This document shows positions 1-64,000 of a stretch of DNA of 64,000 bases, in pieces. The position numbers and the translations under genes are program-made. The notes beneath the pieces are model-generated. The model ran no database searches, was not told the DNA's origin, and worked only from the letters and a program-made list of their open reading frames with translations. Origin of the DNA: Rhyzopertha dominica (taxonomy: Eukaryota; Arthropoda; Insecta; Coleoptera; Bostrichidae). The stretch is taken from the NCBI GenBank assembly GCA_025024175.1, contig QCXZ01000001.1:28700942-28764941 (forward strand), in the 5' to 3' direction. Numbering within the stretch: the first letter of the stretch is position 1; every line of letters starts with the position of its first letter.

Positions 1-2270
1 TAATGAATGAGAGATATTGCGATATTTGGTTTCGATATTTAATGTGTTTCCTTCGTTTATGTTTATGCGAACTAACATCAATCATTATGCAAGTTTTTGT
101 AAACTTAAAATATTTCGTTCTAATGGCTGTTTATGTAACCAAGACCTAGTTTAAATATAGAAAGCCAATCAAGTAACGGATGGTTATAACAAACACAGCC
201 AAGTCAGCATTTGAAAAAAAATGTTAGATTTTGTACGACCACTAAAAAAAGAAATGGTGATTACGGTTAAATTCTCACTATAGAGTGTGAACTTGCGATG
301 TCTGTAGAAGCATATCCTTTGCGAGCAAAAGGTAATACACTTACTGTTGCCAAAGTTTTAGTACAAAATTATATTTTGCATAGCGGTATACAGAAGCAAA
401 TTAATACTGATAGGAAAACTAAGTTTATTTCGCTTGCATAGATGACATTTGTAAACTTTTAAATATAAACTTTCTTGGTACATACTTTAGGATCATAACA
501 AGTGTGTGGGTTCCATATTGATGTTTTTCTTGCAATACTACTCTTCGATCAGAAGCAAGGTATACATGCTACGAATTGCTATTTGGTAAAGTATAACATT
601 CTAATCAACGTGTCATATAAAATATAGCTCTTATATAAACGATTATCGAAGAGAACTTAAATACCGGCTACAGAGAGCACATCAAGGTACTCGTAGTATA
701 TTGGTTTCAGACAAACTTGTATGGAAAATAAAATATGAGAAACATGTAGATCCAGCAACATGTCGAGTAACTGTCGTTGTAGATATAATAGTTATTAACT
801 AGTAAGTTATAGGCTTATAAGCAAAGAAGAAATAAAGTTTTTGCATACAAGTAGAGACTGCTTTGCTAAATCTGGATTGACTAAAATGGTGTTGAAAGTT
901 TGAAATTTGTTTAGCTTAAAATTAGCGTAACAATCAGGTACTAAATGTACACCCAGTTTTAATTAACCTTTACTAGAAATCAGAAGCCGCATAGCTTATT
1001 AGAAGTATGTTTACCGTTAATCTATCGTTAAATATTTATCTCAAAATGCAAACAGACTTTCGCATCACCTTTTATATTTTCTATATTCTATATTATGAAG
1101 TAATTACGAAAGTACTATTACTGTATCTTCTTTTAGAGAAGAATATTTTTCCACTTATCTTGATTTGGGTCGTTTTCTTATATGTTAGAGAAATAAATCA
1201 GTAGTTCTAAGATAAAGCATTACATTAAAAAATACTGCATAACACAACCGCGAGATATTTGCCCAAATTAGCTTTTGATCTGATGAAGCATAACCACGTT
1301 TGATAGAAACATTACAGTGGGATCATAAACTCTCTTTTCCCGCAGAAAAATCGCATCCCGTGCCTCAGGTTACGTTCTATTAACATTTCTCTCTTCTATC
1401 CTCGGTTAACACGGATGATTTTTACCGTTTTCAGTGACAGAATCGCGCGCTCGGGGCCTCATAACGAGCGTCGTTTGCTTTGTGCCATAAACAATAGAAT
1501 GTTTACTGCTCGCACTTAGAAATATGTTTTATTACGGCAGCTAGTTTCAAGGGCCATAAAACCGACTCGTGCTCCGCGCTAAATCATCCATTTCCCTTCA
1601 TTGTTATAAAATAAAGTTAGCGTTTCGTTGTCATTTTGAATCGATGCAACTGAAGCTTTTACGATCAAACGCTGTAAAACTTAATAAGAGTGTGAACTAG
1701 TTCACCCCTCGCCAACAGGTTGCAAATGGAATATGCTGTAACAGTTTTCATCGGGTGGATAAGGTAATTTCCAAAACTGCATTATAGAGTTCCCACTCAG
1801 TTCTTTATAAACGGTTTTGAGAATTTTCAGTTATCGGATTCGGTTCAAAAGTTATAATTGCTGTAACTAAATTAAAAAAAAAAACAATAAAGCATCGACA
1901 AAAGTGTTTCCTTTGTGTCTTCAGACACTGCTCTAATTCGGCGAGCAAGAGATTCATTTAATAGAAGTATGGACTGCAATTTCAAAAAATATATATCTAA
2001 GCATTTATGCTTTATACAATTTATTTTACAGCTTCAGTTGCGGTTGGTTATACAAGTTGTGAACGTTTTTACAATAATTGGTTATCCAATATGCAACTTT
2101 GTAGAAAGCTCTTAAAGCTTCTTAATTATCAAACAAAGGTAGATTGTTATTATATTATATTGCTATTTAAATTTGTCAGGTTTCATGCGGTCAGTCGCCA
2201 AAATTTTTAAACACGTAGGTGTGACAAGCGCTTTGCATCATTTAATTATGTACTTCAAATTCTTGAAAAT
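1..2270. other. Unannotated AT-rich sequence
   Basis: No recognisable gene, repeat or transposon was found. The open frames are short (under 70 codons) and resemble no known family. A less AT-rich patch around 1330-1580 has no coding signature. Confidence 0.5.
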
Positions 2271-2275
2271 TAAGA

Positions 2276-3120
2276 AAATGTGACATTTTTTCAGCTCTCA
2301 ATATCTCGCTTGGGTATGTAAATACAATAACACTAGACATTTTTTGTAGATATTTTTATTTTGAATCCAGTGGCGTACCCAGAAATTTTTTAGGTCACAT
2401 TTTAGAGATATAACACAAACTTGCACTTTTTTAACTGGAAACCATAGTTGGCTCTGCTATGGTTGAAAAGGCCTATTTTTTTCTTATTAAAAATGTATAC
2501 ATTGTAAGATTTATTCCTACTAATTTTGGAATTATTCAATTTTTTTTAGTAATTTAATCGTATTTTACGTTTACATTCAGGAGGCTATGGAATAAGAGAA
2601 CACATGAAATAATCTATATTATTAAGTAAGTAAGTGAGTAAGTAAGTAAGTAAATAAGTAAGTATATTTGAATACATATATAAAACTTTTAAGAGCGCTC
2701 ATGCATTTTTATCGGTAATCTAGGAGGCCATGTAACTAATGAAAATGATTGTTTATTTGGAGATAAGTACCTATGCATTGTTTATCGTCAAGTATGTACA
2801 TCGATTTGACGAAAAACGTAAAATCTCATTAAATTATTACAATAATTGGAATAATGCCAAAATTAGTAAAAATAAACCTAACAATGTATACATTTTCTTA
2901 ATCAGAAAAAAATAGGTCTTTTCAACCATAGCAAAGCCAACTATGGTTTCCACTAAAATAATGCAAGTTTGTGTCATATCTCTAAAATTTGATACCCTAG
3001 AAAAATTATGAATACGCTACTGAATGCAGAATAAGAATATCTACCAAAACTGTCTGTGCAGGTTTTTTGTGTCTGCATAGCCAATCGAGATATTGAGAAC
3101 TGAAGAAATGTTACATTTTT
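2276..3120. repeat. Long imperfect inverted repeat (foldback/MITE-like)
   Basis: The left arm (about 2276-2590) is matched in reverse complement by the right arm (about 2800-3120). Easily seen pairs are the 'tcagctctcaatatctcg' stretch at 2291-2308 against its partner near 3085-3105, and the 'accatagttggct' block near 2442 against its partner near 2935-2950. The spacer holds a GTAA microsatellite. The arms have drifted by many substitutions and small indels, so the structure is old. The outer ends are not sharp. The right flank reads 'gagacaccccgta' near 3280, which resembles a Tc1/mariner-type terminus, but no clear left partner was found. Confidence 0.7.
2624..2663. repeat. (GTAA)n microsatellite
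   Basis: About ten near-perfect AAGT/GTAA tetranucleotides lie in the spacer of the inverted repeat. Confidence 0.9.
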
Positions 3121-3419
3121 CAAAAGTTGCCTATGACTTTAAAACAAAAGATGATACAAAAATGGCTATGGTACAGCTCAAATCACAACAAAAAAGTAAT
3201 AAAGTAATGTCGAAACCGCAACGCTCTAGCATTAATAGTTACTGAGATACCCGAGATACCCTACAATTACAACGAAAATGAGACACCCCGTACTTTGGGC
3301 ACTTTTGTCGCTTTCTAAATTTCAAATGACTGCCAGCAATTTCCCTCTTGATGGTCAAATGGGATATGGAAAATCTTCGACTTTATTTTCTCGTTGAAAT
3401 TCTTTTTCTATTTTTTTTT

Positions 3420-3491
3420 GGCAGCTAGGTGCCTTTGTCATCATGTCAGTGTAATGCTGACAGATGGCTTGGCATTTAAATTTCTATTTAC
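3420..3491 (-). repeat. Fragment of the hammerhead-bearing dispersed repeat (module A)
   Basis: This stretch is the reverse complement of the module seen at 5345-5430. It shares the 'ggcagctaggtg' start, the 'tgtcatcatgtcagtgtaatg' core and the 'ctgacagatgg' hairpin region. It is a short isolated piece without the ribozyme module. Confidence 0.7.
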
Positions 3492-4800
3492 TTTCTTTTC
3501 TATTTTCTTGCAGATTCAATCAAATTCTGAAACCTTGGATAATTCAAAAATCAAGGGCCCGCCCTTCTTCGGAAGATTTACACAAAGCAACCCTTCCTAC
3601 CATTCCTTAATGATGCGATAAATTATTGCCTTAGAAATATTATGATTTCTATAAATAGTGACAATGTCAGTTTGGGCATTTAGCTAACATTTGTCAAATA
3701 TTGTAAACACAAATATAGATATTATCTCGGATATTATCAAACAGAAGGCAAAACTTAACAGATTCTCTATATCTAATGGTACAGGAGAAAAGTAATACTG
3801 AAGATTTTCACAAAACTTTTAATACATACGTAAATGAGAGTTTTGTTTCAGTTTGAAACCGTGTTGCTTTTTTGGGAAAAAGTTCCTTGTATCAACAACC
3901 GATTAAAATCAGAAGTTACCGAAATTGATAAAGAAAAAGCGGTAAGGCCGCTATTCTGTTTTGCAATCTAAGTACATCACAATACAGACGTCGAACGCTA
4001 ATAAAAAAGCTTATATACATAGCAATCCGGCACAAAACTGATAAAGATCGCAAACGTCACAGACGGGAAGGGAACCGTTCATAATACCCACTGCGCACGA
4101 TGTGAATTGAAAGTGACACATTTCGCGCGACGACCAAACCTAAACCACAGTTAATTTCTGCGGCATTAAAAATTCATCCATATCCATGCCAGTTGCTGTA
4201 TAATACCAGAATAATTGCATGTGCCGTTTAGTGATGCAGCAAACTTGCTGGCGGAAGCCAACACGTGGCGATTAGATTTGTTTGAGTTTTATGCAGTCTA
4301 TTCGACAGGGGTGGGCGATTTAGGATTAACTTGGTCAGTGCCAGCTCGCGCAAAGGGTTGTAAAATTGAGAAGGTATCTGGAACGTAATATTGCAGAATA
4401 AGTTATAATGCCAATTGAAAAAATATGCAATGATAATATCCATTAAAACAGATACAAAATTGCACAACAGACGAGAAATGTCTTTTAAGTCGTAGCGTTC
4501 GAATTTCTTTAATAAGCTATCATGGCTTAGTTGTAACTTGACATTGGTAATTTTATACTATTATGAAATACATATGGTAAGATTTTTCGATTGCCCAAGG
4601 ATCAAGGAAGTAAAGCTTAGTATGACTGTTTTTTTAAATCTAAGAGTTATGACAATTTTTAAGTTTTATTTTGATTTTAATCTAATTAGCCATGAAAAAT
4701 GAAACATTTTGGTCTTAAATTTTGTAACCATTAACTAATGAGTGGTCCGATTAGTGCTTTATGATTTTAAAATTTAATAAAGCACATTTTTTTCAATATG
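3492..4800. other. Unannotated sequence
   Basis: No gene or repeat could be recognised. The short open frames resemble no known family. Confidence 0.45.
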
Positions 4801-4804
4801 TCTA

Positions 4805-5240
4805 CAATTTATCATTAGTTTTCGCACATTCTGTCCGGTATTTCCTAAATAGCGTTTCTTACGCTAACTTTCAAGTCCTCAATTGTTGTGGGATTATTAG
4901 CGTAGACCTACTTTAAATAACCCTGCAGGAGGAAGCCACATGGCGTCAAATTACAAGACTGTGCTGGAAAACTGACAGGACTATTTCTTTATATAACGTT
5001 GTCACCAAAACGCTCTTGCAATAACGCGATGGGCATGGATAGCACTCCATAGTGTAATTTTTTACGGATGCAATGGAGTTTGTTCATATGAATGAGGATT
5101 CTCCCGGCTCTATATCCTGCAATTTTGCTTATCCATCACTGAACATAAGAGTAAGATGGAATAATGGATCTTCAGTCAGATGCTGGACTGCCCAAGATGC
5201 AAACTCCCGACGACAACGGCCATCATTATTAAGCAATTAA
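4805..5240 (-). pseudogene. Decayed Tc1/mariner-superfamily transposase (C-terminal half)
   Basis: The minus strand, read with frame changes and stops, gives the usual end of an arthropod DDE transposase. It starts with a 'RRCREFASW' helix, then 'FHLTLMFSDG' (the family normally has FSDEAHF here, with a catalytic acid), then 'PVSFPAQSCNLTPCGF' (normally a PPRSPDLTPLD-type motif), and ends 'VYANNPTTIEDLKVSVRNAI'. Several stops and replaced catalytic residues make it a dead relic. The family within the IS630/Tc1/mariner superfamily was not resolved. Confidence 0.7.
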
Positions 5241-5330
5241 ATTTTGTATGGATGTAAACTCAAATCCTCAATTTAATTGTTGAGAACGACATCTCACAGA
5301 CAAATTTGGATGATCTTGGATACCTTAAAC

Positions 5331-5342
5331 ATTGTCTACATT
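5331..5342. repeat. Left target-site duplication of the 5343-5801 insertion
   Basis: The 12-mer attgtctacatt is repeated exactly at 5802-5813, on the other side of the insertion. Confidence 0.9.
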
Positions 5343-5801
5343 GAAAGTAAGAATTTAGGATGGCAATGCCATCTGTCAGTATTACACTGACATGATGACA
5401 AAGCCACCTAGCTGCCTTAACGGGAACTACTTCCTAAATGAAGTGACCTGTAGCCTGACAAATTGGCATGCAACTGCATACTTCAATTTGACAGCAGGCC
5501 CCCACGGCACTTTTTGCTGACGGGCAAGAACCAACATACATTAAAATGCATGTCTATGCTGTGCTGTCTACACCTCAACCAACTGCAGATAGTACTATTT
5601 CGCTGTCATTACAGCTCATCAGTGCAGTTTAGGTCTAATGTAGACAACACGGCATAGAACTGGTTTTGCTTATATACCAAAGCAATGGTATGATGAAAGT
5701 AAGAATTTAGGATGGCAATGCCATCTGTCAGTATTACACTGACATGATGACAAAGCCACCTAGCTGCCTTAACGGGAACTACTTCCTAAATGAAGTGACC
5801 T
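5343..5801 (-). mobile_element. Retrozyme-like insertion: 1.3 tandem units of a 352-bp hammerhead repeat
   Basis: The insertion lies between perfect 12-bp direct repeats. Its first about 107 bp (5343-5449) recur nearly unchanged at 5695-5801, so it is a tandem array of one full 352-bp unit and a partial second. There is no coding capacity. The unit carries several small perfect hairpins, such as the self-complementary 'atggcaatgccat' and the tgtcag/ctgaca pair. A complete hammerhead ribozyme lies on the minus strand at 5581-5629, so the RNA unit is read as the minus strand. Tandem non-coding units of a few hundred bp with a type I hammerhead match the published layout of metazoan retrozymes. 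The 12-bp TSD indicates endonuclease-primed integration. Assignment to retrozymes is inference from architecture. Confidence 0.75.
5581..5629 (-). ncRNA. Hammerhead ribozyme, complete
   Basis: Read on the minus strand, stem I AACTGCA/TGCAGTT pairs over 7 bp. The core is CTGATGA, then stem II GCTGT-AATG-ACAGC (5 bp), then GAAA. The sequence tagtacta closes a short stem III, and ATC is the cleavage triplet, directly before the 3' strand of stem I. All residues of the CUGANGA...GAAA...NUH consensus are present. Compared with the copy at 50704-50752, stem II changes from GCTAT/ATAGC to GCTGT/ACAGC, a compensatory A-U to G-C change. Predicted cleavage is after the base at 5588 (minus strand). Activity is not shown by sequence alone. 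Confidence 0.88.
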
Positions 5802-5813
5802 ATTGTCTACATT
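5802..5813. repeat. Right target-site duplication of the 5343-5801 insertion
   Basis: This is an exact copy of the 12-mer at 5331-5342. Confidence 0.9.
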
Positions 5814-7735
5814 TTTTGTATTTTTAACGCGATTTGTTTTTGGATTATCCAGCAGCGTATACTTTCTTTAAGATTACTTAATAAGTTTCTAATGGTTTGT
5901 AATGTGCACGTAATCCACGCCTGGTTGCCTTTATTCGACATTGGCTTTGATGATAAATCTTAATAATTTTACTACGCTCTTTTGGAATAAAATGACTCAC
6001 GTTGTTTTGTAATCACAACTATCAGATCAGAATCGTCTCAACCAAGATACCTCTTAACCTGGTAAGTCCACTCGCCGCCATTTTCCAAATCAGGTGCAAG
6101 TTAAGCTACATAAAAATAACACTAGATGCCGAGACCTTGATTGGGACTGTCCGGTGTAATGCAAATCAAATGGGATGTGCTTGTAATCAACATAAACTGA
6201 AAAACTGTGGCATTTGCGGTTGTACAAAGCTACTAAATACAGACACGTCATTATTTCAGGCATAAAATATAAATTACACTTGATATCAAGAAATTATATT
6301 TGATTAATGTACATGCAGGCTGGTAAGTTATGCGATGCGTACTAATGATGTGCCAATGGGTGTGAACATATGAAGATTAGTCCGTTTTTTAGCATTGTGA
6401 TAAATTAGAATCAAAATACTCAAAACAATCAAGTTTGTTTGTTGTTTACAAAATTTGAAAATAAAATGTTACTATCCGGTTCTGATTATTTATTATTACT
6501 TTAAACTTTTTCTACATCCTTCACTCCATTAATTTGAACTTAGAATCAGATTTCTGAAGATGGCTTATTTACAACAATAAGGGTGCAGTTTCCCACTGAC
6601 TAATAGCGTAAAATTAAATTTGCCTGCTACGGCTTAACAGCAAGTTAATGTTAAATAATTCTATAATGACTGGATCCACTATTAAATTAAATTCTGTATG
6701 TCTACTATTTAACCTTATTACAAAACTAGACCAAATAAGCTTTAACTCTATACAAAGCATCCAAACTATTCAGAACTTGACTGGAGCTTAATCAAATTAA
6801 ACTTTAAACTACATTTTTTTGGAACACTTCTATAATTTTAAAGCTATTTTTATGCATAAGCGCAGTAGGTATATAGTTTTATAATGCAACAATGATCAGT
6901 ACTTACATAAGCAAAGCATTCTACAATTTGTAACTTAAAATATAATTTCATTAACATTCTGGTTTAGGCATACAATATATGCAGGTAAACTGTAAAAATC
7001 TGAATGTTTTTCGGAATTTCATCTGGTTTCCCTAACGCGTAACAAATCAAGATCCGCTCTTCCTTTACAATCTGCTGAAACATTCTATACAGTGGCAAAT
7101 CCAGTTTGGACTGAAATCCCAATATATATTACTAAATTATTTAACAGAAAACGTACTACAGCTGTTAATCTTACCACCAAAATGGGGGAATTCGTGTACG
7201 TAATGGTTGCCTTACTGTAAGTTGCTTTAACTACAAAAACCTAAAGCACTAATTGGACTCCAGAGATAAGAAGACCATGCAACAGGTTCATTTCTTCCAA
7301 TAATTTCGCACTTCCCTCATGTTAGCAGGGTTTGCTCTGTATTGTTGAAACAGTTGAAGCATTGTTCGTGTCTCTCAATTCAGTTTATCCAACATATGTT
7401 GTAATTCATTTTGGATGAAATAGTGAAATAGTGTGCCTCATTTAAAGACCTATGCAAAATATGCGGACCAAGAGTTGTTAGCCCTACAATGCCACATCAT
7501 ACATTAAATCCGAATTACAATAGGGACCTCCGCTTTTCAACATGATGAGGATTTTCTCTTGTATAAAGAGAAGTTTGTTATGCCTACTGAACAATCGTAA
7601 GTTATGAATCATGTTTCGGTTGCAACGAATTTTTAAAGAAAATTGTGGATGGGCTGCACACATTCTTAAACCAACTGCAAATTTTTATGCATCGCTCGCA
7701 TTCACTAGTATGCAAAGTTTGTGACACTGCTAATT
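5814..7735. other. Unannotated AT-rich sequence
   Basis: No gene was recognised. The 87-codon open frame at 6002-6265 has cysteines near its end but matches no motif known to me and is probably chance. The stretch about 7260-7640 has a texture like a decayed transposon but could not be read convincingly in any frame. Confidence 0.4.
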
Positions 7736-7739
7736 TGCA

Positions 7740-8010
7740 TTAATAAATTGCGTTCTTACAACAGTGCGCGTCTGCCACAACTTGCCTTATTAAAACCGAT
7801 GCATTTAGAAATAAGCAAGTTAATGCATTTGTTTTTGCAACTTTATTTAAAATGTCTGTTAGCTTACTGAATGATACATTAATATGTGTTTTGTGGGTAC
7901 ATTTGACAATTTTTTTTATGAAAAATATCTTTGCTCTCACCGAGATTCGACCCCGGGTCTCCTGGTTTACGCNNACGCGCGCTAACAGCTGNGCCATAAG
8001 GGACCATATA
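7740..8010 (-). mobile_element. tRNA-derived SINE-like element
   Basis: On the minus strand, 8005-7935 reads like a tRNA head. A box A-like 'TGGCNCAGCTGTTAGCGCG' is followed about 35 nt later by a box B-like 'GGGGTCGAATCTCGGTG', close to the GGTTCGANTCC consensus. A proper tRNA cloverleaf and acceptor end are not apparent, so an internal RNA polymerase III promoter of a SINE is the better reading. The 3' boundary is uncertain. Four N bases (7973, 7974, 7992, 8037) lie in or beside the head. Confidence 0.5.
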
Positions 8011-8260
8011 AGGCTATGTTTACTGTCATCTAACACNATTGCAACGACATCTGAACAATTTACCGAACGAGCTATTTTCCAGAGTATCAGAAAATATCTT
8101 AAATGTAGGCAAGATGTAATTAAATTAAATTAAAATTAAATTAATTAAAAAACTACTTTTCTAAATGTCAAAGTATTTACGAATTGACATTTAATTTATT
8201 TGATTTCATCTGTCAAAACAAAAAGTGACTACAATTCTAACATTTTTATTTAAATAATCA

Positions 8261-8283
8261 AATAATAATAATAATAATAATAA
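8261..8283. repeat. (AAT)n tail of the LINE
   Basis: About seven AAT repeats lie directly 3' of the element's last unique sequence. Read on the minus strand this is a (TTA)n tail, the usual terminus of CR1-like LINEs. Confidence 0.8.
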
Positions 8284-8730
8284 TTGTTCTTTATTTGCAT
8301 AAAGGGAGAAACAAATTACACCTGATATACAAAACGTCAATAAAAAAGGTACATTATTCTTTATATATATATATATATTCCCCTCTAAACAAAAAGGCGA
8401 AGTTCAGCAACCGTTGGCACAGTTACTGTTCTTCCACTTAACCCAAGAATACTTGTATTAGAATAAATTAGAATTGCGACACAGCAAAGACACAAAAAAA
8501 GCAAACGAAATATTATAAAATACACTACATAATACTTGTTATTTATAGTGTACCTACTGACAACAAAACAAAATCCGGGACATTGCAAACACGATGCAGG
8601 ACAGGAAAAAAGGCATAGCAAAGCAACAATAAAAAATCAGAACAAAATATAAAGGCAGCTACAAGACTTTTGGCAAGCGGCAGAAGAGCAAGCATTATTA
8701 ATTTTAATTAACAATAACATATCTTATAAG

Positions 8731-11589
8731 CTAATGTACGTCATTCAGTAATTTGTTTTTCAATTTGTATTTAAACCGGCTTATATTCAATGTTTTTAAT
8801 TCACACGGAAGTTCATTATAGACCCTCGCTATATTGTATGAAAAGCATCTTTGGAAAAATGTATGAGAATGTATTGGAATCGTCAGCTGATCCTTTCTAC
8901 GTATATTTATACTATGTACATCTGTTCTATAAGTTATTTTGTTAATTAGGTATGGAGGTGTCTTGCTTAGCAGTATTTTATGAAATAGACATGCAGAGTG
9001 CAAGTATCTTCTCTGATGCATATTCAACCACGGAATAGTTTTGAGTTTGTGTGAGACGTGTTCCCTCCTACCAACCCCATAAATAAGACGCAAACAAGAG
9101 TTTTGGATTACCTGAATCCGCCGAACCAAGTGACTATCAAGACACGGCCCATAAAGGGAGTCGGCATAATTTAAATTTGCAAGCACTAGTATTTCACACA
9201 ATAGTATCTTGGTTTTATAATTTATTATTTTTCGAACGCTATGAATAATTTTAAGGTTTATAACTGATTTCTGAATTTGCTTCACAATGTACTCCTCAAA
9301 CCGCAGACCGGAATCAATAACGACACCAAGACTTCTAGCACTCTCCACAATTTCTATTTTTTGACCATCCAACGTAATACCCAGTCTGTTTCTAATATGC
9401 TCTCTAACAGAGACACCAGCACAACCACCAAACAGTATGGCTTTTGTCTTTTCTGGATTCAAAATTAGATTATGTCGCCTGGCAAAGTTGCAGAATTCCA
9501 TCAGGTCCGCATTAATACGAGAAGTAGCATCATCAAGGTCGCAAGGCTTAAACGAATAATAAAATTGTGTGTCATCAGCATAGAGGTGATATTTAGAGTT
9601 CCTAATACTGGAAACAAAAACAGATGTATATATAATAAAGAGTATAGGACCTAGTACGGATCCTTGGGGAACACCGAACGAAAGTCTGCCAGGCTGCGAA
9701 CAACGATCTCCACATCTGACTATCTGATGTCTGTCTGCCAAGTACTGCCTAAAAAGTTCCACAGCACTCGGGCCCAATCCAATATATTTTAAAATTAGTA
9801 ATAGTAAATCGTGCGATATAGTATCGAATGCCTTAGAAAAGTCGAGCAATACAAGAGCCACATACATACCTCGGTCCATATCTTTTATAACATCATCCAA
9901 AATGTGGAGAAGCGCCGTAACACAACCGTGACCAGCCCTAAAACCGGATTGATATTCAGGTAATATGTTATATTTGTCTAAGTGAATCCAAAGTTGCCTC
10001 GCAATAATTTTCTCAAATACTTTAGACAGAATCGGTAACAAGCTGATTGGCCTTATGTCATTAAAATTCTTAGGTTTAGACTTTTTAGGTAAGGGCATCA
10101 CGACAGACAGCCTCCACGATTTAGGGAGCACACTGCGGCCTATACAGGTATTTATAATATGGGTAATAAGCGGCAGAGTTACTTGAATACTATAGTTAAT
10201 TAAATTAAGAGAAATACCATCATGCCCCACTGCCTTCGATTTTATTGAATTTATAGCTGCAAGCACTTCATCTTCGGACACAAATGTAAATTCAAGTTTA
10301 TTGTTAGTTAGACATTTATTATTATAAAAATTAACAATCTCAGGATCACAAATAAAATTTCTATTAGGAACATTTAAAAAATGGTTATTTAATTCATCAG
10401 GAGATGACAGATTATCCGGCAAATCACGTTCTGTACGACCACCTGAGCGCATACCAAGCAACTTTAAGTGATGAAGAATATGCTTGCCTTTAATTTTAAC
10501 TGCATGTTCCAAATACGCTTTTTTTTCTCTGCATACCGCCGAATTAACAAGATTTCTAAGTGATTTATAATAATTCCAATGCGAAACCATTTTAGACCTT
10601 TTATAACGCAAAAGCGCTTTATCTCTTAACTTCATCATAAATCGTAAATTGTCGGTCAACCATGGTGTAGGTTTCTTACTAACCCTAGAAACTTTGTACG
10701 GTGCATGTCTGTCAAATACATTAACCAATTGTTCATTGAAAAAGGACAACTTATCGTTAACATTCCGCATGTCGTAAAACAATCCCCAATCTATAGATGC
10801 TAAATCATTTAAAAAATCATCAGTGTTAAAGTTCTTCATACATCGATACCTCATACACTTTTCCAAAACATCGTTGCATTCTGTACTAATCGTTAATTTA
10901 ATAACTGCGTGGTCTGCAATTGCATGATCAAGGTCAATATCAATATCACTAACTAAAGAACAATCAGATACAATTACATGATCCAGAGCAGTACACGAGG
11001 ATCTGCTGATTCTAGTAGGAGTACTAATTAACTGAACAGAATTAAAAGATTCAATAATATCTAAGTACACTTGCACTGTTTTTGAATTAACATTTAACAC
11101 ATCAATATTAATATCTCCCATGCAAATATAAATATCACCGATCGTTATTAAACAAGAACATAAGTCTTGAAATTCTGTACAGAAGTCACCAACACTAGAG
11201 CTAGGAGGTCTATAAATTAAACACAATACAATTGTAGTTTCGCATCCCGCATTAATAGAAACAATTAGGTACTCAAAAGTTTTTATATCTAAATTCAAGT
11301 TAACTTGTTTATACTTTACCAACTTTTTGAGGTAAAAACATACTCCACCGCCTCTGCCAAGTCTGTCCTTTCGAACCAGAACCATATCATCAAGCTGCAA
11401 TAGATCATTTGCTATATTTTGATTTAACCATGTTTCCACAACACCTATAACAGAGAAGTCCTGCCCTGCAAAGTAATCATGAAATGCTAAGAAATTGCCA
11501 AATAACGATCTACAATTAATACAAGCTAACTTCATTAATAGCAATAAATCAATCAGAATTCGGCTATCAGTACAATCAGTATTCACCAC
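8731..11589 (-). CDS. LINE ORF2: apurinic-type endonuclease plus reverse transcriptase
   Basis: The 952 residues have no internal stop. The N-terminal endonuclease (about residues 19-235) shows the family motifs 'VIGVVETWLN' (Glu52), 'YRPPSSS', 'MGDINID' (about 157-163), 'LDHVIVSD' and 'DHAVIKLT' (Asp226-His227). The reverse transcriptase (about 490-760) has 'RPISLLPILSKVFEK', 'LLDFSKAFDTISHD', 'GVPQGSVLGPILF' and the catalytic 'YADD' at 670-673. The C-terminus has the usual 'YADSLYGP' and 'INYKTKILLCE' region. It nicks target DNA and copies the element RNA in place. Translation may really begin at the Met at residue 19, just before the endonuclease. ORF1 ends 117 bp upstream. All visible catalytic residues are kept, so the protein could be functional although the element is 5'-truncated. 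Confidence 0.93.
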   Translation of the reverse strand: MVNTDCTDSRILIDLLLLMKLACINCRSLFGNFLAFHDYFAGQDFSVIGVVETWLNQNIANDLLQLDDMVLVRKDRLGRGGGVCFYLKKLVKYKQVNLNLDIKTFEYLIVSINAGCETTIVLCLIYRPPSSSVGDFCTEFQDLCSCLITIGDIYICMGDINIDVLNVNSKTVQVYLDIIESFNSVQLISTPTRISRSSCTALDHVIVSDCSLVSDIDIDLDHAIADHAVIKLTISTECNDVLEKCMRYRCMKNFNTDDFLNDLASIDWGLFYDMRNVNDKLSFFNEQLVNVFDRHAPYKVSRVSKKPTPWLTDNLRFMMKLRDKALLRYKRSKMVSHWNYYKSLRNLVNSAVCREKKAYLEHAVKIKGKHILHHLKLLGMRSGGRTERDLPDNLSSPDELNNHFLNVPNRNFICDPEIVNFYNNKCLTNNKLEFTFVSEDEVLAAINSIKSKAVGHDGISLNLINYSIQVTLPLITHIINTCIGRSVLPKSWRLSVVMPLPKKSKPKNFNDIRPISLLPILSKVFEKIIARQLWIHLDKYNILPEYQSGFRAGHGCVTALLHILDDVIKDMDRGMYVALVLLDFSKAFDTISHDLLLLILKYIGLGPSAVELFRQYLADRHQIVRCGDRCSQPGRLSFGVPQGSVLGPILFIIYTSVFVSSIRNSKYHLYADDTQFYYSFKPCDLDDATSRINADLMEFCNFARRHNLILNPEKTKAILFGGCAGVSVREHIRNRLGITLDGQKIEIVESARSLGVVIDSGLRFEEYIVKQIQKSVINLKIIHSVRKIINYKTKILLCEILVLANLNYADSLYGPCLDSHLVRRIQVIQNSCLRLIYGVGRREHVSHKLKTIPWLNMHQRRYLHSACLFHKILLSKTPPYLINKITYRTDVHSINIRRKDQLTIPIHSHTFFQRCFSYNIARVYNELPCELKTLNISRFKYKLKNKLLNDVH

Positions 11590-11706
11590 AAGAAACTAAG
11601 ACAAAAAAAAAGAATAAATTCCAAGTCCTATCACAAAGCAACAGTTCAATCCCACGATACTTCAAGTGGCTATAGATCAGGTGGGCCCACATGCTCCCAT
11701 GTATAC

Positions 11707-12045
11707 TTATGGTTGGATATTTTCCAATTCCGCAACACTGGTTACTCTGTGTAACTTATTACCCACTTTGCAGACAATCTTTCCATCGGTCGTCCAGACA
11801 TTTTTGGAGTTGAACCGCTCGCACGCCCGCCGGTATACAGCAACTCTTTGTCTTGTTAGATCTTCTCTTATAACAATTTTAGTTCCTTTTAGACGTTTTT
11901 TGTTGGAAAACACCAAATTTCTAATATATTTCCTACAGAATCTCACAAGGATAGTTCCAGTCGTACCATCGCTATTTTTAAGCCTATGACATATATCGAT
12001 GTCCCTTTCTTCGATGTCAACACCAAGTTTAAATGGTTGGGAAGC
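11707..12045 (-). CDS. LINE ORF1, C-terminal fragment (nucleic-acid binding protein)
   Basis: The open frame runs from a stop near 12046 to the stop at 11707. It contains 'LGVDIEERDIDICHRLK', 'GTTGTILVRFCRKYIRNLV', 'KGTKIVIREDLTRQR' and 'NVWTTDGKIVCKV', the C-terminal domain found in ORF1 proteins of many insect CR1-like LINEs (FP/transposase-22-like fold). This part packages the element RNA. The N-terminal coiled-coil or PHD part is missing because of 5' truncation. A similar C-terminal domain, from a different family, occurs at 38509-38890. Confidence 0.78.
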   Translation of the reverse strand, partial: ASQPFKLGVDIEERDIDICHRLKNSDGTTGTILVRFCRKYIRNLVFSNKKRLKGTKIVIREDLTRQRVAVYRRACERFNSKNVWTTDGKIVCKVGNKLHRVTSVAELENIQP

Positions 12046-12046
12046 T

Positions 12047-12840
12047 TAAAAAATGATCGATTTTTTAAAAAAGGGTTAATACGGTTTAGAAAATGACCAC
12101 TTACCTACAATACTACACACTACAACACACTACTAAATAGAGATGTTAGAGGAATAAGAAGATATCGCGACCTTCTCTTTTTTCAAAATATCCAGTAAGC
12201 CATGAAGTAGACAAAAGTTGCATTAAAGGAAGGCTCGCAAAGCTATAAATCTTTCACCATTTAGCNCTCTTTCTACCTGCTCTAGTTTTCGAGATCCCCT
12301 TGCTAAACATGCATTGTTCAAGTATACAATAAATATTTTTGTGTCTATGACGAACGCCACTGTCAATAGCAGCAACTTGTTGAATCTCGGTGTAATGCAA
12401 TCAACGTCAGTTTGACGGGGGGCGATTAAACTAGCGGCATTATGAACCGCAGTAATAAAATCCACGGCCACCCCGGCATTGTTGGCAGAATTTGGAGAAT
12501 GTCGCGCCATACTTATGTCTCGGCAACTTGATTACTCCTGAAAGGTCACGGTACAGTCGGGGGCTTCTTTTGTTTCCAGCGAGCTGTGCGAGGGTTTAAA
12601 CGGTAATAGACAGAGGTGGGTCGCTTAAGCAAATAATGAAGACATAAAGGGAGAGGAATTGGCCTCTGCGTATGTTTTTAGTGGTGTGGATAACGGCGTG
12701 GGGATGTAAAGGTGCTGGATTCTGACAAACATGTGAGGAGGGAATAGGGGTTGCTTGTATATGCTGAAGTAGAACAGTTAAAAACTTTGAACGTGCATCT
12801 TTTTAATATAGATAGTCTTTGAGGAATGAAATTTGTCCTA
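12047..12840. other. Unannotated sequence with a moderately GC-rich block
   Basis: Nothing recognisable is present. About 12230-12660 is less AT-rich and has a 95-codon minus-strand frame (with one N) that resembles no known family. It may be unique conserved non-coding DNA, but this cannot be tested here. Confidence 0.35.
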
Positions 12841-12949
12841 AATTATACCGAGTGTTTTAAAAGGAAGGACATTAAGTAATGTTAAATTGTACCGTTGAAA
12901 TAAACGTTGGTGTACATTTTATTGGAGTAAGGAATAATAAGGACCTAAA

Positions 12950-13125
12950 CAGAAAATTATTAATGGATGGATCCCCAGTGGTGCTGCTTGCATTCATTAA
13001 CACGTGTGATAAATTTTGCAATCTTCTATCCTTTAAATTCCAGATGTGATCAATAGGTGAAAGGTCGGGAGATCTTGGTGGACAATGCAACAAATTGCAG
13101 TTGTCCTTATATATTAACATCTGCT
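12950..13125 (-). pseudogene. Tc1/mariner-like transposase fragment
   Basis: The minus strand encodes 'CNLLHCPPRSPDLSPIDHIW' followed by 'RRLQN', the region around the second catalytic acid of Tc1-type DDE transposases (PPRSPDLSPIEHVW). The rest of the protein is missing. A sequence 'accgagtgttttaaaagga' near 12847 resembles a transposon end. It is a small relic. Confidence 0.65.
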
Positions 13126-13139
13126 TTGATTCGTTCATT

Positions 13140-14745
13140 CAAATTCTAGGATAAGTTTCATCCTTGGTAGGACGTTTTACGCAGGAATGAACTGAAAATA
13201 GTACACTGTCGCCTATATGATGGTGTGAGGAAAGTGGAACGTGAAACTGCAGCCTAAATGGGCCTCGACTGTGGTACGTACTTATGGCATAGGGCTAAAT
13301 CACCATTTGCCCTCTATCAAACTCTGCATACTGATAAACCAAAGAAGCTTTTAGAGTACACTTTTCGCTAAAATATGTTAAATGAAAACACAACAACCAG
13401 TGCAACGGCAGGACAGGAAGCAATAGTCAGTAAGTATATTTACGCTTCTTTTGCGCGTACAAAATGCAAAAATTGGAAACCCACCAAAGCCTATACTTAA
13501 TTGCTTTACGTTACAGTTTGTGTTCTCTCGGAGACAATTATATTCACAATGAACTAGGCTCCGAAGATGCCCACCACATAAGTGGACGAAGCATCAACGA
13601 AGAGGAAATCGCCACGACCCGGCCAATTAATCTACCATTATGTACTTCGAATGTGAAGACGTTTATCACTATAATATTACTATAGTGTTACATGTGCAAC
13701 ATCATTTAAATTAAACAGGCGATTTACCAAAATTTTGATGAACCTACTAAGCATTTTGGGACCACTCGTAGGTAGTTTGATGCGTATTTGCAAGAGAAAC
13801 TAGGGCTAAATGTATTAGTAAATAAAAATACTTGAAGATGCACCACCGGCTGTTAATGGAAATGATATTTCCATATAGATACATAATAATGGATACAACT
13901 TGCGTTTTTAGAGTGATAGCAATTTTGCTCGTGTTCTCTTGTCTGCACTATCTTTAGTTATAAATTTTGAAACTGATAAGTAAATGCTTCTTTTCCGCCC
14001 CAAACCTTTTCGGGTAGCTGACGTTGGATCAACTGTTACCGATGTAAAATATACAGGTGCGGAGATACGCAGCGAAAGAAGAATAATGTAACCTACCCAG
14101 CCAAAAAGTATTCCCAATACATTTCTTAAAAAAGCAAATTGTAAAACTATAAAAGGCGAAGACTTTATTATGGCATATGCAAATTCTGTACCCAGTTATT
14201 TACTTTACGCAATCTTATAAATGGACATAAATGGTTCATTTAAAAAAAATTCAAGTAACTCTAGGTACCTATGTTGTCAAACACACAAATAATGGGTAAT
14301 CGTTTTCATTCATCAAAATTAGGTTTAATAGTAAGTAGTAGTATCCTGCAAAATTGAAACTGAAGTGGGCAAGTGGTTTCCGATTGTTTTGTATTTGATT
14401 TGATGAGTAATTTACCATCAGACGATATAATATTTCCGTTCGTGAATTATTTAACAGAGAAGTAGTGGAATCAATATTTCCTCCCTCGCGATTCGTGAAT
14501 TAGTTTAAATGCGGGTTGTTGGAATACCACAACCAACTGCTGTGAATCCTTTTACGAGGAATTTAACAGTTTTTTTATACATATAAAACACAGCCATCTT
14601 TGTAAATATTCATTGACTTTTTAACAAATATGCAGACAGAAAATTATATTAAACTGCAAAGCCTACATGAAACTAAATGAATTAAAAACCTCACCAGTTG
14701 AAGGTTTCTTTTTTGAAACATTTATTTGCAATTATTTAATACTTA
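13140..14745. other. Unannotated AT-rich sequence
   Basis: No gene, repeat or transposon was recognised. A short frame at 13464-13685 is unassigned. Confidence 0.4.
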
Positions 14746-14754
14746 ATAATCCTG

Positions 14755-15245
14755 TACAAAGAAATAAAACAAGTTTATGTTAAAATAAAAACATAAAGTT
14801 ACATAAGATGTTCAAGGTGCGCTTCTTCCTTCTCCAAGCAGGCGCGACATCTTTGTCTGAGGGACATCATTGGCTGAGGTTTGATGACATTTTTTATTAA
14901 TTCATAGCTGCAGCTCCTGTGGGCTATTTACAGTAAAACCATAGACTAATGTCAAATATTCCCAAAAAAAGAAATCTAGAAGGACTAAATCAGGCTCTCT
15001 TGGAGGGCATAATACAGGTCCACCACTTCATACCCAACGACGTGAGAAAGTTTGCTGTGAATGTCCTTTTAGGAAAGCTGAGCTAGAGCAGCATCGCGCT
15101 GGAACCAAATTTGTTGCTTTTGATCCAAATGAATGCCATCTAAAAGAGTACCCATCGCATTTTACAGAATGTTTAGGTCAGCAACGCCTGTAAATCGATT
15201 TGGTAAAACAGGACCTAGAAACCTGCGCACTGAGAACAGTCAAAT
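14755..15245 (-). pseudogene. Decayed mariner-superfamily transposase with one transposon end
   Basis: On the minus strand the pieces, in order, are 'LGPVLPNRFTGVADLN', 'QKQQIWFQRDAALAQLS' (normally a WFQQDGAPPH-type motif), 'GGPVLCPPREPDLVLLDF' (normally WPPRSPDLTPLDFF), and 'LRQRCRACLEKEEAHLEHLM' followed by a stop near 14798. The catalytic acids are partly lost and the frame is interrupted. The stop is followed by 'TTTGTACAGGATTATTAAG' near 14745-14765, a plausible terminal inverted repeat. Its partner was not found. Confidence 0.72.
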
Positions 15246-15249
15246 ACGC

Positions 15250-16778
15250 AATGTTTAATTGTAAAACATCAGTCAAATATAATAACGAAAAGCAGCTTTC
15301 TGCAAAATATTAAAGTAGGTAGAAAAAGAATAACCTTCCGTATCTCGTATCTCTGAAACCTTTACTTTGCGAACACATGTTTATTAAGACCTTTCTGTTT
15401 ATTTGGTTCATAATATTACCTCTTTAATATTTTGCACTCTTTTTGCAACGGTATCTGTATCGTACATAATTTCTTGAATTGCGTTAAAATGGATAGTAGG
15501 TATGTATATTTTACTTTTATGGCATTCCTGAAAAAATTCTTTTTACTCATGATCGGTAGTTTTGGTGCAGACATCGTATATTGAAGTAGCGGACCAATTT
15601 TCAGTAAATCTACCTGTGCTTGGTTTGGGGTATGCATGAGTCCGTTATTTTTCATCCACAATTATAGAAGGATCCCGCCGTCAGTATTGTGAGGAACAAA
15701 GCTATTCATGGCGTTCCACTTTCTCAGACCATTCGTGCCACGTGCCGCCCTAAAAGACCGACCGATATAATACGCCTAATTTATTTGTTTTGCACGGCGC
15801 TCCGTATTATGTAGAACGTTTGGCGAATTCCCCGACAATGCTCAACTTGTGTAAATTGAAAGGATTACGCCAACAATCATTGTGAAAAGAGAAACCCTTG
15901 GCAGTTTTTTGCGATGCGAAGTTATGTAAAGAGGATTAATTTTTAATCCTTCCGACGGCGAGTTTCTGCTGGAAGTGTTATTTTTTAAGCCTCAGTCATA
16001 AATAGCGGGAACGGGAGTAATTCTTCGCATCCCAATGGAACTAAGCCGCACGCAAAATCACAAGAATTGGAAAAGGATTTCCCTGAATGCTCGATCCTAA
16101 TTACGAAATGAGCTGTGAGGGGTGGTGTTTACGTTCAACGCCGTATCGCTTTCAAGGCTTGCAGCAACGCACAGTTGCAAGTGTGCGCGATTCATGGAAA
16201 CTTCCCGAGTACTGAATAAAAGCTCATCGAAGTTGAAAGCTATACCAGTCAGCTTAAAGTTCACGGGCAAGGAAATATGCGAAGCGTAAGTTACCTACGA
16301 CACGATATGAATTCTGATGCATACAAGAATGTGCGGATGCGAACATGTGAAGACGTCATCTGTTGTTAGTGCAACAACATGAAATTTGCCAGCATCATCT
16401 GTAGTTTTTGCATTGCGGTATACCCACAATACTGCTATAACAAACCTGGTGTATGTTGTAAGGTGGTAAGTAAAAGTTCATTGTATGCGATGGGGAATAT
16501 CAGACCAATCTACGATGAATTGTTTTTTCATGTTGTTATAGTTCACAAAAATATCTTTGCACCAGTATTCAAAATACAAAAAGCTTATCAAAATTCTAAA
16601 GAACAAAGATGCTTATTCTGCAAGAGTCTGTCCCATTATTCCTCATGAGAGCGAATCCGCCACATTTCGGAAAATTGACATTTCTGATACTATTAAGGAT
16701 GTTTTAACAGGCAGGATATTAGTTTGATGCAATGAATGGTCTAGCGCATCATAGAAAACCGTTTAATGTATTTAAAAC
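15250..16778. other. Unannotated sequence
   Basis: No gene was recognised. About 15665-16280 is richer in GC and CpG than its surroundings but has no long open frame. It may be unique non-coding sequence. Confidence 0.35.
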
Positions 16779-17869
16779 AATGGGCCTGTTTCATATTTTT
16801 TTTTTTTTTTTAAATGAAATTATATGTTGAACTGTACCAGAAATGACTATTTTTATTTTTAGAATAAGTCAGTTAACACATAAAAAATAATATTATATTT
16901 TTAAAGGCGGGAAAATATTACGTCATTTCGCGCAAAACCTAAAGGCGCCTGCGCGAAATTCCAAAATCAACATTGCCAATTCTCCTGATTTGTCGGCAAA
17001 CACGTACGGCATAATACGTTATAACGCGTTACGGCGTTACATATACCTCCAATTTGAATTACTTTGCGCAAGATAAACGAAATATACATATAACTGCGTT
17101 CCCAGTATATGTTTTTGTCCTATTATAACTGTCGTAAACTGTCTTTTTGTGTGAACTTTTCGGGTAAATATGGGTCGTACAAAGCGGCGTAGATTGGCAA
17201 TCGCGCTTAGCAATCGAACCAAACTGCAACACGTGCGTCAATTTGCGACGCTGTCACGCATTGTTTGTTTTCGTTTGACTGTGTTGTATGTTGGTTGCTA
17301 GTATAGTCAGTGCTATTAGGATGAATAAATTAGGTGAAGGGTTTACCAAGGCAGATTCAAGCAATCTGCCTTGTGTTGATGGTGATATGGTGAACCAGTT
17401 TTTTATAGACAATGTAAACTTTTTATCTGCAGAAGTTCGTAACGTGAAGACAACGAGGTAATTATTATTATTGTTTTATTGTTACTCACAATCTGATAAA
17501 TAATTTATCAGGGCAGTTTACGCTATTATTGCCGCAACTTGGCACAATACAAACTTTTTTTCTAGGCATCGCAGAATCACTTAGTTCACAACCACACACT
17601 TCGACCAAATCGTAAACAAAACAAAAACAGCCTGCCGGCAACACCTCACGCTCACAATGACGCGTAAACGGCGGCGCATGCGTGTTATTACGATGAACGC
17701 AATTACGCCACGGGGAATATTAATTTTAAATAGTCAAATTTCATTAGCAAAATTCATAAAAATGTGAAGGAATGGCACTAAATAACTTCACCCACATTCA
17801 TTTTTGGCCACTATAGATTAGCTCAATATAAAGATTTCCGTAATTCCCGAAATATGAAACAGGCCCATT
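16779..17869. mobile_element. TIR element carrying a spliced exon
   Basis: The ends are perfect 20-bp inverted repeats: AATGGGCCTGTTTCATATTT at the left and its reverse complement at the right (17850-17869). The interior of about 1.05 kb is non-coding except for an exon-like open frame at 17321-17457. The GGGCCTGTTT start recalls PIF/Harbinger termini, but a clean 3-bp TWA duplication is not visible (the flanks read aat and att if the ends are GGG/CCC), so the superfamily is left open. No transposase is present, so the element is non-autonomous. Confidence 0.72.
17321..17457 (+). CDS. Putative first coding exon, possibly of a YqaJ/SWIM-type multicopy protein
   Basis: An ATG at 17321 opens 45 codons plus two bases that end at a good splice donor (ACGAG|GTAATT at 17457/17458). 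The peptide starts MNKLGEGFTKADSSNLPCV and continues with 'MVNQFF' and 'FLSAEVRNVK'. To my recollection this resembles the start of multicopy arthropod proteins that later carry a SWIM-like zinc finger and a YqaJ-like recombinase/nuclease domain. That identification is from memory and tentative. No downstream exon was found in the element, so the gene is either truncated or the exon was captured. It lies wholly between the TIRs. Confidence 0.42.
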
Positions 17870-18048
17870 ATGTTAAAATGCATTACACACAGTCACTTGC
17901 GAAGGATCTAGATTCCCTTAATACAAGTTGCTAAGCACATAGACTTCCTCTAACCTTCTCACTTCCTGTTTTCACCTGCTGTGTCCCTGATGTTAGTAGA
18001 AAAATTGTGCTATGTTTTTATTCTACATTCTTTTGTGACCAAATTATA

Positions 18049-18671
18049 CAGGGTTTCTAAATGATTGATGTAACGCGGGCGGCGTTTATTTCTGAATTCT
18101 TTATGCCGCCTTTTTGAAACTGCTGCCAAGCTACAATAAGCACGGTATAGTACTGAAGATTGCAGATCAAGTTACAGTCACGAAATTGATGGCTTTATAG
18201 CGATTTTCCAACAATTTGCTGTTCCATTTTTCTGTCAAATGTAAGAAATTACAATTATTATTGGTATAGTAGGCTTGTGGTAACCCCTATAGTCTACAAT
18301 CTTGCACTGTGGACGCTTTGTGTAGTGCAGCTAACGTTACCACCAATTATTAGAATTTTATCATTGCAGATAGCTTAAAACATCTTTCAGTCCATCATAG
18401 TACAATTATTTAACAGGTTTACTGTAACAACAACCTCACTAATATGATACATAACCTAAAAGTTATACGAAACCGTGTCACCCACCGAACTCTAAATACA
18501 CACTCCCACGAGCGTTCTCTTATTAAAACGTATTAAATAATTCAAAAATCGACAGATGACATGTATTCGTCAAAGCAATAGTTGTGTTCACTTTTGTGAG
18601 AAGCGGCAAATTGATTTAATCGATAATTTCCACAAGCGCCCTGGATGCATGAATAATTTATAATAACCCTG
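18049..18671. mobile_element. MITE with CAGGGTT ends and TA duplication
   Basis: The left end is TA|CAGGGTTTCTAAATGATTGATG. The right end, reverse-complemented, is CAGGGTTATTATAAATTATT, also next to TA (18672-18673). The interior is 623 bp and non-coding. Terminal CAGGGT and TA duplications are typical of Tc1/mariner-derived MITEs. Confidence 0.6.
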
Positions 18672-19134
18672 TACAAAAAGTTCGTTTAGAAAAAATTTTT
18701 CGTTTTCACTACACTTGAGAGGAAGATACGAAGAGATGAGCGTGAACCATCCATTTCGTTTCAACCCCTACACGGTTTTAAGGAGTAAATGTTTGACAGT
18801 TTTAAAGTGCCGATTACTTTTCCGTATAAGATTCTTTTAGTTATGTACGATTATCTTGTGGTTTAGAAAATTACCTTCAAGTGAGAGCTGGCAAAGTTAT
18901 ACTACTTGATTGCTGTTCAAAATATCACTTATTATTATAAAGGTTAGGTCGTTCTTGATAATTATAGTGATCTTTTGGGGCTGCATGCATTTCAAATACA
19001 GAAATTCTATTGCTATAGATTTTATACGGCCCTCTTTATACTTCTCACTGGTAGATTGTTTGTGCTGTGCTTTAAGTCTTTGCAAACAGAAATCTAAGTA
19101 TTAAGTAAGTATTATGCATTGCGTACTGATTAAC

Positions 19135-19146
19135 ATGAACTGCCTG
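19135..19146. repeat. Left TSD of the 19147-19380 insertion
   Basis: The 12-mer atgaactgcctg is repeated exactly at 19381-19392. Confidence 0.9.
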
Positions 19147-19190
19147 TGACATGTTGTTTTCCGGGCTGGTTCCCACGTCGGTTATTAGAC

Positions 19191-19230
19191 CTTGACGTTT
19201 CGACACTCATGTCGGTGTCTTCCTCAGAAG
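19191..19230 (-). ncRNA. Compact hammerhead core, left arm
   Basis: On the minus strand, CTT is followed by the core CTGAGGA, stem II GACAC-CGACATGA-GTGTC, GAAAC, GTC and AAG. CTT/AAG forms the first pairs of stem I next to the GTC cleavage triplet. Stem III is minimal (GAAAC directly before GTC), as in Penelope-type hammerheads that work as dimers. Confidence 0.75.
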
Positions 19231-19264
19231 TAGCTATGAAACTGTTTTTAGAGTTTCAGAGCTA

Positions 19265-19304
19265 CTTCTGAGGAAGACACCGACATGAGTGTCGAAACGT
19301 CAAG
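19265..19304 (+). ncRNA. Compact hammerhead core, right arm
   Basis: This is the mirror copy of the core at 19191-19230, with identical motifs. CTGAGGA is at 19268-19274 and GAAA at 19294-19297. CUGAGGA fits the CUGANGA consensus. Confidence 0.75.
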
Positions 19305-19380
19305 GTCTAATAACCGACGTGGGAACCAGCCCGGAAAACAACATGTCATCGACAACAACCACGGAAGCCTTCAAACCAAA

Positions 19381-19392
19381 ATGAACTGCCTG
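19381..19392. repeat. Right TSD of the 19147-19380 insertion
   Basis: This is an exact copy of the 12-mer at 19135-19146. Confidence 0.9.
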
Positions 19393-20670
19393 CCCTGCTA
19401 TTTGGACAATTATTAAATAAAAGCAGTTGAAGTCTCTACGACATAATACCCGTCTTCTAAATACACCATTGCAAGAATACTACGTAGCGATTTTGTTTCA
19501 ATGATTTAATGTTGGTGTTAATAACTTTGCTGCATTGACATTTAATGAATTATTGAGTAAGACCCTTTCACAAACTCCTATTTTTTCACACCAATTATTA
19601 AATTTATTTATAAATTAGCTGATTCGTCTGTGAGTCTCTACGACATTTGTACGAATGCAAACAAGACAGTCGACAATCAAAACAGGGGCTATTGAGTGTG
19701 CAATCTGGATGAAGCAAGAGTACTCTTTTTTCATTGGAATCGCACATTTATTTTTGACGTCAACACGGCTCACGCTGAACGTTGTGGGTCATTTTATGAA
19801 ATCTGCAATCTATCGGTGGACTTACTTACGACGTAATTTTATACTGTCTGTAAGTATAGAGACTTACGTTACCGATTGGCCGATCATTTGATTAAAGTCG
19901 GTAACACGTTATCTAGCGGCGGGTTTACAACTACGACGTGATTGGTACGGTCAGTAAGTACAGAGACCTACATTGCCGATTGCATACCACGTACTGAAGA
20001 TAGACGTATCCACGTGAATCTTCCGGGTGTAACGCAGCTTCAACCACCAGAGATATCTTATTTTAAAGCAGGCTTAAATAAAATTTTGTATTTAATACCT
20101 TATGAAAATTTTAATTTCTTATAATATTCGTCAAATTAAATTAGTCTTTACATAAGTGGTTAGGTGAATAACTATTACCTAAATGAGGGTTTTTACCTGA
20201 ATTACTACATATTATTGCTAGGCAACTAAAATACAAACAACCAGTGGCGTCCTAGACCTATTTTATAGTCCCTGCAACATATTTTCTGTAGGAATTATTT
20301 AAATTTGAAAACAATGCAAAAAATAGGGTATCGTGTTCAGCGTAATGACTAAGAAGCCGGCAGCCTTGAACAAAGAGTGCCCTCATAGCACTATTACTTC
20401 GATGGTATAGGGAGTTTACAAGAGTTTACGTTCTGGACTTCCGGCAGAAACGATAACACAACAAAACAGTAAGATTTAAGAAACTGTTGTCAGTGGATCG
20501 CCTTATCCCATATCCAGAGATAGAGGAGATTTTGAAGATTGTTGCTTTTGCATATTCTAATATTCTACAGGAACACTTAAAACTTAGAAATTTTTGTGCA
20601 TTGTGGAGGCCGCCTTACGATATAACACCTAAGCAAATAAACATCGCAACAGATGGTGGCGGGCAAAACT
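19393..20670. other. Unannotated sequence
   Basis: No gene was recognised. Two nearby stretches (about 19850-19890 and 19945-19985) resemble each other ('agtayagagacytacrtt') and may be a decayed local duplication. Confidence 0.35.
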
Positions 20671-20677
20671 CAAGAGG

Positions 20678-20848
20678 TTATACGACAATGCTCCAGCACA
20701 TCGCGTGCAAGTTACCCAGACAATTTTACAAAATTCTATTTTTATGATGTTAGATCACCCTACGGCCTCCTACAGCTCTTATCTGATGTCCTGCGATTTT
20801 GGATTGTTTGTAGTTATAAAAAATAACTTGAAGGGAGGCGTTTCTGCT
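20678..20848 (+). pseudogene. Mariner transposase fragment
   Basis: The frame reads 'LYDNAPAHRVQVTQTILQNS', then 'LDHPTASYSSYLMSCDFGLF', then 'VVIKNNLKG'. Mariner transposases have HDNAPAH around the second catalytic Asp, and HPPYSPDLAPCDF with the third. The first block is kept (Asn-Ala-Pro-Ala-His), while the PYSPDL block is degraded. The rest of the transposase was not found. Confidence 0.78.
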
Positions 20849-21894
20849 TTGCGCTTGTTGGTCCGTTCCTGGAAAATCGAATTTTTGATAATTGGTTTAT
20901 ACGTATGAATAAATGTATTAACAATGAAGGGGTATACTGTAAAAGGCTTTAAATGAATAAATCCGAATTGTAAAACTTTAGTTTCTATCATTGTAGCTGT
21001 TTAGATTGGGGTGTGATATCTGTCTATCGCCTGTACAGCTTTATAGTTCATCATCCCAGTAGAAAAATTCATGTTTTAGTGCACTCTGCTAAATTTTAAA
21101 TATTTTTATGCCACAAAATGTGTTGATCCTTCACCGAGACTTGTTGCAATGAACGATGCAACATATTGCATATCGTGCACCTCCACCAGAATTAAATCTT
21201 GTCCCGCTCGAACTTCACATTTACGATTCATCCGTGTTTAACTGCCCATGCCGGCACTAAAACAGTTTGCAAATGCAATTCCTTTTGAAGGGAGCAGCTG
21301 AGACTGAAGACGTTACACAATTAAGAAGCTCATTAAGGGCGGTGGCGGCACCATAAATAATGAAAGAATCTGCACGCAGCGCTGGCGCGTGGAAAGAGCC
21401 CTACGTCCGGATAACCGGAGACCGGCTAGATCCAGCATAAATTATGCCGTGTTCAACAATGCAGCTTAGTTGTGCTGCCGAGCGACGCTTTGTACTCGAG
21501 CACTTTGTGTGGTGTTTCGGCATGATTGAACTGCAGCGAAAGTCGCGATGTCAACCGAACGTTTTATTGGAGTTTCACTCTGGAAAACACAAAGGATCGA
21601 GAGGAGCTAGTTTTGTGTAACCTTCAGTTTCTTTTTGATGGTAAACGTGCAACATTTATGCAAGAGCGCTGTTTGACATCGTTTGTCAAACTTAATAGGG
21701 CTTGTAGGCACAAAAACTTACTTAAGGTAATTATACATATTTTAATTAGGTACCGTCAGTACAAATCAAAATGATATGATGTCATACATTATATATGTTT
21801 GTGTACCGTATGCGGAATTGCTACCATACACAAAAAGATAATTTTTTGTATTATTGTTTTTGTACTGGTGTACGACATTCAGGTGGACACTTTG

Positions 21895-22601
21895 AAATGT
21901 ATGGTCGAATAAACGTGTTGTTGAAGCTTAGCGAGTATTATTGAAGAGTGCTTCCCGAATACTGATGGCGCAGTGAAAAGAGCAATATTGCTAAATGCTC
22001 TTAGTGAAGAAGGGTACAAATTAATCTATAATTTGTTTGCTACCGATTTTGCCGGAGAGTAAAACTTTTTTGTTTTTTAACAAACATTTTGCATCATGAG
22101 AATCGTTTTTCGCGGCACGATCAAAATTCTATTCAGCAACAAAAATGTGGGTGAAAATGCAAGTAAATGCGATGTACGGTTAAGAAATTTGGCGGTCAAT
22201 TGTAGTTTTTTGGCTGTTGAAATTGATTGGATTCTACGGGATCGTTTCCTTTGGGCTTCACAAAAGGTCCTGCACAAGCTAGATTATTTGAAGAAAATTC
22301 TACTAGCACGTTCTCCGAGGTCATTCGAATTGCTACTTCAAAAATAGCTGAGGATACCGACATGAAAGTCAAAATGGAGTCAGAAGTTCAACATGTGTCG
22401 GCGATATCCAGGAAGGGACGCTATTTGCCGAATACGAATGACGCAGTTCCATCGTCATCGAGGACGTCAGCAGTACCGACATCGTCATCATCCGGATCAA
22501 CGAAAGTGCGCAAGCCAGCGAAATTTTGTGCGGTGTGCAGTAAGCGCAATCACAACACAAGTAAATGCCGCTTTAGTCTCAATTTGAATGGGTACTGTTA
22601 G
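21895..22601 (+). pseudogene. Ty3/gypsy gag relic (capsid remains and CCHC knuckle)
   Basis: The plus strand contains 'AVKRAILLNALSEEGYKLIY' (capsid helix typical of gypsy gag), then 'RLRNLAVNCSF' and 'ILRDRFLW'. After a frame change come 'GFTKGPAQARLFEENSTSTF' and 'IRIATSKIAEDT'. It ends with one zinc knuckle 'CAVCSKRNHNTSKC' (CX2CX4HX4C) and a stop at 22601. At least one frameshift and a stop near 22062 break it. Protease and pol do not follow; the copy ends before the hammerhead repeat at 22680. Confidence 0.72.
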
Positions 22602-22679
22602 GATCAAGAACAGATAGCTTCGCAAGGGAGGCACCTTTTCACTTGACCAACTACTAGTGTAAACAAAACTCGCTATAAA

Positions 22680-22870
22680 AATACATATCTATGCTATACT
22701 GTCTGCAGCACAACCAACTATAGATAGGTAGATCTATTTCGCTGTCATTACAGCTCATCAGTGTAGTTTAGGTCTAATGCAGACAACATGGTATAGGACT
22801 GGTTTTGCCTGTATATCAAAGGCTTGGTACGATGTTAGTAGAAAAATAGATGGCAAAGCCATCTGTTAGC
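22680..22870 (-). mobile_element. Diverged copy of the hammerhead dispersed repeat
   Basis: The stretch matches the module between 5550 and 5740: 'ctgtctgcagcacaaccaac', the ribozyme, 'gcagacaacatggtatagg', 'actggttttgcc' and 'ggtacgatgttag', then a diverged start of module A ('agatggcaaagccatct'). No target-site duplication was seen. Confidence 0.7.
22716..22768 (-). ncRNA. Hammerhead ribozyme, degenerate
   Basis: CTGATGA, stem II GCTGT-AATG-ACAGC and GAAA are intact on the minus strand. The stem III region has a 4-nt expansion (53 nt in total, not 49), and stem I has one A-C mismatch (AACTACA/TATAGTT). Confidence 0.65.
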
Positions 22871-23367
22871 AATGAACTGACTCACTAATACCTTTTCGTA
22901 GATATACTCACGCACTAGAAGTATTATTTGGTATCTTCTGTAGGAACTATCGGGAATAATAGCTCGCGTTATCCATGACTACCACAGAAATGTCGCAATG
23001 AGCTGCCTTTTATACAGGGTGTCCCGCAACTGACAAAACCAAATCATAAATTCTAGATAGGATTATAGGTCACACAATCTCAATATGTATACCTGTTTTT
23101 CCTTCCGAAGGGTTGCTTAAAAGTGCATTTCACAAAACTGATTATATTTAATATCTCACAAAATGTTGAAGAAATTATCTTGATCTTCTAAATTCTACAT
23201 TATAAACAAGATGGTGACAGAGCCGTTTTAAAACAGGTTAAAATTGAGGTGATGGACTAAAAACTATCACAACTTCTTTGAAAATGTAAGAATGTAAGCT
23301 TTCGCGGTCAGAGTCAGATTGAAATCTTAGTCTTTTTGGGTTAGACCGCGTCTGATTTAGGAATAAG

Positions 23368-23408
23368 GTCGACGTTTCGCCCGCACTTGTAAGGGGCATC
23401 ATCAGGAC
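23368..23408 (-). ncRNA. Compact hammerhead in the Penelope-like 3' region
   Basis: On the minus strand, GTC is followed by the core CTGATGA, a stem-loop closed by GCCC/GGGC, GAAAC, GTC and GAC. GTC/GAC gives three pairs of stem I. At the equivalent place the copies at 19191 and 19265 have CTT/AAG, so the pairing is kept while the bases differ. Stem III is minimal. Confidence 0.72.
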
Positions 23409-23712
23409 TGAAATAAGGAGTATACAATATGGTACAAACCTAACGCGGGAAACGCCCGAACTGAACCAAATCCCAAAGAGGAAAGAGAATGAAAACAATA
23501 GATATCGTTGTACGGCATAAGCGGGAGATTGCCATCGGATGATTGGGTACCTACTAACTAGTGGAGAGATGAAAACCGTCTTCGCGGTTTGGATTATTGG
23601 GATGTTTGGAAATTTCTATTGCTTCTCGGAATGTTCGGGTTGTGAAAAAGGGGACTTTCGCCAGAACTGACACATTGTCAAACAAAATATTGTGACCGGT
23701 TTCATGTTAATG

Positions 23713-24662
23713 TTAGGGTACTGCTGAGTGGGTAAAGAAACCTGATTTTATGCAACGTTTATGTTCATTAAGCCTGGTTTTAAAGGATCTACCTATTTCG
23801 CCGATATATACGGCACCGCACGAACAAGAGATGGTGTAAATACCTCTAAAAGATAATGGATTTATTTTGTCCTTCGGAGATAGAAGAATCTGTGACATTT
23901 TAGAAGAGGGCTGAAAGATAGTACGGATTACTCCTTTCTATGGAATTTTGCCAATTCTGTCTGTGACACCTTGAAAATAGGGAAGTAAGTAGTCGATCTA
24001 TAATTTGGGGGTTCTAAAGTTAGTTTGGATTTGGGGTAAAGATGACGATTAATAGCATATTGTATATCACGGTTATTATACCCGTTGTTGGCCAGACTAA
24101 TGCGTAAGTGTTGCAATTCACTTCGAAGTTTGTCCGGTTCAGAAATTGATATAGCGCACAACATGAGAATTTAGGACAGAACGTTTTTGTGACGTATTGT
24201 GATGAGAAGACTCAAGTAAGTACCGATCTGTGTGAGTGGTTTTGCGATAGAATGACCTAAACGACCATCCAGTAGACGAGTGACAAGGACATCAGGAAAT
24301 GGGAGAAAATTATTGCTTTCGATTTCCATCGTGAATTTTATATCGGAATGTTGAAAATCACGGTGATTTAAGAAGGTTGTCAGGGTTTTGGAGTCGTAAG
24401 GCCATCTAATAAAAGTGTCGTCGACATAACGAAGCCAGTCTTTAGATTTCAGGTCTGATGACTCTAAAGCTATTCATTCAAAGGCTTCCATGAATATGTT
24501 TGCCACTACTGGTGACAATGATCCATAGGGGTACCAGAAATTTGTCCGTAGAATTGACCATGAAATGTGAAATACGTAAAAGCTTGGCGAATATACCATG
24601 TTGATTGTTTCGGGATAATATTTCATAAGTAATGTCTCTAAATGAATTACAATCAACTAAAA
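23713..24662 (-). pseudogene. Penelope-like polyprotein remnant (RT and GIY-YIG endonuclease)
   Basis: Pieces in different frames give, in order: 'YGSLSPVVANIFMEAFE' (RT; family GSPLSP, one Pro lost); 'WLRYVDDTFIRWP' near 24440-24400 with the catalytic YVDD; 'SEPDKLRSELQHLRISLANN' and 'AINRHLYP' of the linker; and 'GIYTISCSCGAVYIGEIGRS' followed by 'FKTRLNEH', the GIY-YIG fold with its conserved Arg. The RT copies RNA and the GIY-YIG domain nicks DNA. Frameshifts between blocks and the missing N-terminal half make this copy inactive, although several catalytic residues survive. Confidence 0.83.
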
Positions 24663-25305
24663 AAATTCGTTAGCATACCTTAATTGTTTACGAGGTTGTA
24701 TTTTTGTCAAACTTTGGACGGCTATAATTTAAAACCGAAAACCTTTTTTATCTAACTTTTTAATATAAATCTTGCCCATTTAATCCCCTGCATCTACATT
24801 TAAGCGTTGTCGGTGTAATTACGGGATACTGATGAGGTATACTGAAGTCGGACATGACGACATAGGCATCCTAGTGCTTCCATTAGGTGTTCTATATTTA
24901 GTACCATCATGGATCATCTACTGTGCTATGCTACTGATATTAACAAATTCCCAAAAGAATAGAGAACTGCTTTTTTCACTCGCCGTCAGCGCTGTATGAC
25001 GTTTTTGAAATAACCGTATGCAAACAAATTAAAAAAAAACCTTTAAAGTACCTAATATAATCATACCTGAAAACCAGTATGGTTTGCTCCACTGTACTTT
25101 TAGCCAATTAATATAGCATTACCTATAGGTACCATTAATAAAAAATGTTTCGCGATGAAGGGCGCGTGAAAGATATTCTCAAGAAACAACGTTTTTGAAG
25201 ATCTTTCGGTTACTTTGAGTACTGAATCTGATCGTGAAAGTAAGAAATTTTAGTGCGATGAACGAACCTGTAGAAGAAAGCTTTGCAAAGTCAAAAATAT
25301 GTATG
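24663..25305. other. Unannotated sequence
   Basis: No gene or repeat was recognised. Confidence 0.4.
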
Positions 25306-25309
25306 TATA

Positions 25310-25735
25310 CTTACCCGCCGTCATGCACCCTCCTTTCGTATGTTGAACCATAACCACTTCCGCCATGCCGCATAACGTTCCCAACCGCTCGCCCTTTCGC
25401 TCTTAACGCGTCTCGTACGGCGTTGCCGTCGGTTTAATGGAGCACCAGGCGCATTACTGGGATTCCCCGGGGACGTTAATCACCTGGTACCTCGCGCTTA
25501 ACGGAGGTCGCGCCCTGCAAGAATTCCTCTCGGCGAGCCGTGCCGGCCGAGGTGACGGCAAAACCGGCCCACCCCGTCCCAAATCAGATCGGCATTAATC
25601 ACCTGGCGGCGACACCGACATGACGTCACATTAATTGTGTCAACTCCCAGGGATGGAACCATTCGCCCACGTTGTCGCACGTTGGGGGTTGGAGGGTTCG
25701 GGAAGCTTATGGAATCGAGGCGGCCTTAGTAGTAG
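25310..25735. promoter_or_regulatory. CpG-rich island with a repeated TTAATCACCTGG motif
   Basis: This is the most GC- and CpG-rich block seen in the window. It has no convincing open frame (a 60-codon minus-strand frame is present but unassigned). The 12-mer TTAATCACCTGG occurs twice (25476-25487 and 25595-25606). It joins a TAAT-type homeodomain core to a CACCTG E-box. A regulatory element or promoter is a reasonable guess; there is no TATA box, splice site or coding evidence. Confidence 0.35.
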
Positions 25736-26584
25736 ATTTTGCGTTGGTTACGTCAAAAAGGTGCCGGAAAAAACTAATCACGTTTTTCAAACCTTTTAAG
25801 GATTCATACTAACTATATACGAGGGTGAATACAATACCATTCCAAAAGTGGAAATAATGTTATCAGTGGAATCTTCTATGAGAGGGTTTCCGAGAAATCA
25901 AGTTGCCGGTTAAGTGTTAAATCTATTGCAAAATATTAGTTAGGTAAAGTGTCATTAGCTGGCAACACTAATCCACGTCACCGAGACGTCAACATTCTGA
26001 GTTTTGTTCGGGTATTGTTTCAACCAGTTTTGATATAATTACTTCAAATTACACTCCAATTCGATTTCCTTAAGCTGCTCCCATCACGTGTTGGTTCATT
26101 CGAACCATGATACTACGACTAAACAAGATATGTTCACTAGGCGAACGCATTGTTGCCCGGTTGACGCACGTCAGACCGTGACTACCAAAGACAATTTGAG
26201 CTTATTTGTCTATGGTGACTACTCACTATTTTTAAAATGTCAAAAATGTAGTCACTGGGATGATACAGCTTGTGAGCTGAATGTTGAGTCTCACGTCACG
26301 ATTTTGCGAATCAAACACCGACAACTAATTTTACTGTTGCGCCGTTCGCGCTTTCCTTGCTTATATGGGGTGGCATTTGGGGCGTACATCTGCGGATTAG
26401 ACGTACGTGATTGTTTCTCTTTCTCTCTAATACTAGTGTCATCAATGATATTTCATCAGTGGCACTGCATTATTTGTAGTGATTGACTCGTGGTTTGTTT
26501 TGTGGTCTTGCAAACATTTAAACATTTTATCTAACCTTTAATGAGTGCAGTTTATAATAAGAGAACTTGTGCAAGTTGGCGTTC

Positions 26585-26870
26585 TCGCCCATCAAGCGAG
26601 ACTTGGTGTTTATAGATGAAACTTGGGTATTCCAAAAGAATGAAGCACATAACTACTGCATAGACTAAGGCACGGATCCGTGAGTGGTTGGATGCGTGGT
26701 ATTCTCATGGCCAATACTACTTAAGGCTGAGCTGCTGGTATTGGTCAAAGAACATTCTTCGGCTAAGAAATATGTAGTAGATGAGTACCTTAGAGAGCAT
26801 TTTCATAAGGTGCTTCGACTGTCGCCATACCCCTACTAGTTCAGCGTTAAGTAAATTGTTGTTTGTACCC
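26585..26870 (+). pseudogene. Tc1-like (IS630 superfamily) transposase relic
   Basis: 'FIDETWVFQKNEAHNYCID' matches the first catalytic block (FIDETW). Further on, 'KKYVVDEYLREHFHKVLRLS' and 'PYPY' match the block before the last catalytic residue (family: HKVLRLPPYHCDLNPIEL). A stop then follows and the NPIEL part is lost. A stretch of frame-disrupted sequence separates the two blocks. Confidence 0.68.
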
Positions 26871-27384
26871 TAAGCTAATGGAATGTTGTTCATAGGCAAA
26901 GCAGTATTGTGATAAACACATTGGCGTAGAGGGCAATGCTGAAGCACATTTGTTGGCCATGTGGGCACATACACAGGAGAGCACCTCCGCACGCTAGTGT
27001 TCATTTGTCCGGCACCTCAAGCAACAGATTAACTCTTGGTATCAGTGGGTGCAAATAATTGATGTATAATATCCAGAGCATGCCCCTTGCACATGCGCCA
27101 CCAGCAACACACATGTAATTTGTAGACCGCTGAACAGCACGCCACTGAAAAAAATCTGAGAGTGACTTTCAATCGATTTGAACCATACCATAGACCATAC
27201 GCTTTAGATTTATGGCGTGAGGCTCAACTTTCATCTCACAGACTATACATGATACTTATCAGTTATCGCCCTGGTCACGGATTGACGTCATTCACCAAAG
27301 ATACCGGCTGATCGTGNGCATATCTTGTTAGTCTTAGTATCATGGTTTTAGTTCACTACAAACCTAAATTTAAATAAGTTTAGC

Positions 27385-28270
27385 ATGCGGTGCCAATGCT
27401 TGTGGCACAGGCTCCGTATTACTTCACGTGTATAGCGATGGAGAACGCTAAGTTGTGCGGAGGAGTTTTACTCTCAAATCGATAACGAAGCGTTAGCTAT
27501 TATTTTTGGAGTAAAAATGTCATGACTGTTTATATGGTAAGAAATGTATTCTTCTGACAGACCATACTTATATATTCCGAATATGCTGCAGACAGATTGC
27601 AACGTTGTAATTTAACTTTAACGTTATACAAATATGTTATGTCTAAAGATGCTAGTGCTAGATGCACTTTCAAGATTGTCAATAAAAAGTAACAAAGGCA
27701 AAAAAGCTGATTACGGTCACATAGTGTATATTGAAGAAGATTTGGCAATAAATCTTATTGAAATTGCAATCCAAACAAAAAAGGTCCTATTATAAATAAA
27801 ATATTTGGTTTTCGTTTGCACGGTTGGCTACAGATGAGCAAATCTCTGAAAACATAAAACAATAAGCGAGATTAGTTGCATCTTGAGCATGGACGTTTGT
27901 TATGATGATATCGAATGGTAATTCCATCGAAACTTCAAGAATGTGTATTAAAAGAGATTCATTTTGTACATCTGGGCATGAGCAAGTGTAAAGCATTGGC
28001 AAGGGCTTATGTATGGTGATGACTTATATATTGAAAAGTTGTGTCGTTCTTGTAAAATTTGTAATAAAACTAAATCAAACCCCTGAAAGGTAGTACTGCA
28101 TCCATTGGCCCTCCATTAATGCTGTACCTGGTCAAGATTGCATATTGATTTTTTGGGGGCCATGTTTTAATAAAAACCACTTAGTCATTACCGATGCTTG
28201 TACTAAATCGTTAGAGGTTTACAAAATGGAGGCGTGCACTGCGAAAAATACCATTAAAGTTTTAAGGAAG
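27385..28270 (+). pseudogene. Ty3/gypsy pol relic: RNase H and integrase
   Basis: With frame changes, the plus strand reads 'YSQIDNEALAIIFGVK' (RNase H; family YSQIDKEALAIIFGVKKF), then 'LDALSRLS' (family ADALSRLP), then 'YIEKLCRSCKICNKTKSNP' (integrase zinc-binding CX2C), then 'LHIDFLGP' and 'HLVITDACTKSLEVYKM' (start of the integrase core with its first Asp, DF). Many stops and frameshifts are present, and reverse transcriptase and LTRs were not found. It is a different and older copy than the element at 58446-64000. Confidence 0.75.
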
Positions 28271-28274
28271 GCGA

Positions 28275-29785
28275 TTGCGAGATTGCGAAAGCAAATGAAT
28301 TAAATACTCATTTGTGTATAAATGTATATAGCTCACTTAATCATATATTTTGTTTTATTGGTGAACTTCACATGTTGAATAACCATTTTTCCAATTGTGA
28401 CCATTTTGATTATTTCGTATGACAAATGACATAATGGTCATACTAAAGAAATGATGACGTTTCGTCATAGTAACAAATTGCAATGTTTCAATCATCTCAA
28501 AACAAATATCTCTTTAAATATTACGCTACTGGTCTCAGCGTTTTTTCTTAATATTTATAAATAATACGTATTTCTTTTTGGATTGTATTCGTTACTTTAT
28601 CCCTTCGACAAGCAAAAAAGATGAACACCGCATGCAATAAGCCGTGTAATACCAAATGGCACCGATAAGCAGTTGCGTACTAAGCATGTATCCAGGGATC
28701 CAGGGTAGGTATAGATACTAACTACAGTTAGTAAAAATAAGGAAAATTGGACTAGGCAAAACTGTAAAACAGGCAGGTGCGCCCAACGGGTTCTCCCGGT
28801 CTTATTTACACCTTCGCACGCGGCAGGATACATTTATTGCCCTGAGAAACATCCCGCTATCGCGCCGAGCCATTTCCAGGTGACGTCTACCCCCGTGTTG
28901 CCCTCCCAGTTCGCACATTTAGACGGTGATGCATCACTGTTCGCATATCACTGTCAAATCACGCTGATGTTGAGGTGGGATCCAAATTCGAAGCGAATTG
29001 AATAATTTGAATCTTAAAGTGGGAGCTTTGGGATGATGATATTAGTAAGTTGGGAAATACGCAACTGGTTTCAGGAAAACTTAAAATTGTTTCTCATTAA
29101 TGATTATTTTTCTCAGGAAGCATTTAACTCCTAAGTATCTATATAAATATTTTCATATCTAATGCTCGTTAGTTGTGAATTCTGAATTTATAGGATTTTC
29201 AGAATTGAAAATAGTTTCAGTAAAATTTCATATCTATATACTTAGGTTGCCTATGTTTGCATATATATTTTTGATGTAGTACAATATTTTTTTTAATTAT
29301 CAGTGCTAATTTTATAGAGTAATGGCCTATTAAAAAGCCAATAGTTATATTATAGTACATACATCAACTTTCACAAGCAGACAGTGGCGAAGTTATAGGG
29401 TATTATTTCATTCTCTATAAAAATTGCCTATGCCCTAGAATTTGTTCTTGGGCACTCATATGATTCAAAACGGTTCTGAGGAAAGAAATAGTGCATAATT
29501 TTGACCTACTAAATCGCCTCCATTATAGTTATTATTATAAATATGTAAAGCATTTACCTATATATTGCACATTCCTTTGTCTTCTGAATTAACTCATTTA
29601 ACAGTTCTTAGCCTGGATTTCATTCAAAGGATTTGCCATTTTCTACATTACCTGGCAGAAGTGATCAAACGTGAAATATAATGACTTTTTTCAAAAGTTT
29701 TCCACTTTCCCAGAATAATGAAAGTGAGTTGTACCGGTACAACTTTGTCGGCAATGAAGACAGTCCACATCTGATAACTTAGTAT
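28275..29785. other. Unannotated sequence
   Basis: No gene was recognised. About 28600-28980 is moderately GC-rich and non-coding. Confidence 0.35.
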
Positions 29786-29787
29786 GA

Positions 29788-29895
29788 ACTCGACGATCTT
29801 ATAAGAGATTTGCAGTTACCTAAGTCTAAAGATGAGTTACTTGTCACAAGGTTGCAGCAGTGAAAGTTCCTTGGTCCAAGACAGATGTTAGTTTT
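29788..29895 (+). pseudogene. Fragment of a multicopy arthropod protein of unknown function
   Basis: The frame reads 'YELDDLIRDLQLPKSKDELL' then 'VTRLQQ' and a stop. From memory it resembles a widespread repeated arthropod sequence with the pattern LNDLVRDLxLPKxxAELLGSRL. Its function is unknown to me and it may belong to a transposable element. Short and broken; the match is tentative. Confidence 0.35.
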
Positions 29896-29944
29896 AAGTA
29901 AATATTTAACGCCTCCATATACCGAAAAAAATAATATATTTAAG

Positions 29945-30320
29945 TAGAAATTTAGATGGCGATGCCATCTGTCAGCATTACACTGACATAATGACAAGGC
30001 CACCTAGCTGCCATTATGGGAACTTCTTCCTAAAGGAAGTAACCTGTAGCCTGACAAGTTGGCATGCACCTGTATACATCAACTTGACAGCAGGCCCCCA
30101 CGGCACGCGGGTAAGAACCGACATACATTAATATGCATGTCTGTATATGCTTACATCATACCAAGCCTTTGGTATATATGCAAAACCAGTTCTATGCCAT
30201 GCTGTCTGCACTAGACCTCAACTTTACTGATGAATTATAATGATAGCGAAATAGATCTACCTGCAGTTGGTTGCGGTGCAGACAGCACAGCACACACATG
30301 CATTTTAAAGAATACTTAAT
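29945..30320 (+). mobile_element. Rearranged copy of the hammerhead repeat (second half inverted)
   Basis: Positions 29945-30145 match modules A and C of the 5343 copy in the same orientation. From about 30160 the ribozyme module follows in the opposite orientation, so the hammerhead is on the plus strand here. The join shows an inversion relative to the tandem copy. The flanks share only a weak TTTAA-type match, so no confident duplication is called. Confidence 0.75.
30220..30268 (+). ncRNA. Hammerhead ribozyme, inactive-looking copy
   Basis: CTGATGA and GAAA are kept in the 49-nt frame. Stem II has a lost pair (ATTAT against ATAGC). Stem I is mispaired (AACTTTA against TGCAGTT), and the cleavage triplet is ACC instead of ATC. 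Cleavage is not expected. Confidence 0.65.
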
Positions 30321-30328
30321 CTTATATA

Positions 30329-31082
30329 CGGGGTGGTCGCGATGTAATGGGCGAAAATTCATTCACTTATCTTAGTGCTGTCAGTAATGTTACAGTATTA
30401 TTCGTGTCTTATTAAAAGCATACTTTTATAGAGAACTATAAAAAACCCCGAAGAGCTATAGAAGAAAATTGTAAATGCTGCCAAATCATTTCGTAACAAA
30501 AATCTTTATTTTAAAATATAGCAGTCTTTCAACAAACGCGTTAATAAACGTATTGAAGTTGAAGGCGGAAATGTTGAACATTTATTGTAATATTCAGTAA
30601 TTAACTGTTCATCAATACTTGAAATAAACTCTTGTTTTTTTTACATTCGTACCTTATTTTGAATACCCAAATTACCAAAGCTAAATATCTTGAGAACGGT
30701 GCATAAAGTATAGCTTTTTTTGTGTAAAAGAAGTTGTAAAATCAGAATTTGATAACCGAAAATAGATTTGTTGAGATATACAAGTTTTGTAGTTTTCAAC
30801 GCATTCGACCCAGCACAGGTGGCGCCCTCTATGAGCTACAAACAAACTATGGATACATTTCAATCACTCGGCCCAGAAAACCCCTTAACACTAAAATTTT
30901 ATCTCGACCTGAGCATTTATTATGAAATAAATAAGAAAAAAGCTAACATAATATTTAGTATTCAACACCCTGTATCTGTGTAAGTATCAACTTTTGGACT
31001 AAGATGAGTTTGTCTTAATCGCAATACTTTGACGTCAGGAATCTAGTCATAAATTTTGGCCCATTACATCGCGACCACCTTG
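30329..31082. mobile_element. MITE with 24-bp TIRs and TA duplication
   Basis: The left end CGGGGTGGTCGCGATGTAAT (and on through GGGC) matches the reverse complement of the right end at 22 of 24 positions. TA flanks both sides (30327-30328 and 31083-31084). The 754-bp body has no transposase, so it is a non-autonomous Tc1/mariner-type element. Confidence 0.85.
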
Positions 31083-31089
31083 TATAGGT

Positions 31090-31770
31090 CCTCAAATAGG
31101 AAAATATGTGTGATGGGAGCATTTGAATCATTTTGCGGACGTTGATAGGGTTGTTTGGAACTCCTTAAAACTTGGCGCCCGAGGCGCTTTTTCATCAAGG
31201 TCAGTGTTCATGCTAAGCAAATGCAATAACAGCGTTAAAGTTATTAATGCCCGATAGAAATACTGCTGTATGCTTGTACTATTAAAATAGTACAGTTCGA
31301 AAATTAAAATGCTTGTAAAGATTATTTCGGAAAATATACCAAGGTTTCTAAAACCAGAACAAGTTACATGACTACTGTTGGTTTGTTATAATATATACTG
31401 ATTTAAGCATTTACAAAAAAAGAGTTTTCTTATTTTTAATTGCTTATTTTAACTATAAAGTTTTACATNTGTTTAACGACCAAGTTTATATAAATTATTT
31501 TTTCTGTCATGAACACCTAAAAAATAAGGAAGAAAACAAGTGTATGTTTTAGTTATGAACAAACATCTTCTAAACTAGTGAAATTTGTTGCACGCAAGAC
31601 GTCCGTAAACTTTCAAAACTGCCTTTAAAGTGTCACAAAACATAAATTAGTAGAGTATTCCAATATCAAAAAAATCAAATCGAGAGTATAGCGGCACTCA
31701 AACTTTCCAAAAACGTTCTCTTGACCGATTTTTTTAAGGGGACGATGTAACGGTGTTCGCATATGAACCT
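31090..31770. other. Unannotated AT-rich sequence
   Basis: No gene or repeat was recognised. Confidence 0.4.
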
Positions 31771-31783
31771 TACCTTTACCTAC

Positions 31784-31885
31784 CTTTTTCGTGTTTTTAA
31801 ATTCAGAAATTTCCGATTTATGCATTGACTTAAAATGATTTCTCATAGCCGTCGTACCTAGTTCCTTCTTTTTTGAGAATATTCA
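31784..31885 (-). pseudogene. BED-type zinc finger fragment, probably hAT transposon-derived
   Basis: The minus strand reads 'KKKELGTTAMRNHFKSMHKS' then 'EISEFKNTKK'. The GTTAMRNHFKSMH part matches the second half of a BED finger (G-T-x-x-L-x-x-H-(x)n-H). The frame then meets a good splice donor (AAG|GTAGGT, donor at 31783-31778). The cysteine half of the finger is not visible. hAT transposases commonly start with BED fingers, so this may be a remnant. Confidence 0.42.
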
Positions 31886-31889
31886 TTGC

Positions 31890-32275
31890 TCAAAGCTTCT
31901 AGATGCAAGCTTCGTTCAGCATCGCAAAGCATAAGTAAGTCTATATTTCACTGTAAACGTATTTATTATGTTTACAAATCACCAATCACCACACTCTAAC
32001 CTCAACATCAATCAAAATGATCCGACAACCGGAAAAAGCAGTTACTTTTGTCACAGCGAAAACCGGAACTGAACCGAAAAAAATTCGCTTATATTCTGTT
32101 TGCGCAGGTTCCAAAACCAAGGTTCCAACACGTGTTACTTCAAATTGCGTAGGTTGCGGCTTAGCTAGCCCCTGTCCTCTTCATCACTTTAGTTTGAGAT
32201 TTTGGCGGGGTATGTTGCACTATTATTGATATTATTATTTTTTAAATATATCATCTGCCCTGGTCAATCCGCCCT
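31890..32275. other. Unannotated sequence
   Basis: No gene was recognised. The 70-codon frame at 32017-32229 is unassigned. Confidence 0.35.
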
Positions 32276-32283
32276 GACCATAC

Positions 32284-32313
32284 GACTAATTTCGCCATAT
32301 TGGAGCTCATCAG
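32284..32313 (-). ncRNA. Possible degenerate hammerhead core
   Basis: On the minus strand, CTGATGA is followed by GCTCCAATATGGC, GAAA and TTAGTC. The core spacing is right and a GTC triplet is present, but stem II shows only two Watson-Crick pairs plus a wobble, and stem I (CTAC against GTATGG) is imperfect. Confidence 0.35.
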
Positions 32314-32319
32314 GTAGGG

Positions 32320-35300
32320 GTACATAGTAAATTGAGCAAAGCAGGCAGTCGCTTTTAACCACGGCATGCGGACTGGTGTATAAGAGAGGGGGCAGCTCTC
32401 TAATACATACACCATTATTTTTGTTGAAATGAAACGGAACCAAACCTATGTNTATTTANATTTATTTGAACCGGAACGAAATCCGGANAAAAAAGTATAA
32501 GGGTTCGAAGCCCTGCTTAAANTTCACGATATGTCGATATGCCATAGATAATTTNAAAACTGAATATTCGCATTCGCATTTGTGAATATCGGTGGCAGAT
32601 ATTCACATTCGTGAATGTTTAAAAACTGATGTTCGTTACATCACTAGTACCTACTATTAATACCCCTTATTATTCCCACGTGCTTACTCAGTGAATTCGG
32701 TGGCCTAAAATTATAAGAATTTTCGAATTTTATGTGAGTGGCTTCGCGTCTAACCAAAAACATTGTACAAAAGTGGCATTATGAAATTCCTATAACGATG
32801 GCAAAAGAAAAACTTAGAGAGAAACTAGATGGATAAATATATGTAATGTAAAAATCATACACCTACTTATTGCAGTGGAATAAAAGAATTACATCCAAAT
32901 TCTATCTGAATCCTCGTCTTATGTCTACTTGCTATGAAAAGTATATTTCTATATTTTTTTTTGTTTTCAGATTCACCATGTCCTGCAGCTGAAGGATAAG
33001 TTGAAATAGCAGATTAATTTTGTAAAATAATAACTTTGATTTTAACTAGTTTACCTGCCGAGTAAGATAATCCTGTGAAATACTTACTTATATTAATAAA
33101 CATAACACGGAATAAAACGCGAGCTGAGTGTGGTTTGATTAAATCTAAACGATACATAAAAAGTTCCTACCACAATAATTTAGAAAATCTAAAAGCATAT
33201 TTTGACAGCTAAGTATTGCTGCTTTATTTTGTGTTTTAGTCAAGCTTTATCTTTTAGTTAACGTCAAAATATAGGTGCAAGCGATGGAATACCGTAGCTG
33301 TTTCCAGTAAAATTCTTAGTTATTCACCATCCCCTTTTTCATGGAATATACCTATACATCTTCGCACCTGTGCTTTCTCGACGTTCCTACCACACACTCT
33401 TATGTAATAAAATGTCCTCATAAATCATTCAGTCCATAGGTGCAAGTGTTCCTACTCCCACAAAATATTTGATGAAAGCGTGCCCAGATATATAAGCCGA
33501 TAGATAATGCTAATAAATCAATCATGCCTTCGAGAGTCCGCCTCCCCAGACGGATGCGAAAATGTTTACAATGTCAAAAGCCCTGGAGAACTCCTCCAGG
33601 CGAATGTTGCCTCTGAGTATTTGACCGTGAACCACTTCACATTGAAATAACGGCTTTAATGGCGGTTTACATACGAAATGTTGTCCCCAGATGTTAAACG
33701 CTTTGTTCTCTTTGCGCCGGCTGACAGAAAGACGGCTGACGTAATAATGAATACGAGTTTTAGCATAAAGCACGCTGTCGGGGTTGAAACTGAAAAAAAT
33801 GGCAACTTTTTATTAACAGAATTCTTATTTCGTGATTCACGAATTATATTTCTGCATGTCACTTGCTTGTGAATGTAGATAATTAAAGTAGCCTTCTTTT
33901 TTAGATATACATATTAATTTACTATAATATTCTTTTTAATTGCACTAATAGTCTATTTTATTTCTTTTGGTAATCTAGCCAATTCAAGTATCGTACACGG
34001 AACAATTTTATGGTTTTGGATAAAATATTTTGCATAATCTATAGAGTTACCGATATACATAATGGTTACTGCATAAGCTTTGTAATGTTATAAGACCTTT
34101 TACTGCACGTTGGCAATTAACATAAATTAAAGCGTAGCTAATAAACAATGTTTACAGAAACGTATAAAACCTAGGTATCTATTTAGAATTAACGTAATAT
34201 ACTGATAATAATTTAGTGTTCATGTGCATGCGTAGACAGACGCGAACAGGCATTTGTCATCGGGCTTGACCCATTGGACAAATTGCTTAAGTTTTTTTTA
34301 TATATATGAGCTATACTTGAAGAATACAGCTATAGAAACAAATTACCGTTTCAAGTTAAATTGAAATTGAAAATTGCATTTAATCACGTCCCCTAAAAAC
34401 GACATGTGATGTCACGTTTCATTTTAGATTGTCGCGCGTTTGTCATGTCATGTGTACCGTCTGATGCATCATACGTACGCCGTTTTCGTGGAGTTGTTTC
34501 TTTGTGAGGGTTAGTAGTTTAATATGATTGCCGAACATTCTTCTGAAAGCGGAAAATACAAAAAAAATAGTGTGTAGTTAGAGATGTGTAATAATATGTG
34601 GTTTTGCATTCCAAACCAAATTCATTTCGGTGTGCCCAAAATGGAAAATATCTAGAAAAAATGGTGCACAGCAATCAAACGAGAGGGAAAACTATAGGTA
34701 CACACAATAATCTGCGGCAAAATAAGTCGCTAACATAGTTTCTAGCTGATATTGGTTCATTTTCGCTCGACTCGCCCTCTTCTTTCTTTTTTTTTCAGTA
34801 AAACAAAGGAATGAAGATCTCCATGTTTACGTTTAGATGTCATTTTAATCAAAATTTTACAAAAGCAAACAAAAGCACACCGCGTTCGCAATTAATAAAC
34901 AACTGTTAACAGTTGAGAGTTGACACGACACGACAGCATGAGCATGAGGACGCGCTACAGAGGAGAGAAAGCGCGCGCGCTGTATATCTGTGGCGCGAGG
35001 TTTAAAAACTTGACGCCTTCTTATAGAAATATAAAGTTGAAAAATACTATATCATGTATAACCAACTGCAGTTGTCACCGTAATTGCTGCACTCGCACAA
35101 TTTTGAAACAGTTGCTTTGTATTTTCTCTGAAACAGTTTTTTAATTATATTAGGTGTTCATTTATAAAAGTCATCAAGTTGCTTATGATGTCTTGACCGA
35201 CAAAGACGGAGCAAAAAAAGGACGCTTCAAATTAATACAACCTGTCAAGTGTTAATTCAATGTCATTTGTCGAAAATCGATACAATTCACGTCTTATATT

Positions 35301-35865
35301 AGCTATCAAACTTTCCAGGGTTTAGTTTCTACCTAAATTACTTCCATTTTAGCCGAATCTGAACAACCTGAAAACCCATGCATAAACACTAGGAACTGAC
35401 CACACCTGTTTCTCACCGTTTTCGTTTTTTTTCGCGCTTTTCCTTGTCTATTAACTGCTGGGCCGGACATACGCCAAAAACATCGGCCATTTGATGATTT
35501 TGTAAACGAACAATCGTTATGTTCCGCCACCGCAGACGATTTACTACCTCCTTTACAACCTCAGTTTCTTTCACTGGTAACTGACGAGTTTCCCGTGTAA
35601 AGCTTCAAATTTTCCAATTTTAAAAATCTAGTAACTTTTTTTGGAATAGTTTCAAGAGTATGGACGGCTACAACTTGTTTTTTTTTTGTTGTTTCATAAG
35701 AACCGACTGGTCCGCTACCAGCTTGTAACCTTCCTGCGAATGTACACTCTCTTACCGATATTGACTGCCCCCTGATGCTTCGTTTAAATAAATTATGCCA
35801 ATTCTGGCCCAGTTCAGAAGGTATATCTATTTTTCGTTCTCCATTCATCTCATGCTCTCTTACGG
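32320..35865. other. Unannotated AT-rich sequence
   Basis: No gene was recognised. Unresolved N bases occur at 32452-32555. A repeated 'accgga'-rich stretch (32030-32110 and 32430-32490) may be a diverged local repeat. About 33525-33730 and 34430-34500 are less AT-rich but non-coding. Confidence 0.35.
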
Positions 35866-35869
35866 ACGA

Positions 35870-36330
35870 TTGGCTTACCACTAATGTTACACCTATCTTT
35901 AAAAAGGGCGATAAGCTGTACCATGACTCTATACAGCGTATATTCGTCCGCTTCTCGAATTTGGAATACCAACTTGGAATCCAATTCTGATCAGGGATCG
36001 CCAGGTCGGTTCTCTTCGCTACCTTATGAAACAAGACTAAGCAGAATGCACCTCGATCCTTTTGCAATGAGATAAAAAGAGCAGAGCTCATACAATTATA
36101 TAGATAACGCACGGACTATTCCACAGCGAATCAGCACCGACGCCCGGCTACGTGGTCATCAATTTAAAATCACTTCAGGACATCTCATCGTTTGCACTTC
36201 ATTTCGAACCGCTGCTTCGACCTCTGGAACTCCGATTCTGATAATGTGGTGGGTGCTCCGACGATTGCCTCCTTCAAGAATCACTTGGATCAGTTGTGGT
36301 CGTCAGAATGATCTTCGTGCGCTGTGCATT
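35870..36330 (+). pseudogene. LINE relic (internally deleted reverse transcriptase)
   Basis: 'VTPIFKKGDK' is the early RT motif of CR1/Jockey-type LINEs. It is followed almost at once by the late region, 'YIRPLLEFGIPTWNP' (family YVRPxLEYGSxVWNP), 'GHQFKIT', and 'VVGAPTIASFKNHLDQLW' (family VVxAxTVxSFKxxLDxxW). The catalytic core between them is missing. Frame changes are frequent. The long open frame on the opposite strand (35561-36112) is antisense to this relic. Confidence 0.75.
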
Positions 36331-36531
36331 CGCATCCGGGGCCTATTTCGTTGCACATAACCCTTATTGCATAACTAAAGTATTGCCTGGCCGTCGTTTG
36401 GTGTTTCTAATAGAGAGTAATAAGAAATTTAACCAATAAATGGCTAGATGGTTGTCAGTTGGTTGCATATATGTATGTTATGTTGTTATTCGAATTATAC
36501 TCGCTGGATGTGGGGTTTAACTCAAACGCTC

Positions 36532-36612
36532 CTCCGGTGGTGTAATGAAACATACTAGAGCACCGTTGTGGAGATTGATGTTCGAGTCCTGACCGCAGCG
36601 AGTGACTTTTTC
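36532..36612 (+). mobile_element. tRNA-like SINE head
   Basis: 'ccggtggtgtaatgaaacat' resembles a box A region. About 35 nt later 'gatgttcgagtcctg' is a good box B (GGTTCGANTCC-like). The spacing and the lack of a full cloverleaf suggest a SINE promoter remnant. The body beyond 36612 is not delimited. Confidence 0.42.
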
Positions 36613-36990
36613 TAATTTAATTAGCCTGCTTACCCGATAACCCAATACTTTTCAATCACTATACAGGCGAAATATGTAATACTTCTTGGTGTATAACTTC
36701 CTCAGGAAATACCCCATTGAAATTTCCAGGGTAAAAATGAAACACGTCAGAAAAATTGCGTAGCTGCCGCATAAGTTCTTTAAAAGAAAAAAGGTTTTCT
36801 AATAAAACAAGTACAAAATATCAAAAAAACAGTTCTACAGTTCTGACTGCAGGAAAGGCGTATAAAGCAGGTAAATTAAACACATTTTTTTCACATAAAA
36901 ATAACTAAAAATTGTTGAGTAAAAATGGAACATTTAATGTTTTATGTATTTATTGTATCTACGATAGCCACAGATCGCGGAAACACGTAG

Positions 36991-36994
36991 GTAC
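36991..36994. repeat. Left TSD (gtac) of the LTR element
   Basis: The 4-bp gtac recurs directly after the right LTR at 43009-43012. Confidence 0.85.
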
Positions 36995-37882
36995 TGTTAA
37001 ATGTCAATTTTTGTATCTGCGTTATTATTAAAATAAAAGGTGTTTTTGTACGTTTATTAATTTCTGGCTATGTTTAGAATCGCTGTTAATAAGATAAAAA
37101 CTAAAATCGAAGCGAATGCGTATGTGTGCGATTAATTGTTTTGGCGAGAAAATATCAGAGTCGCGAGGAGATGCAAAAGTAGGCAATGAGTATTGATGTG
37201 TCATTTTTGACAGAGAGAGAAATGTTCTTGATTTTGGCTCTGAGAGAGCGAGGTCTTTGGCCATGATGTGCCTCAGGCAGTGAGAGCGAGGTCTTTGGCC
37301 ATGATGTGCCTCAGGCAGTGAGAGTAAGGTCTTTGGCCATGATGTGCCTCAGGCAGTTTGAAACCCCTAGCGCAGAGTGCCCGGTTAACAGCCGTGGTTC
37401 CTTCGAGTGGAGGACTTGCATTCCGGGGGTAATGCAGGATATCTCGAATGACATAGTTCTGGTGGAGAGGGTAGCCTTATTAGGTGCCCCCGATCCGGGC
37501 TATTGGAATGCGACCCTATAGGCCTTAGGGTGAGCGTTCGGGGAAGCCTCTACTATTTCAGGTTGACACTAGCTAGTTGTTGAAGAGAGAAAACTAACAA
37601 GGTATTCATAACCACCATTGACTAATGATGTAATCTCAGGGATGAAGCCATGGACAGTATAAGGATGATGCCCTGGGGTGAAAACCCCTCTGTGAGTCTT
37701 AACTGTATCTTTTTGAGTTTAACGGATGAGTAACTTATGTTTTGTTTTTGCATCTCCCGCGCGTATGTGAAACCGCCTTGTCTGTCCACCGGAGTGACCG
37801 CATTGTTATGACCCACGGATGAAGGCGGCGATAATGTAAGTTTTTCTTGATTATTCCCGCATTAGTATTTCTATGTTTTTCA
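36995..37882 (+). repeat. 5' LTR
   Basis: The LTR is 888 bp with TG...CA ends. It contains three 38-bp tandem units and short open frames only. About 99.7% identical to the right LTR by eye. Confidence 0.9.
37244..37357 (+). repeat. 38-bp tandem repeat, three units, in the 5' LTR
   Basis: Each unit starts gagagcgagg or gagagtaagg and ends ctcaggcagt. The same array is at 42369-42482 in the other LTR. Confidence 0.9.
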
Positions 37883-37893
37883 TTCAGGTGTGG

Positions 37894-38125
37894 GGTCAAA
37901 CAATCGGTTCACAGATTCGGTGAGATGAATTCAAAAAGTGTAAGCACGTTTTATCGCAGCGCAGTGGTTTGACAAATTATAGTTTGTCGTAATTATAATT
38001 GGTGGTCAAACAATCGGTTCACTGATTCGATGAGATTAATAATAACGTATTCAACATTTTTAGCACGTTTTGTCGCAGCGCAGTGGTATGACAAGTTATC
38101 GTTTGTCGTAATTATAATTAGTGGT
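37894..38125 (+). repeat. Two tandem units of about 110 bp in the leader
   Basis: Each unit starts ggtcaaacaatcggttcac and contains 'atcgcagcgcagtggt' or 'gtcgcagcgcagtggt' and 'gtttgtcgtaattataatt'. The units have several differences and a small indel. They lie directly after the left LTR, where packaging or primer signals are usual. Confidence 0.8.
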
Positions 38126-38283
38126 TAAGCGGCGGCTGACAATTTTTGTGCAAAATACGTTTATTCAGCAAAGTTCTTGGCCTTAACAGGATCTCTTTTG
38201 TTTCGGCGTGATTATTGGTAGATCTAATACCTCTATCATACATGTTTTGCATATTCTTCATGTTCATACAAATATGGGTACCC

Positions 38284-38316
38284 ATCATCAACATCATCAT
38301 CATCATCATCACCATC
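38284..38316. repeat. (CAT)n microsatellite
   Basis: About eleven CAT/ATC trinucleotides with two interruptions. Confidence 0.85.
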
Positions 38317-38508
38317 ATTTTCTTTCATTTCTTGATGTTTAATAACATCCTACGATAACATTATACAGGCAGTTGCCCAATCGTGTAATTATCAAGCCCC
38401 GAAGCGCTGTTGACCTTTCTGAAATCTTGCGAAGAGAATCAACCAAGTGCATTTCTTATTTTCTAATTAAAGATAAGGTAATGCACAGCGAGTAGACGTG
38501 ATCCAGCT

Positions 38509-41500
38509 ATGCTCCGGTTATTTGTGTTCAAAGTGCCCAGTTTATGTGATTCAAATTTGTATTCTGAAGCCATAGATGACTGTCATCGGGTGGTAAGTTT
38601 GAATACTGGAAGAGATCGATCTAGAATCGTCAGATTCTGCTCAAGGAAGGATAGGCAGCTCATATTTCGCTACAAGAAGTTGTTGAGAGGAACCAATATT
38701 TCCATAAGATCATAAGATCTCACGAGGAAGCGCCTAGAATTACTAAAACTCTGTAGCTCTGAATTTGGTGCTTGTAACGTATGGACTTAACAGGGTTAAG
38801 TCAAAGTAATAGTAAATGGTCGTAAATACACTGTAAATTCTGTTGACGATGTAGTCAATATACAGAACAGTATTAGTAGCAGTTAATTGGCAACGTTATC
38901 CTTTTATTGTGTGGCGCGGATTTGTTGCTAGCGTAAAATGAAATGCTTTTCCGGGAGCTACTGCCGATTGTTAAGTATTAATTTTGCTTTTCTTTAATTT
39001 AACAATTAAACAGATTTCAATACAATTTAGTTTAATTAAGTCAGGTTGTATTTGTTCTCATTTAGAGGTAATAGATATCCTGTATAAGTTTAGCTTATAA
39101 TTATTATAAAGGTTGCACATCTTAATGTAAGATCGCTCTTAGCACATTTTCAAGATTTTATAATTTAGTTCAAAGTGCAAACCATGTTGTTGTTATGGTT
39201 AGCGAGACATGGTTGTCTAATAATGTAGATCTATCTATTTTAGCAATACCTGGTTACAATCTTCGTTATACGCATCGTGCTGAGGGTCGAAGTGGCGGCA
39301 TATATCAAGTCGACTTTTTGTAACTCGTTAATAGAGTTCGCATCCGCGTAGGGACTGTAAATTATGCATTCGGCGTATGCTATCGTCCGCCTAACTCCAG
39401 CTTGGGCAATTTTGTTGAAACCCTTGATAATATATTTGGTTTTGTTTGCGGTATGTATGATTAATTTGTCTGTCTGGGTGATTTCAACATTAATTTCTTA
39501 AAATATTTCTAACCATATGAGTGCACATTTGGAGACGTAAAACTTGGTGCAAGTCTTGGATGAATCGACTATAGCAACTGGTAACTCAAGCTTACTGATT
39601 GATCCTTTATTCGTATTCCATTTTCTGAATGTTACAAGATACGGTACGAAGAACTGTGACGATATTTCTGGCCAGATTGGTTTAATGTGAATTTAGTTCA
39701 CCTAAGATTAAAAGTGAGCCCAAATATGTTACTTATGTGTAGATCTTTCAGACGCTTTGATGTCAGTGAGTTTCGAAAAAGTTTGGAATCTATTGAATGG
39801 ACTGATGTGATACGTGAAGTCAATATTGATAAGAAACTTGAAAATTCCAACACCCCAATTATTTCTCTTTTTTATTGGCATGCCTCGGTGGCAACGTCTA
39901 GGGTACTAAAGTCCAATGCAATGTAGTGTTGCCCTGAACTGAAATGTCTCATGAAAGAACGTGGTGCATCCTTACGTAAATACAAAGGAAGTAAACTTCC
40001 TGAAAATTTTGCTGTATACAAGAGGTTGAGGAACTTGATTGTAAACTCTGTTAGGACGGAAAAAAGTCATTACATAGGTCCAGTTGCTTCTAGTTGAGAT
40101 ATACACACTATTTGGTCGGCTCTGCGCAAATTAAACAGTGGTACTATCAAAGTCTGATCTGAATTACCTTCTAACCTATCTAATAGCAATTCCATTAATG
40201 CATATTTTTCACAGTTTTTTACAATTAAATAATATCAGCTCTAATCATAGAATGCAATATTATGAGAATGCTCGATTCCCATCCCTACAAGAATGTTCCT
40301 GGAGAATGGTTACCTTAGAAGTGGTACACCGCACACTCTAACGCAAAAAAGATAATTGTGGCAAAGACAACATCTCGTTGAAAATGTTGCGCTTATATAT
40401 TCCCATTATTGATTTATACCTATTACATGTCTTCAATTATTGTTGTATCGACAAAGCTTATTTCCCTGCAATGTGGAAGAAAGTCATCGCAATACCTCTA
40501 CTTAAAAAGTCTAACCCTGAAAACTAGTCGGATTTACCTTTGATTAGCATCTTACCTGCAGCTTCAAAACTGTTTGAATCTCTAGTCTACGAACAGATAT
40601 CTGACTGTCTTTTGTTGGAAAATCATTCAGATGCTCAGTGTGGATTCAGACGCGGTCGAAGCGCTCCTACTGCACTAGCTTCAGTCATTAATGATCTCAT
40701 GTCAGCATATGATAAAGGTTACTCAGTGCTTTGGTTTTGCTCGATTTTTCAAAAGCGTTCGATACTATTAATCATGGTCTGTTATGCACCAAACTAAAGT
40801 CTTACGGTTTCAGCAGTTTGTAAGTACAGTTTATTAGATCTTATTTGATGGATAGAACCCAAGTGGTAAAATAAATATAGTGTCTCCTCTGAATTATCAG
40901 TTAGATCTGGTGTTCCGCAAAGCTCCATATTAGGATCTCTGCTTTTCATAATATATACATCGGATATAGTGAACACAGTTCGTCATTGTAGAATAATAAC
41001 TTTCGCTGACTATACACAGTTGTATTTTAAATTCGATAAGCATGATTTCGCAAGGGCTGACAAAATTCTGAACAAAGAACTTGAAAAATTATAAAATTGT
41101 CTGCTGCACATGGCCTTCAATTGAATTTGTCTAAGTCGTAGCTGATGGTCTTTGGTAATAAAAGTAGTCCGAAATTTCTTAAATAATATTTCAATATTTT
41201 TATACATGGCATAAGATTAAATGTTGTTGATCATACTTTGATCTCATTATGGACACTCAGATCCGGTTTAAGCTGCATGTAACTAAGTTAATACAAAAAT
41301 CATTTTTAACCTTAAGTTATTTTATGCTTGTAGACATTTTTACCGTTAATTTGAAAAGGCAATTATGTGATTCACTCGTTCTCCTCCTCTTTAATTGTTT
41401 CAATTTTTATATTACCCCTGTTTGAATTCTGTTGATAGAAACAGGATTCAGATTGTTTAGAATGCATGGTGTCGCTTATTTTTTGGCTTGCAACGCCGGG

Positions 41501-41950
41501 ACCACGTATCTTACAGGATTAACTCTTTGAACCGGCTACGCATGGATTCCCGCTGGAGTTTTCATTTGAGTTGTTTCGTCCAAGCTTTACTAAATTCTCC
41601 TCATGCATGTGATAACTTGAGGTCTAAGCTTGCTCCTCATTCAACTACGCACTCACGTGATACACGAAATAAAGCTAAGTATTCACATACAACGCTGTAA
41701 GGCGGTAAGGCTGTAAAGCTGTAAGGCTCACCCTTCGGAGCGAGTTTAAAAAAAAAACTAAATATTAACAAATTTAAATTTAAACTAAGACAGTTATTTT
41801 TCGATCGTCAGATTTCATGATGACCATGACTTACTTCGTTCGTTCGGACTCGATGAGGTTTCAAGCAATAGCTTACTATCCCCAAAGACCACACTTGAAG
41901 ACTAACCTAAGGAGATAAGACACCTGTTGATAATAATAACTGAAGCGTAA
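38509..41950 (+). pseudogene. Decayed CR1/Jockey-type LINE inside the LTR element
   Basis: ORF1 C-terminal domain at 38509-38890 has 'IVRFCSRKDRQLIF', 'KLLRGTNISIR' and, after a frame change, 'EDLTRKRLELLKLC' and 'YTVNSVDDVVNIQN'. ORF2 starts near 39090 with endonuclease pieces ('VSETWLSNNVD', 'CYRPPNSS', 'LGDFNIN'). The reverse transcriptase follows with 'ISILPAASKLFESLVYEQI', 'QCGFRRGRSAPTALASVIND' and, in another frame, 'VLLDFSKAFDTINHGLL'. The catalytic YADD equivalent near 41005-41030 reads FADY, so the second Asp is lost. The C-terminus ends near 41820. Many stops and frameshifts are present. It is a different family from the LINE at 8261-12046. Confidence 0.85.
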
Positions 41951-42119
41951 GACGCATAATCAATTAACAATAGGGGTATTCATAAATTATATTTATTAGA
42001 TCAGATACTACCGATGAGGACAGTGGCTCAAATGAAGTGCCATTGTCTAATTTATCCGAATCAAGTAGACATATCGAATAATTATGTCGCGAGGACACGA
42101 CCATGTTAGGTTGGCCGAA

Positions 42120-43008
42120 TGTTAAATGTCAATTTTTGTATCTGCGTTATTATTAAAATAAAAGGTGTTTTTGTACGTTTATTAATTTCTGGCTATGTTT
42201 AGAATCGCTGTTAATAAGATAAAAACTAAAATCGAAGCGAATGCGTATGTGTGCGATTAATTGTTTTGGCGAGAAAATATCAGAGTCGCGAGGAGATGCA
42301 AAAGTAGGCAATGAGTATTGATGTGTCATTTTTGACAGAGAGAGAAATGTTCTTGATTTTGGCTCTGAGAGAGCGAGGTCTTTGGCCATGATGTGCCTCA
42401 GGCAGTGAGAGCGAGGTCTTTGGCCATGATGTGCCTCAGGCAGTGAGAGTAAGGTCTTTGGCCATGATGTGCCTCAGGCAGTTTGAAACCCCTAGCGCAG
42501 AGTGCCCGGTTAACAGCCGTGGTTCCTTCGAGTGGAGGACTTGCATTCCGGGGGGTAATGCAGGATATCTCGAATGACATAGTTCTGGTGGAGAGGGTAG
42601 CCTTATTAGGTGCCCCCGATCCGGGCTATTGGAATGCGACCCTATAGGCCTTAGGGAGAGCGTTCGGGGAAGCCTCTACTATTTCAGGTTGACACTAGCT
42701 AGTTGTTGAAGAGAGAAAACTAACAAGGTATTCATAACCACCATTGACTAATGATGTAATCTCAGGGATGAAGCCATGGACAGTATAAGGATGATGCCCT
42801 GGGGTGAAAACCCCTCTGTGAGTCTTAACTGTATCTTTTTGAGTTTAACGGATGAGTAACTTATGTTTTGTTTTTGCATCTCCCCCGCGTATGTGAAACC
42901 GCCTTGTCTGTCCACCGGAGTGACCGCATTGTTATGACCCACGGATGAAGGCGGCGATAATGTAAGTTTTTCTTGATTATTCCCGCATTAGTATTTCTAT
43001 GTTTTTCA
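42120..43008 (+). repeat. 3' LTR
   Basis: The LTR is 889 bp, starts TGTTAAATG and ends TTTTTCA, and includes the same 38-bp triple array (42369-42482). Confidence 0.9.
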
Positions 43009-43012
43009 GTAC
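43009..43012. repeat. Right TSD (gtac) of the LTR element
   Basis: Matches 36991-36994. Confidence 0.85.
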
Positions 43013-44408
43013 TTCATTCGCCCATGAGACACATTTACCATTTGTGGGACTAGAAGAACTTTTAGAATATCCTTAACTTGAAATTATTTCAACTTTATGT
43101 CAGATTTACGCGCACACGTAACTGATACATTAACGAAATATTTTCGCAAACATGTACGAGATTTGTCTCTGCGTATATTAAGGATAATCGGTTACGGATT
43201 TCGTATTATGTAAATTGCGAATGAACGCTTACTTGAGAAAGCTCGTGAAATCGTTAAGCTGTAGATGATCGATAACATTCGGAAAAGCGCAAGGCTAGCG
43301 ACTTTGAAAGGGTTCATGCTCTCTCCTACACCAATTCGTTCATTTGCGGCATTAACACCGCTAATTAATTTCAGATTTAAAGACTGTTTGATGTGAAATC
43401 CAATTAAAATTTTCCTCCAAGTTTGGCAGCAAATCGATACTATCGCGCGCCGCAATCAAACCGACCCTTGTATTTTGTGAAAACTCCATTGCAGGTTGCC
43501 GCAACACTGAAATGCTCATAGTAAAACAAAACGTAACACGCCCTTTTCAAACAGTCAGTTCGACGAGAGCGCCACAGTGCTTTAATTACAACCACAAACA
43601 GTGGTAGGAACATCGCCTACGGCTAAATACACGCTTGCTGAAATTTTATTCTAAACATGTACCATCATAACAAGGCAGACATACATAAAAACAAGCAATT
43701 TGTAATTTTCTTTATGCACAACCGTTTTAATCGGAATACGCCAACAACTAACTCTGTATTTACCTAAAATATAATAGTATCCTAAAAAGTCACACGTTGT
43801 CAAAAAAGTGACTAGATGCATAGAACGAGCATGTCATTTCAAAACAACTCTTTTATAAATGGTTCGAAGATGGCCAGATCTTCTCAGAGACTGGGGGTTT
43901 TCTCTATACTACGTAAAGCAACAAGCACTATAACTTCAAAGTACAAGGACATGCAAGCTTGTGAGCTAAGTCATCCCCGCGAGCATATTTATATTTCTGA
44001 CATCATTGAAAGGCTAAATCTGAGAGTTACCTAAGTAGAAGAATTGACATTAGGCGATAGTTCGTGAAAACTAGGCAATGATCTCAACTATAAAAAATAG
44101 CAATATGTGTTGTATAAATTTTGTCTGCTACTATATTGCTTGAATGTGAAACAAAATGATTGAACCGTATCCCAATTCAAAAAGTGCAAGTTTTTCATTT
44201 ACTTTGCGTCACCTCGAGCACAAAAGCTGTATAACAGTAGCCATTCCAATTTTTTTAACATCGCAACTTGCTTTGGCTAGCGACGCGGATAGCTTTTAAA
44301 AGTATATGTAAGTGCGCTTTAGGGTTCTTTCAAAAAATGTCAAAAACCGGTAATACGTTATTCAAGACCAGCGCAATGACGTTATATAAAAGTTCATTTT
44401 ATATCTAT
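43013..44408. other. Unannotated sequence
   Basis: No gene or repeat was recognised. Confidence 0.4.
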
Positions 44409-46780
44409 CCCAGCCAACACAGTTACATATAGTTTATGCAACTATTACATAACACCACTTAAACCATCTTTAATATGTAACATGTATGTATGGTACATGT
44501 GCAGCACATGTACTGAAAAACGACGGCTCACACTTGTGTCATCCACAATATCTGTGTTACATAAAAAAGCTGCATAGCAGCCACGTAATTTTTATATGTT
44601 GTAGCGATGTGGCTGCTCAGTTTATGGTACAGATGTGATACCAATACGCTACATATATTTTATATCATTAATACGTAACGTCAATATGCTTTATATGTTA
44701 TATGTAAGGAACATTTATAGTTCATATACCTGAAAATACCGCCTCAAATATGTCTGTAATGTTTGTTACATAAAAAAGCTGCAAAACCGACATGTACCTT
44801 TTATATGTTGCAGGGTGCATACAGTTTCATTTACTTTATGTGATTTATATGCACTCCAGATGTGTTGTACATGCATATTTTTGATAACGTCTGGATGTAC
44901 CCTAAATGAAAAAGTCCTTTCACTGAAATAAAATTTATTCGAGATGATTGCATATTAAAAAAATATATCTTCAGAAATGTCCTTGCCCCTTTCCTTATGC
45001 TTGGATAGGCAGTCTCTAAAAAACACAAGACCATGAGTTCAACAGATGTACAACGCAGTAGCAATTCAGGAGAATATGCATAATCTCTTAGGGCATGTGG
45101 GATATCTATACAAAAGTAACCTTTATTTTTTTCTTCACGACACACGTCTGACGAAAACACCTTTGAAAGTATTCGAACCAAAGGTATTGTTTTAAACTTC
45201 AAACAGCAGTATTAAAAATCTCTTTTCTTATCTGCAACATCGGAAGTTAATGTTTTGAAAAAGATACATCATAAAACAAAATGCACAGCAATTTTTGTAT
45301 GTCCTTAAGGAAAATTGTCCATGCACACTGTAACACCCTACAGACTGTGCAAGTAAGAAGAAATAACAAACAACATACAATGATTATGTTTGTGAAAAAT
45401 TATATTAAAAAAATATAAAACCACTTACTTTTTTCGTTTTAATCTTGATCCATTATGACGTAACTATGCTGGCATTAGTTGCTCGCAATCGAGAATCTTT
45501 AGATCTTTGCCTTAAAATTGTTATTTTTAATTTTTAATTAGTATTAAAATCTTACCTTTTAAGGTTCTCGCGTAAACGCTTATTTCTGTGCCCTAATCAG
45601 GAACAGGCATTTGTACAATGGTTAGTCACAATAGCTTTTAAACATCTACAGACGAAGCCTCTGATATTTTTGTCGACTATTTGTGACAAATATTATTGTT
45701 TCTAAAAACATTTCAGTTAACATAGTCATACATCTAAAATTTTGTGTCACTATAATATAACAATGTTTACATACAACACTAATGAATGAATGAACATGAA
45801 TGATATATGTAACGTAACAGCTATAATACTTTTATAATTAAAACAAATACATTACACACAAGGTACACGCAGATGGCACATACACTATTAGATGTCGGCT
45901 TATATATATGCATAGTGGTTACAGAAATACCTAAATCGTCTTTCTCCGCATTCTTGTATGATCCGAATTAGTATTGATGCAGCTCTTTTACCTTACTGTA
46001 GAACATTGAAGGCTGAAACTGTGCCTCTGCTAAGCTCTCAGTGGTCCAATACATTATTTTTTTAAATCGTAAAGTTATCTCACTGCTACCAACGGAGTAA
46101 TCCAATACATTTGGAATAGAAGAGACTATACCCAAAAAGAGCCCAAAATAACAATTAATTATCAAAATGAGAGAAATATTCGTCACACTTTTTACAAAAT
46201 TCATCGATACTTTGTTAATTCAAAAGCTTGTGCACTTTGTATCTAAAATAGATTTGTAGATTACAGTCGTGTGGCTCCACGTGATAGACTACTCTAGACT
46301 GCTAATTTTCATACCTAAAATCATACATTTATTCCTTTTTTCTTCTCTGTGCTTACACTTATACTTGAATCCAATGTTTCTGCAACTGGTAGGTTTTATT
46401 GTAATACAAAATAATGCATAGAAGTAATTTAAGCTCTAACCGCATTTATTTTATTGTCATTACTACTTTGTGACCATTTTCTCATTTAGTTTTTGTTACC
46501 CGATACCTACCTATAATTTTTATGTTATCTCCGTTTTCTTTTTTACATTAACGATACATAGACGCGACCTGTGTGCAATACAAAAATTGCTCTCGCAAAT
46601 AATGTATTATAAACATGTAAGACTTATGTAACATCATATATCCTAGACAATAAAGTAAACATATATGTTACATACTTTTTAAAGCAAATTTCATATTCTG
46701 GTACATAATGATGTTATGCAGCTTTTGTAACACTGTTGTTCCTTGATATTTATGTATCAAACATGTGTGTGTTGGCTAGG
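44409..46780. mobile_element. TIR element, 2.4 kb, with subterminal TTACAT-rich repeats
   Basis: The left end CCCAGCCAACACA is matched in inverse by the right end TGTGTTGGCTAGG (12 of 13). Both subterminal regions are rich in 'gttacat', 'acatataaaa' and 'ttacataaaaaagctgc' motifs (44490-44800 and 46610-46720), which may bind a transposase. The middle has a 123-codon minus-strand frame (44831-45202) with no recognised motif. A target-site duplication is not clear (only AT on both sides). No transposase was recognised. Confidence 0.6.
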
Positions 46781-49377
46781 ATAGATTCTCGCGAGAAAAT
46801 GCATGGAGATATCACAAATAAGTGTGCGGTAGGGTATTTCTTTCGAAGGACCGTTAACCGAGTTGATAAGCACCATCGACTTGATGGTCCTATAACGGTC
46901 CTGTCAAAATGATTTTTGTTAGTTATCACATACACATACCAAATAAAAGTAGACGTAAAAATTAAACGGGGGGAAGGTAAAAGATGTTTTAATGTGATAA
47001 TAATAATTGTGGGTTACACTATGCCATTGGCAATTAACAGTGCCACCCACTGGTCTCTGTTAGGAACCTGTAGTTTGAACGGTAGCCCACCTTGCATTGT
47101 GCGTTTAAAAACCGACAGAGGTCCCCAACGACGATGTCTGTAGAGTGCAGTTGTCAGTTGTCAGCATAATATGTCAGTTTTAGGACCGTAGCTGTACTGA
47201 GGAGCAGGCTTTATAACCTGAAACAGCTGTCCATATATTGTGTTAATCGAGTTAATTTTTTTTAAAAACTGCTAGTTATATGTTGGTAGGTGTTATTTAT
47301 AGCACTATAATGTTTGGTTGGTATGAGTTTTGCCAGTTCTTCCAAATATTTCTTACAAATATATTTGTTACTTTTGACGAAAGTTCTTATAGTGTAAATA
47401 TTTAGCTTTGAGCTTTGATCTGCGAATATGTACAGCTGATGCGCAGAAAAAATTAGGCAAGTGAATTATGGCACATATTAATTTAGTTATCAGTCCAAGG
47501 ACCTTTTTTTGCCCAGCCTTCTAAAAATGAATAAACGTACTCGCCAAATAAACACATGTGCGGCGTGAGTGTTTACGTTTGCCATTTCGATAAAATCTGA
47601 GTACTGTTTACAGGCAGGATACGTATCTATCGATGCAGTTCCAAGTACATGCGTACGGTTCTACCTCAAAAGCGTCTTTAATTCATTTTAACGAGCCCTC
47701 CAGTTATAAATAGGCGTCACCATAAATCAGTCCGTGTTTTAGTGGAAAATTTTCTTTATTGGGAAATTGATGACCTTTCAAACGCTTTTACGACTGGCTT
47801 GGTCGATCCTGAAATATTTAGAGGGTTAATAATAAGCCCATTAGTTGAGTTTGGAAAGAAAGCTGTTAGAAGCAACCCCGGTCGTGAACGACGTGTATCG
47901 CCTTCTAAGTTAAACAATTTGGAACACCAATCAATCATTGCGCTAATTTCCTACGTGAAGCTTTTCTTAAAAGGAGAGCGAATGTCACTTCAATTCAAAC
48001 ACTCATCTTGCTCTTGTGTGGTAGACAATAAAGAAAATCATTACAGTACGGATCTTAGAAAGGTCTTTGAAGCATAAACGCAAGAAAGTCCAACACATCA
48101 TGAAGCCGTATTTTTAACACGTATTTAGGGGCAAAAGAAGACTGTTACAGATTAAGCGATTTAATTCCACACCAAACATGAGTTGTTTTTATAAACTAGC
48201 ATAAAATTTGGAAGCCGATTTATGGATACTGCAGATAGTAACGAATTGTAGTCAAAAGTCATGTCAAGATAGAAAGAATAGCTAAATAAGACGTTTATAG
48301 TGAAACGCAACTGAATTCATTTACTAAGCATCATAATATGAAATTGTGAAAATACATTATTTGATATATCTCCAAAAAAACATGATATGCCTTAAGAGAG
48401 GCTTTAGAATATTATATGAAAACAGAAAAACATCACATTGCTTCTTATGCCTCCAATAAAGGTACACATATTTTTTAAAGCAGCAGGTTCAGGTACAAAT
48501 TTTGCTAAATTTATCTCAAGCGGTTACTGAAATAATGGAAAAAAGACTTTTTGTCCACCGTCCTTAGGGGATTGTAGCGCTTTTGGGACGTATTCCTGAA
48601 CTATATGTTTATAGGAAATCGTTTTCGTATTTTGACCGATGAAGTTAATGCATCAAACCCTTTAAGCGATAGCTTGGCTGAGGGTATGCTCAATACTGCA
48701 CAATATGTTATATTACGTATCTTGCCTGACGCAGCGTTGAAATTACGTTTCTCTTTGCGGTCGCCTACAATGTTCATAATGGAAATAGATTTTTGCAAGT
48801 ATGATTTTATGCAAGTAGCATTTGCAGCTACCTGTTTCTTTAAATTACCTATTTGTGCAAATAGTGCAATGTAATTTGTAATTGTCATATCGTGTTGTAA
48901 ACACGACTTAAATAAGTTGTTTTTCTTTTACTACCTTTCCCAGAAAACCATAGGACGAAATTAACCAATTTAGCAACTGCAAAATGTACCATATGAGATC
49001 ATTACCAAGATTTTTTTACAAAACAAAATACAAAGGCTTCTAGAGGACGTTCGTATAAACATCAAAAGACAAAAGCACTATTAGCTCGATAGATCTCCTG
49101 TACATTTCTCTCATCGGGTCAGGCAACATTTGGACTATAGTTTTTGTTATTGTATTGTTTGTATTTGTTATTATGCTATAACTTAAAGCAAATGAAAGTC
49201 GGACTAGAACATTACATCATTTTCGTATGTATAATCACACCCAGAATTTTGGTCCGTTCATCTCGACTCACTCCGTAAAAGCCACGTCTGAGAGCGACTG
49301 AAGTCTGACTTGAAGGGAACAAAGACGTTCCAAGTGTTATTATGTGATTATAGCGAACTGTAATGCTTCGACGTGAG
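46781..49377. other. Unannotated sequence
   Basis: No gene was recognised. The plus-strand frame at 47742-48077 (111 codons) and the overlapping frames at 48601-48888 match nothing known to me. About 47460-47730 is moderately GC-rich. Confidence 0.35.
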
Positions 49378-49390
49378 TTAAATTAGCAGT
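49378..49390. repeat. Left TSD of the composite hammerhead repeat
   Basis: The 13-mer ttaaattagcagt is repeated exactly at 50789-50801. Confidence 0.88.
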
Positions 49391-49429
49391 ATGTAAGAAT
49401 TTAGATGGCAATGCCATCTGTCAGCATTA

Positions 49430-50096
49430 AGGCCGATTCCCACTTACGCAGCATGGTGCGGCACGGCACGGCGCGTTACGATGCAGTAAAATGCTGCTTA
49501 CAATTGTTTGCATGTATTTAAATGATACCGTTCCCATCTAATCAGCACGGTCCGCTGCAACACGGCGCGGTACGCTGCAGCAAAATTTCAATTCACCGGT
49601 GTACGTTTCCATGCGTCAATTGACGCACGCTGCTGCTTGTGCCGAACAGAAGTGGGATGCTCAACCGAAACTTTGTGTGATGTCCCGTTAGTGGAACGTG
49701 TACAATATTGTACAATTCAATGAGTTTTTTGGAAGACATTCTATGATGTTTATAAAATTTGCGTTCGTGCTCCTGGAATTTTCTAAAAAGTGTGTGAAAT
49801 TCACCCTATTCCATTCTTGCATGAAATATATCGTGAACCCAATAGTTTCGCCTTTTTCTTCTTTTCTTTTATTTTCTTCGTGTTCATTACATACAATAGC
49901 TGATCAATAAATTGTCCGATGACGATGATGTAGATGTTATATTTATCTAATTAATAATATATATAATGATGATAAAGTTTTATTAAACTTCTGGTTCTGC
50001 CGGACACTGCCGCACAAGTGGGAATAGCTACCATCGTGCAGTGTCGCGCCGCGCTGCAAGGCATCGTGTCGTGCTGCATTAGTGGGAATCTAACTA
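49430..50096. mobile_element. MITE inserted in the hammerhead repeat
   Basis: Other copies of the host repeat read cagcattacactgac without interruption. Here the sequence is split after 'cagcatta' and resumes at 'tacactgac', which gives a TA duplication (49428-49429 and 50097-50098). The ends AGGCCGATTCCCAC and GTGGGAATCTAACTA share GATTCCCACT as inverted repeats. Subterminal CpG-rich blocks ('cagcacggtccgctgcaaca' and similar) occur at both ends in opposite orientation. The body has no transposase. Confidence 0.82.
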
Positions 50097-50113
50097 TACA
50101 CTGACATGATGAC

Positions 50114-50255
50114 TGTGATGTTGTGGCAGGGTAACACAAAAACACTTACTTATACCCGTGTATTAAGAAATAACTGAATAATTGAATATACAGGTAAGTA
50201 TACAACTCAAACGGCTCGCAATATTTTACACATGCTTTTTGAACAAAACATTACA
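50114..50255. mobile_element. Solo LTR, 142 bp
   Basis: Sequence starting TGTGATGTTGTGG and ending ACATTACA interrupts the repeat. It is flanked by the 5-bp duplication atgac (50109-50113 and 50256-50260). In intact copies the host reads catgatgacaaagcc. The TG...CA ends with near-inverted TGTGATG/CATTACA and a 5-bp duplication identify a solo LTR of a short-LTR retrotransposon. The orientation and family are unknown. Confidence 0.8.
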
Positions 50256-50441
50256 ATGACAAAGCCACCTAGCTGCCTTAACGGGTACTACTTCCTAAAG
50301 GAAGTGACCTGTAGCCTTACAAATTGGCATGCACCTGCATACTTCAATTTGACAGCAGGCCCCCACAGCACTTTTTGCAAGCGGGCAAAAACCGACATAC
50401 TTTAAAATGTATGCCTATGCTTTGCTGTCTGCACTCCAACC

Positions 50442-50490
50442 AACTACAGATAGATCTATTTCGCTCTTATTATAGCTCATCAGTGCAGTT
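50442..50490 (-). ncRNA. Hammerhead ribozyme, one stem II mismatch
   Basis: On the minus strand, stem I AACTGCA/TGTAGTT pairs with one G-U wobble. CTGATGA, GAAA and ATC are intact. Stem II GCTAT/AGAGC has one mismatch. It spans 49 nt, like the intact copies. Confidence 0.72.
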
Positions 50491-50703
50491 TCAAATTGAA
50501 GTATGCAGGTCCATGCCAATTTGTCAGACTACAGGTCACTTTCTTTAGGAAGTTGTACCCGTTAAGGCAGCTAGGTGCTTTTGTCATCATGTCAGTGTAA
50601 TGCTGACAGATGGTATTGTCATCTAAATTCTTACTTACATCATACCTTTGCTTTGGTATATAGGCAAAATCAGTTCTATGCCGTGCTGTCTGCACTAGAC
50701 CTA

Positions 50704-50752
50704 AACTGCACTGATGAGCTATAATAATAGCGAAATAGATCTATCTGCAGTT
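50704..50752 (+). ncRNA. Hammerhead ribozyme, complete
   Basis: Stem I AACTGCA (50704-50710) pairs with TGCAGTT (50746-50752). CTGATGA is at 50711-50717. Stem II GCTAT-AATA-ATAGC is at 50718-50731. GAAA is at 50732-50735. The sequence tagatcta forms a short stem III, and ATC (50743-50745) is the cleavage triplet. Every consensus base is present and all three stems can form. Predicted cleavage is between 50745 and 50746. Confidence 0.88.
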
Positions 50753-50788
50753 GGTTGCAATACAGACAGCACAGTATAGACATGCATT

Positions 50789-50801
50789 TTAAATTAGCAG
50801 T
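50789..50801. repeat. Right TSD of the composite hammerhead repeat
   Basis: Exact copy of the 13-mer at 49378-49390. Confidence 0.88.
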
Positions 50802-53800
50802 GTTTAAATTTAGTGAATATCAGTACTTAATATATAAACAAGGGAGGAAATTGAAATTTTCGTACCAGTATAAGTAACAGAAATATTTACTTCTTGCGAA
50901 CCGGAAGAAAACGTAGTTTCGACCTGCTTTAACCAAATTCAACATCTCTCGAGTTGCTTTAAAGAGCCGTTTAACAAATTTCAATGCAGTCTCAAATTGT
51001 TAATAGGTTTGTAAATAGAGCGATATACTTGCACATGTTCCTTAGAACGTTAGATATAGCTTAAAGCAGGACATCTTTCGTGGTATTTTATTGTTAATCA
51101 GCATTCCAAATTCTGCAACATGGTGCTATATATAATTTGAATGCGTTTTTTACTAGAAGCATTCCCCAATTAGTAACTCATGTCAGAAACCACAATCTTT
51201 TCTACACTTAATATCTTACACTTAAACTGAGTGCATTTGGAATGAAAAAAATGTATTTGGAAAACACTAATACAAATAAGCAGCATCTCTTACTACAAAT
51301 TGCCGGATTTTCGTGCGAAGCATTAATTTTCAGATCTCTTGGGGCAGCAACCGCATCCGAAAAGTAAATAGCAAGTACTCGAAAAACAATAATTCAACCC
51401 TANCGGAACACACGAGCATCCACATTACGATTTCACAATTTGCTTAATAAGTACTCCCCAAAGCTCAAAGCCTCCGCCGTTCCTTTGAAAGGACTTACAA
51501 AGACACAGATCCCGTATTTATTTAGCGCGAACATCCGGGACTATTCTAATTGGTTTTTCCTGTAGTGCAGTACGTTTACCTCGAGTACAACGGATATAGC
51601 GGGATATTGATTAACACCGAGCCATCTCAGGCTCGTCCTCATGCAATTCAGATGCTCCGGAAAAACTGTCCTCGTCCATCTTGGAGAGTGACGGCGGGGC
51701 CAATCAGATCCAACACTGTGTCTTGCCTCGGTGATATCGACGGGCGATAAATTAATTTGGTATGCATCGGAAGAGAGTGTTTACGGTTCTCGCTGTCTGG
51801 TAATTTCCTTATTTTTAAGGACGGAAGAATAAGAAATGGGAGTTCAGTTGTCCTGAATAGATTAACCTCTTAGACGCCACAGTACATTCATCTGATGAGC
51901 ACAAAGCGTTTATCATTCAACTGTAGGCAAATTAGACTAAGTTGAACAGTACAGAAAATATGAATGCGAGATCTATATTATGCAACAATATATATTACAT
52001 ATGCAAAACTTTCCATTGTTCATAGCTTGGATACAATACCTACTTGACATAATTAAAAGGTCAGGATGCTCTAGCCAGATATCACCGCGAACCAGTAGTT
52101 GAAAGAGGACAACACAGCAGTGCAGTCATGATACGTTTTTGACCAATATTGCGCATCAATACGATGTAATAAATTGAGGTACATTTCTTTTAGAAAAAAA
52201 TACCTTCGCATATATAAATTTATTAATGATTTTCGGTGTGTTTCATGTAATAGCCTCGTATTGATTAGATCAATAACGGCAGTTATAATGATCAACAGTA
52301 CTAATTGAAAAATTAGCATCCGTCAGCTAAACTATTTTTTATTTGTTGCAGACGCCATTTAATTTCTAACTAATTCCAATGCATACCCGCAAACTGCATG
52401 CTTATTTCATGTCTTTTATTAATGCTTTTGCCGTTACTCTGGCTCATTCCTCACTTTCGAGGAAAAGAAAGGTAAACAATTCTTCATTGGACTACACCAT
52501 TTTCAGCTGATATGTTCTTACTGTTGTCAAATATGCATAAGCAGATTGCTGTGGAAAAGATTTTATCGTGTTTTCCATTTTTTCACATTGTTCTTAATAT
52601 GTGCTTTTTTAACCAATGACCAAAGCTTACGCATGAAGAAGTATTTCTTGATGAGTATTGGCTTACCTAATTGTAAAATTAATAATACACTATTGCAAAA
52701 AAATTAGACAGCATAAAAAATAAGTTATAACGGGGCCTCCCTTCAAGAATGAAATAGGTACCTATTGTAAAGACATTTTAGTGAATTCTAAAATAAAATC
52801 GTATCACAGATGCTGTCATTTTATATTGGATTTGAAGCACTCCTTATAGAAATTGCGGAGTATTACAAACCGTGACATCGGTTATTTTAACACTGCTAAA
52901 ACTACCGATATCAAAAGACACCTTTTAGAAGAAAGAAAGATTTTGATTATATTGTGTTTTGGCAAGTTTTGGTTATTGGAGTTAAAATGTGTTATAACCT
53001 CATGCTCACTGCTATTATAAACTAGACTGAGGGATTAAAAAGAGGAACATCAAAGGTAAAGAAATGAGCAGCTCTCCTAAAGACTACCAAGGACAACACT
53101 TAATTTGATGAGATTTTAGAGAGCAAAATATCTAATCCTTACCACTGTTTATGTATCTGACAACAATTTGTTCCATATAACTTATTTTTGCTACGTTAAA
53201 ATAAACATTAAAATTTAAAATTCTGAAGACGGCAATACGTCGTAGTCTGCAAACCAATGGAGAATAAGATTGATTGGAGCTAGATGAAGTCATTGTGTTG
53301 TCATTTTGAACCAGCCTTGAAGTTCCTCTTCCTATCCTCTTTGAAACAATTATTCTTCTAAACTGTGTAGCCAGTACCATTAGCTGTTATCGTTTAACCC
53401 TTTAACCTAGCAAATCTGGTTAGCATTTTTTCGTGTGCATGTGCTGTGTGCAATTTTTGTTGTAATCTTCTGTATATATACAACACTTCTTTCAACCCCA
53501 AGATGTAAACAATAAAATATGGCGAACACATCATCGTGAAGTTGCAGTGGATTAAGGCAAAGTGCGCGATGTTTGACTATCTTCATAGCGTATCACACCA
53601 AAAAACGGAAAAATACAGGTCCCTTTATTTTCAATGTAAATTTATTTTGAATTTAAATAAATCAAGTGGACGTTGTCCTTAGGCATATTGCGCATTGTTA
53701 TATTATATATTATTAAATTTACTTCGACTGCTTTTTATATAACTTACTTTTTTTTGATATTTTGACCAACAATGTATCGTTTGTCCGTCTATGGATGTGA

Positions 53801-55250
53801 TTACAACTCATGGTGTGTATTTACCTGAAAAGAAGAAATACATTATTAGTATACGCTGTACTACAAATACTATGATAATGATTAACTGTAGAGGTTAAAT
53901 TAAGAACTGATTCTTAGATAAATAAATAATTAAATTATAGAATAAATGATGTACACTGCAGCTAGTAGATGGACTAACAGTACTAGGATCAAAACCTAAG
54001 AGCTCCCAGTGAGTCGTTGATAATTTTGCTGTACCTAGGGGATAGCATGTCAACATGATTTCAATTTTGACATCGTCTTCTAACAGTGTGAGTTGGTAAT
54101 CAGGAGGAGGCTTTTGTAGAAAATATGGTTTCGAAGTAACGAATGGTTTATAAAAAGTTTTGAGACAACGAGGTAAACGGTATTTCTACTGCATTGTCTC
54201 TGAACAGCTACCTTTGCAAAACCTTTCAATATTCACCTGTCTTTCCGGTTAAACAAATGTAATTTAAATCAGTTAGTATTGTCTGTTTATAGCAGTGCAT
54301 CAACCTGTTGTCGTACCTCGTAGCGTCCCGGTCCAATCTTTAAACGACGCCTACGACGCGCAACAGTCCCTTAACAAAGGTATCTCCGCGACTCCAGTAT
54401 ATTTCCGTCTGAGTGGTATCGGTTCTTATAGATTTTCCTGCCCTCGTAAATTAACCTTATATTTATTGGCCTGTTGGAAGTGTCGTTTTTATTGGAGCTT
54501 AATACTCTGTATTGAGAACATCCCCTAATCTTGGTATACCCACGGCATAGGACTTTCCTCACCGCACATTTATTATTTATGCCTGCCCACTCTATCGAAG
54601 CGGAACCGACGATTTAATCGAAAATAAATACGATACGTTGAGTACATATAACTGTTAGGGTTGTAGGGAACGTACGCAAAACAAGTACTGTTTACTCTCG
54701 TGATTGGTATTGAACAATCTATATGGCTTTTGAGAGATGCGAGATAAAGACTTTGCGATTGAGTTGGCGTTTGTGAACGTTCTGACCAGGAAATTAATAT
54801 GCGGTAAATATGATTAGTCTCTAAATTGTAGCCTGCCTATTCACCAATAGCGAGATGAAAATGTTATACAAACGAAACAGGCTCATATCAATGCTGCAGA
54901 CATCTGAAATTGCCATTAAGAACAGAATAGGAATAAACGAAAAGCAACATACCCGTATATAACGAAAAAGCAAATCAATGGATGCAATAGCAATTGCGAT
55001 TCCGAAAAGAAAATAACAAGAATTATACCAGTGTATAAAAAAATCAGAGCTTACTAACTCGAGTAAATATCGACAGAGTGCATTATTGTCTGCATTCAGC
55101 AAAAGTGGAAGGTTATTCAATGTCACATGATGGAACTGTATACCGACATTTGCACTTGATACAATTCATCAGCATAGTCTCCTGTCGAAGCTGACTAAAA
55201 CCATGGGAAACTGCAGTGCGCCCTTGTCAGCGTATCTTTAATGCAGATAC
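50802..55250. other. Unannotated AT-rich sequence
   Basis: No gene, repeat or transposon was recognised. About 51340-51780 and 54290-54620 are less AT-rich, non-coding blocks that may be unique conserved sequence. Confidence 0.4.
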
Positions 55251-55257
55251 CAATATG

Positions 55258-55580
55258 TATTTTATGACGACTGCATCAGTTCCGATACATTTGTTGCGAA
55301 TGGTGTTACGCAGGGTTCTGTATTGGGACCATTGTTGTATAACATCTATGTATAGACACGCAAAGGATAGCAAGCTTTCTGAATTCTGACAACATTGTGT
55401 TTATGGTAATAGCTCATAAAAATAAACATGCTTGTTTGATACGCTTTAACGGCGGGCCTATCAATTATGTTAATGAAGTTAGATATCTTGGTCTGGTTAT
55501 AAATAATGAACTAATATGGACTATATCAACCAGAACATTCAAAGATTTTAATACGTTACATTAAATCCCTACACTAGCTT
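55258..55580 (+). pseudogene. LINE reverse transcriptase relic
   Basis: 'GVTQGSVLGPLLYNIYV' matches the RT motif GVPQGSVLGPLLFNIYI. After frame changes 'INYVNEVRYLGLVINNELIW' matches the later YLGxxID region. The YADD stretch between them is gone. Stops are frequent. Confidence 0.78.
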
Positions 55581-55584
55581 GATT

Positions 55585-57765
55585 GAAGAACCCCTACTAC
55601 TGAGGCCTTTTCTGTGGCGAAGCGAAGCTGAAACCTGTATATGTGTGATTAGTTCAATTGGTGCATGATGTGTAAAAAGCTAGCATAGGTCTTTTGCTTA
55701 ATAGACACATCCCCATTATACAAGGTTTGCAGTGCACTCCATAGTTCTAATAATGCAAATGAGGTTGTTTTGAGTTGGGTTTTGACAAGATCTAAACTGC
55801 AAATTAATAAATATAGTAAAACAAATTTTTTTCTAAATTTTGAAGAAAAGCTAATGTACTTTAATATCATTTTATTAATTTTACTTCTTGCAACTTATTA
55901 TTTCATACGTAAAGAAGGTAAAAGAAAATGTTTCCTATGATAATCGCAATGTACCCACTTTAGCTGAAAACTCATTTGCACAACAGGAACCAAATAGAGG
56001 CCATCAAGTATTTTACGCGAATAATACCGTCTTCTCCTCCTTGCTATTACTTCAATATTTTCAGTGTAGGTGTTAAGCAAAATTTTCTCTGGAGATTCGT
56101 CCCCCACAATCTTTTAAAAGCATCATAATTGCAGGAGAGCGCTTTTCATTCATTGTGTCGCCGCCTCAGTATGAGTTCCGTACTTTAGGAAATATTTGAT
56201 AAATGCCACCTCGCTGAATGAGCTTTCTCAAACGGCCTGAAATATTCGTTCTCTTGGAGACACGCAGGGGGCATTGCTCTGAACAGAAGCGGCAGGTCGC
56301 TTAGACGCTTTCCCTCTGAGTGGGCGTTCAGATTTTAATTAAAATAAGACGCTGTGTGAATTTTTCTAAGGGTTCTCTAAGTGACAGATGCTACCTGTTT
56401 TTGGTTTTACTGCATAGATGCATAGATATACACTGAACAATCGTAACGTAAATTCGTCGCAAATGTAGGGTGCAAATATACCTTTTGATTAAATGTATTT
56501 TTCATAGTAATCGGTTTCACGAGTATTCAGCTCACATTTTACGCCCATTCAGAATAGATAAATCAACATAAATCACGCTGTTACTTATTCATTCATTATT
56601 GGAAATGTTACAGCGCCTCATAACCATACTATTATGTGTGTATTCCTGCTCGTGATCGTTAACTTTCAAAAGTGTTTTTTTTTTCTGACAGCACGTGTTT
56701 CCTTGAAGGTGTTTGCTTCATATCCGTAAAACTATAGATATATTACTTTTGGTGTGTTTTTTTTTACTTGGACACATGTTAATCCTCCTTGTGGGGTGCA
56801 TTTTGTGCAATATAGCGCGTGCCACCTAGCATAGGAATTATGTCTAGTAGGATTTAGCAGTAAAAACAGAACTCTGTGTACACATGGTCTTAAGTATGAA
56901 AGTAGATACCTACCTCAGTTCGGCTAATGTATACATTTTATAGTATACATATATGAATTCGAGAAACGGATATAATTATAATTACTGCGATTAAATGCAA
57001 CATTTCAGATTGCACTAAATTAACAATTTACACTGCTCACTGCTTCTATAAGCATTCATGTAAGCACTGTATAAAACCTTCCATTTCAATAATGGTGCTA
57101 AATATTTTTTTTAATTGTAACTTGCAATTACTGTCACACTACGTTGTACTCGTAGTTTTACAATGGCATTTGAAATTTCAAAAGATATATTTTACATATA
57201 TATCAATAATTTCTCATATTAAACTTATAAATAGTTAGAAAGCAAAATACACGGAGCCTAACATCGCTATAATTGACAAAAAAGTAGGTGCATATAACTA
57301 TTTCTTGTATGTCTCGTATGTCACGGAGGTAGTCATTAGGACGTTACTCTATTGTCCGAAAAATAATTCCATCTAAGAAATATTTGTTTTTGTCATTAAT
57401 TGTTCTGTGCTGAAAAATTCGCTTTCTGCAGAACACCATTCCAAATCAAACCCAAAATGGAACACAGAACATTCCCCCGAAAGAAGGAATTTCGGGAAAA
57501 AATTTGTCGGATGAGACAAAACTTTCTTCTTCAATTGTATATTAACCCTTATTTGTAAAAAGAAATATTTTTAGGCTTAGGTTTTGCCAGTGCTTATTAA
57601 TAATAAAATAATAATAGCTTATTGACGCCATGTCTTTACATTTCATCGAAAAATAAATATTAGATGAACGACTTAAATTTAGCAACACAGTATAAAGAGC
57701 CGATAAAACAATACATATATGAGGATGCGTCGATATATTTCTTTATTTTATTTATTTTGTCTTTG
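55585..57765. other. Unannotated AT-rich sequence
   Basis: No gene was recognised. About 56090-56370 is moderately GC-rich without coding signature. Confidence 0.4.
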
Positions 57766-57769
57766 CTCT

Positions 57770-58190
57770 AATCATTGCATATAGACAAGTAAGATTGTGT
57801 TTAGAGATTAATGCTGAGCATAATTAACCTTATTGGTTTCCAAACGAATAACCAGGACAAACTTGGTGAGATAGCAAGGGACAAGAAAGTTCTAAGCGGC
57901 AAAAAGTTCTGGAGCGTCAATTTGATTATTGACGACCTTATAGATGAAACATGTAACCAGATATCCTCGCCCTTTTTCCAACATAGGAAGCCTTGATCTT
58001 CCTTACGTACAGCATGCCTAAGCCAGAATTGTAAAACATTTGCCTCTATTGAATTGCTTTCAAAAACCTTTGCTGAATGGATTCAAACCTATTACAGTGA
58101 ACCTTATAATATGGTGACCATACTATTGTATTATATTCCAGAACGGGTCTAACCAAGGAAAGGCTGCCACGCTTCTTTTTTAAATAAAAC
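57770..58190 (-). pseudogene. LINE ORF2 C-terminal relic
   Basis: The minus strand reads 'LVRPVLEYNTIVWSPYY' then 'FESIQQRFLKAI' (family VRPILEYxSxVWSPYY...IExVQRRFLK). Downstream in another frame is 'CFIYKVVNNQIDAPELF' (family FLYKLVNGxIDxPxLL). It is the C-terminal end of a Jockey/RTE-like ORF2, broken by a stop after the first block. Confidence 0.75.
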
Positions 58191-58194
58191 AAAT

Positions 58195-58445
58195 TTTAAA
58201 AGAAGAATGACTATAATTCTTGTTAATTTTATCAATTCCCAATCACAACCAAATGCTCGTTAATGATTCGATATAATTAACCCAAACAAAACCTCGAAAG
58301 CAGCTGCTGCCTGCAAGTTTACACATAAATTAAGTTCCAATTTTAATTTCAATCCTTTTCTTTGTCGTTAACAACTTTCCCACTTGATAAGTACTTTTAA
58401 TAACTCACTTTTAAATTTCCATCAGGAAATAAAACAAATAATACA
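58195..58445. other. Unannotated sequence
   Basis: AT-rich, nothing recognised. Confidence 0.4.
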
Positions 58446-59145
58446 TGTAACTATTGCTCCCTTATTATGAACTTAATTTGGTAAGAATTCATACATAAAT
58501 AATTAAAGAAACGCTTATCGCTTATCTGTTTTTGCCTCTCGATTGTGGCGATGACCAATGGTGATCCTAAGCGAGTGTACGGCTGCGGCCAGGAATTCAG
58601 GGACGTGCGCAATACGATTGTCTTGCCGGTGTATGCTTCAGCGGCGTGCGGTATAGGAAGATAGAACAATCCAGAAAACAAACGGTTTTACTGATTTCGG
58701 CGGTTTCAGTGCCCCAACAAAGACCCCTAAATAACGCATCGGTCTAAAATAATATAACAGCTTCTGTGCGACCACTAAATCCCGCAACAGCGGTTAATTA
58801 GCACAGTGGTAACAAACGACGACACTGGCTAAATTCTGATGAAGAAAGTAATGCAAATAAATCCCACTACGTGGAGGTTTTGTAATAACAACCAATGCAC
58901 AAGCAAAACTTCACAGTCGACACAAGATGTTTATAAATTCAACGCTGTCAAGAAGTGAATGGTTTTCCGGTAAAGCTGATAAAGTTGGCGCGCAAAAACA
59001 CGCCAAAGAAGACAAGCCGCAAAAACAAATCGAGCGCTCTGCAGATGAATGACCCGTCAGCTGATCGACCGAACGAAAGCGAAAATTCAAAATTATAGAA
59101 ATAAACAATATACAGTAACGGTGAATTAAAAATCCACCCGTTACA
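58446..59145 (-). repeat. 3' LTR (inner edge firm, outer edge tentative)
   Basis: The inner edge is set by the polypurine tract directly followed by TGTAACGGG. The outer edge is placed at GTTACA on the minus strand (plus-strand tgtaac at 58446-58451), which makes a 6-bp inverted match to TGTAAC and a 700-bp LTR. Other ends (for example near 58879) cannot be excluded, and the matching 5' LTR is not available. Confidence 0.55.
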
Positions 59146-59157
59146 CTCCCCCGTTCC
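59146..59157 (-). other. Polypurine tract
   Basis: GGAACGGGGGAG on the minus strand lies directly before the LTR start, where plus-strand DNA synthesis is primed. Confidence 0.8.
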
Positions 59158-59231
59158 ACCGAAGACAGGGAACCTGTAAACAAAAGTACAAACACCAAAA
59201 AAAAACAAAAAAAAATTTGAAACGTTGGAGA

Positions 59232-61856
59232 TTAACGATCCTCAACCTCGACTACCGGCTTCAGGTCCTGCACGTGCCACGTACCATTCAATGGCTTCCC
59301 ATCCTCATCTTCCAGCTCGTATGTCCAGGAGCCCACTTTGCGACGCACTACGTAAGGTCCAATAAATGCAGGACACAAACCAGCCTTGATCCCTTTAGCT
59401 GCATCCGACAAAACTCTGTTCTTCCGCCAAACGAGGTCTCCAATGTTGTAGTTTACGGGCCGCCGTCGCAAATTGTATACCTTTCGGTTGCGTTCTTGAG
59501 CTGCTACAAGTCGTTGGTTGATCTGCCGAAACATTTTTTGATACTCAAGAGCTCGCTTTTCAAAGTCATTGGCCGGTCTCGGTGGTGCTCCATCGCGGCG
59601 TTCTTTTAAAAGGTACCGGTATTCTCGCCCATCTCCAATGTATTCACGACCGAAGTTTACATAATAGGGGCAGAATCCAGTGACCTCACTCTTGCAAGTT
59701 CTGAGCGCACAGCCAACGGCTGAAAGGTTTTCATCCCAACTCTTGTGGTCCTTCTTGATATAACAAGAAATCATGGTTTTAATAATACGGTTGTATCTCT
59801 CCGCCGGGTCTGCCCGTGGAAGGTAGTTAGCAGTATAACAGATCTTGACTCCGTGCTGATTGCAGAGGTTTTGGAAGTCTTTGCTCCTCATTTGCTGACC
59901 GTTGTCACATATTAGAAATTCGGGAACTCCGAAGTGAGAAAAGAGATGGTTGTTAACATAACTGACTAAATATCGCGCTTTAGCGGAACGCAACGGAAAT
60001 AACAAAACGTACTTAGAGAAATAATCGCAAATTACCAACAAGTACGAAAAACCAGATTTACTTCGGGGAAAAGGTCCCATAAAATCTAGACTAACCATCT
60101 GCCAAGGACGCTGTATTTCAGGGCGGGAGCCCATTAACCCAGCCGGACGCTTTTGTTCGGGCTTATGTTGAGCGCAGGTAGTACAATTTCGAACATAACG
60201 CGCGACATCCGCTCTCATGCTTGGCCACGTAAACAGTCTACGCAGTCTCCAAAAGGTTTTATAAACTCCTAGATGTCCTGATTTTGGTTGATCGTGATTT
60301 TCTTCTAGAATAATTTTCCTTTTGTCTTTAGGAACCACAAGCTTCCAATAATTTTCTTCAGCGGAAAGTTCAGGTATGTCACATCGGACATATTTGTATA
60401 CTAAACCGTTGTTAACACGCCATGGACGATACTTTTCAGGGTTATTCTCCACTTTAGTGAGCATGTTTAAATACCAGCGGTCAGTAGTTTGAGGAAACGT
60501 ATCTACAACATGCGGAATCTCTATCGCTCCTACCTTTTCAGGTACGGATCTGGACAAGAAATCCGGTACGACATGTTCGCGTCCCTTTCGATGAACTATA
60601 GTGTAGTCGTATGGCTGTAAGCGTAACGCCCACCGAGCAAGTCTGCCTGTAGGGTCTTTTATGTTGTGTAGCCACAACAAGGAGGAATGATCGGTAATGA
60701 CGGTAAAATGGCTACCTTCCAAGAAATGACGCAGTTTTTCTATAGCCCAAATAACGGCTAAACACTCTCGCTCCGTGGTAGTGTAATTCATTTCGGTTCG
60801 AGAAAGAGACCGAGAGAGGAAACAAATCACTCGTTCACCATCAGGATAGATTTGCGTCAAAACAGCTCCAATCCCATACGCCGACGCGTCAGTCTGAAGC
60901 AGGAATGGCTTTTCGAAATCCGGACAGGTGAGTACAGGGGCAGACACTAAACAATTCTTAATTGCAGAAAATGATTCTTGACATTTATCGGTCCAAAGAA
61001 AATGAACATTTTTCCGGGTAAGTTCCGTAAGCGGCTTTAACATGGTCGCGAAATTTGGAATAAAGCGCCTATACCAACTAGCCATACCTACAAATCGCCG
61101 TACCTCTTTCGCATTCCGTGGGGGCGGGACGTTCAGCATAGCCTCAACCTTTGAAACATCCACATGCAAGCCCTCAGAATCCACCACGTACCCCAAATAT
61201 TTCAAAGATGGTCGACAAAAATGACATTTTTCTCTGTTAACAGTAAGACCTGCCTTAATTAACCGCTCTAAAACTTCTGCTAATACTTTTAAGTGAGTAT
61301 GAAAATCTGGAGATATTACAATAATATCGTCGAGGTAAACGAATACGTACGGCTCAAGATCTGCGCCGATGACTCTATCGATTAATCGTTGCCATGTGGC
61401 TGGAGCATTAGTCAAGCCGAAAGGGATTCGCCGAAACTGAAAGAGACCTCGACCAGGAATAGTAAACGCTGTAAGTTCTTTGCTTTCTTCTTTTATAGCT
61501 ATCTGATGGTAAGCGGATTTAATGTCGAGAGAACTTAGAAAACGCGCACCCTTTAAACGATCAAGAATGGAAGAAATGTATGGGAGAGGATAGGCATCCT
61601 TTTTGGTGACAGCGTTCAGAGTTCTATAATCAACACAGAATCGATGCTTCGTACCACCATCCTTTGGTACAAGAAGTGCTGGTGATGACCACGGACTTTT
61701 CGAAGGTTCCACGATGCCTTCTTTTAACATTTTGTTTAATTCCTCGTCCAATAAGCGTTGCTTCGAAGGTGAAACTGGATAATATCTCTGCTTGATCGGT
61801 TTTGCATCAGACTGTAGAGTAATTTCATGTAACAAATCGCCGTACCTCTTTCGCAT
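59232..61856 (-). pseudogene. gypsy pol, 3' part: RT, RNase H, integrase
   Basis: The open frame has 874 codons. RT shows 'SSLDIKSAYHQI', 'PFGLTNAPATWQRL' and YLDD (about residues 174-177). RNase H has 'LLQTDASAYGIGAVL' (Asp about 322) and 'TDHSSLLWL' (Asp about 389). Integrase has the zinc-binding His521, His528, Cys558 and Cys561, and core residues Asp591, Asp651 ('CDNGQQMRS') and Glu686 ('PAERYNR'). A GPY/F-type module 'PAFIGPYVVRRKVGSWTYEL' lies near the C-terminus. The Met at 61856 is not a natural start: it lies just inside the duplication, in a different frame from the true pol. Without the duplication this would be the continuation of the pro-RT frame at 61825-63231. Confidence 0.88.
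61090..61829. repeat. Tandem duplication, first copy (740 bp)
   Basis: Matches 61832-62571 with no difference found by eye. It covers most of the reverse transcriptase core. The two copies are separated by 'ta' (61830-61831), giving a 742-bp period that is not a multiple of three and shifts the frame. Confidence 0.93.
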
Positions 61857-63231
61857 TCCGTGGGGGCGGGACGTTCAGCATAGCCTCAACCTTTGAAACA
61901 TCCACATGCAAGCCCTCAGAATCCACCACGTACCCCAAATATTTCAAAGATGGTCGACAAAAATGACATTTTTCTCTGTTAACAGTAAGACCTGCCTTAA
62001 TTAACCGCTCTAAAACTTCTGCTAATACTTTTAAGTGAGTATGAAAATCTGGAGATATTACAATAATATCGTCGAGGTAAACGAATACGTACGGCTCAAG
62101 ATCTGCGCCGATGACTCTATCGATTAATCGTTGCCATGTGGCTGGAGCATTAGTCAAGCCGAAAGGGATTCGCCGAAACTGAAAGAGACCTCGACCAGGA
62201 ATAGTAAACGCTGTAAGTTCTTTGCTTTCTTCTTTTATAGCTATCTGATGGTAAGCGGATTTAATGTCGAGAGAACTTAGAAAACGCGCACCCTTTAAAC
62301 GATCAAGAATGGAAGAAATGTATGGGAGAGGATAGGCATCCTTTTTGGTGACAGCGTTCAGAGTTCTATAATCAACACAGAATCGATGCTTCGTACCACC
62401 ATCCTTTGGTACAAGAAGTGCTGGTGATGACCACGGACTTTTCGAAGGTTCCACGATGCCTTCTTTTAACATTTTGTTTAATTCCTCGTCCAATAAGCGT
62501 TGCTTCGAAGGTGAAACTGGATAATATCTCTGCTTGATCGGTTTTGCATCAGACTGTAGAGTAATTTCATGCTCAATCAGTGTCGTGTAGCCTAATCCAT
62601 CCTTCATACGCGCAAATTTTTCAGTTAACATATCCTCGAGAAGCCTTTGCTGATTTAATGTTAAAGTAGAGCCAGTTTGGATGCCGCTTGAAACAGGAAT
62701 ACATTCCGAACCAAAGTGCCATATGTCACGCTTCAGATCCGGAATTACATCCATTGCCATACAGAAATCTGAGCCCAGAATCAAACTGGATGATAAACGA
62801 GACACAGCTAATACTTCCAGCACCGTAACTCTTCCTTCTAAGCAGATTGGGGTGGCGATGGTACCCATAGACGTGCACTTATCTCCATTTGCAACCTGAA
62901 ATTCTACTCGATTATTGGTTTTAAGCGTCAACCCAAGTTTCAACAATTTATCAACAACTGAACCACTAACCAACGTGACACTACTACCGGAATCTAACAG
63001 TCCCAAGAACGGGGGTCCAAGAATTGATACTTCTAGGTGAGGTCGACAGTCACCATCTGCATGCGCTAGTATGAAATCAACCAGAGCCTGTCTGCGATAA
63101 AAATGGGGGACTAAGGAGTACACTGAGGAATGAGCTACGTTCAAAGAATTGGCCATTTTGCAAGCGAAATGCGGAGTCATCAGCTGGCCATTTAATGACT
63201 CGCACGAGCGTTTCCCGAACAAGACTGGCAA
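61825..63231 (-). pseudogene. gypsy pol, 5' part: protease and RT, cut by the duplication
   Basis: The open frame has 468 codons. A retropepsin-type protease is at about residues 50-165 with 'LGLLDSGSSVTLVSG' (catalytic Asp80-Ser-Gly). RT begins near residue 195 and includes YLDD at about 385-388. The frame ends 'RRFVT' and a stop at the duplication junction, so RNase H and integrase are lost from it. It overlaps the gag zinc-knuckle frame by 40 bp in another frame, the arrangement used for ribosomal frameshifting in gypsy elements, although a slippery site was not identified. Confidence 0.87.
61832..62571. repeat. Tandem duplication, second copy (740 bp)
   Basis: Matches 61090-61829; see that entry. 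Confidence 0.93.
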
Positions 63232-63566
63232 TTCTGAAGAGTAACGCCCTCAGCACCACAACGAAAGCAAGCAATTTTATCTCGAAGCGGACACTGTCTA
63301 CGAAGATGCCCACGCTGTTTGCATTTCCAGCAAACCGGTCCACCTGGTACATCCTGAAAAATAACATCAGCTGGGGACAACGGAACAACTGCAGAAACGC
63401 CTCGTACTCGGGATTTATCCGCACGTCGATAAGCAAGCTCCGGTTCCTGAGCCAAACGAGGATTTTGAGATGGTGGGCAATACTGCTTGGCACGCCAATG
63501 AGAATCTTCAATACGCCGTCCTAAATCGACAAGTTCCTCTATCGTATCCACTTCATGGAGCGCCAT
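63192..63566 (-). pseudogene. gypsy gag, C-terminal part with zinc knuckles
   Basis: The frame continues upstream of the Met ('IIRRNLLPHLHTAMALHEVD'). It has 'YRRADKSR' and a knuckle 'CWKCKQRGHLRRQC' (CX2CX4HX4C), followed by 'CFRCGAEGVTLQNCQSC', a second cysteine cluster without the usual His. It is joined to the capsid frame at 63608-63826 by a one-base frame change near 63645. Confidence 0.8.
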
Positions 63567-63607
63567 GGCGGTGTGAAGATGAGGTAATAAGTTTCTTCTA
63601 ATTATAC

Positions 63608-63966
63608 CTACTTGTTCTTTTTCAGGAAGTTTTGTGAAAGCTTATTGAATAAACTTTGCATTCTTGTTACGTACAATAATAATCCTTCCTCATGACTTGG
63701 GTTCTTTTTCGTAATGTCGTCCATCAAACTTAACTCATAATCTGGCGGAAGAAAATTATCTTTTAACTGAGATACTAATGAGTCCCAGCTCGAGAACTTG
63801 TGTCGCCTAGTTCTAAACCATAGCAAAACATCTCCCTTAAATAATTCGGACGCAGACTGAAAAGTTTCTGCTTGCTAACTCCTCTGGAACGCGCCATTTC
63901 CTCTACCTCCTCGATGAAATTAATAACGCTAGAATTTCCGTCAAAGCAAATTTTCCACCTACTCAA
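63608..63966 (-). pseudogene. gypsy gag, capsid region, frameshifted
   Basis: Two overlapping frames hold one capsid. The first (63966 to about 63850) reads 'SRWKICFDGNSSVINFIEEV' and 'RSRGVSKQKLF'. The second (63826-63608) reads 'FSSWDSLVSQLKDNFLPPDY' and 'YVTRMQSLFNKLSQ'. Both are typical of Ty3/gypsy gag (W...L...L...F.P.DYE...EE...YV.RM..LF..L). A frame change near 63850 separates them. The N-terminus is beyond the window or close to its edge. Confidence 0.75.
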
Positions 63967-64000
63967 AAATTCAGATCTAGGACCATACTCGTACGAAGGT

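Follow-up and report, generated by a model that had tools for sequence, protein, structure and literature searches.

The 64,000-nucleotide stretch of Rhyzopertha dominica DNA analyzed here in its entirety (hereafter, the window) contains a 459-bp non-coding insertion, denoted copy A, that is flanked on both sides by the same 12-bp string (12/12 bases) and encompasses one complete 352-bp unit and the 107-bp start of a second (Table 1). At a spacing of 352, the overlapping portions are identical at 107/107 bases in both the repeat search and the alignment; the GC content of the unit is 0.429 (43%), and the longest stop-to-stop frame is 67 codons. The initial annotation, which described an insertion of this length and unit structure between exact 12-bp repeats, with no coding capacity, was accurate in these respects. 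Its description of the element as a tandem repeat holds for copy A, where the tandem is partial, but not for the other copies in the window, each of which is either a single copy or an inverted arrangement; no array of the 352-bp unit was reported by Tandem Repeats Finder in the 64-kb window. Throughout, unit positions are numbered in the sense of the RNA, that is, of the minus strand, as u = 5802 - window position.

Table 1. Copies of the putative retrozyme in the window, with their hammerhead motifs and target-site duplications (TSDs)
Feature	Position	Strand	Basis
TSD of copy A, left, ATTGTCTACATT	5331..5342	.	repeat search, flanking-string search
Copy A, putative retrozyme insertion, one 352-bp unit + 107 bp	5343..5801	-	sequence, repeat search, self-comparison of window
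TSD of copy A, right, ATTGTCTACATT	5802..5813	.	repeat search, flanking-string search
Putative type I hammerhead of copy A, core bases intact	5581..5628	-	Rfam, descriptor
Putative hammerhead with extended stem I (arms 5639-5658 and 5553-5572)	5553..5658	-	fold, copy comparison
Copy B, head-to-head fold-back between 13-bp TSDs TTAAATTAGCAGT (49378-49390, 50789-50801)	49378..50801	.	self-comparison, flanking-string search
Copy B, left arm, main part, u172-352-55	50256..50491	-	alignment
Copy B, left arm, further pieces (u51-67; u66-103)	50097-50113; 49393-49429		alignment
Copy B, right arm, u311-352-261, intact hammerhead motif 50705-50752(+)	50491..50792	+	Rfam, descriptor, alignment
Copy C, left arm, u247 round to u107 clear (29941), to u130 (29917) weaker	29917..30142	-	alignment
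Copy C, right arm, u103-261, decayed hammerhead motif	30150..30308	+	alignment
Copy D, 5'-truncated single copy, u59-262	22675..22881	-	alignment
Copy E, 5'-truncated single copy, u34-107	3420..3495	+	alignment
TSD of copy E, 11 bp, low-complexity, TTTTCTATTTT	3404-3414, 3496-3506		flanking-string search

The initial annotation placed a hammerhead ribozyme with all consensus bases and three stems on the minus strand of copy A, and the generic type I descriptor that we built for the present analysis (consensus CTGANGA, GAAA, stems I-III and a UH triplet) indeed fits there. The descriptor has two matches in the window, both within this repeat family (copy A and the right arm of copy B), and one match in 100 dinucleotide-shuffled windows. 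The best Rfam model is HH9, with 28.8 bits for copy A (E-value 0.0042 for the window against the whole library) and 33.5 bits for copy B (E-value 0.00014), both below the gathering score. At the curated cut-off of Rfam, the refuting condition named in the initial annotation, no hammerhead hit above threshold, formally applies, as no match reaches the gathering score of 52. A true motif, intact in two copies of the window (A and the right arm of B), is nevertheless favored by the E-value, by the descriptor matches and by the paired changes that the copies show (see below). Cleavage in copy A is predicted between u214 (5588) and u215 (5587), the core beginning at u180, and stem III has 3 bp and a palindromic tetraloop, GUAC. 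The sequences AUAGUACUAU (copy A) and AUAGAUCUAU (copy B) are each self-complementary throughout, which would permit paired (dimeric) hammerheads such as those reported from newts and axolotl (PMC7229834). The lowest-energy fold lacks the hammerhead core, whose bases pair differently, in a 71-nt piece, a 101-nt piece and the circle alike; for the 101-nt piece, forming the hammerhead costs 3.7 kcal/mol relative to the lowest-energy form (-36.1 vs -39.8). Elsewhere in the window, a weak HH9 match at 32261-32327 (18.8 bits, E-value 7.1) was considered as a further family member and rejected, having no similarity to the retrozyme copies; it is probably due to chance. The unit also contains TATATAAG at u126-133 (5669-5676), followed about 35 nt downstream by an initiator-like CTACATT; together, these could be an internal promoter, and the TATATA of this region is kept in copies B and C, not in D.

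A blastn comparison of copy A with the 64-kb window recovers five insertions in all, A to E (B at 49393-50792 and C at 29917-30308), with copies B-E being 83-93% identical to A over the aligned columns. Two of the five (B and C) are head-to-head fold-backs. TSDs, all longer than 4 bp, flank three of the five insertions (A, 12 bp; B, 13 bp; E, 11 bp), and the search for shared flanking strings detected none for C and D; among 2000 random pairs of segments, an equally long shared string occurred in 2 (A), 0 (B) and 1 (E). These duplications are 75-91% AT, compared with 63% for the window. The first four bases of the right duplication of B, TTAA, also match the element's own end (4/13 bases), and five extra T separate the duplication of E from the element. 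A resemblance of the duplication of A to u154-165 (11/12 bases, equaled by 0.6% of random 12-mers) was rejected as post hoc because the duplications of B and E show none, their best matches being equaled by 59% and 64% of random strings. Only one of the two fold-backs, B, has a TSD. It is interrupted by two later insertions (at about 49430-50096 and 50114-50255) and its outer duplication is nevertheless still perfect, so that the whole fold-back most likely entered in a single event. With regard to a possible origin of its arms from one RNA, they differ from each other at 16/187 columns, a divergence close to that of A from each of them (23/236 and 30/302), yet both carry bases at u25, u195 and u228 that are absent from the other copies covering those positions. 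Given that C has no detectable TSD, we do not extend the single-event claim to it.

Several other repeats are found in the same window. The longer insertion inside copy B (49430-50096) has inverted termini that share GATTCCCACT at both ends. At 19147-19348 lies a 202-bp near-perfect palindrome, 96% self-complementary, that matches the Rfam model MIR6201 on either strand with 64.3 bits, slightly short of its gathering score of 69, and is probably a fold-back transposon. Segments of about 889 bp at 36995-37882 and 42120-43008, 5 kb apart and 99.7% identical, each contain three 38-bp tandem repeats. Gypsy-type frames on the minus strand at 59232-63641 include a 740-bp exact tandem duplication within the reverse transcriptase region (61090-61829 and 61832-62571), which is either a recent duplication or an assembly artefact. 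Among the 240 matches listed for the LINE and gypsy proteins, nine name an organism, eight of them beetles (Callosobruchus, 4; Photinus, 2; Hypothenemus, 1; Brassicogethes, 1) and one a moth (Heliothis, 1); identity among the matches listed is at most 42% for the LINE and at most 57% for gypsy. These names make the arthropod host inferred in the initial annotation plausible and point to an insect, perhaps a beetle.

In the sense of the RNA, the 3' ends of the copies determined by blastn fall mostly at two places in the unit, one comprising A (u108, one base being common with the TSD), E (u107) and the left arm of B (u103, readable as u103-109 owing to a short repeat), and the other comprising the right arms of B and C (both u261) and D (u262). 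The 3' end of the left arm of C is ambiguous in both alignments, which reach u130, more weakly past u107. Local alignment confirmed the ends of B and D, carried the right arm of C to u266 and extended A and E into poorly matched flank, E being carried past u107 with gaps in one such alignment. The two main end points, u107 and u261, are located 245 and 47 nt past the cleavage site and about 154 nt apart, and no 3' end among insertions A-E is at the cleavage site, u214. Simulation gives a probability of about 1e-5 that six 3' ends (the left arm of C excluded) fall by chance in two 7-nt arcs of the 352-nt circle, and 0.0004 that five fall within 6-nt arcs, these being arcs set after the ends were seen and values that come from few copies in one window. 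The 5' ends vary: they lie at u1, u34 and u59 and, in the fold-backs, at the inner end of each arm, the inner junctions joining u172 with u311 in B and u247 with u103 in C. Fixed 3' ends combined with variable 5' ends are as expected from reverse transcription at defined start points. In the predicted circle, u107 is within an unpaired linker of 16 nt, and u261 is next to a hairpin's tip loop. The plus-strand primer of A would end in ATT, and that of E would not. The arms of C jointly span the circle once, overlapping by about 15 nt (u247-261) and by 5 nt at u103 (28 nt if the left arm extends to u130); such single-circle coverage is found in one of the two fold-backs, the arms of B sharing 187 columns instead.

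Folded as a circle, the sense unit has an energy of -135.2 kcal/mol, compared with a mean of -92.0 (sd 5.2) for shuffled sequences, none of 200 being as low (z -8.25), and with -113.6 kcal/mol for the antisense circle. When the 126 pairs of this fold, which is that of copy A itself, were followed through the other copies, which share ancestry and changes, 286 pair cells were kept, 22 changed on one side, 9 changed on both sides (6 distinct pairs) and 27 were broken. Moving the substitutions of each copy at random to positions with the identical base, in 500 trials, gave an expectation of 49.0 (sd 4.7) broken cells and 2.4 compensatory ones, and no trial reached either observed value; with the partners slid by 1-3 positions, the fold yielded 0-3 compensatory and 36-52 broken cells. 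The two-sided changes include pairs of stem I and a G-C pair of the stem II helix, which the right arms of both fold-backs, B and C, replace by A-U and which is broken in the left arm of B. Substitutions among the copies thus spare the pairs of the sense-strand fold. In this low energy and in the paired substitutions, the family has the compact, self-paired RNA in the hammerhead sense that characterizes retrozymes.

Metazoan non-LTR retrozymes are described as having units of 170-400 nt, type I hammerheads and TSDs longer than 4 bp, and are known in crustaceans and insects (PMC7229834), with an example from a tick (PMC4918200). The element in the window has in common with them the unit size, GC content below 50%, a type I hammerhead motif with short stem III, the lack of an ORF, the partial tandem, TSDs longer than 4 bp and the compact circular fold (Cervera and de la Pena 2020, PMC7229834), the assignment to this class being by features, with the sequence unmatched to a known family here. 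The initial annotation had proposed a retrozyme and, with a probability of about 0.88, we likewise regard copy A as a recently inserted member of a family of metazoan non-LTR retrozymes with an inferred RNA cycle. Plant LTR retrozymes also combine a hammerhead, the lack of an ORF and a circular RNA model, but have type III hammerheads, LTRs, PBS, PPT and 4-bp TSDs (PMC4918200); membership among them was rejected on the type I hammerhead and the TSDs of 11-13 bp found here. The W-elements of Schistosoma mansoni are comparable by description, being satellite-like repeats treated in a paper that names the hammerhead ribozyme 16 times; TSDs and inverted repeats inside the elements are mentioned for them, the latter tied to miRNA and snoRNA parts (PMC8490949). 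Exact-pattern searches with the hammerhead in viral contigs, and with u34-69 in bacterial and archaeal genomes and viral contigs, gave no match (0), which is what an element of animals would be expected to give.

The retrozyme identification concerns an already known class, and what is new is the anatomy of the insertions, that is, the internal ends and the fold-backs, which the initial annotation of copy A did not mention, nor did it mention the other insertions. Head-to-head fold-backs and fixed internal 3' ends are not mentioned in the main text of PMC7229834, and we found no mention of retrozyme fold-backs or internal ends in the main-text portions covered of PMC7229834, PMC7761336, PMC4918200 and PMC11722881, a set that covers little of the subscription literature. 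In these texts, the word 'inverted' is absent from the main text of PMC7229834 and occurs once in PMC7761336, in a reference, and once in the available part of PMC4918200; 'head-to-head' is absent from the latter two.

The hammerhead motif, the tandem overlap, the TSDs, the clustered internal 3' ends, the fold-backs and the conserved RNA pairing are all observed in the sequence, and we suggest the following cycle. The minus strand would be transcribed through one or more retrozyme units, and the hammerheads would cleave this RNA at u214/215, perhaps acting in pairs, given the short stem III with its palindromic loop. Ligation of the monomer would yield a circular RNA of about 352 nt. A reverse transcriptase from another element would then nick an AT-rich target, with the cDNA beginning internally near u107 or u261; synthesis continuing round the circle (or along a multimer) would produce more than one unit, as in A, whereas an early stop would leave 5'-truncated copies such as D and E, and the head-to-head fold-backs (B and probably C) would result when both strands at a single target break serve as primers.

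Mobilization of retrozymes by Penelope-like elements (PLEs) has been proposed from shared hammerheads, tandem copies and co-occurrence, PLEs being considered a strong candidate on indirect grounds and LINEs the other (Cervera and de la Pena, PMC7229834). For Poseidon, a PLE of the green anole, the purified protein was found to cleave the two strands of the target and to extend each of them, with a preference for the motif 5'-ATT-3' in AT-rich DNA; it uses two internal RNA start sites downstream of the hammerhead, mutations of which are without effect on insertion (PMC11167929). In common with Poseidon, the element in the window has apparent internal starts at two RNA sites, apparent priming on both strands, AT-rich targets and a hammerhead motif, the start sites being separated by about 154 nt here and by a tail of 30-40 bp in the anole (PMC11167929). 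With the Penelope of Adineta vaga, which forms partial tandems and inverted repeats that are mostly head-to-head, with TSDs of 8-10 bp and some copies without a TSD, it shares the head-to-head inverted repeats, TSDs and partial tandem (PMC3846280). The five window insertions present this pattern of putative internal starts, head-to-head arrangement and TSDs, with two fold-backs, one of them within a TSD. Unlike PLEs, the element has no ORF, TSDs of 11-13 bp and a hammerhead motif with a stem III loop and a long stem I. That it is itself an autonomous PLE was rejected, given the lack of an ORF for a reverse transcriptase and a GIY-YIG endonuclease; it can only depend on one. Neither domain was detected in the 21 frames scanned, out of 47 frames of at least 85 codons outside the LINE and gypsy elements in the window; two of the 21 gave matches below the cut-off (DUF1408 and AIRC), taken as chance. 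We put the chances that the mobilizing enzyme is that of a PLE at about even, and the marks of insertion support, without proving, the published proposal of PLE-mobilized retrozymes. A more specific scheme, in which the PLE enzyme starts at the two fixed internal sites and primes both strands of one break on a single circular RNA, is advanced only tentatively; copy C might be a trace of such dual priming because its arms cover the circle once, each stopping about 5-28 nt from the start of the other.

The main rival to mobilization by a PLE, possible but with clearly less than an even chance, is that a LINE mobilizes the retrozyme via target-primed reverse transcription, the fold-backs being products of twin priming, which has been described for L1. 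TSDs of 11-13 bp suit LINEs too, the 5'-truncated copies D and E fit, and a LINE with a reverse transcriptase and a weak endonuclease match is present at 8731-11595 in the window, but it has no detectable sequence in common with the retrozyme, which is weak evidence, no A-tail or simple-repeat tail is seen at the retrozyme 3' ends, and instead of a single 3' end the copies point to two fixed starts inside the unit. For comparison, the 15-bp TSDs of Nematostella hammerhead repeats have been likened to those of LINEs (PMC4918200).

Internal priming itself has alternatives. Under one, which appears unlikely, the fixed ends are the true 3' ends of linear transcripts, where reverse transcription would begin without internal starts on a circle. 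The position of u261, after TTTTAA and near a T run, is suggestive in that a T run stops RNA polymerase III; u107, however, follows only TTTC, copy A runs through u261, and each unit would have to contain two stops. Similarly doubtful is the origin of the fold-backs from self-priming of cDNA or antisense RNA, or from later recombination, instead of priming from both strands: self-priming is favored for the Adineta Penelope, where head-to-head repeats have palindromes at their junctions (PMC3846280), but the junctions here join distant points of the unit (u172/u311 in B, u247/u103 in C) rather than a short palindrome, and copy B is inside one TSD. Least credible of all is that the element is a satellite or another ordinary repeat of DNA, immobile at the RNA level, in which drift created something resembling a hammerhead; this would suit the partial tandem arrangement but not the TSDs, the dispersed copies, the conserved RNA pairing and the motif intact in two copies.

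The marks in question, namely, 3' ends at fixed internal points and head-to-head copies that lie within a single TSD, are countable in any retrozyme genome, so that the proposal of mobilization by a PLE can be tested by sequence and then in vitro. The anatomy of these insertions bears on the identity of the enzyme that copies the RNA of animal retrozymes back into DNA.
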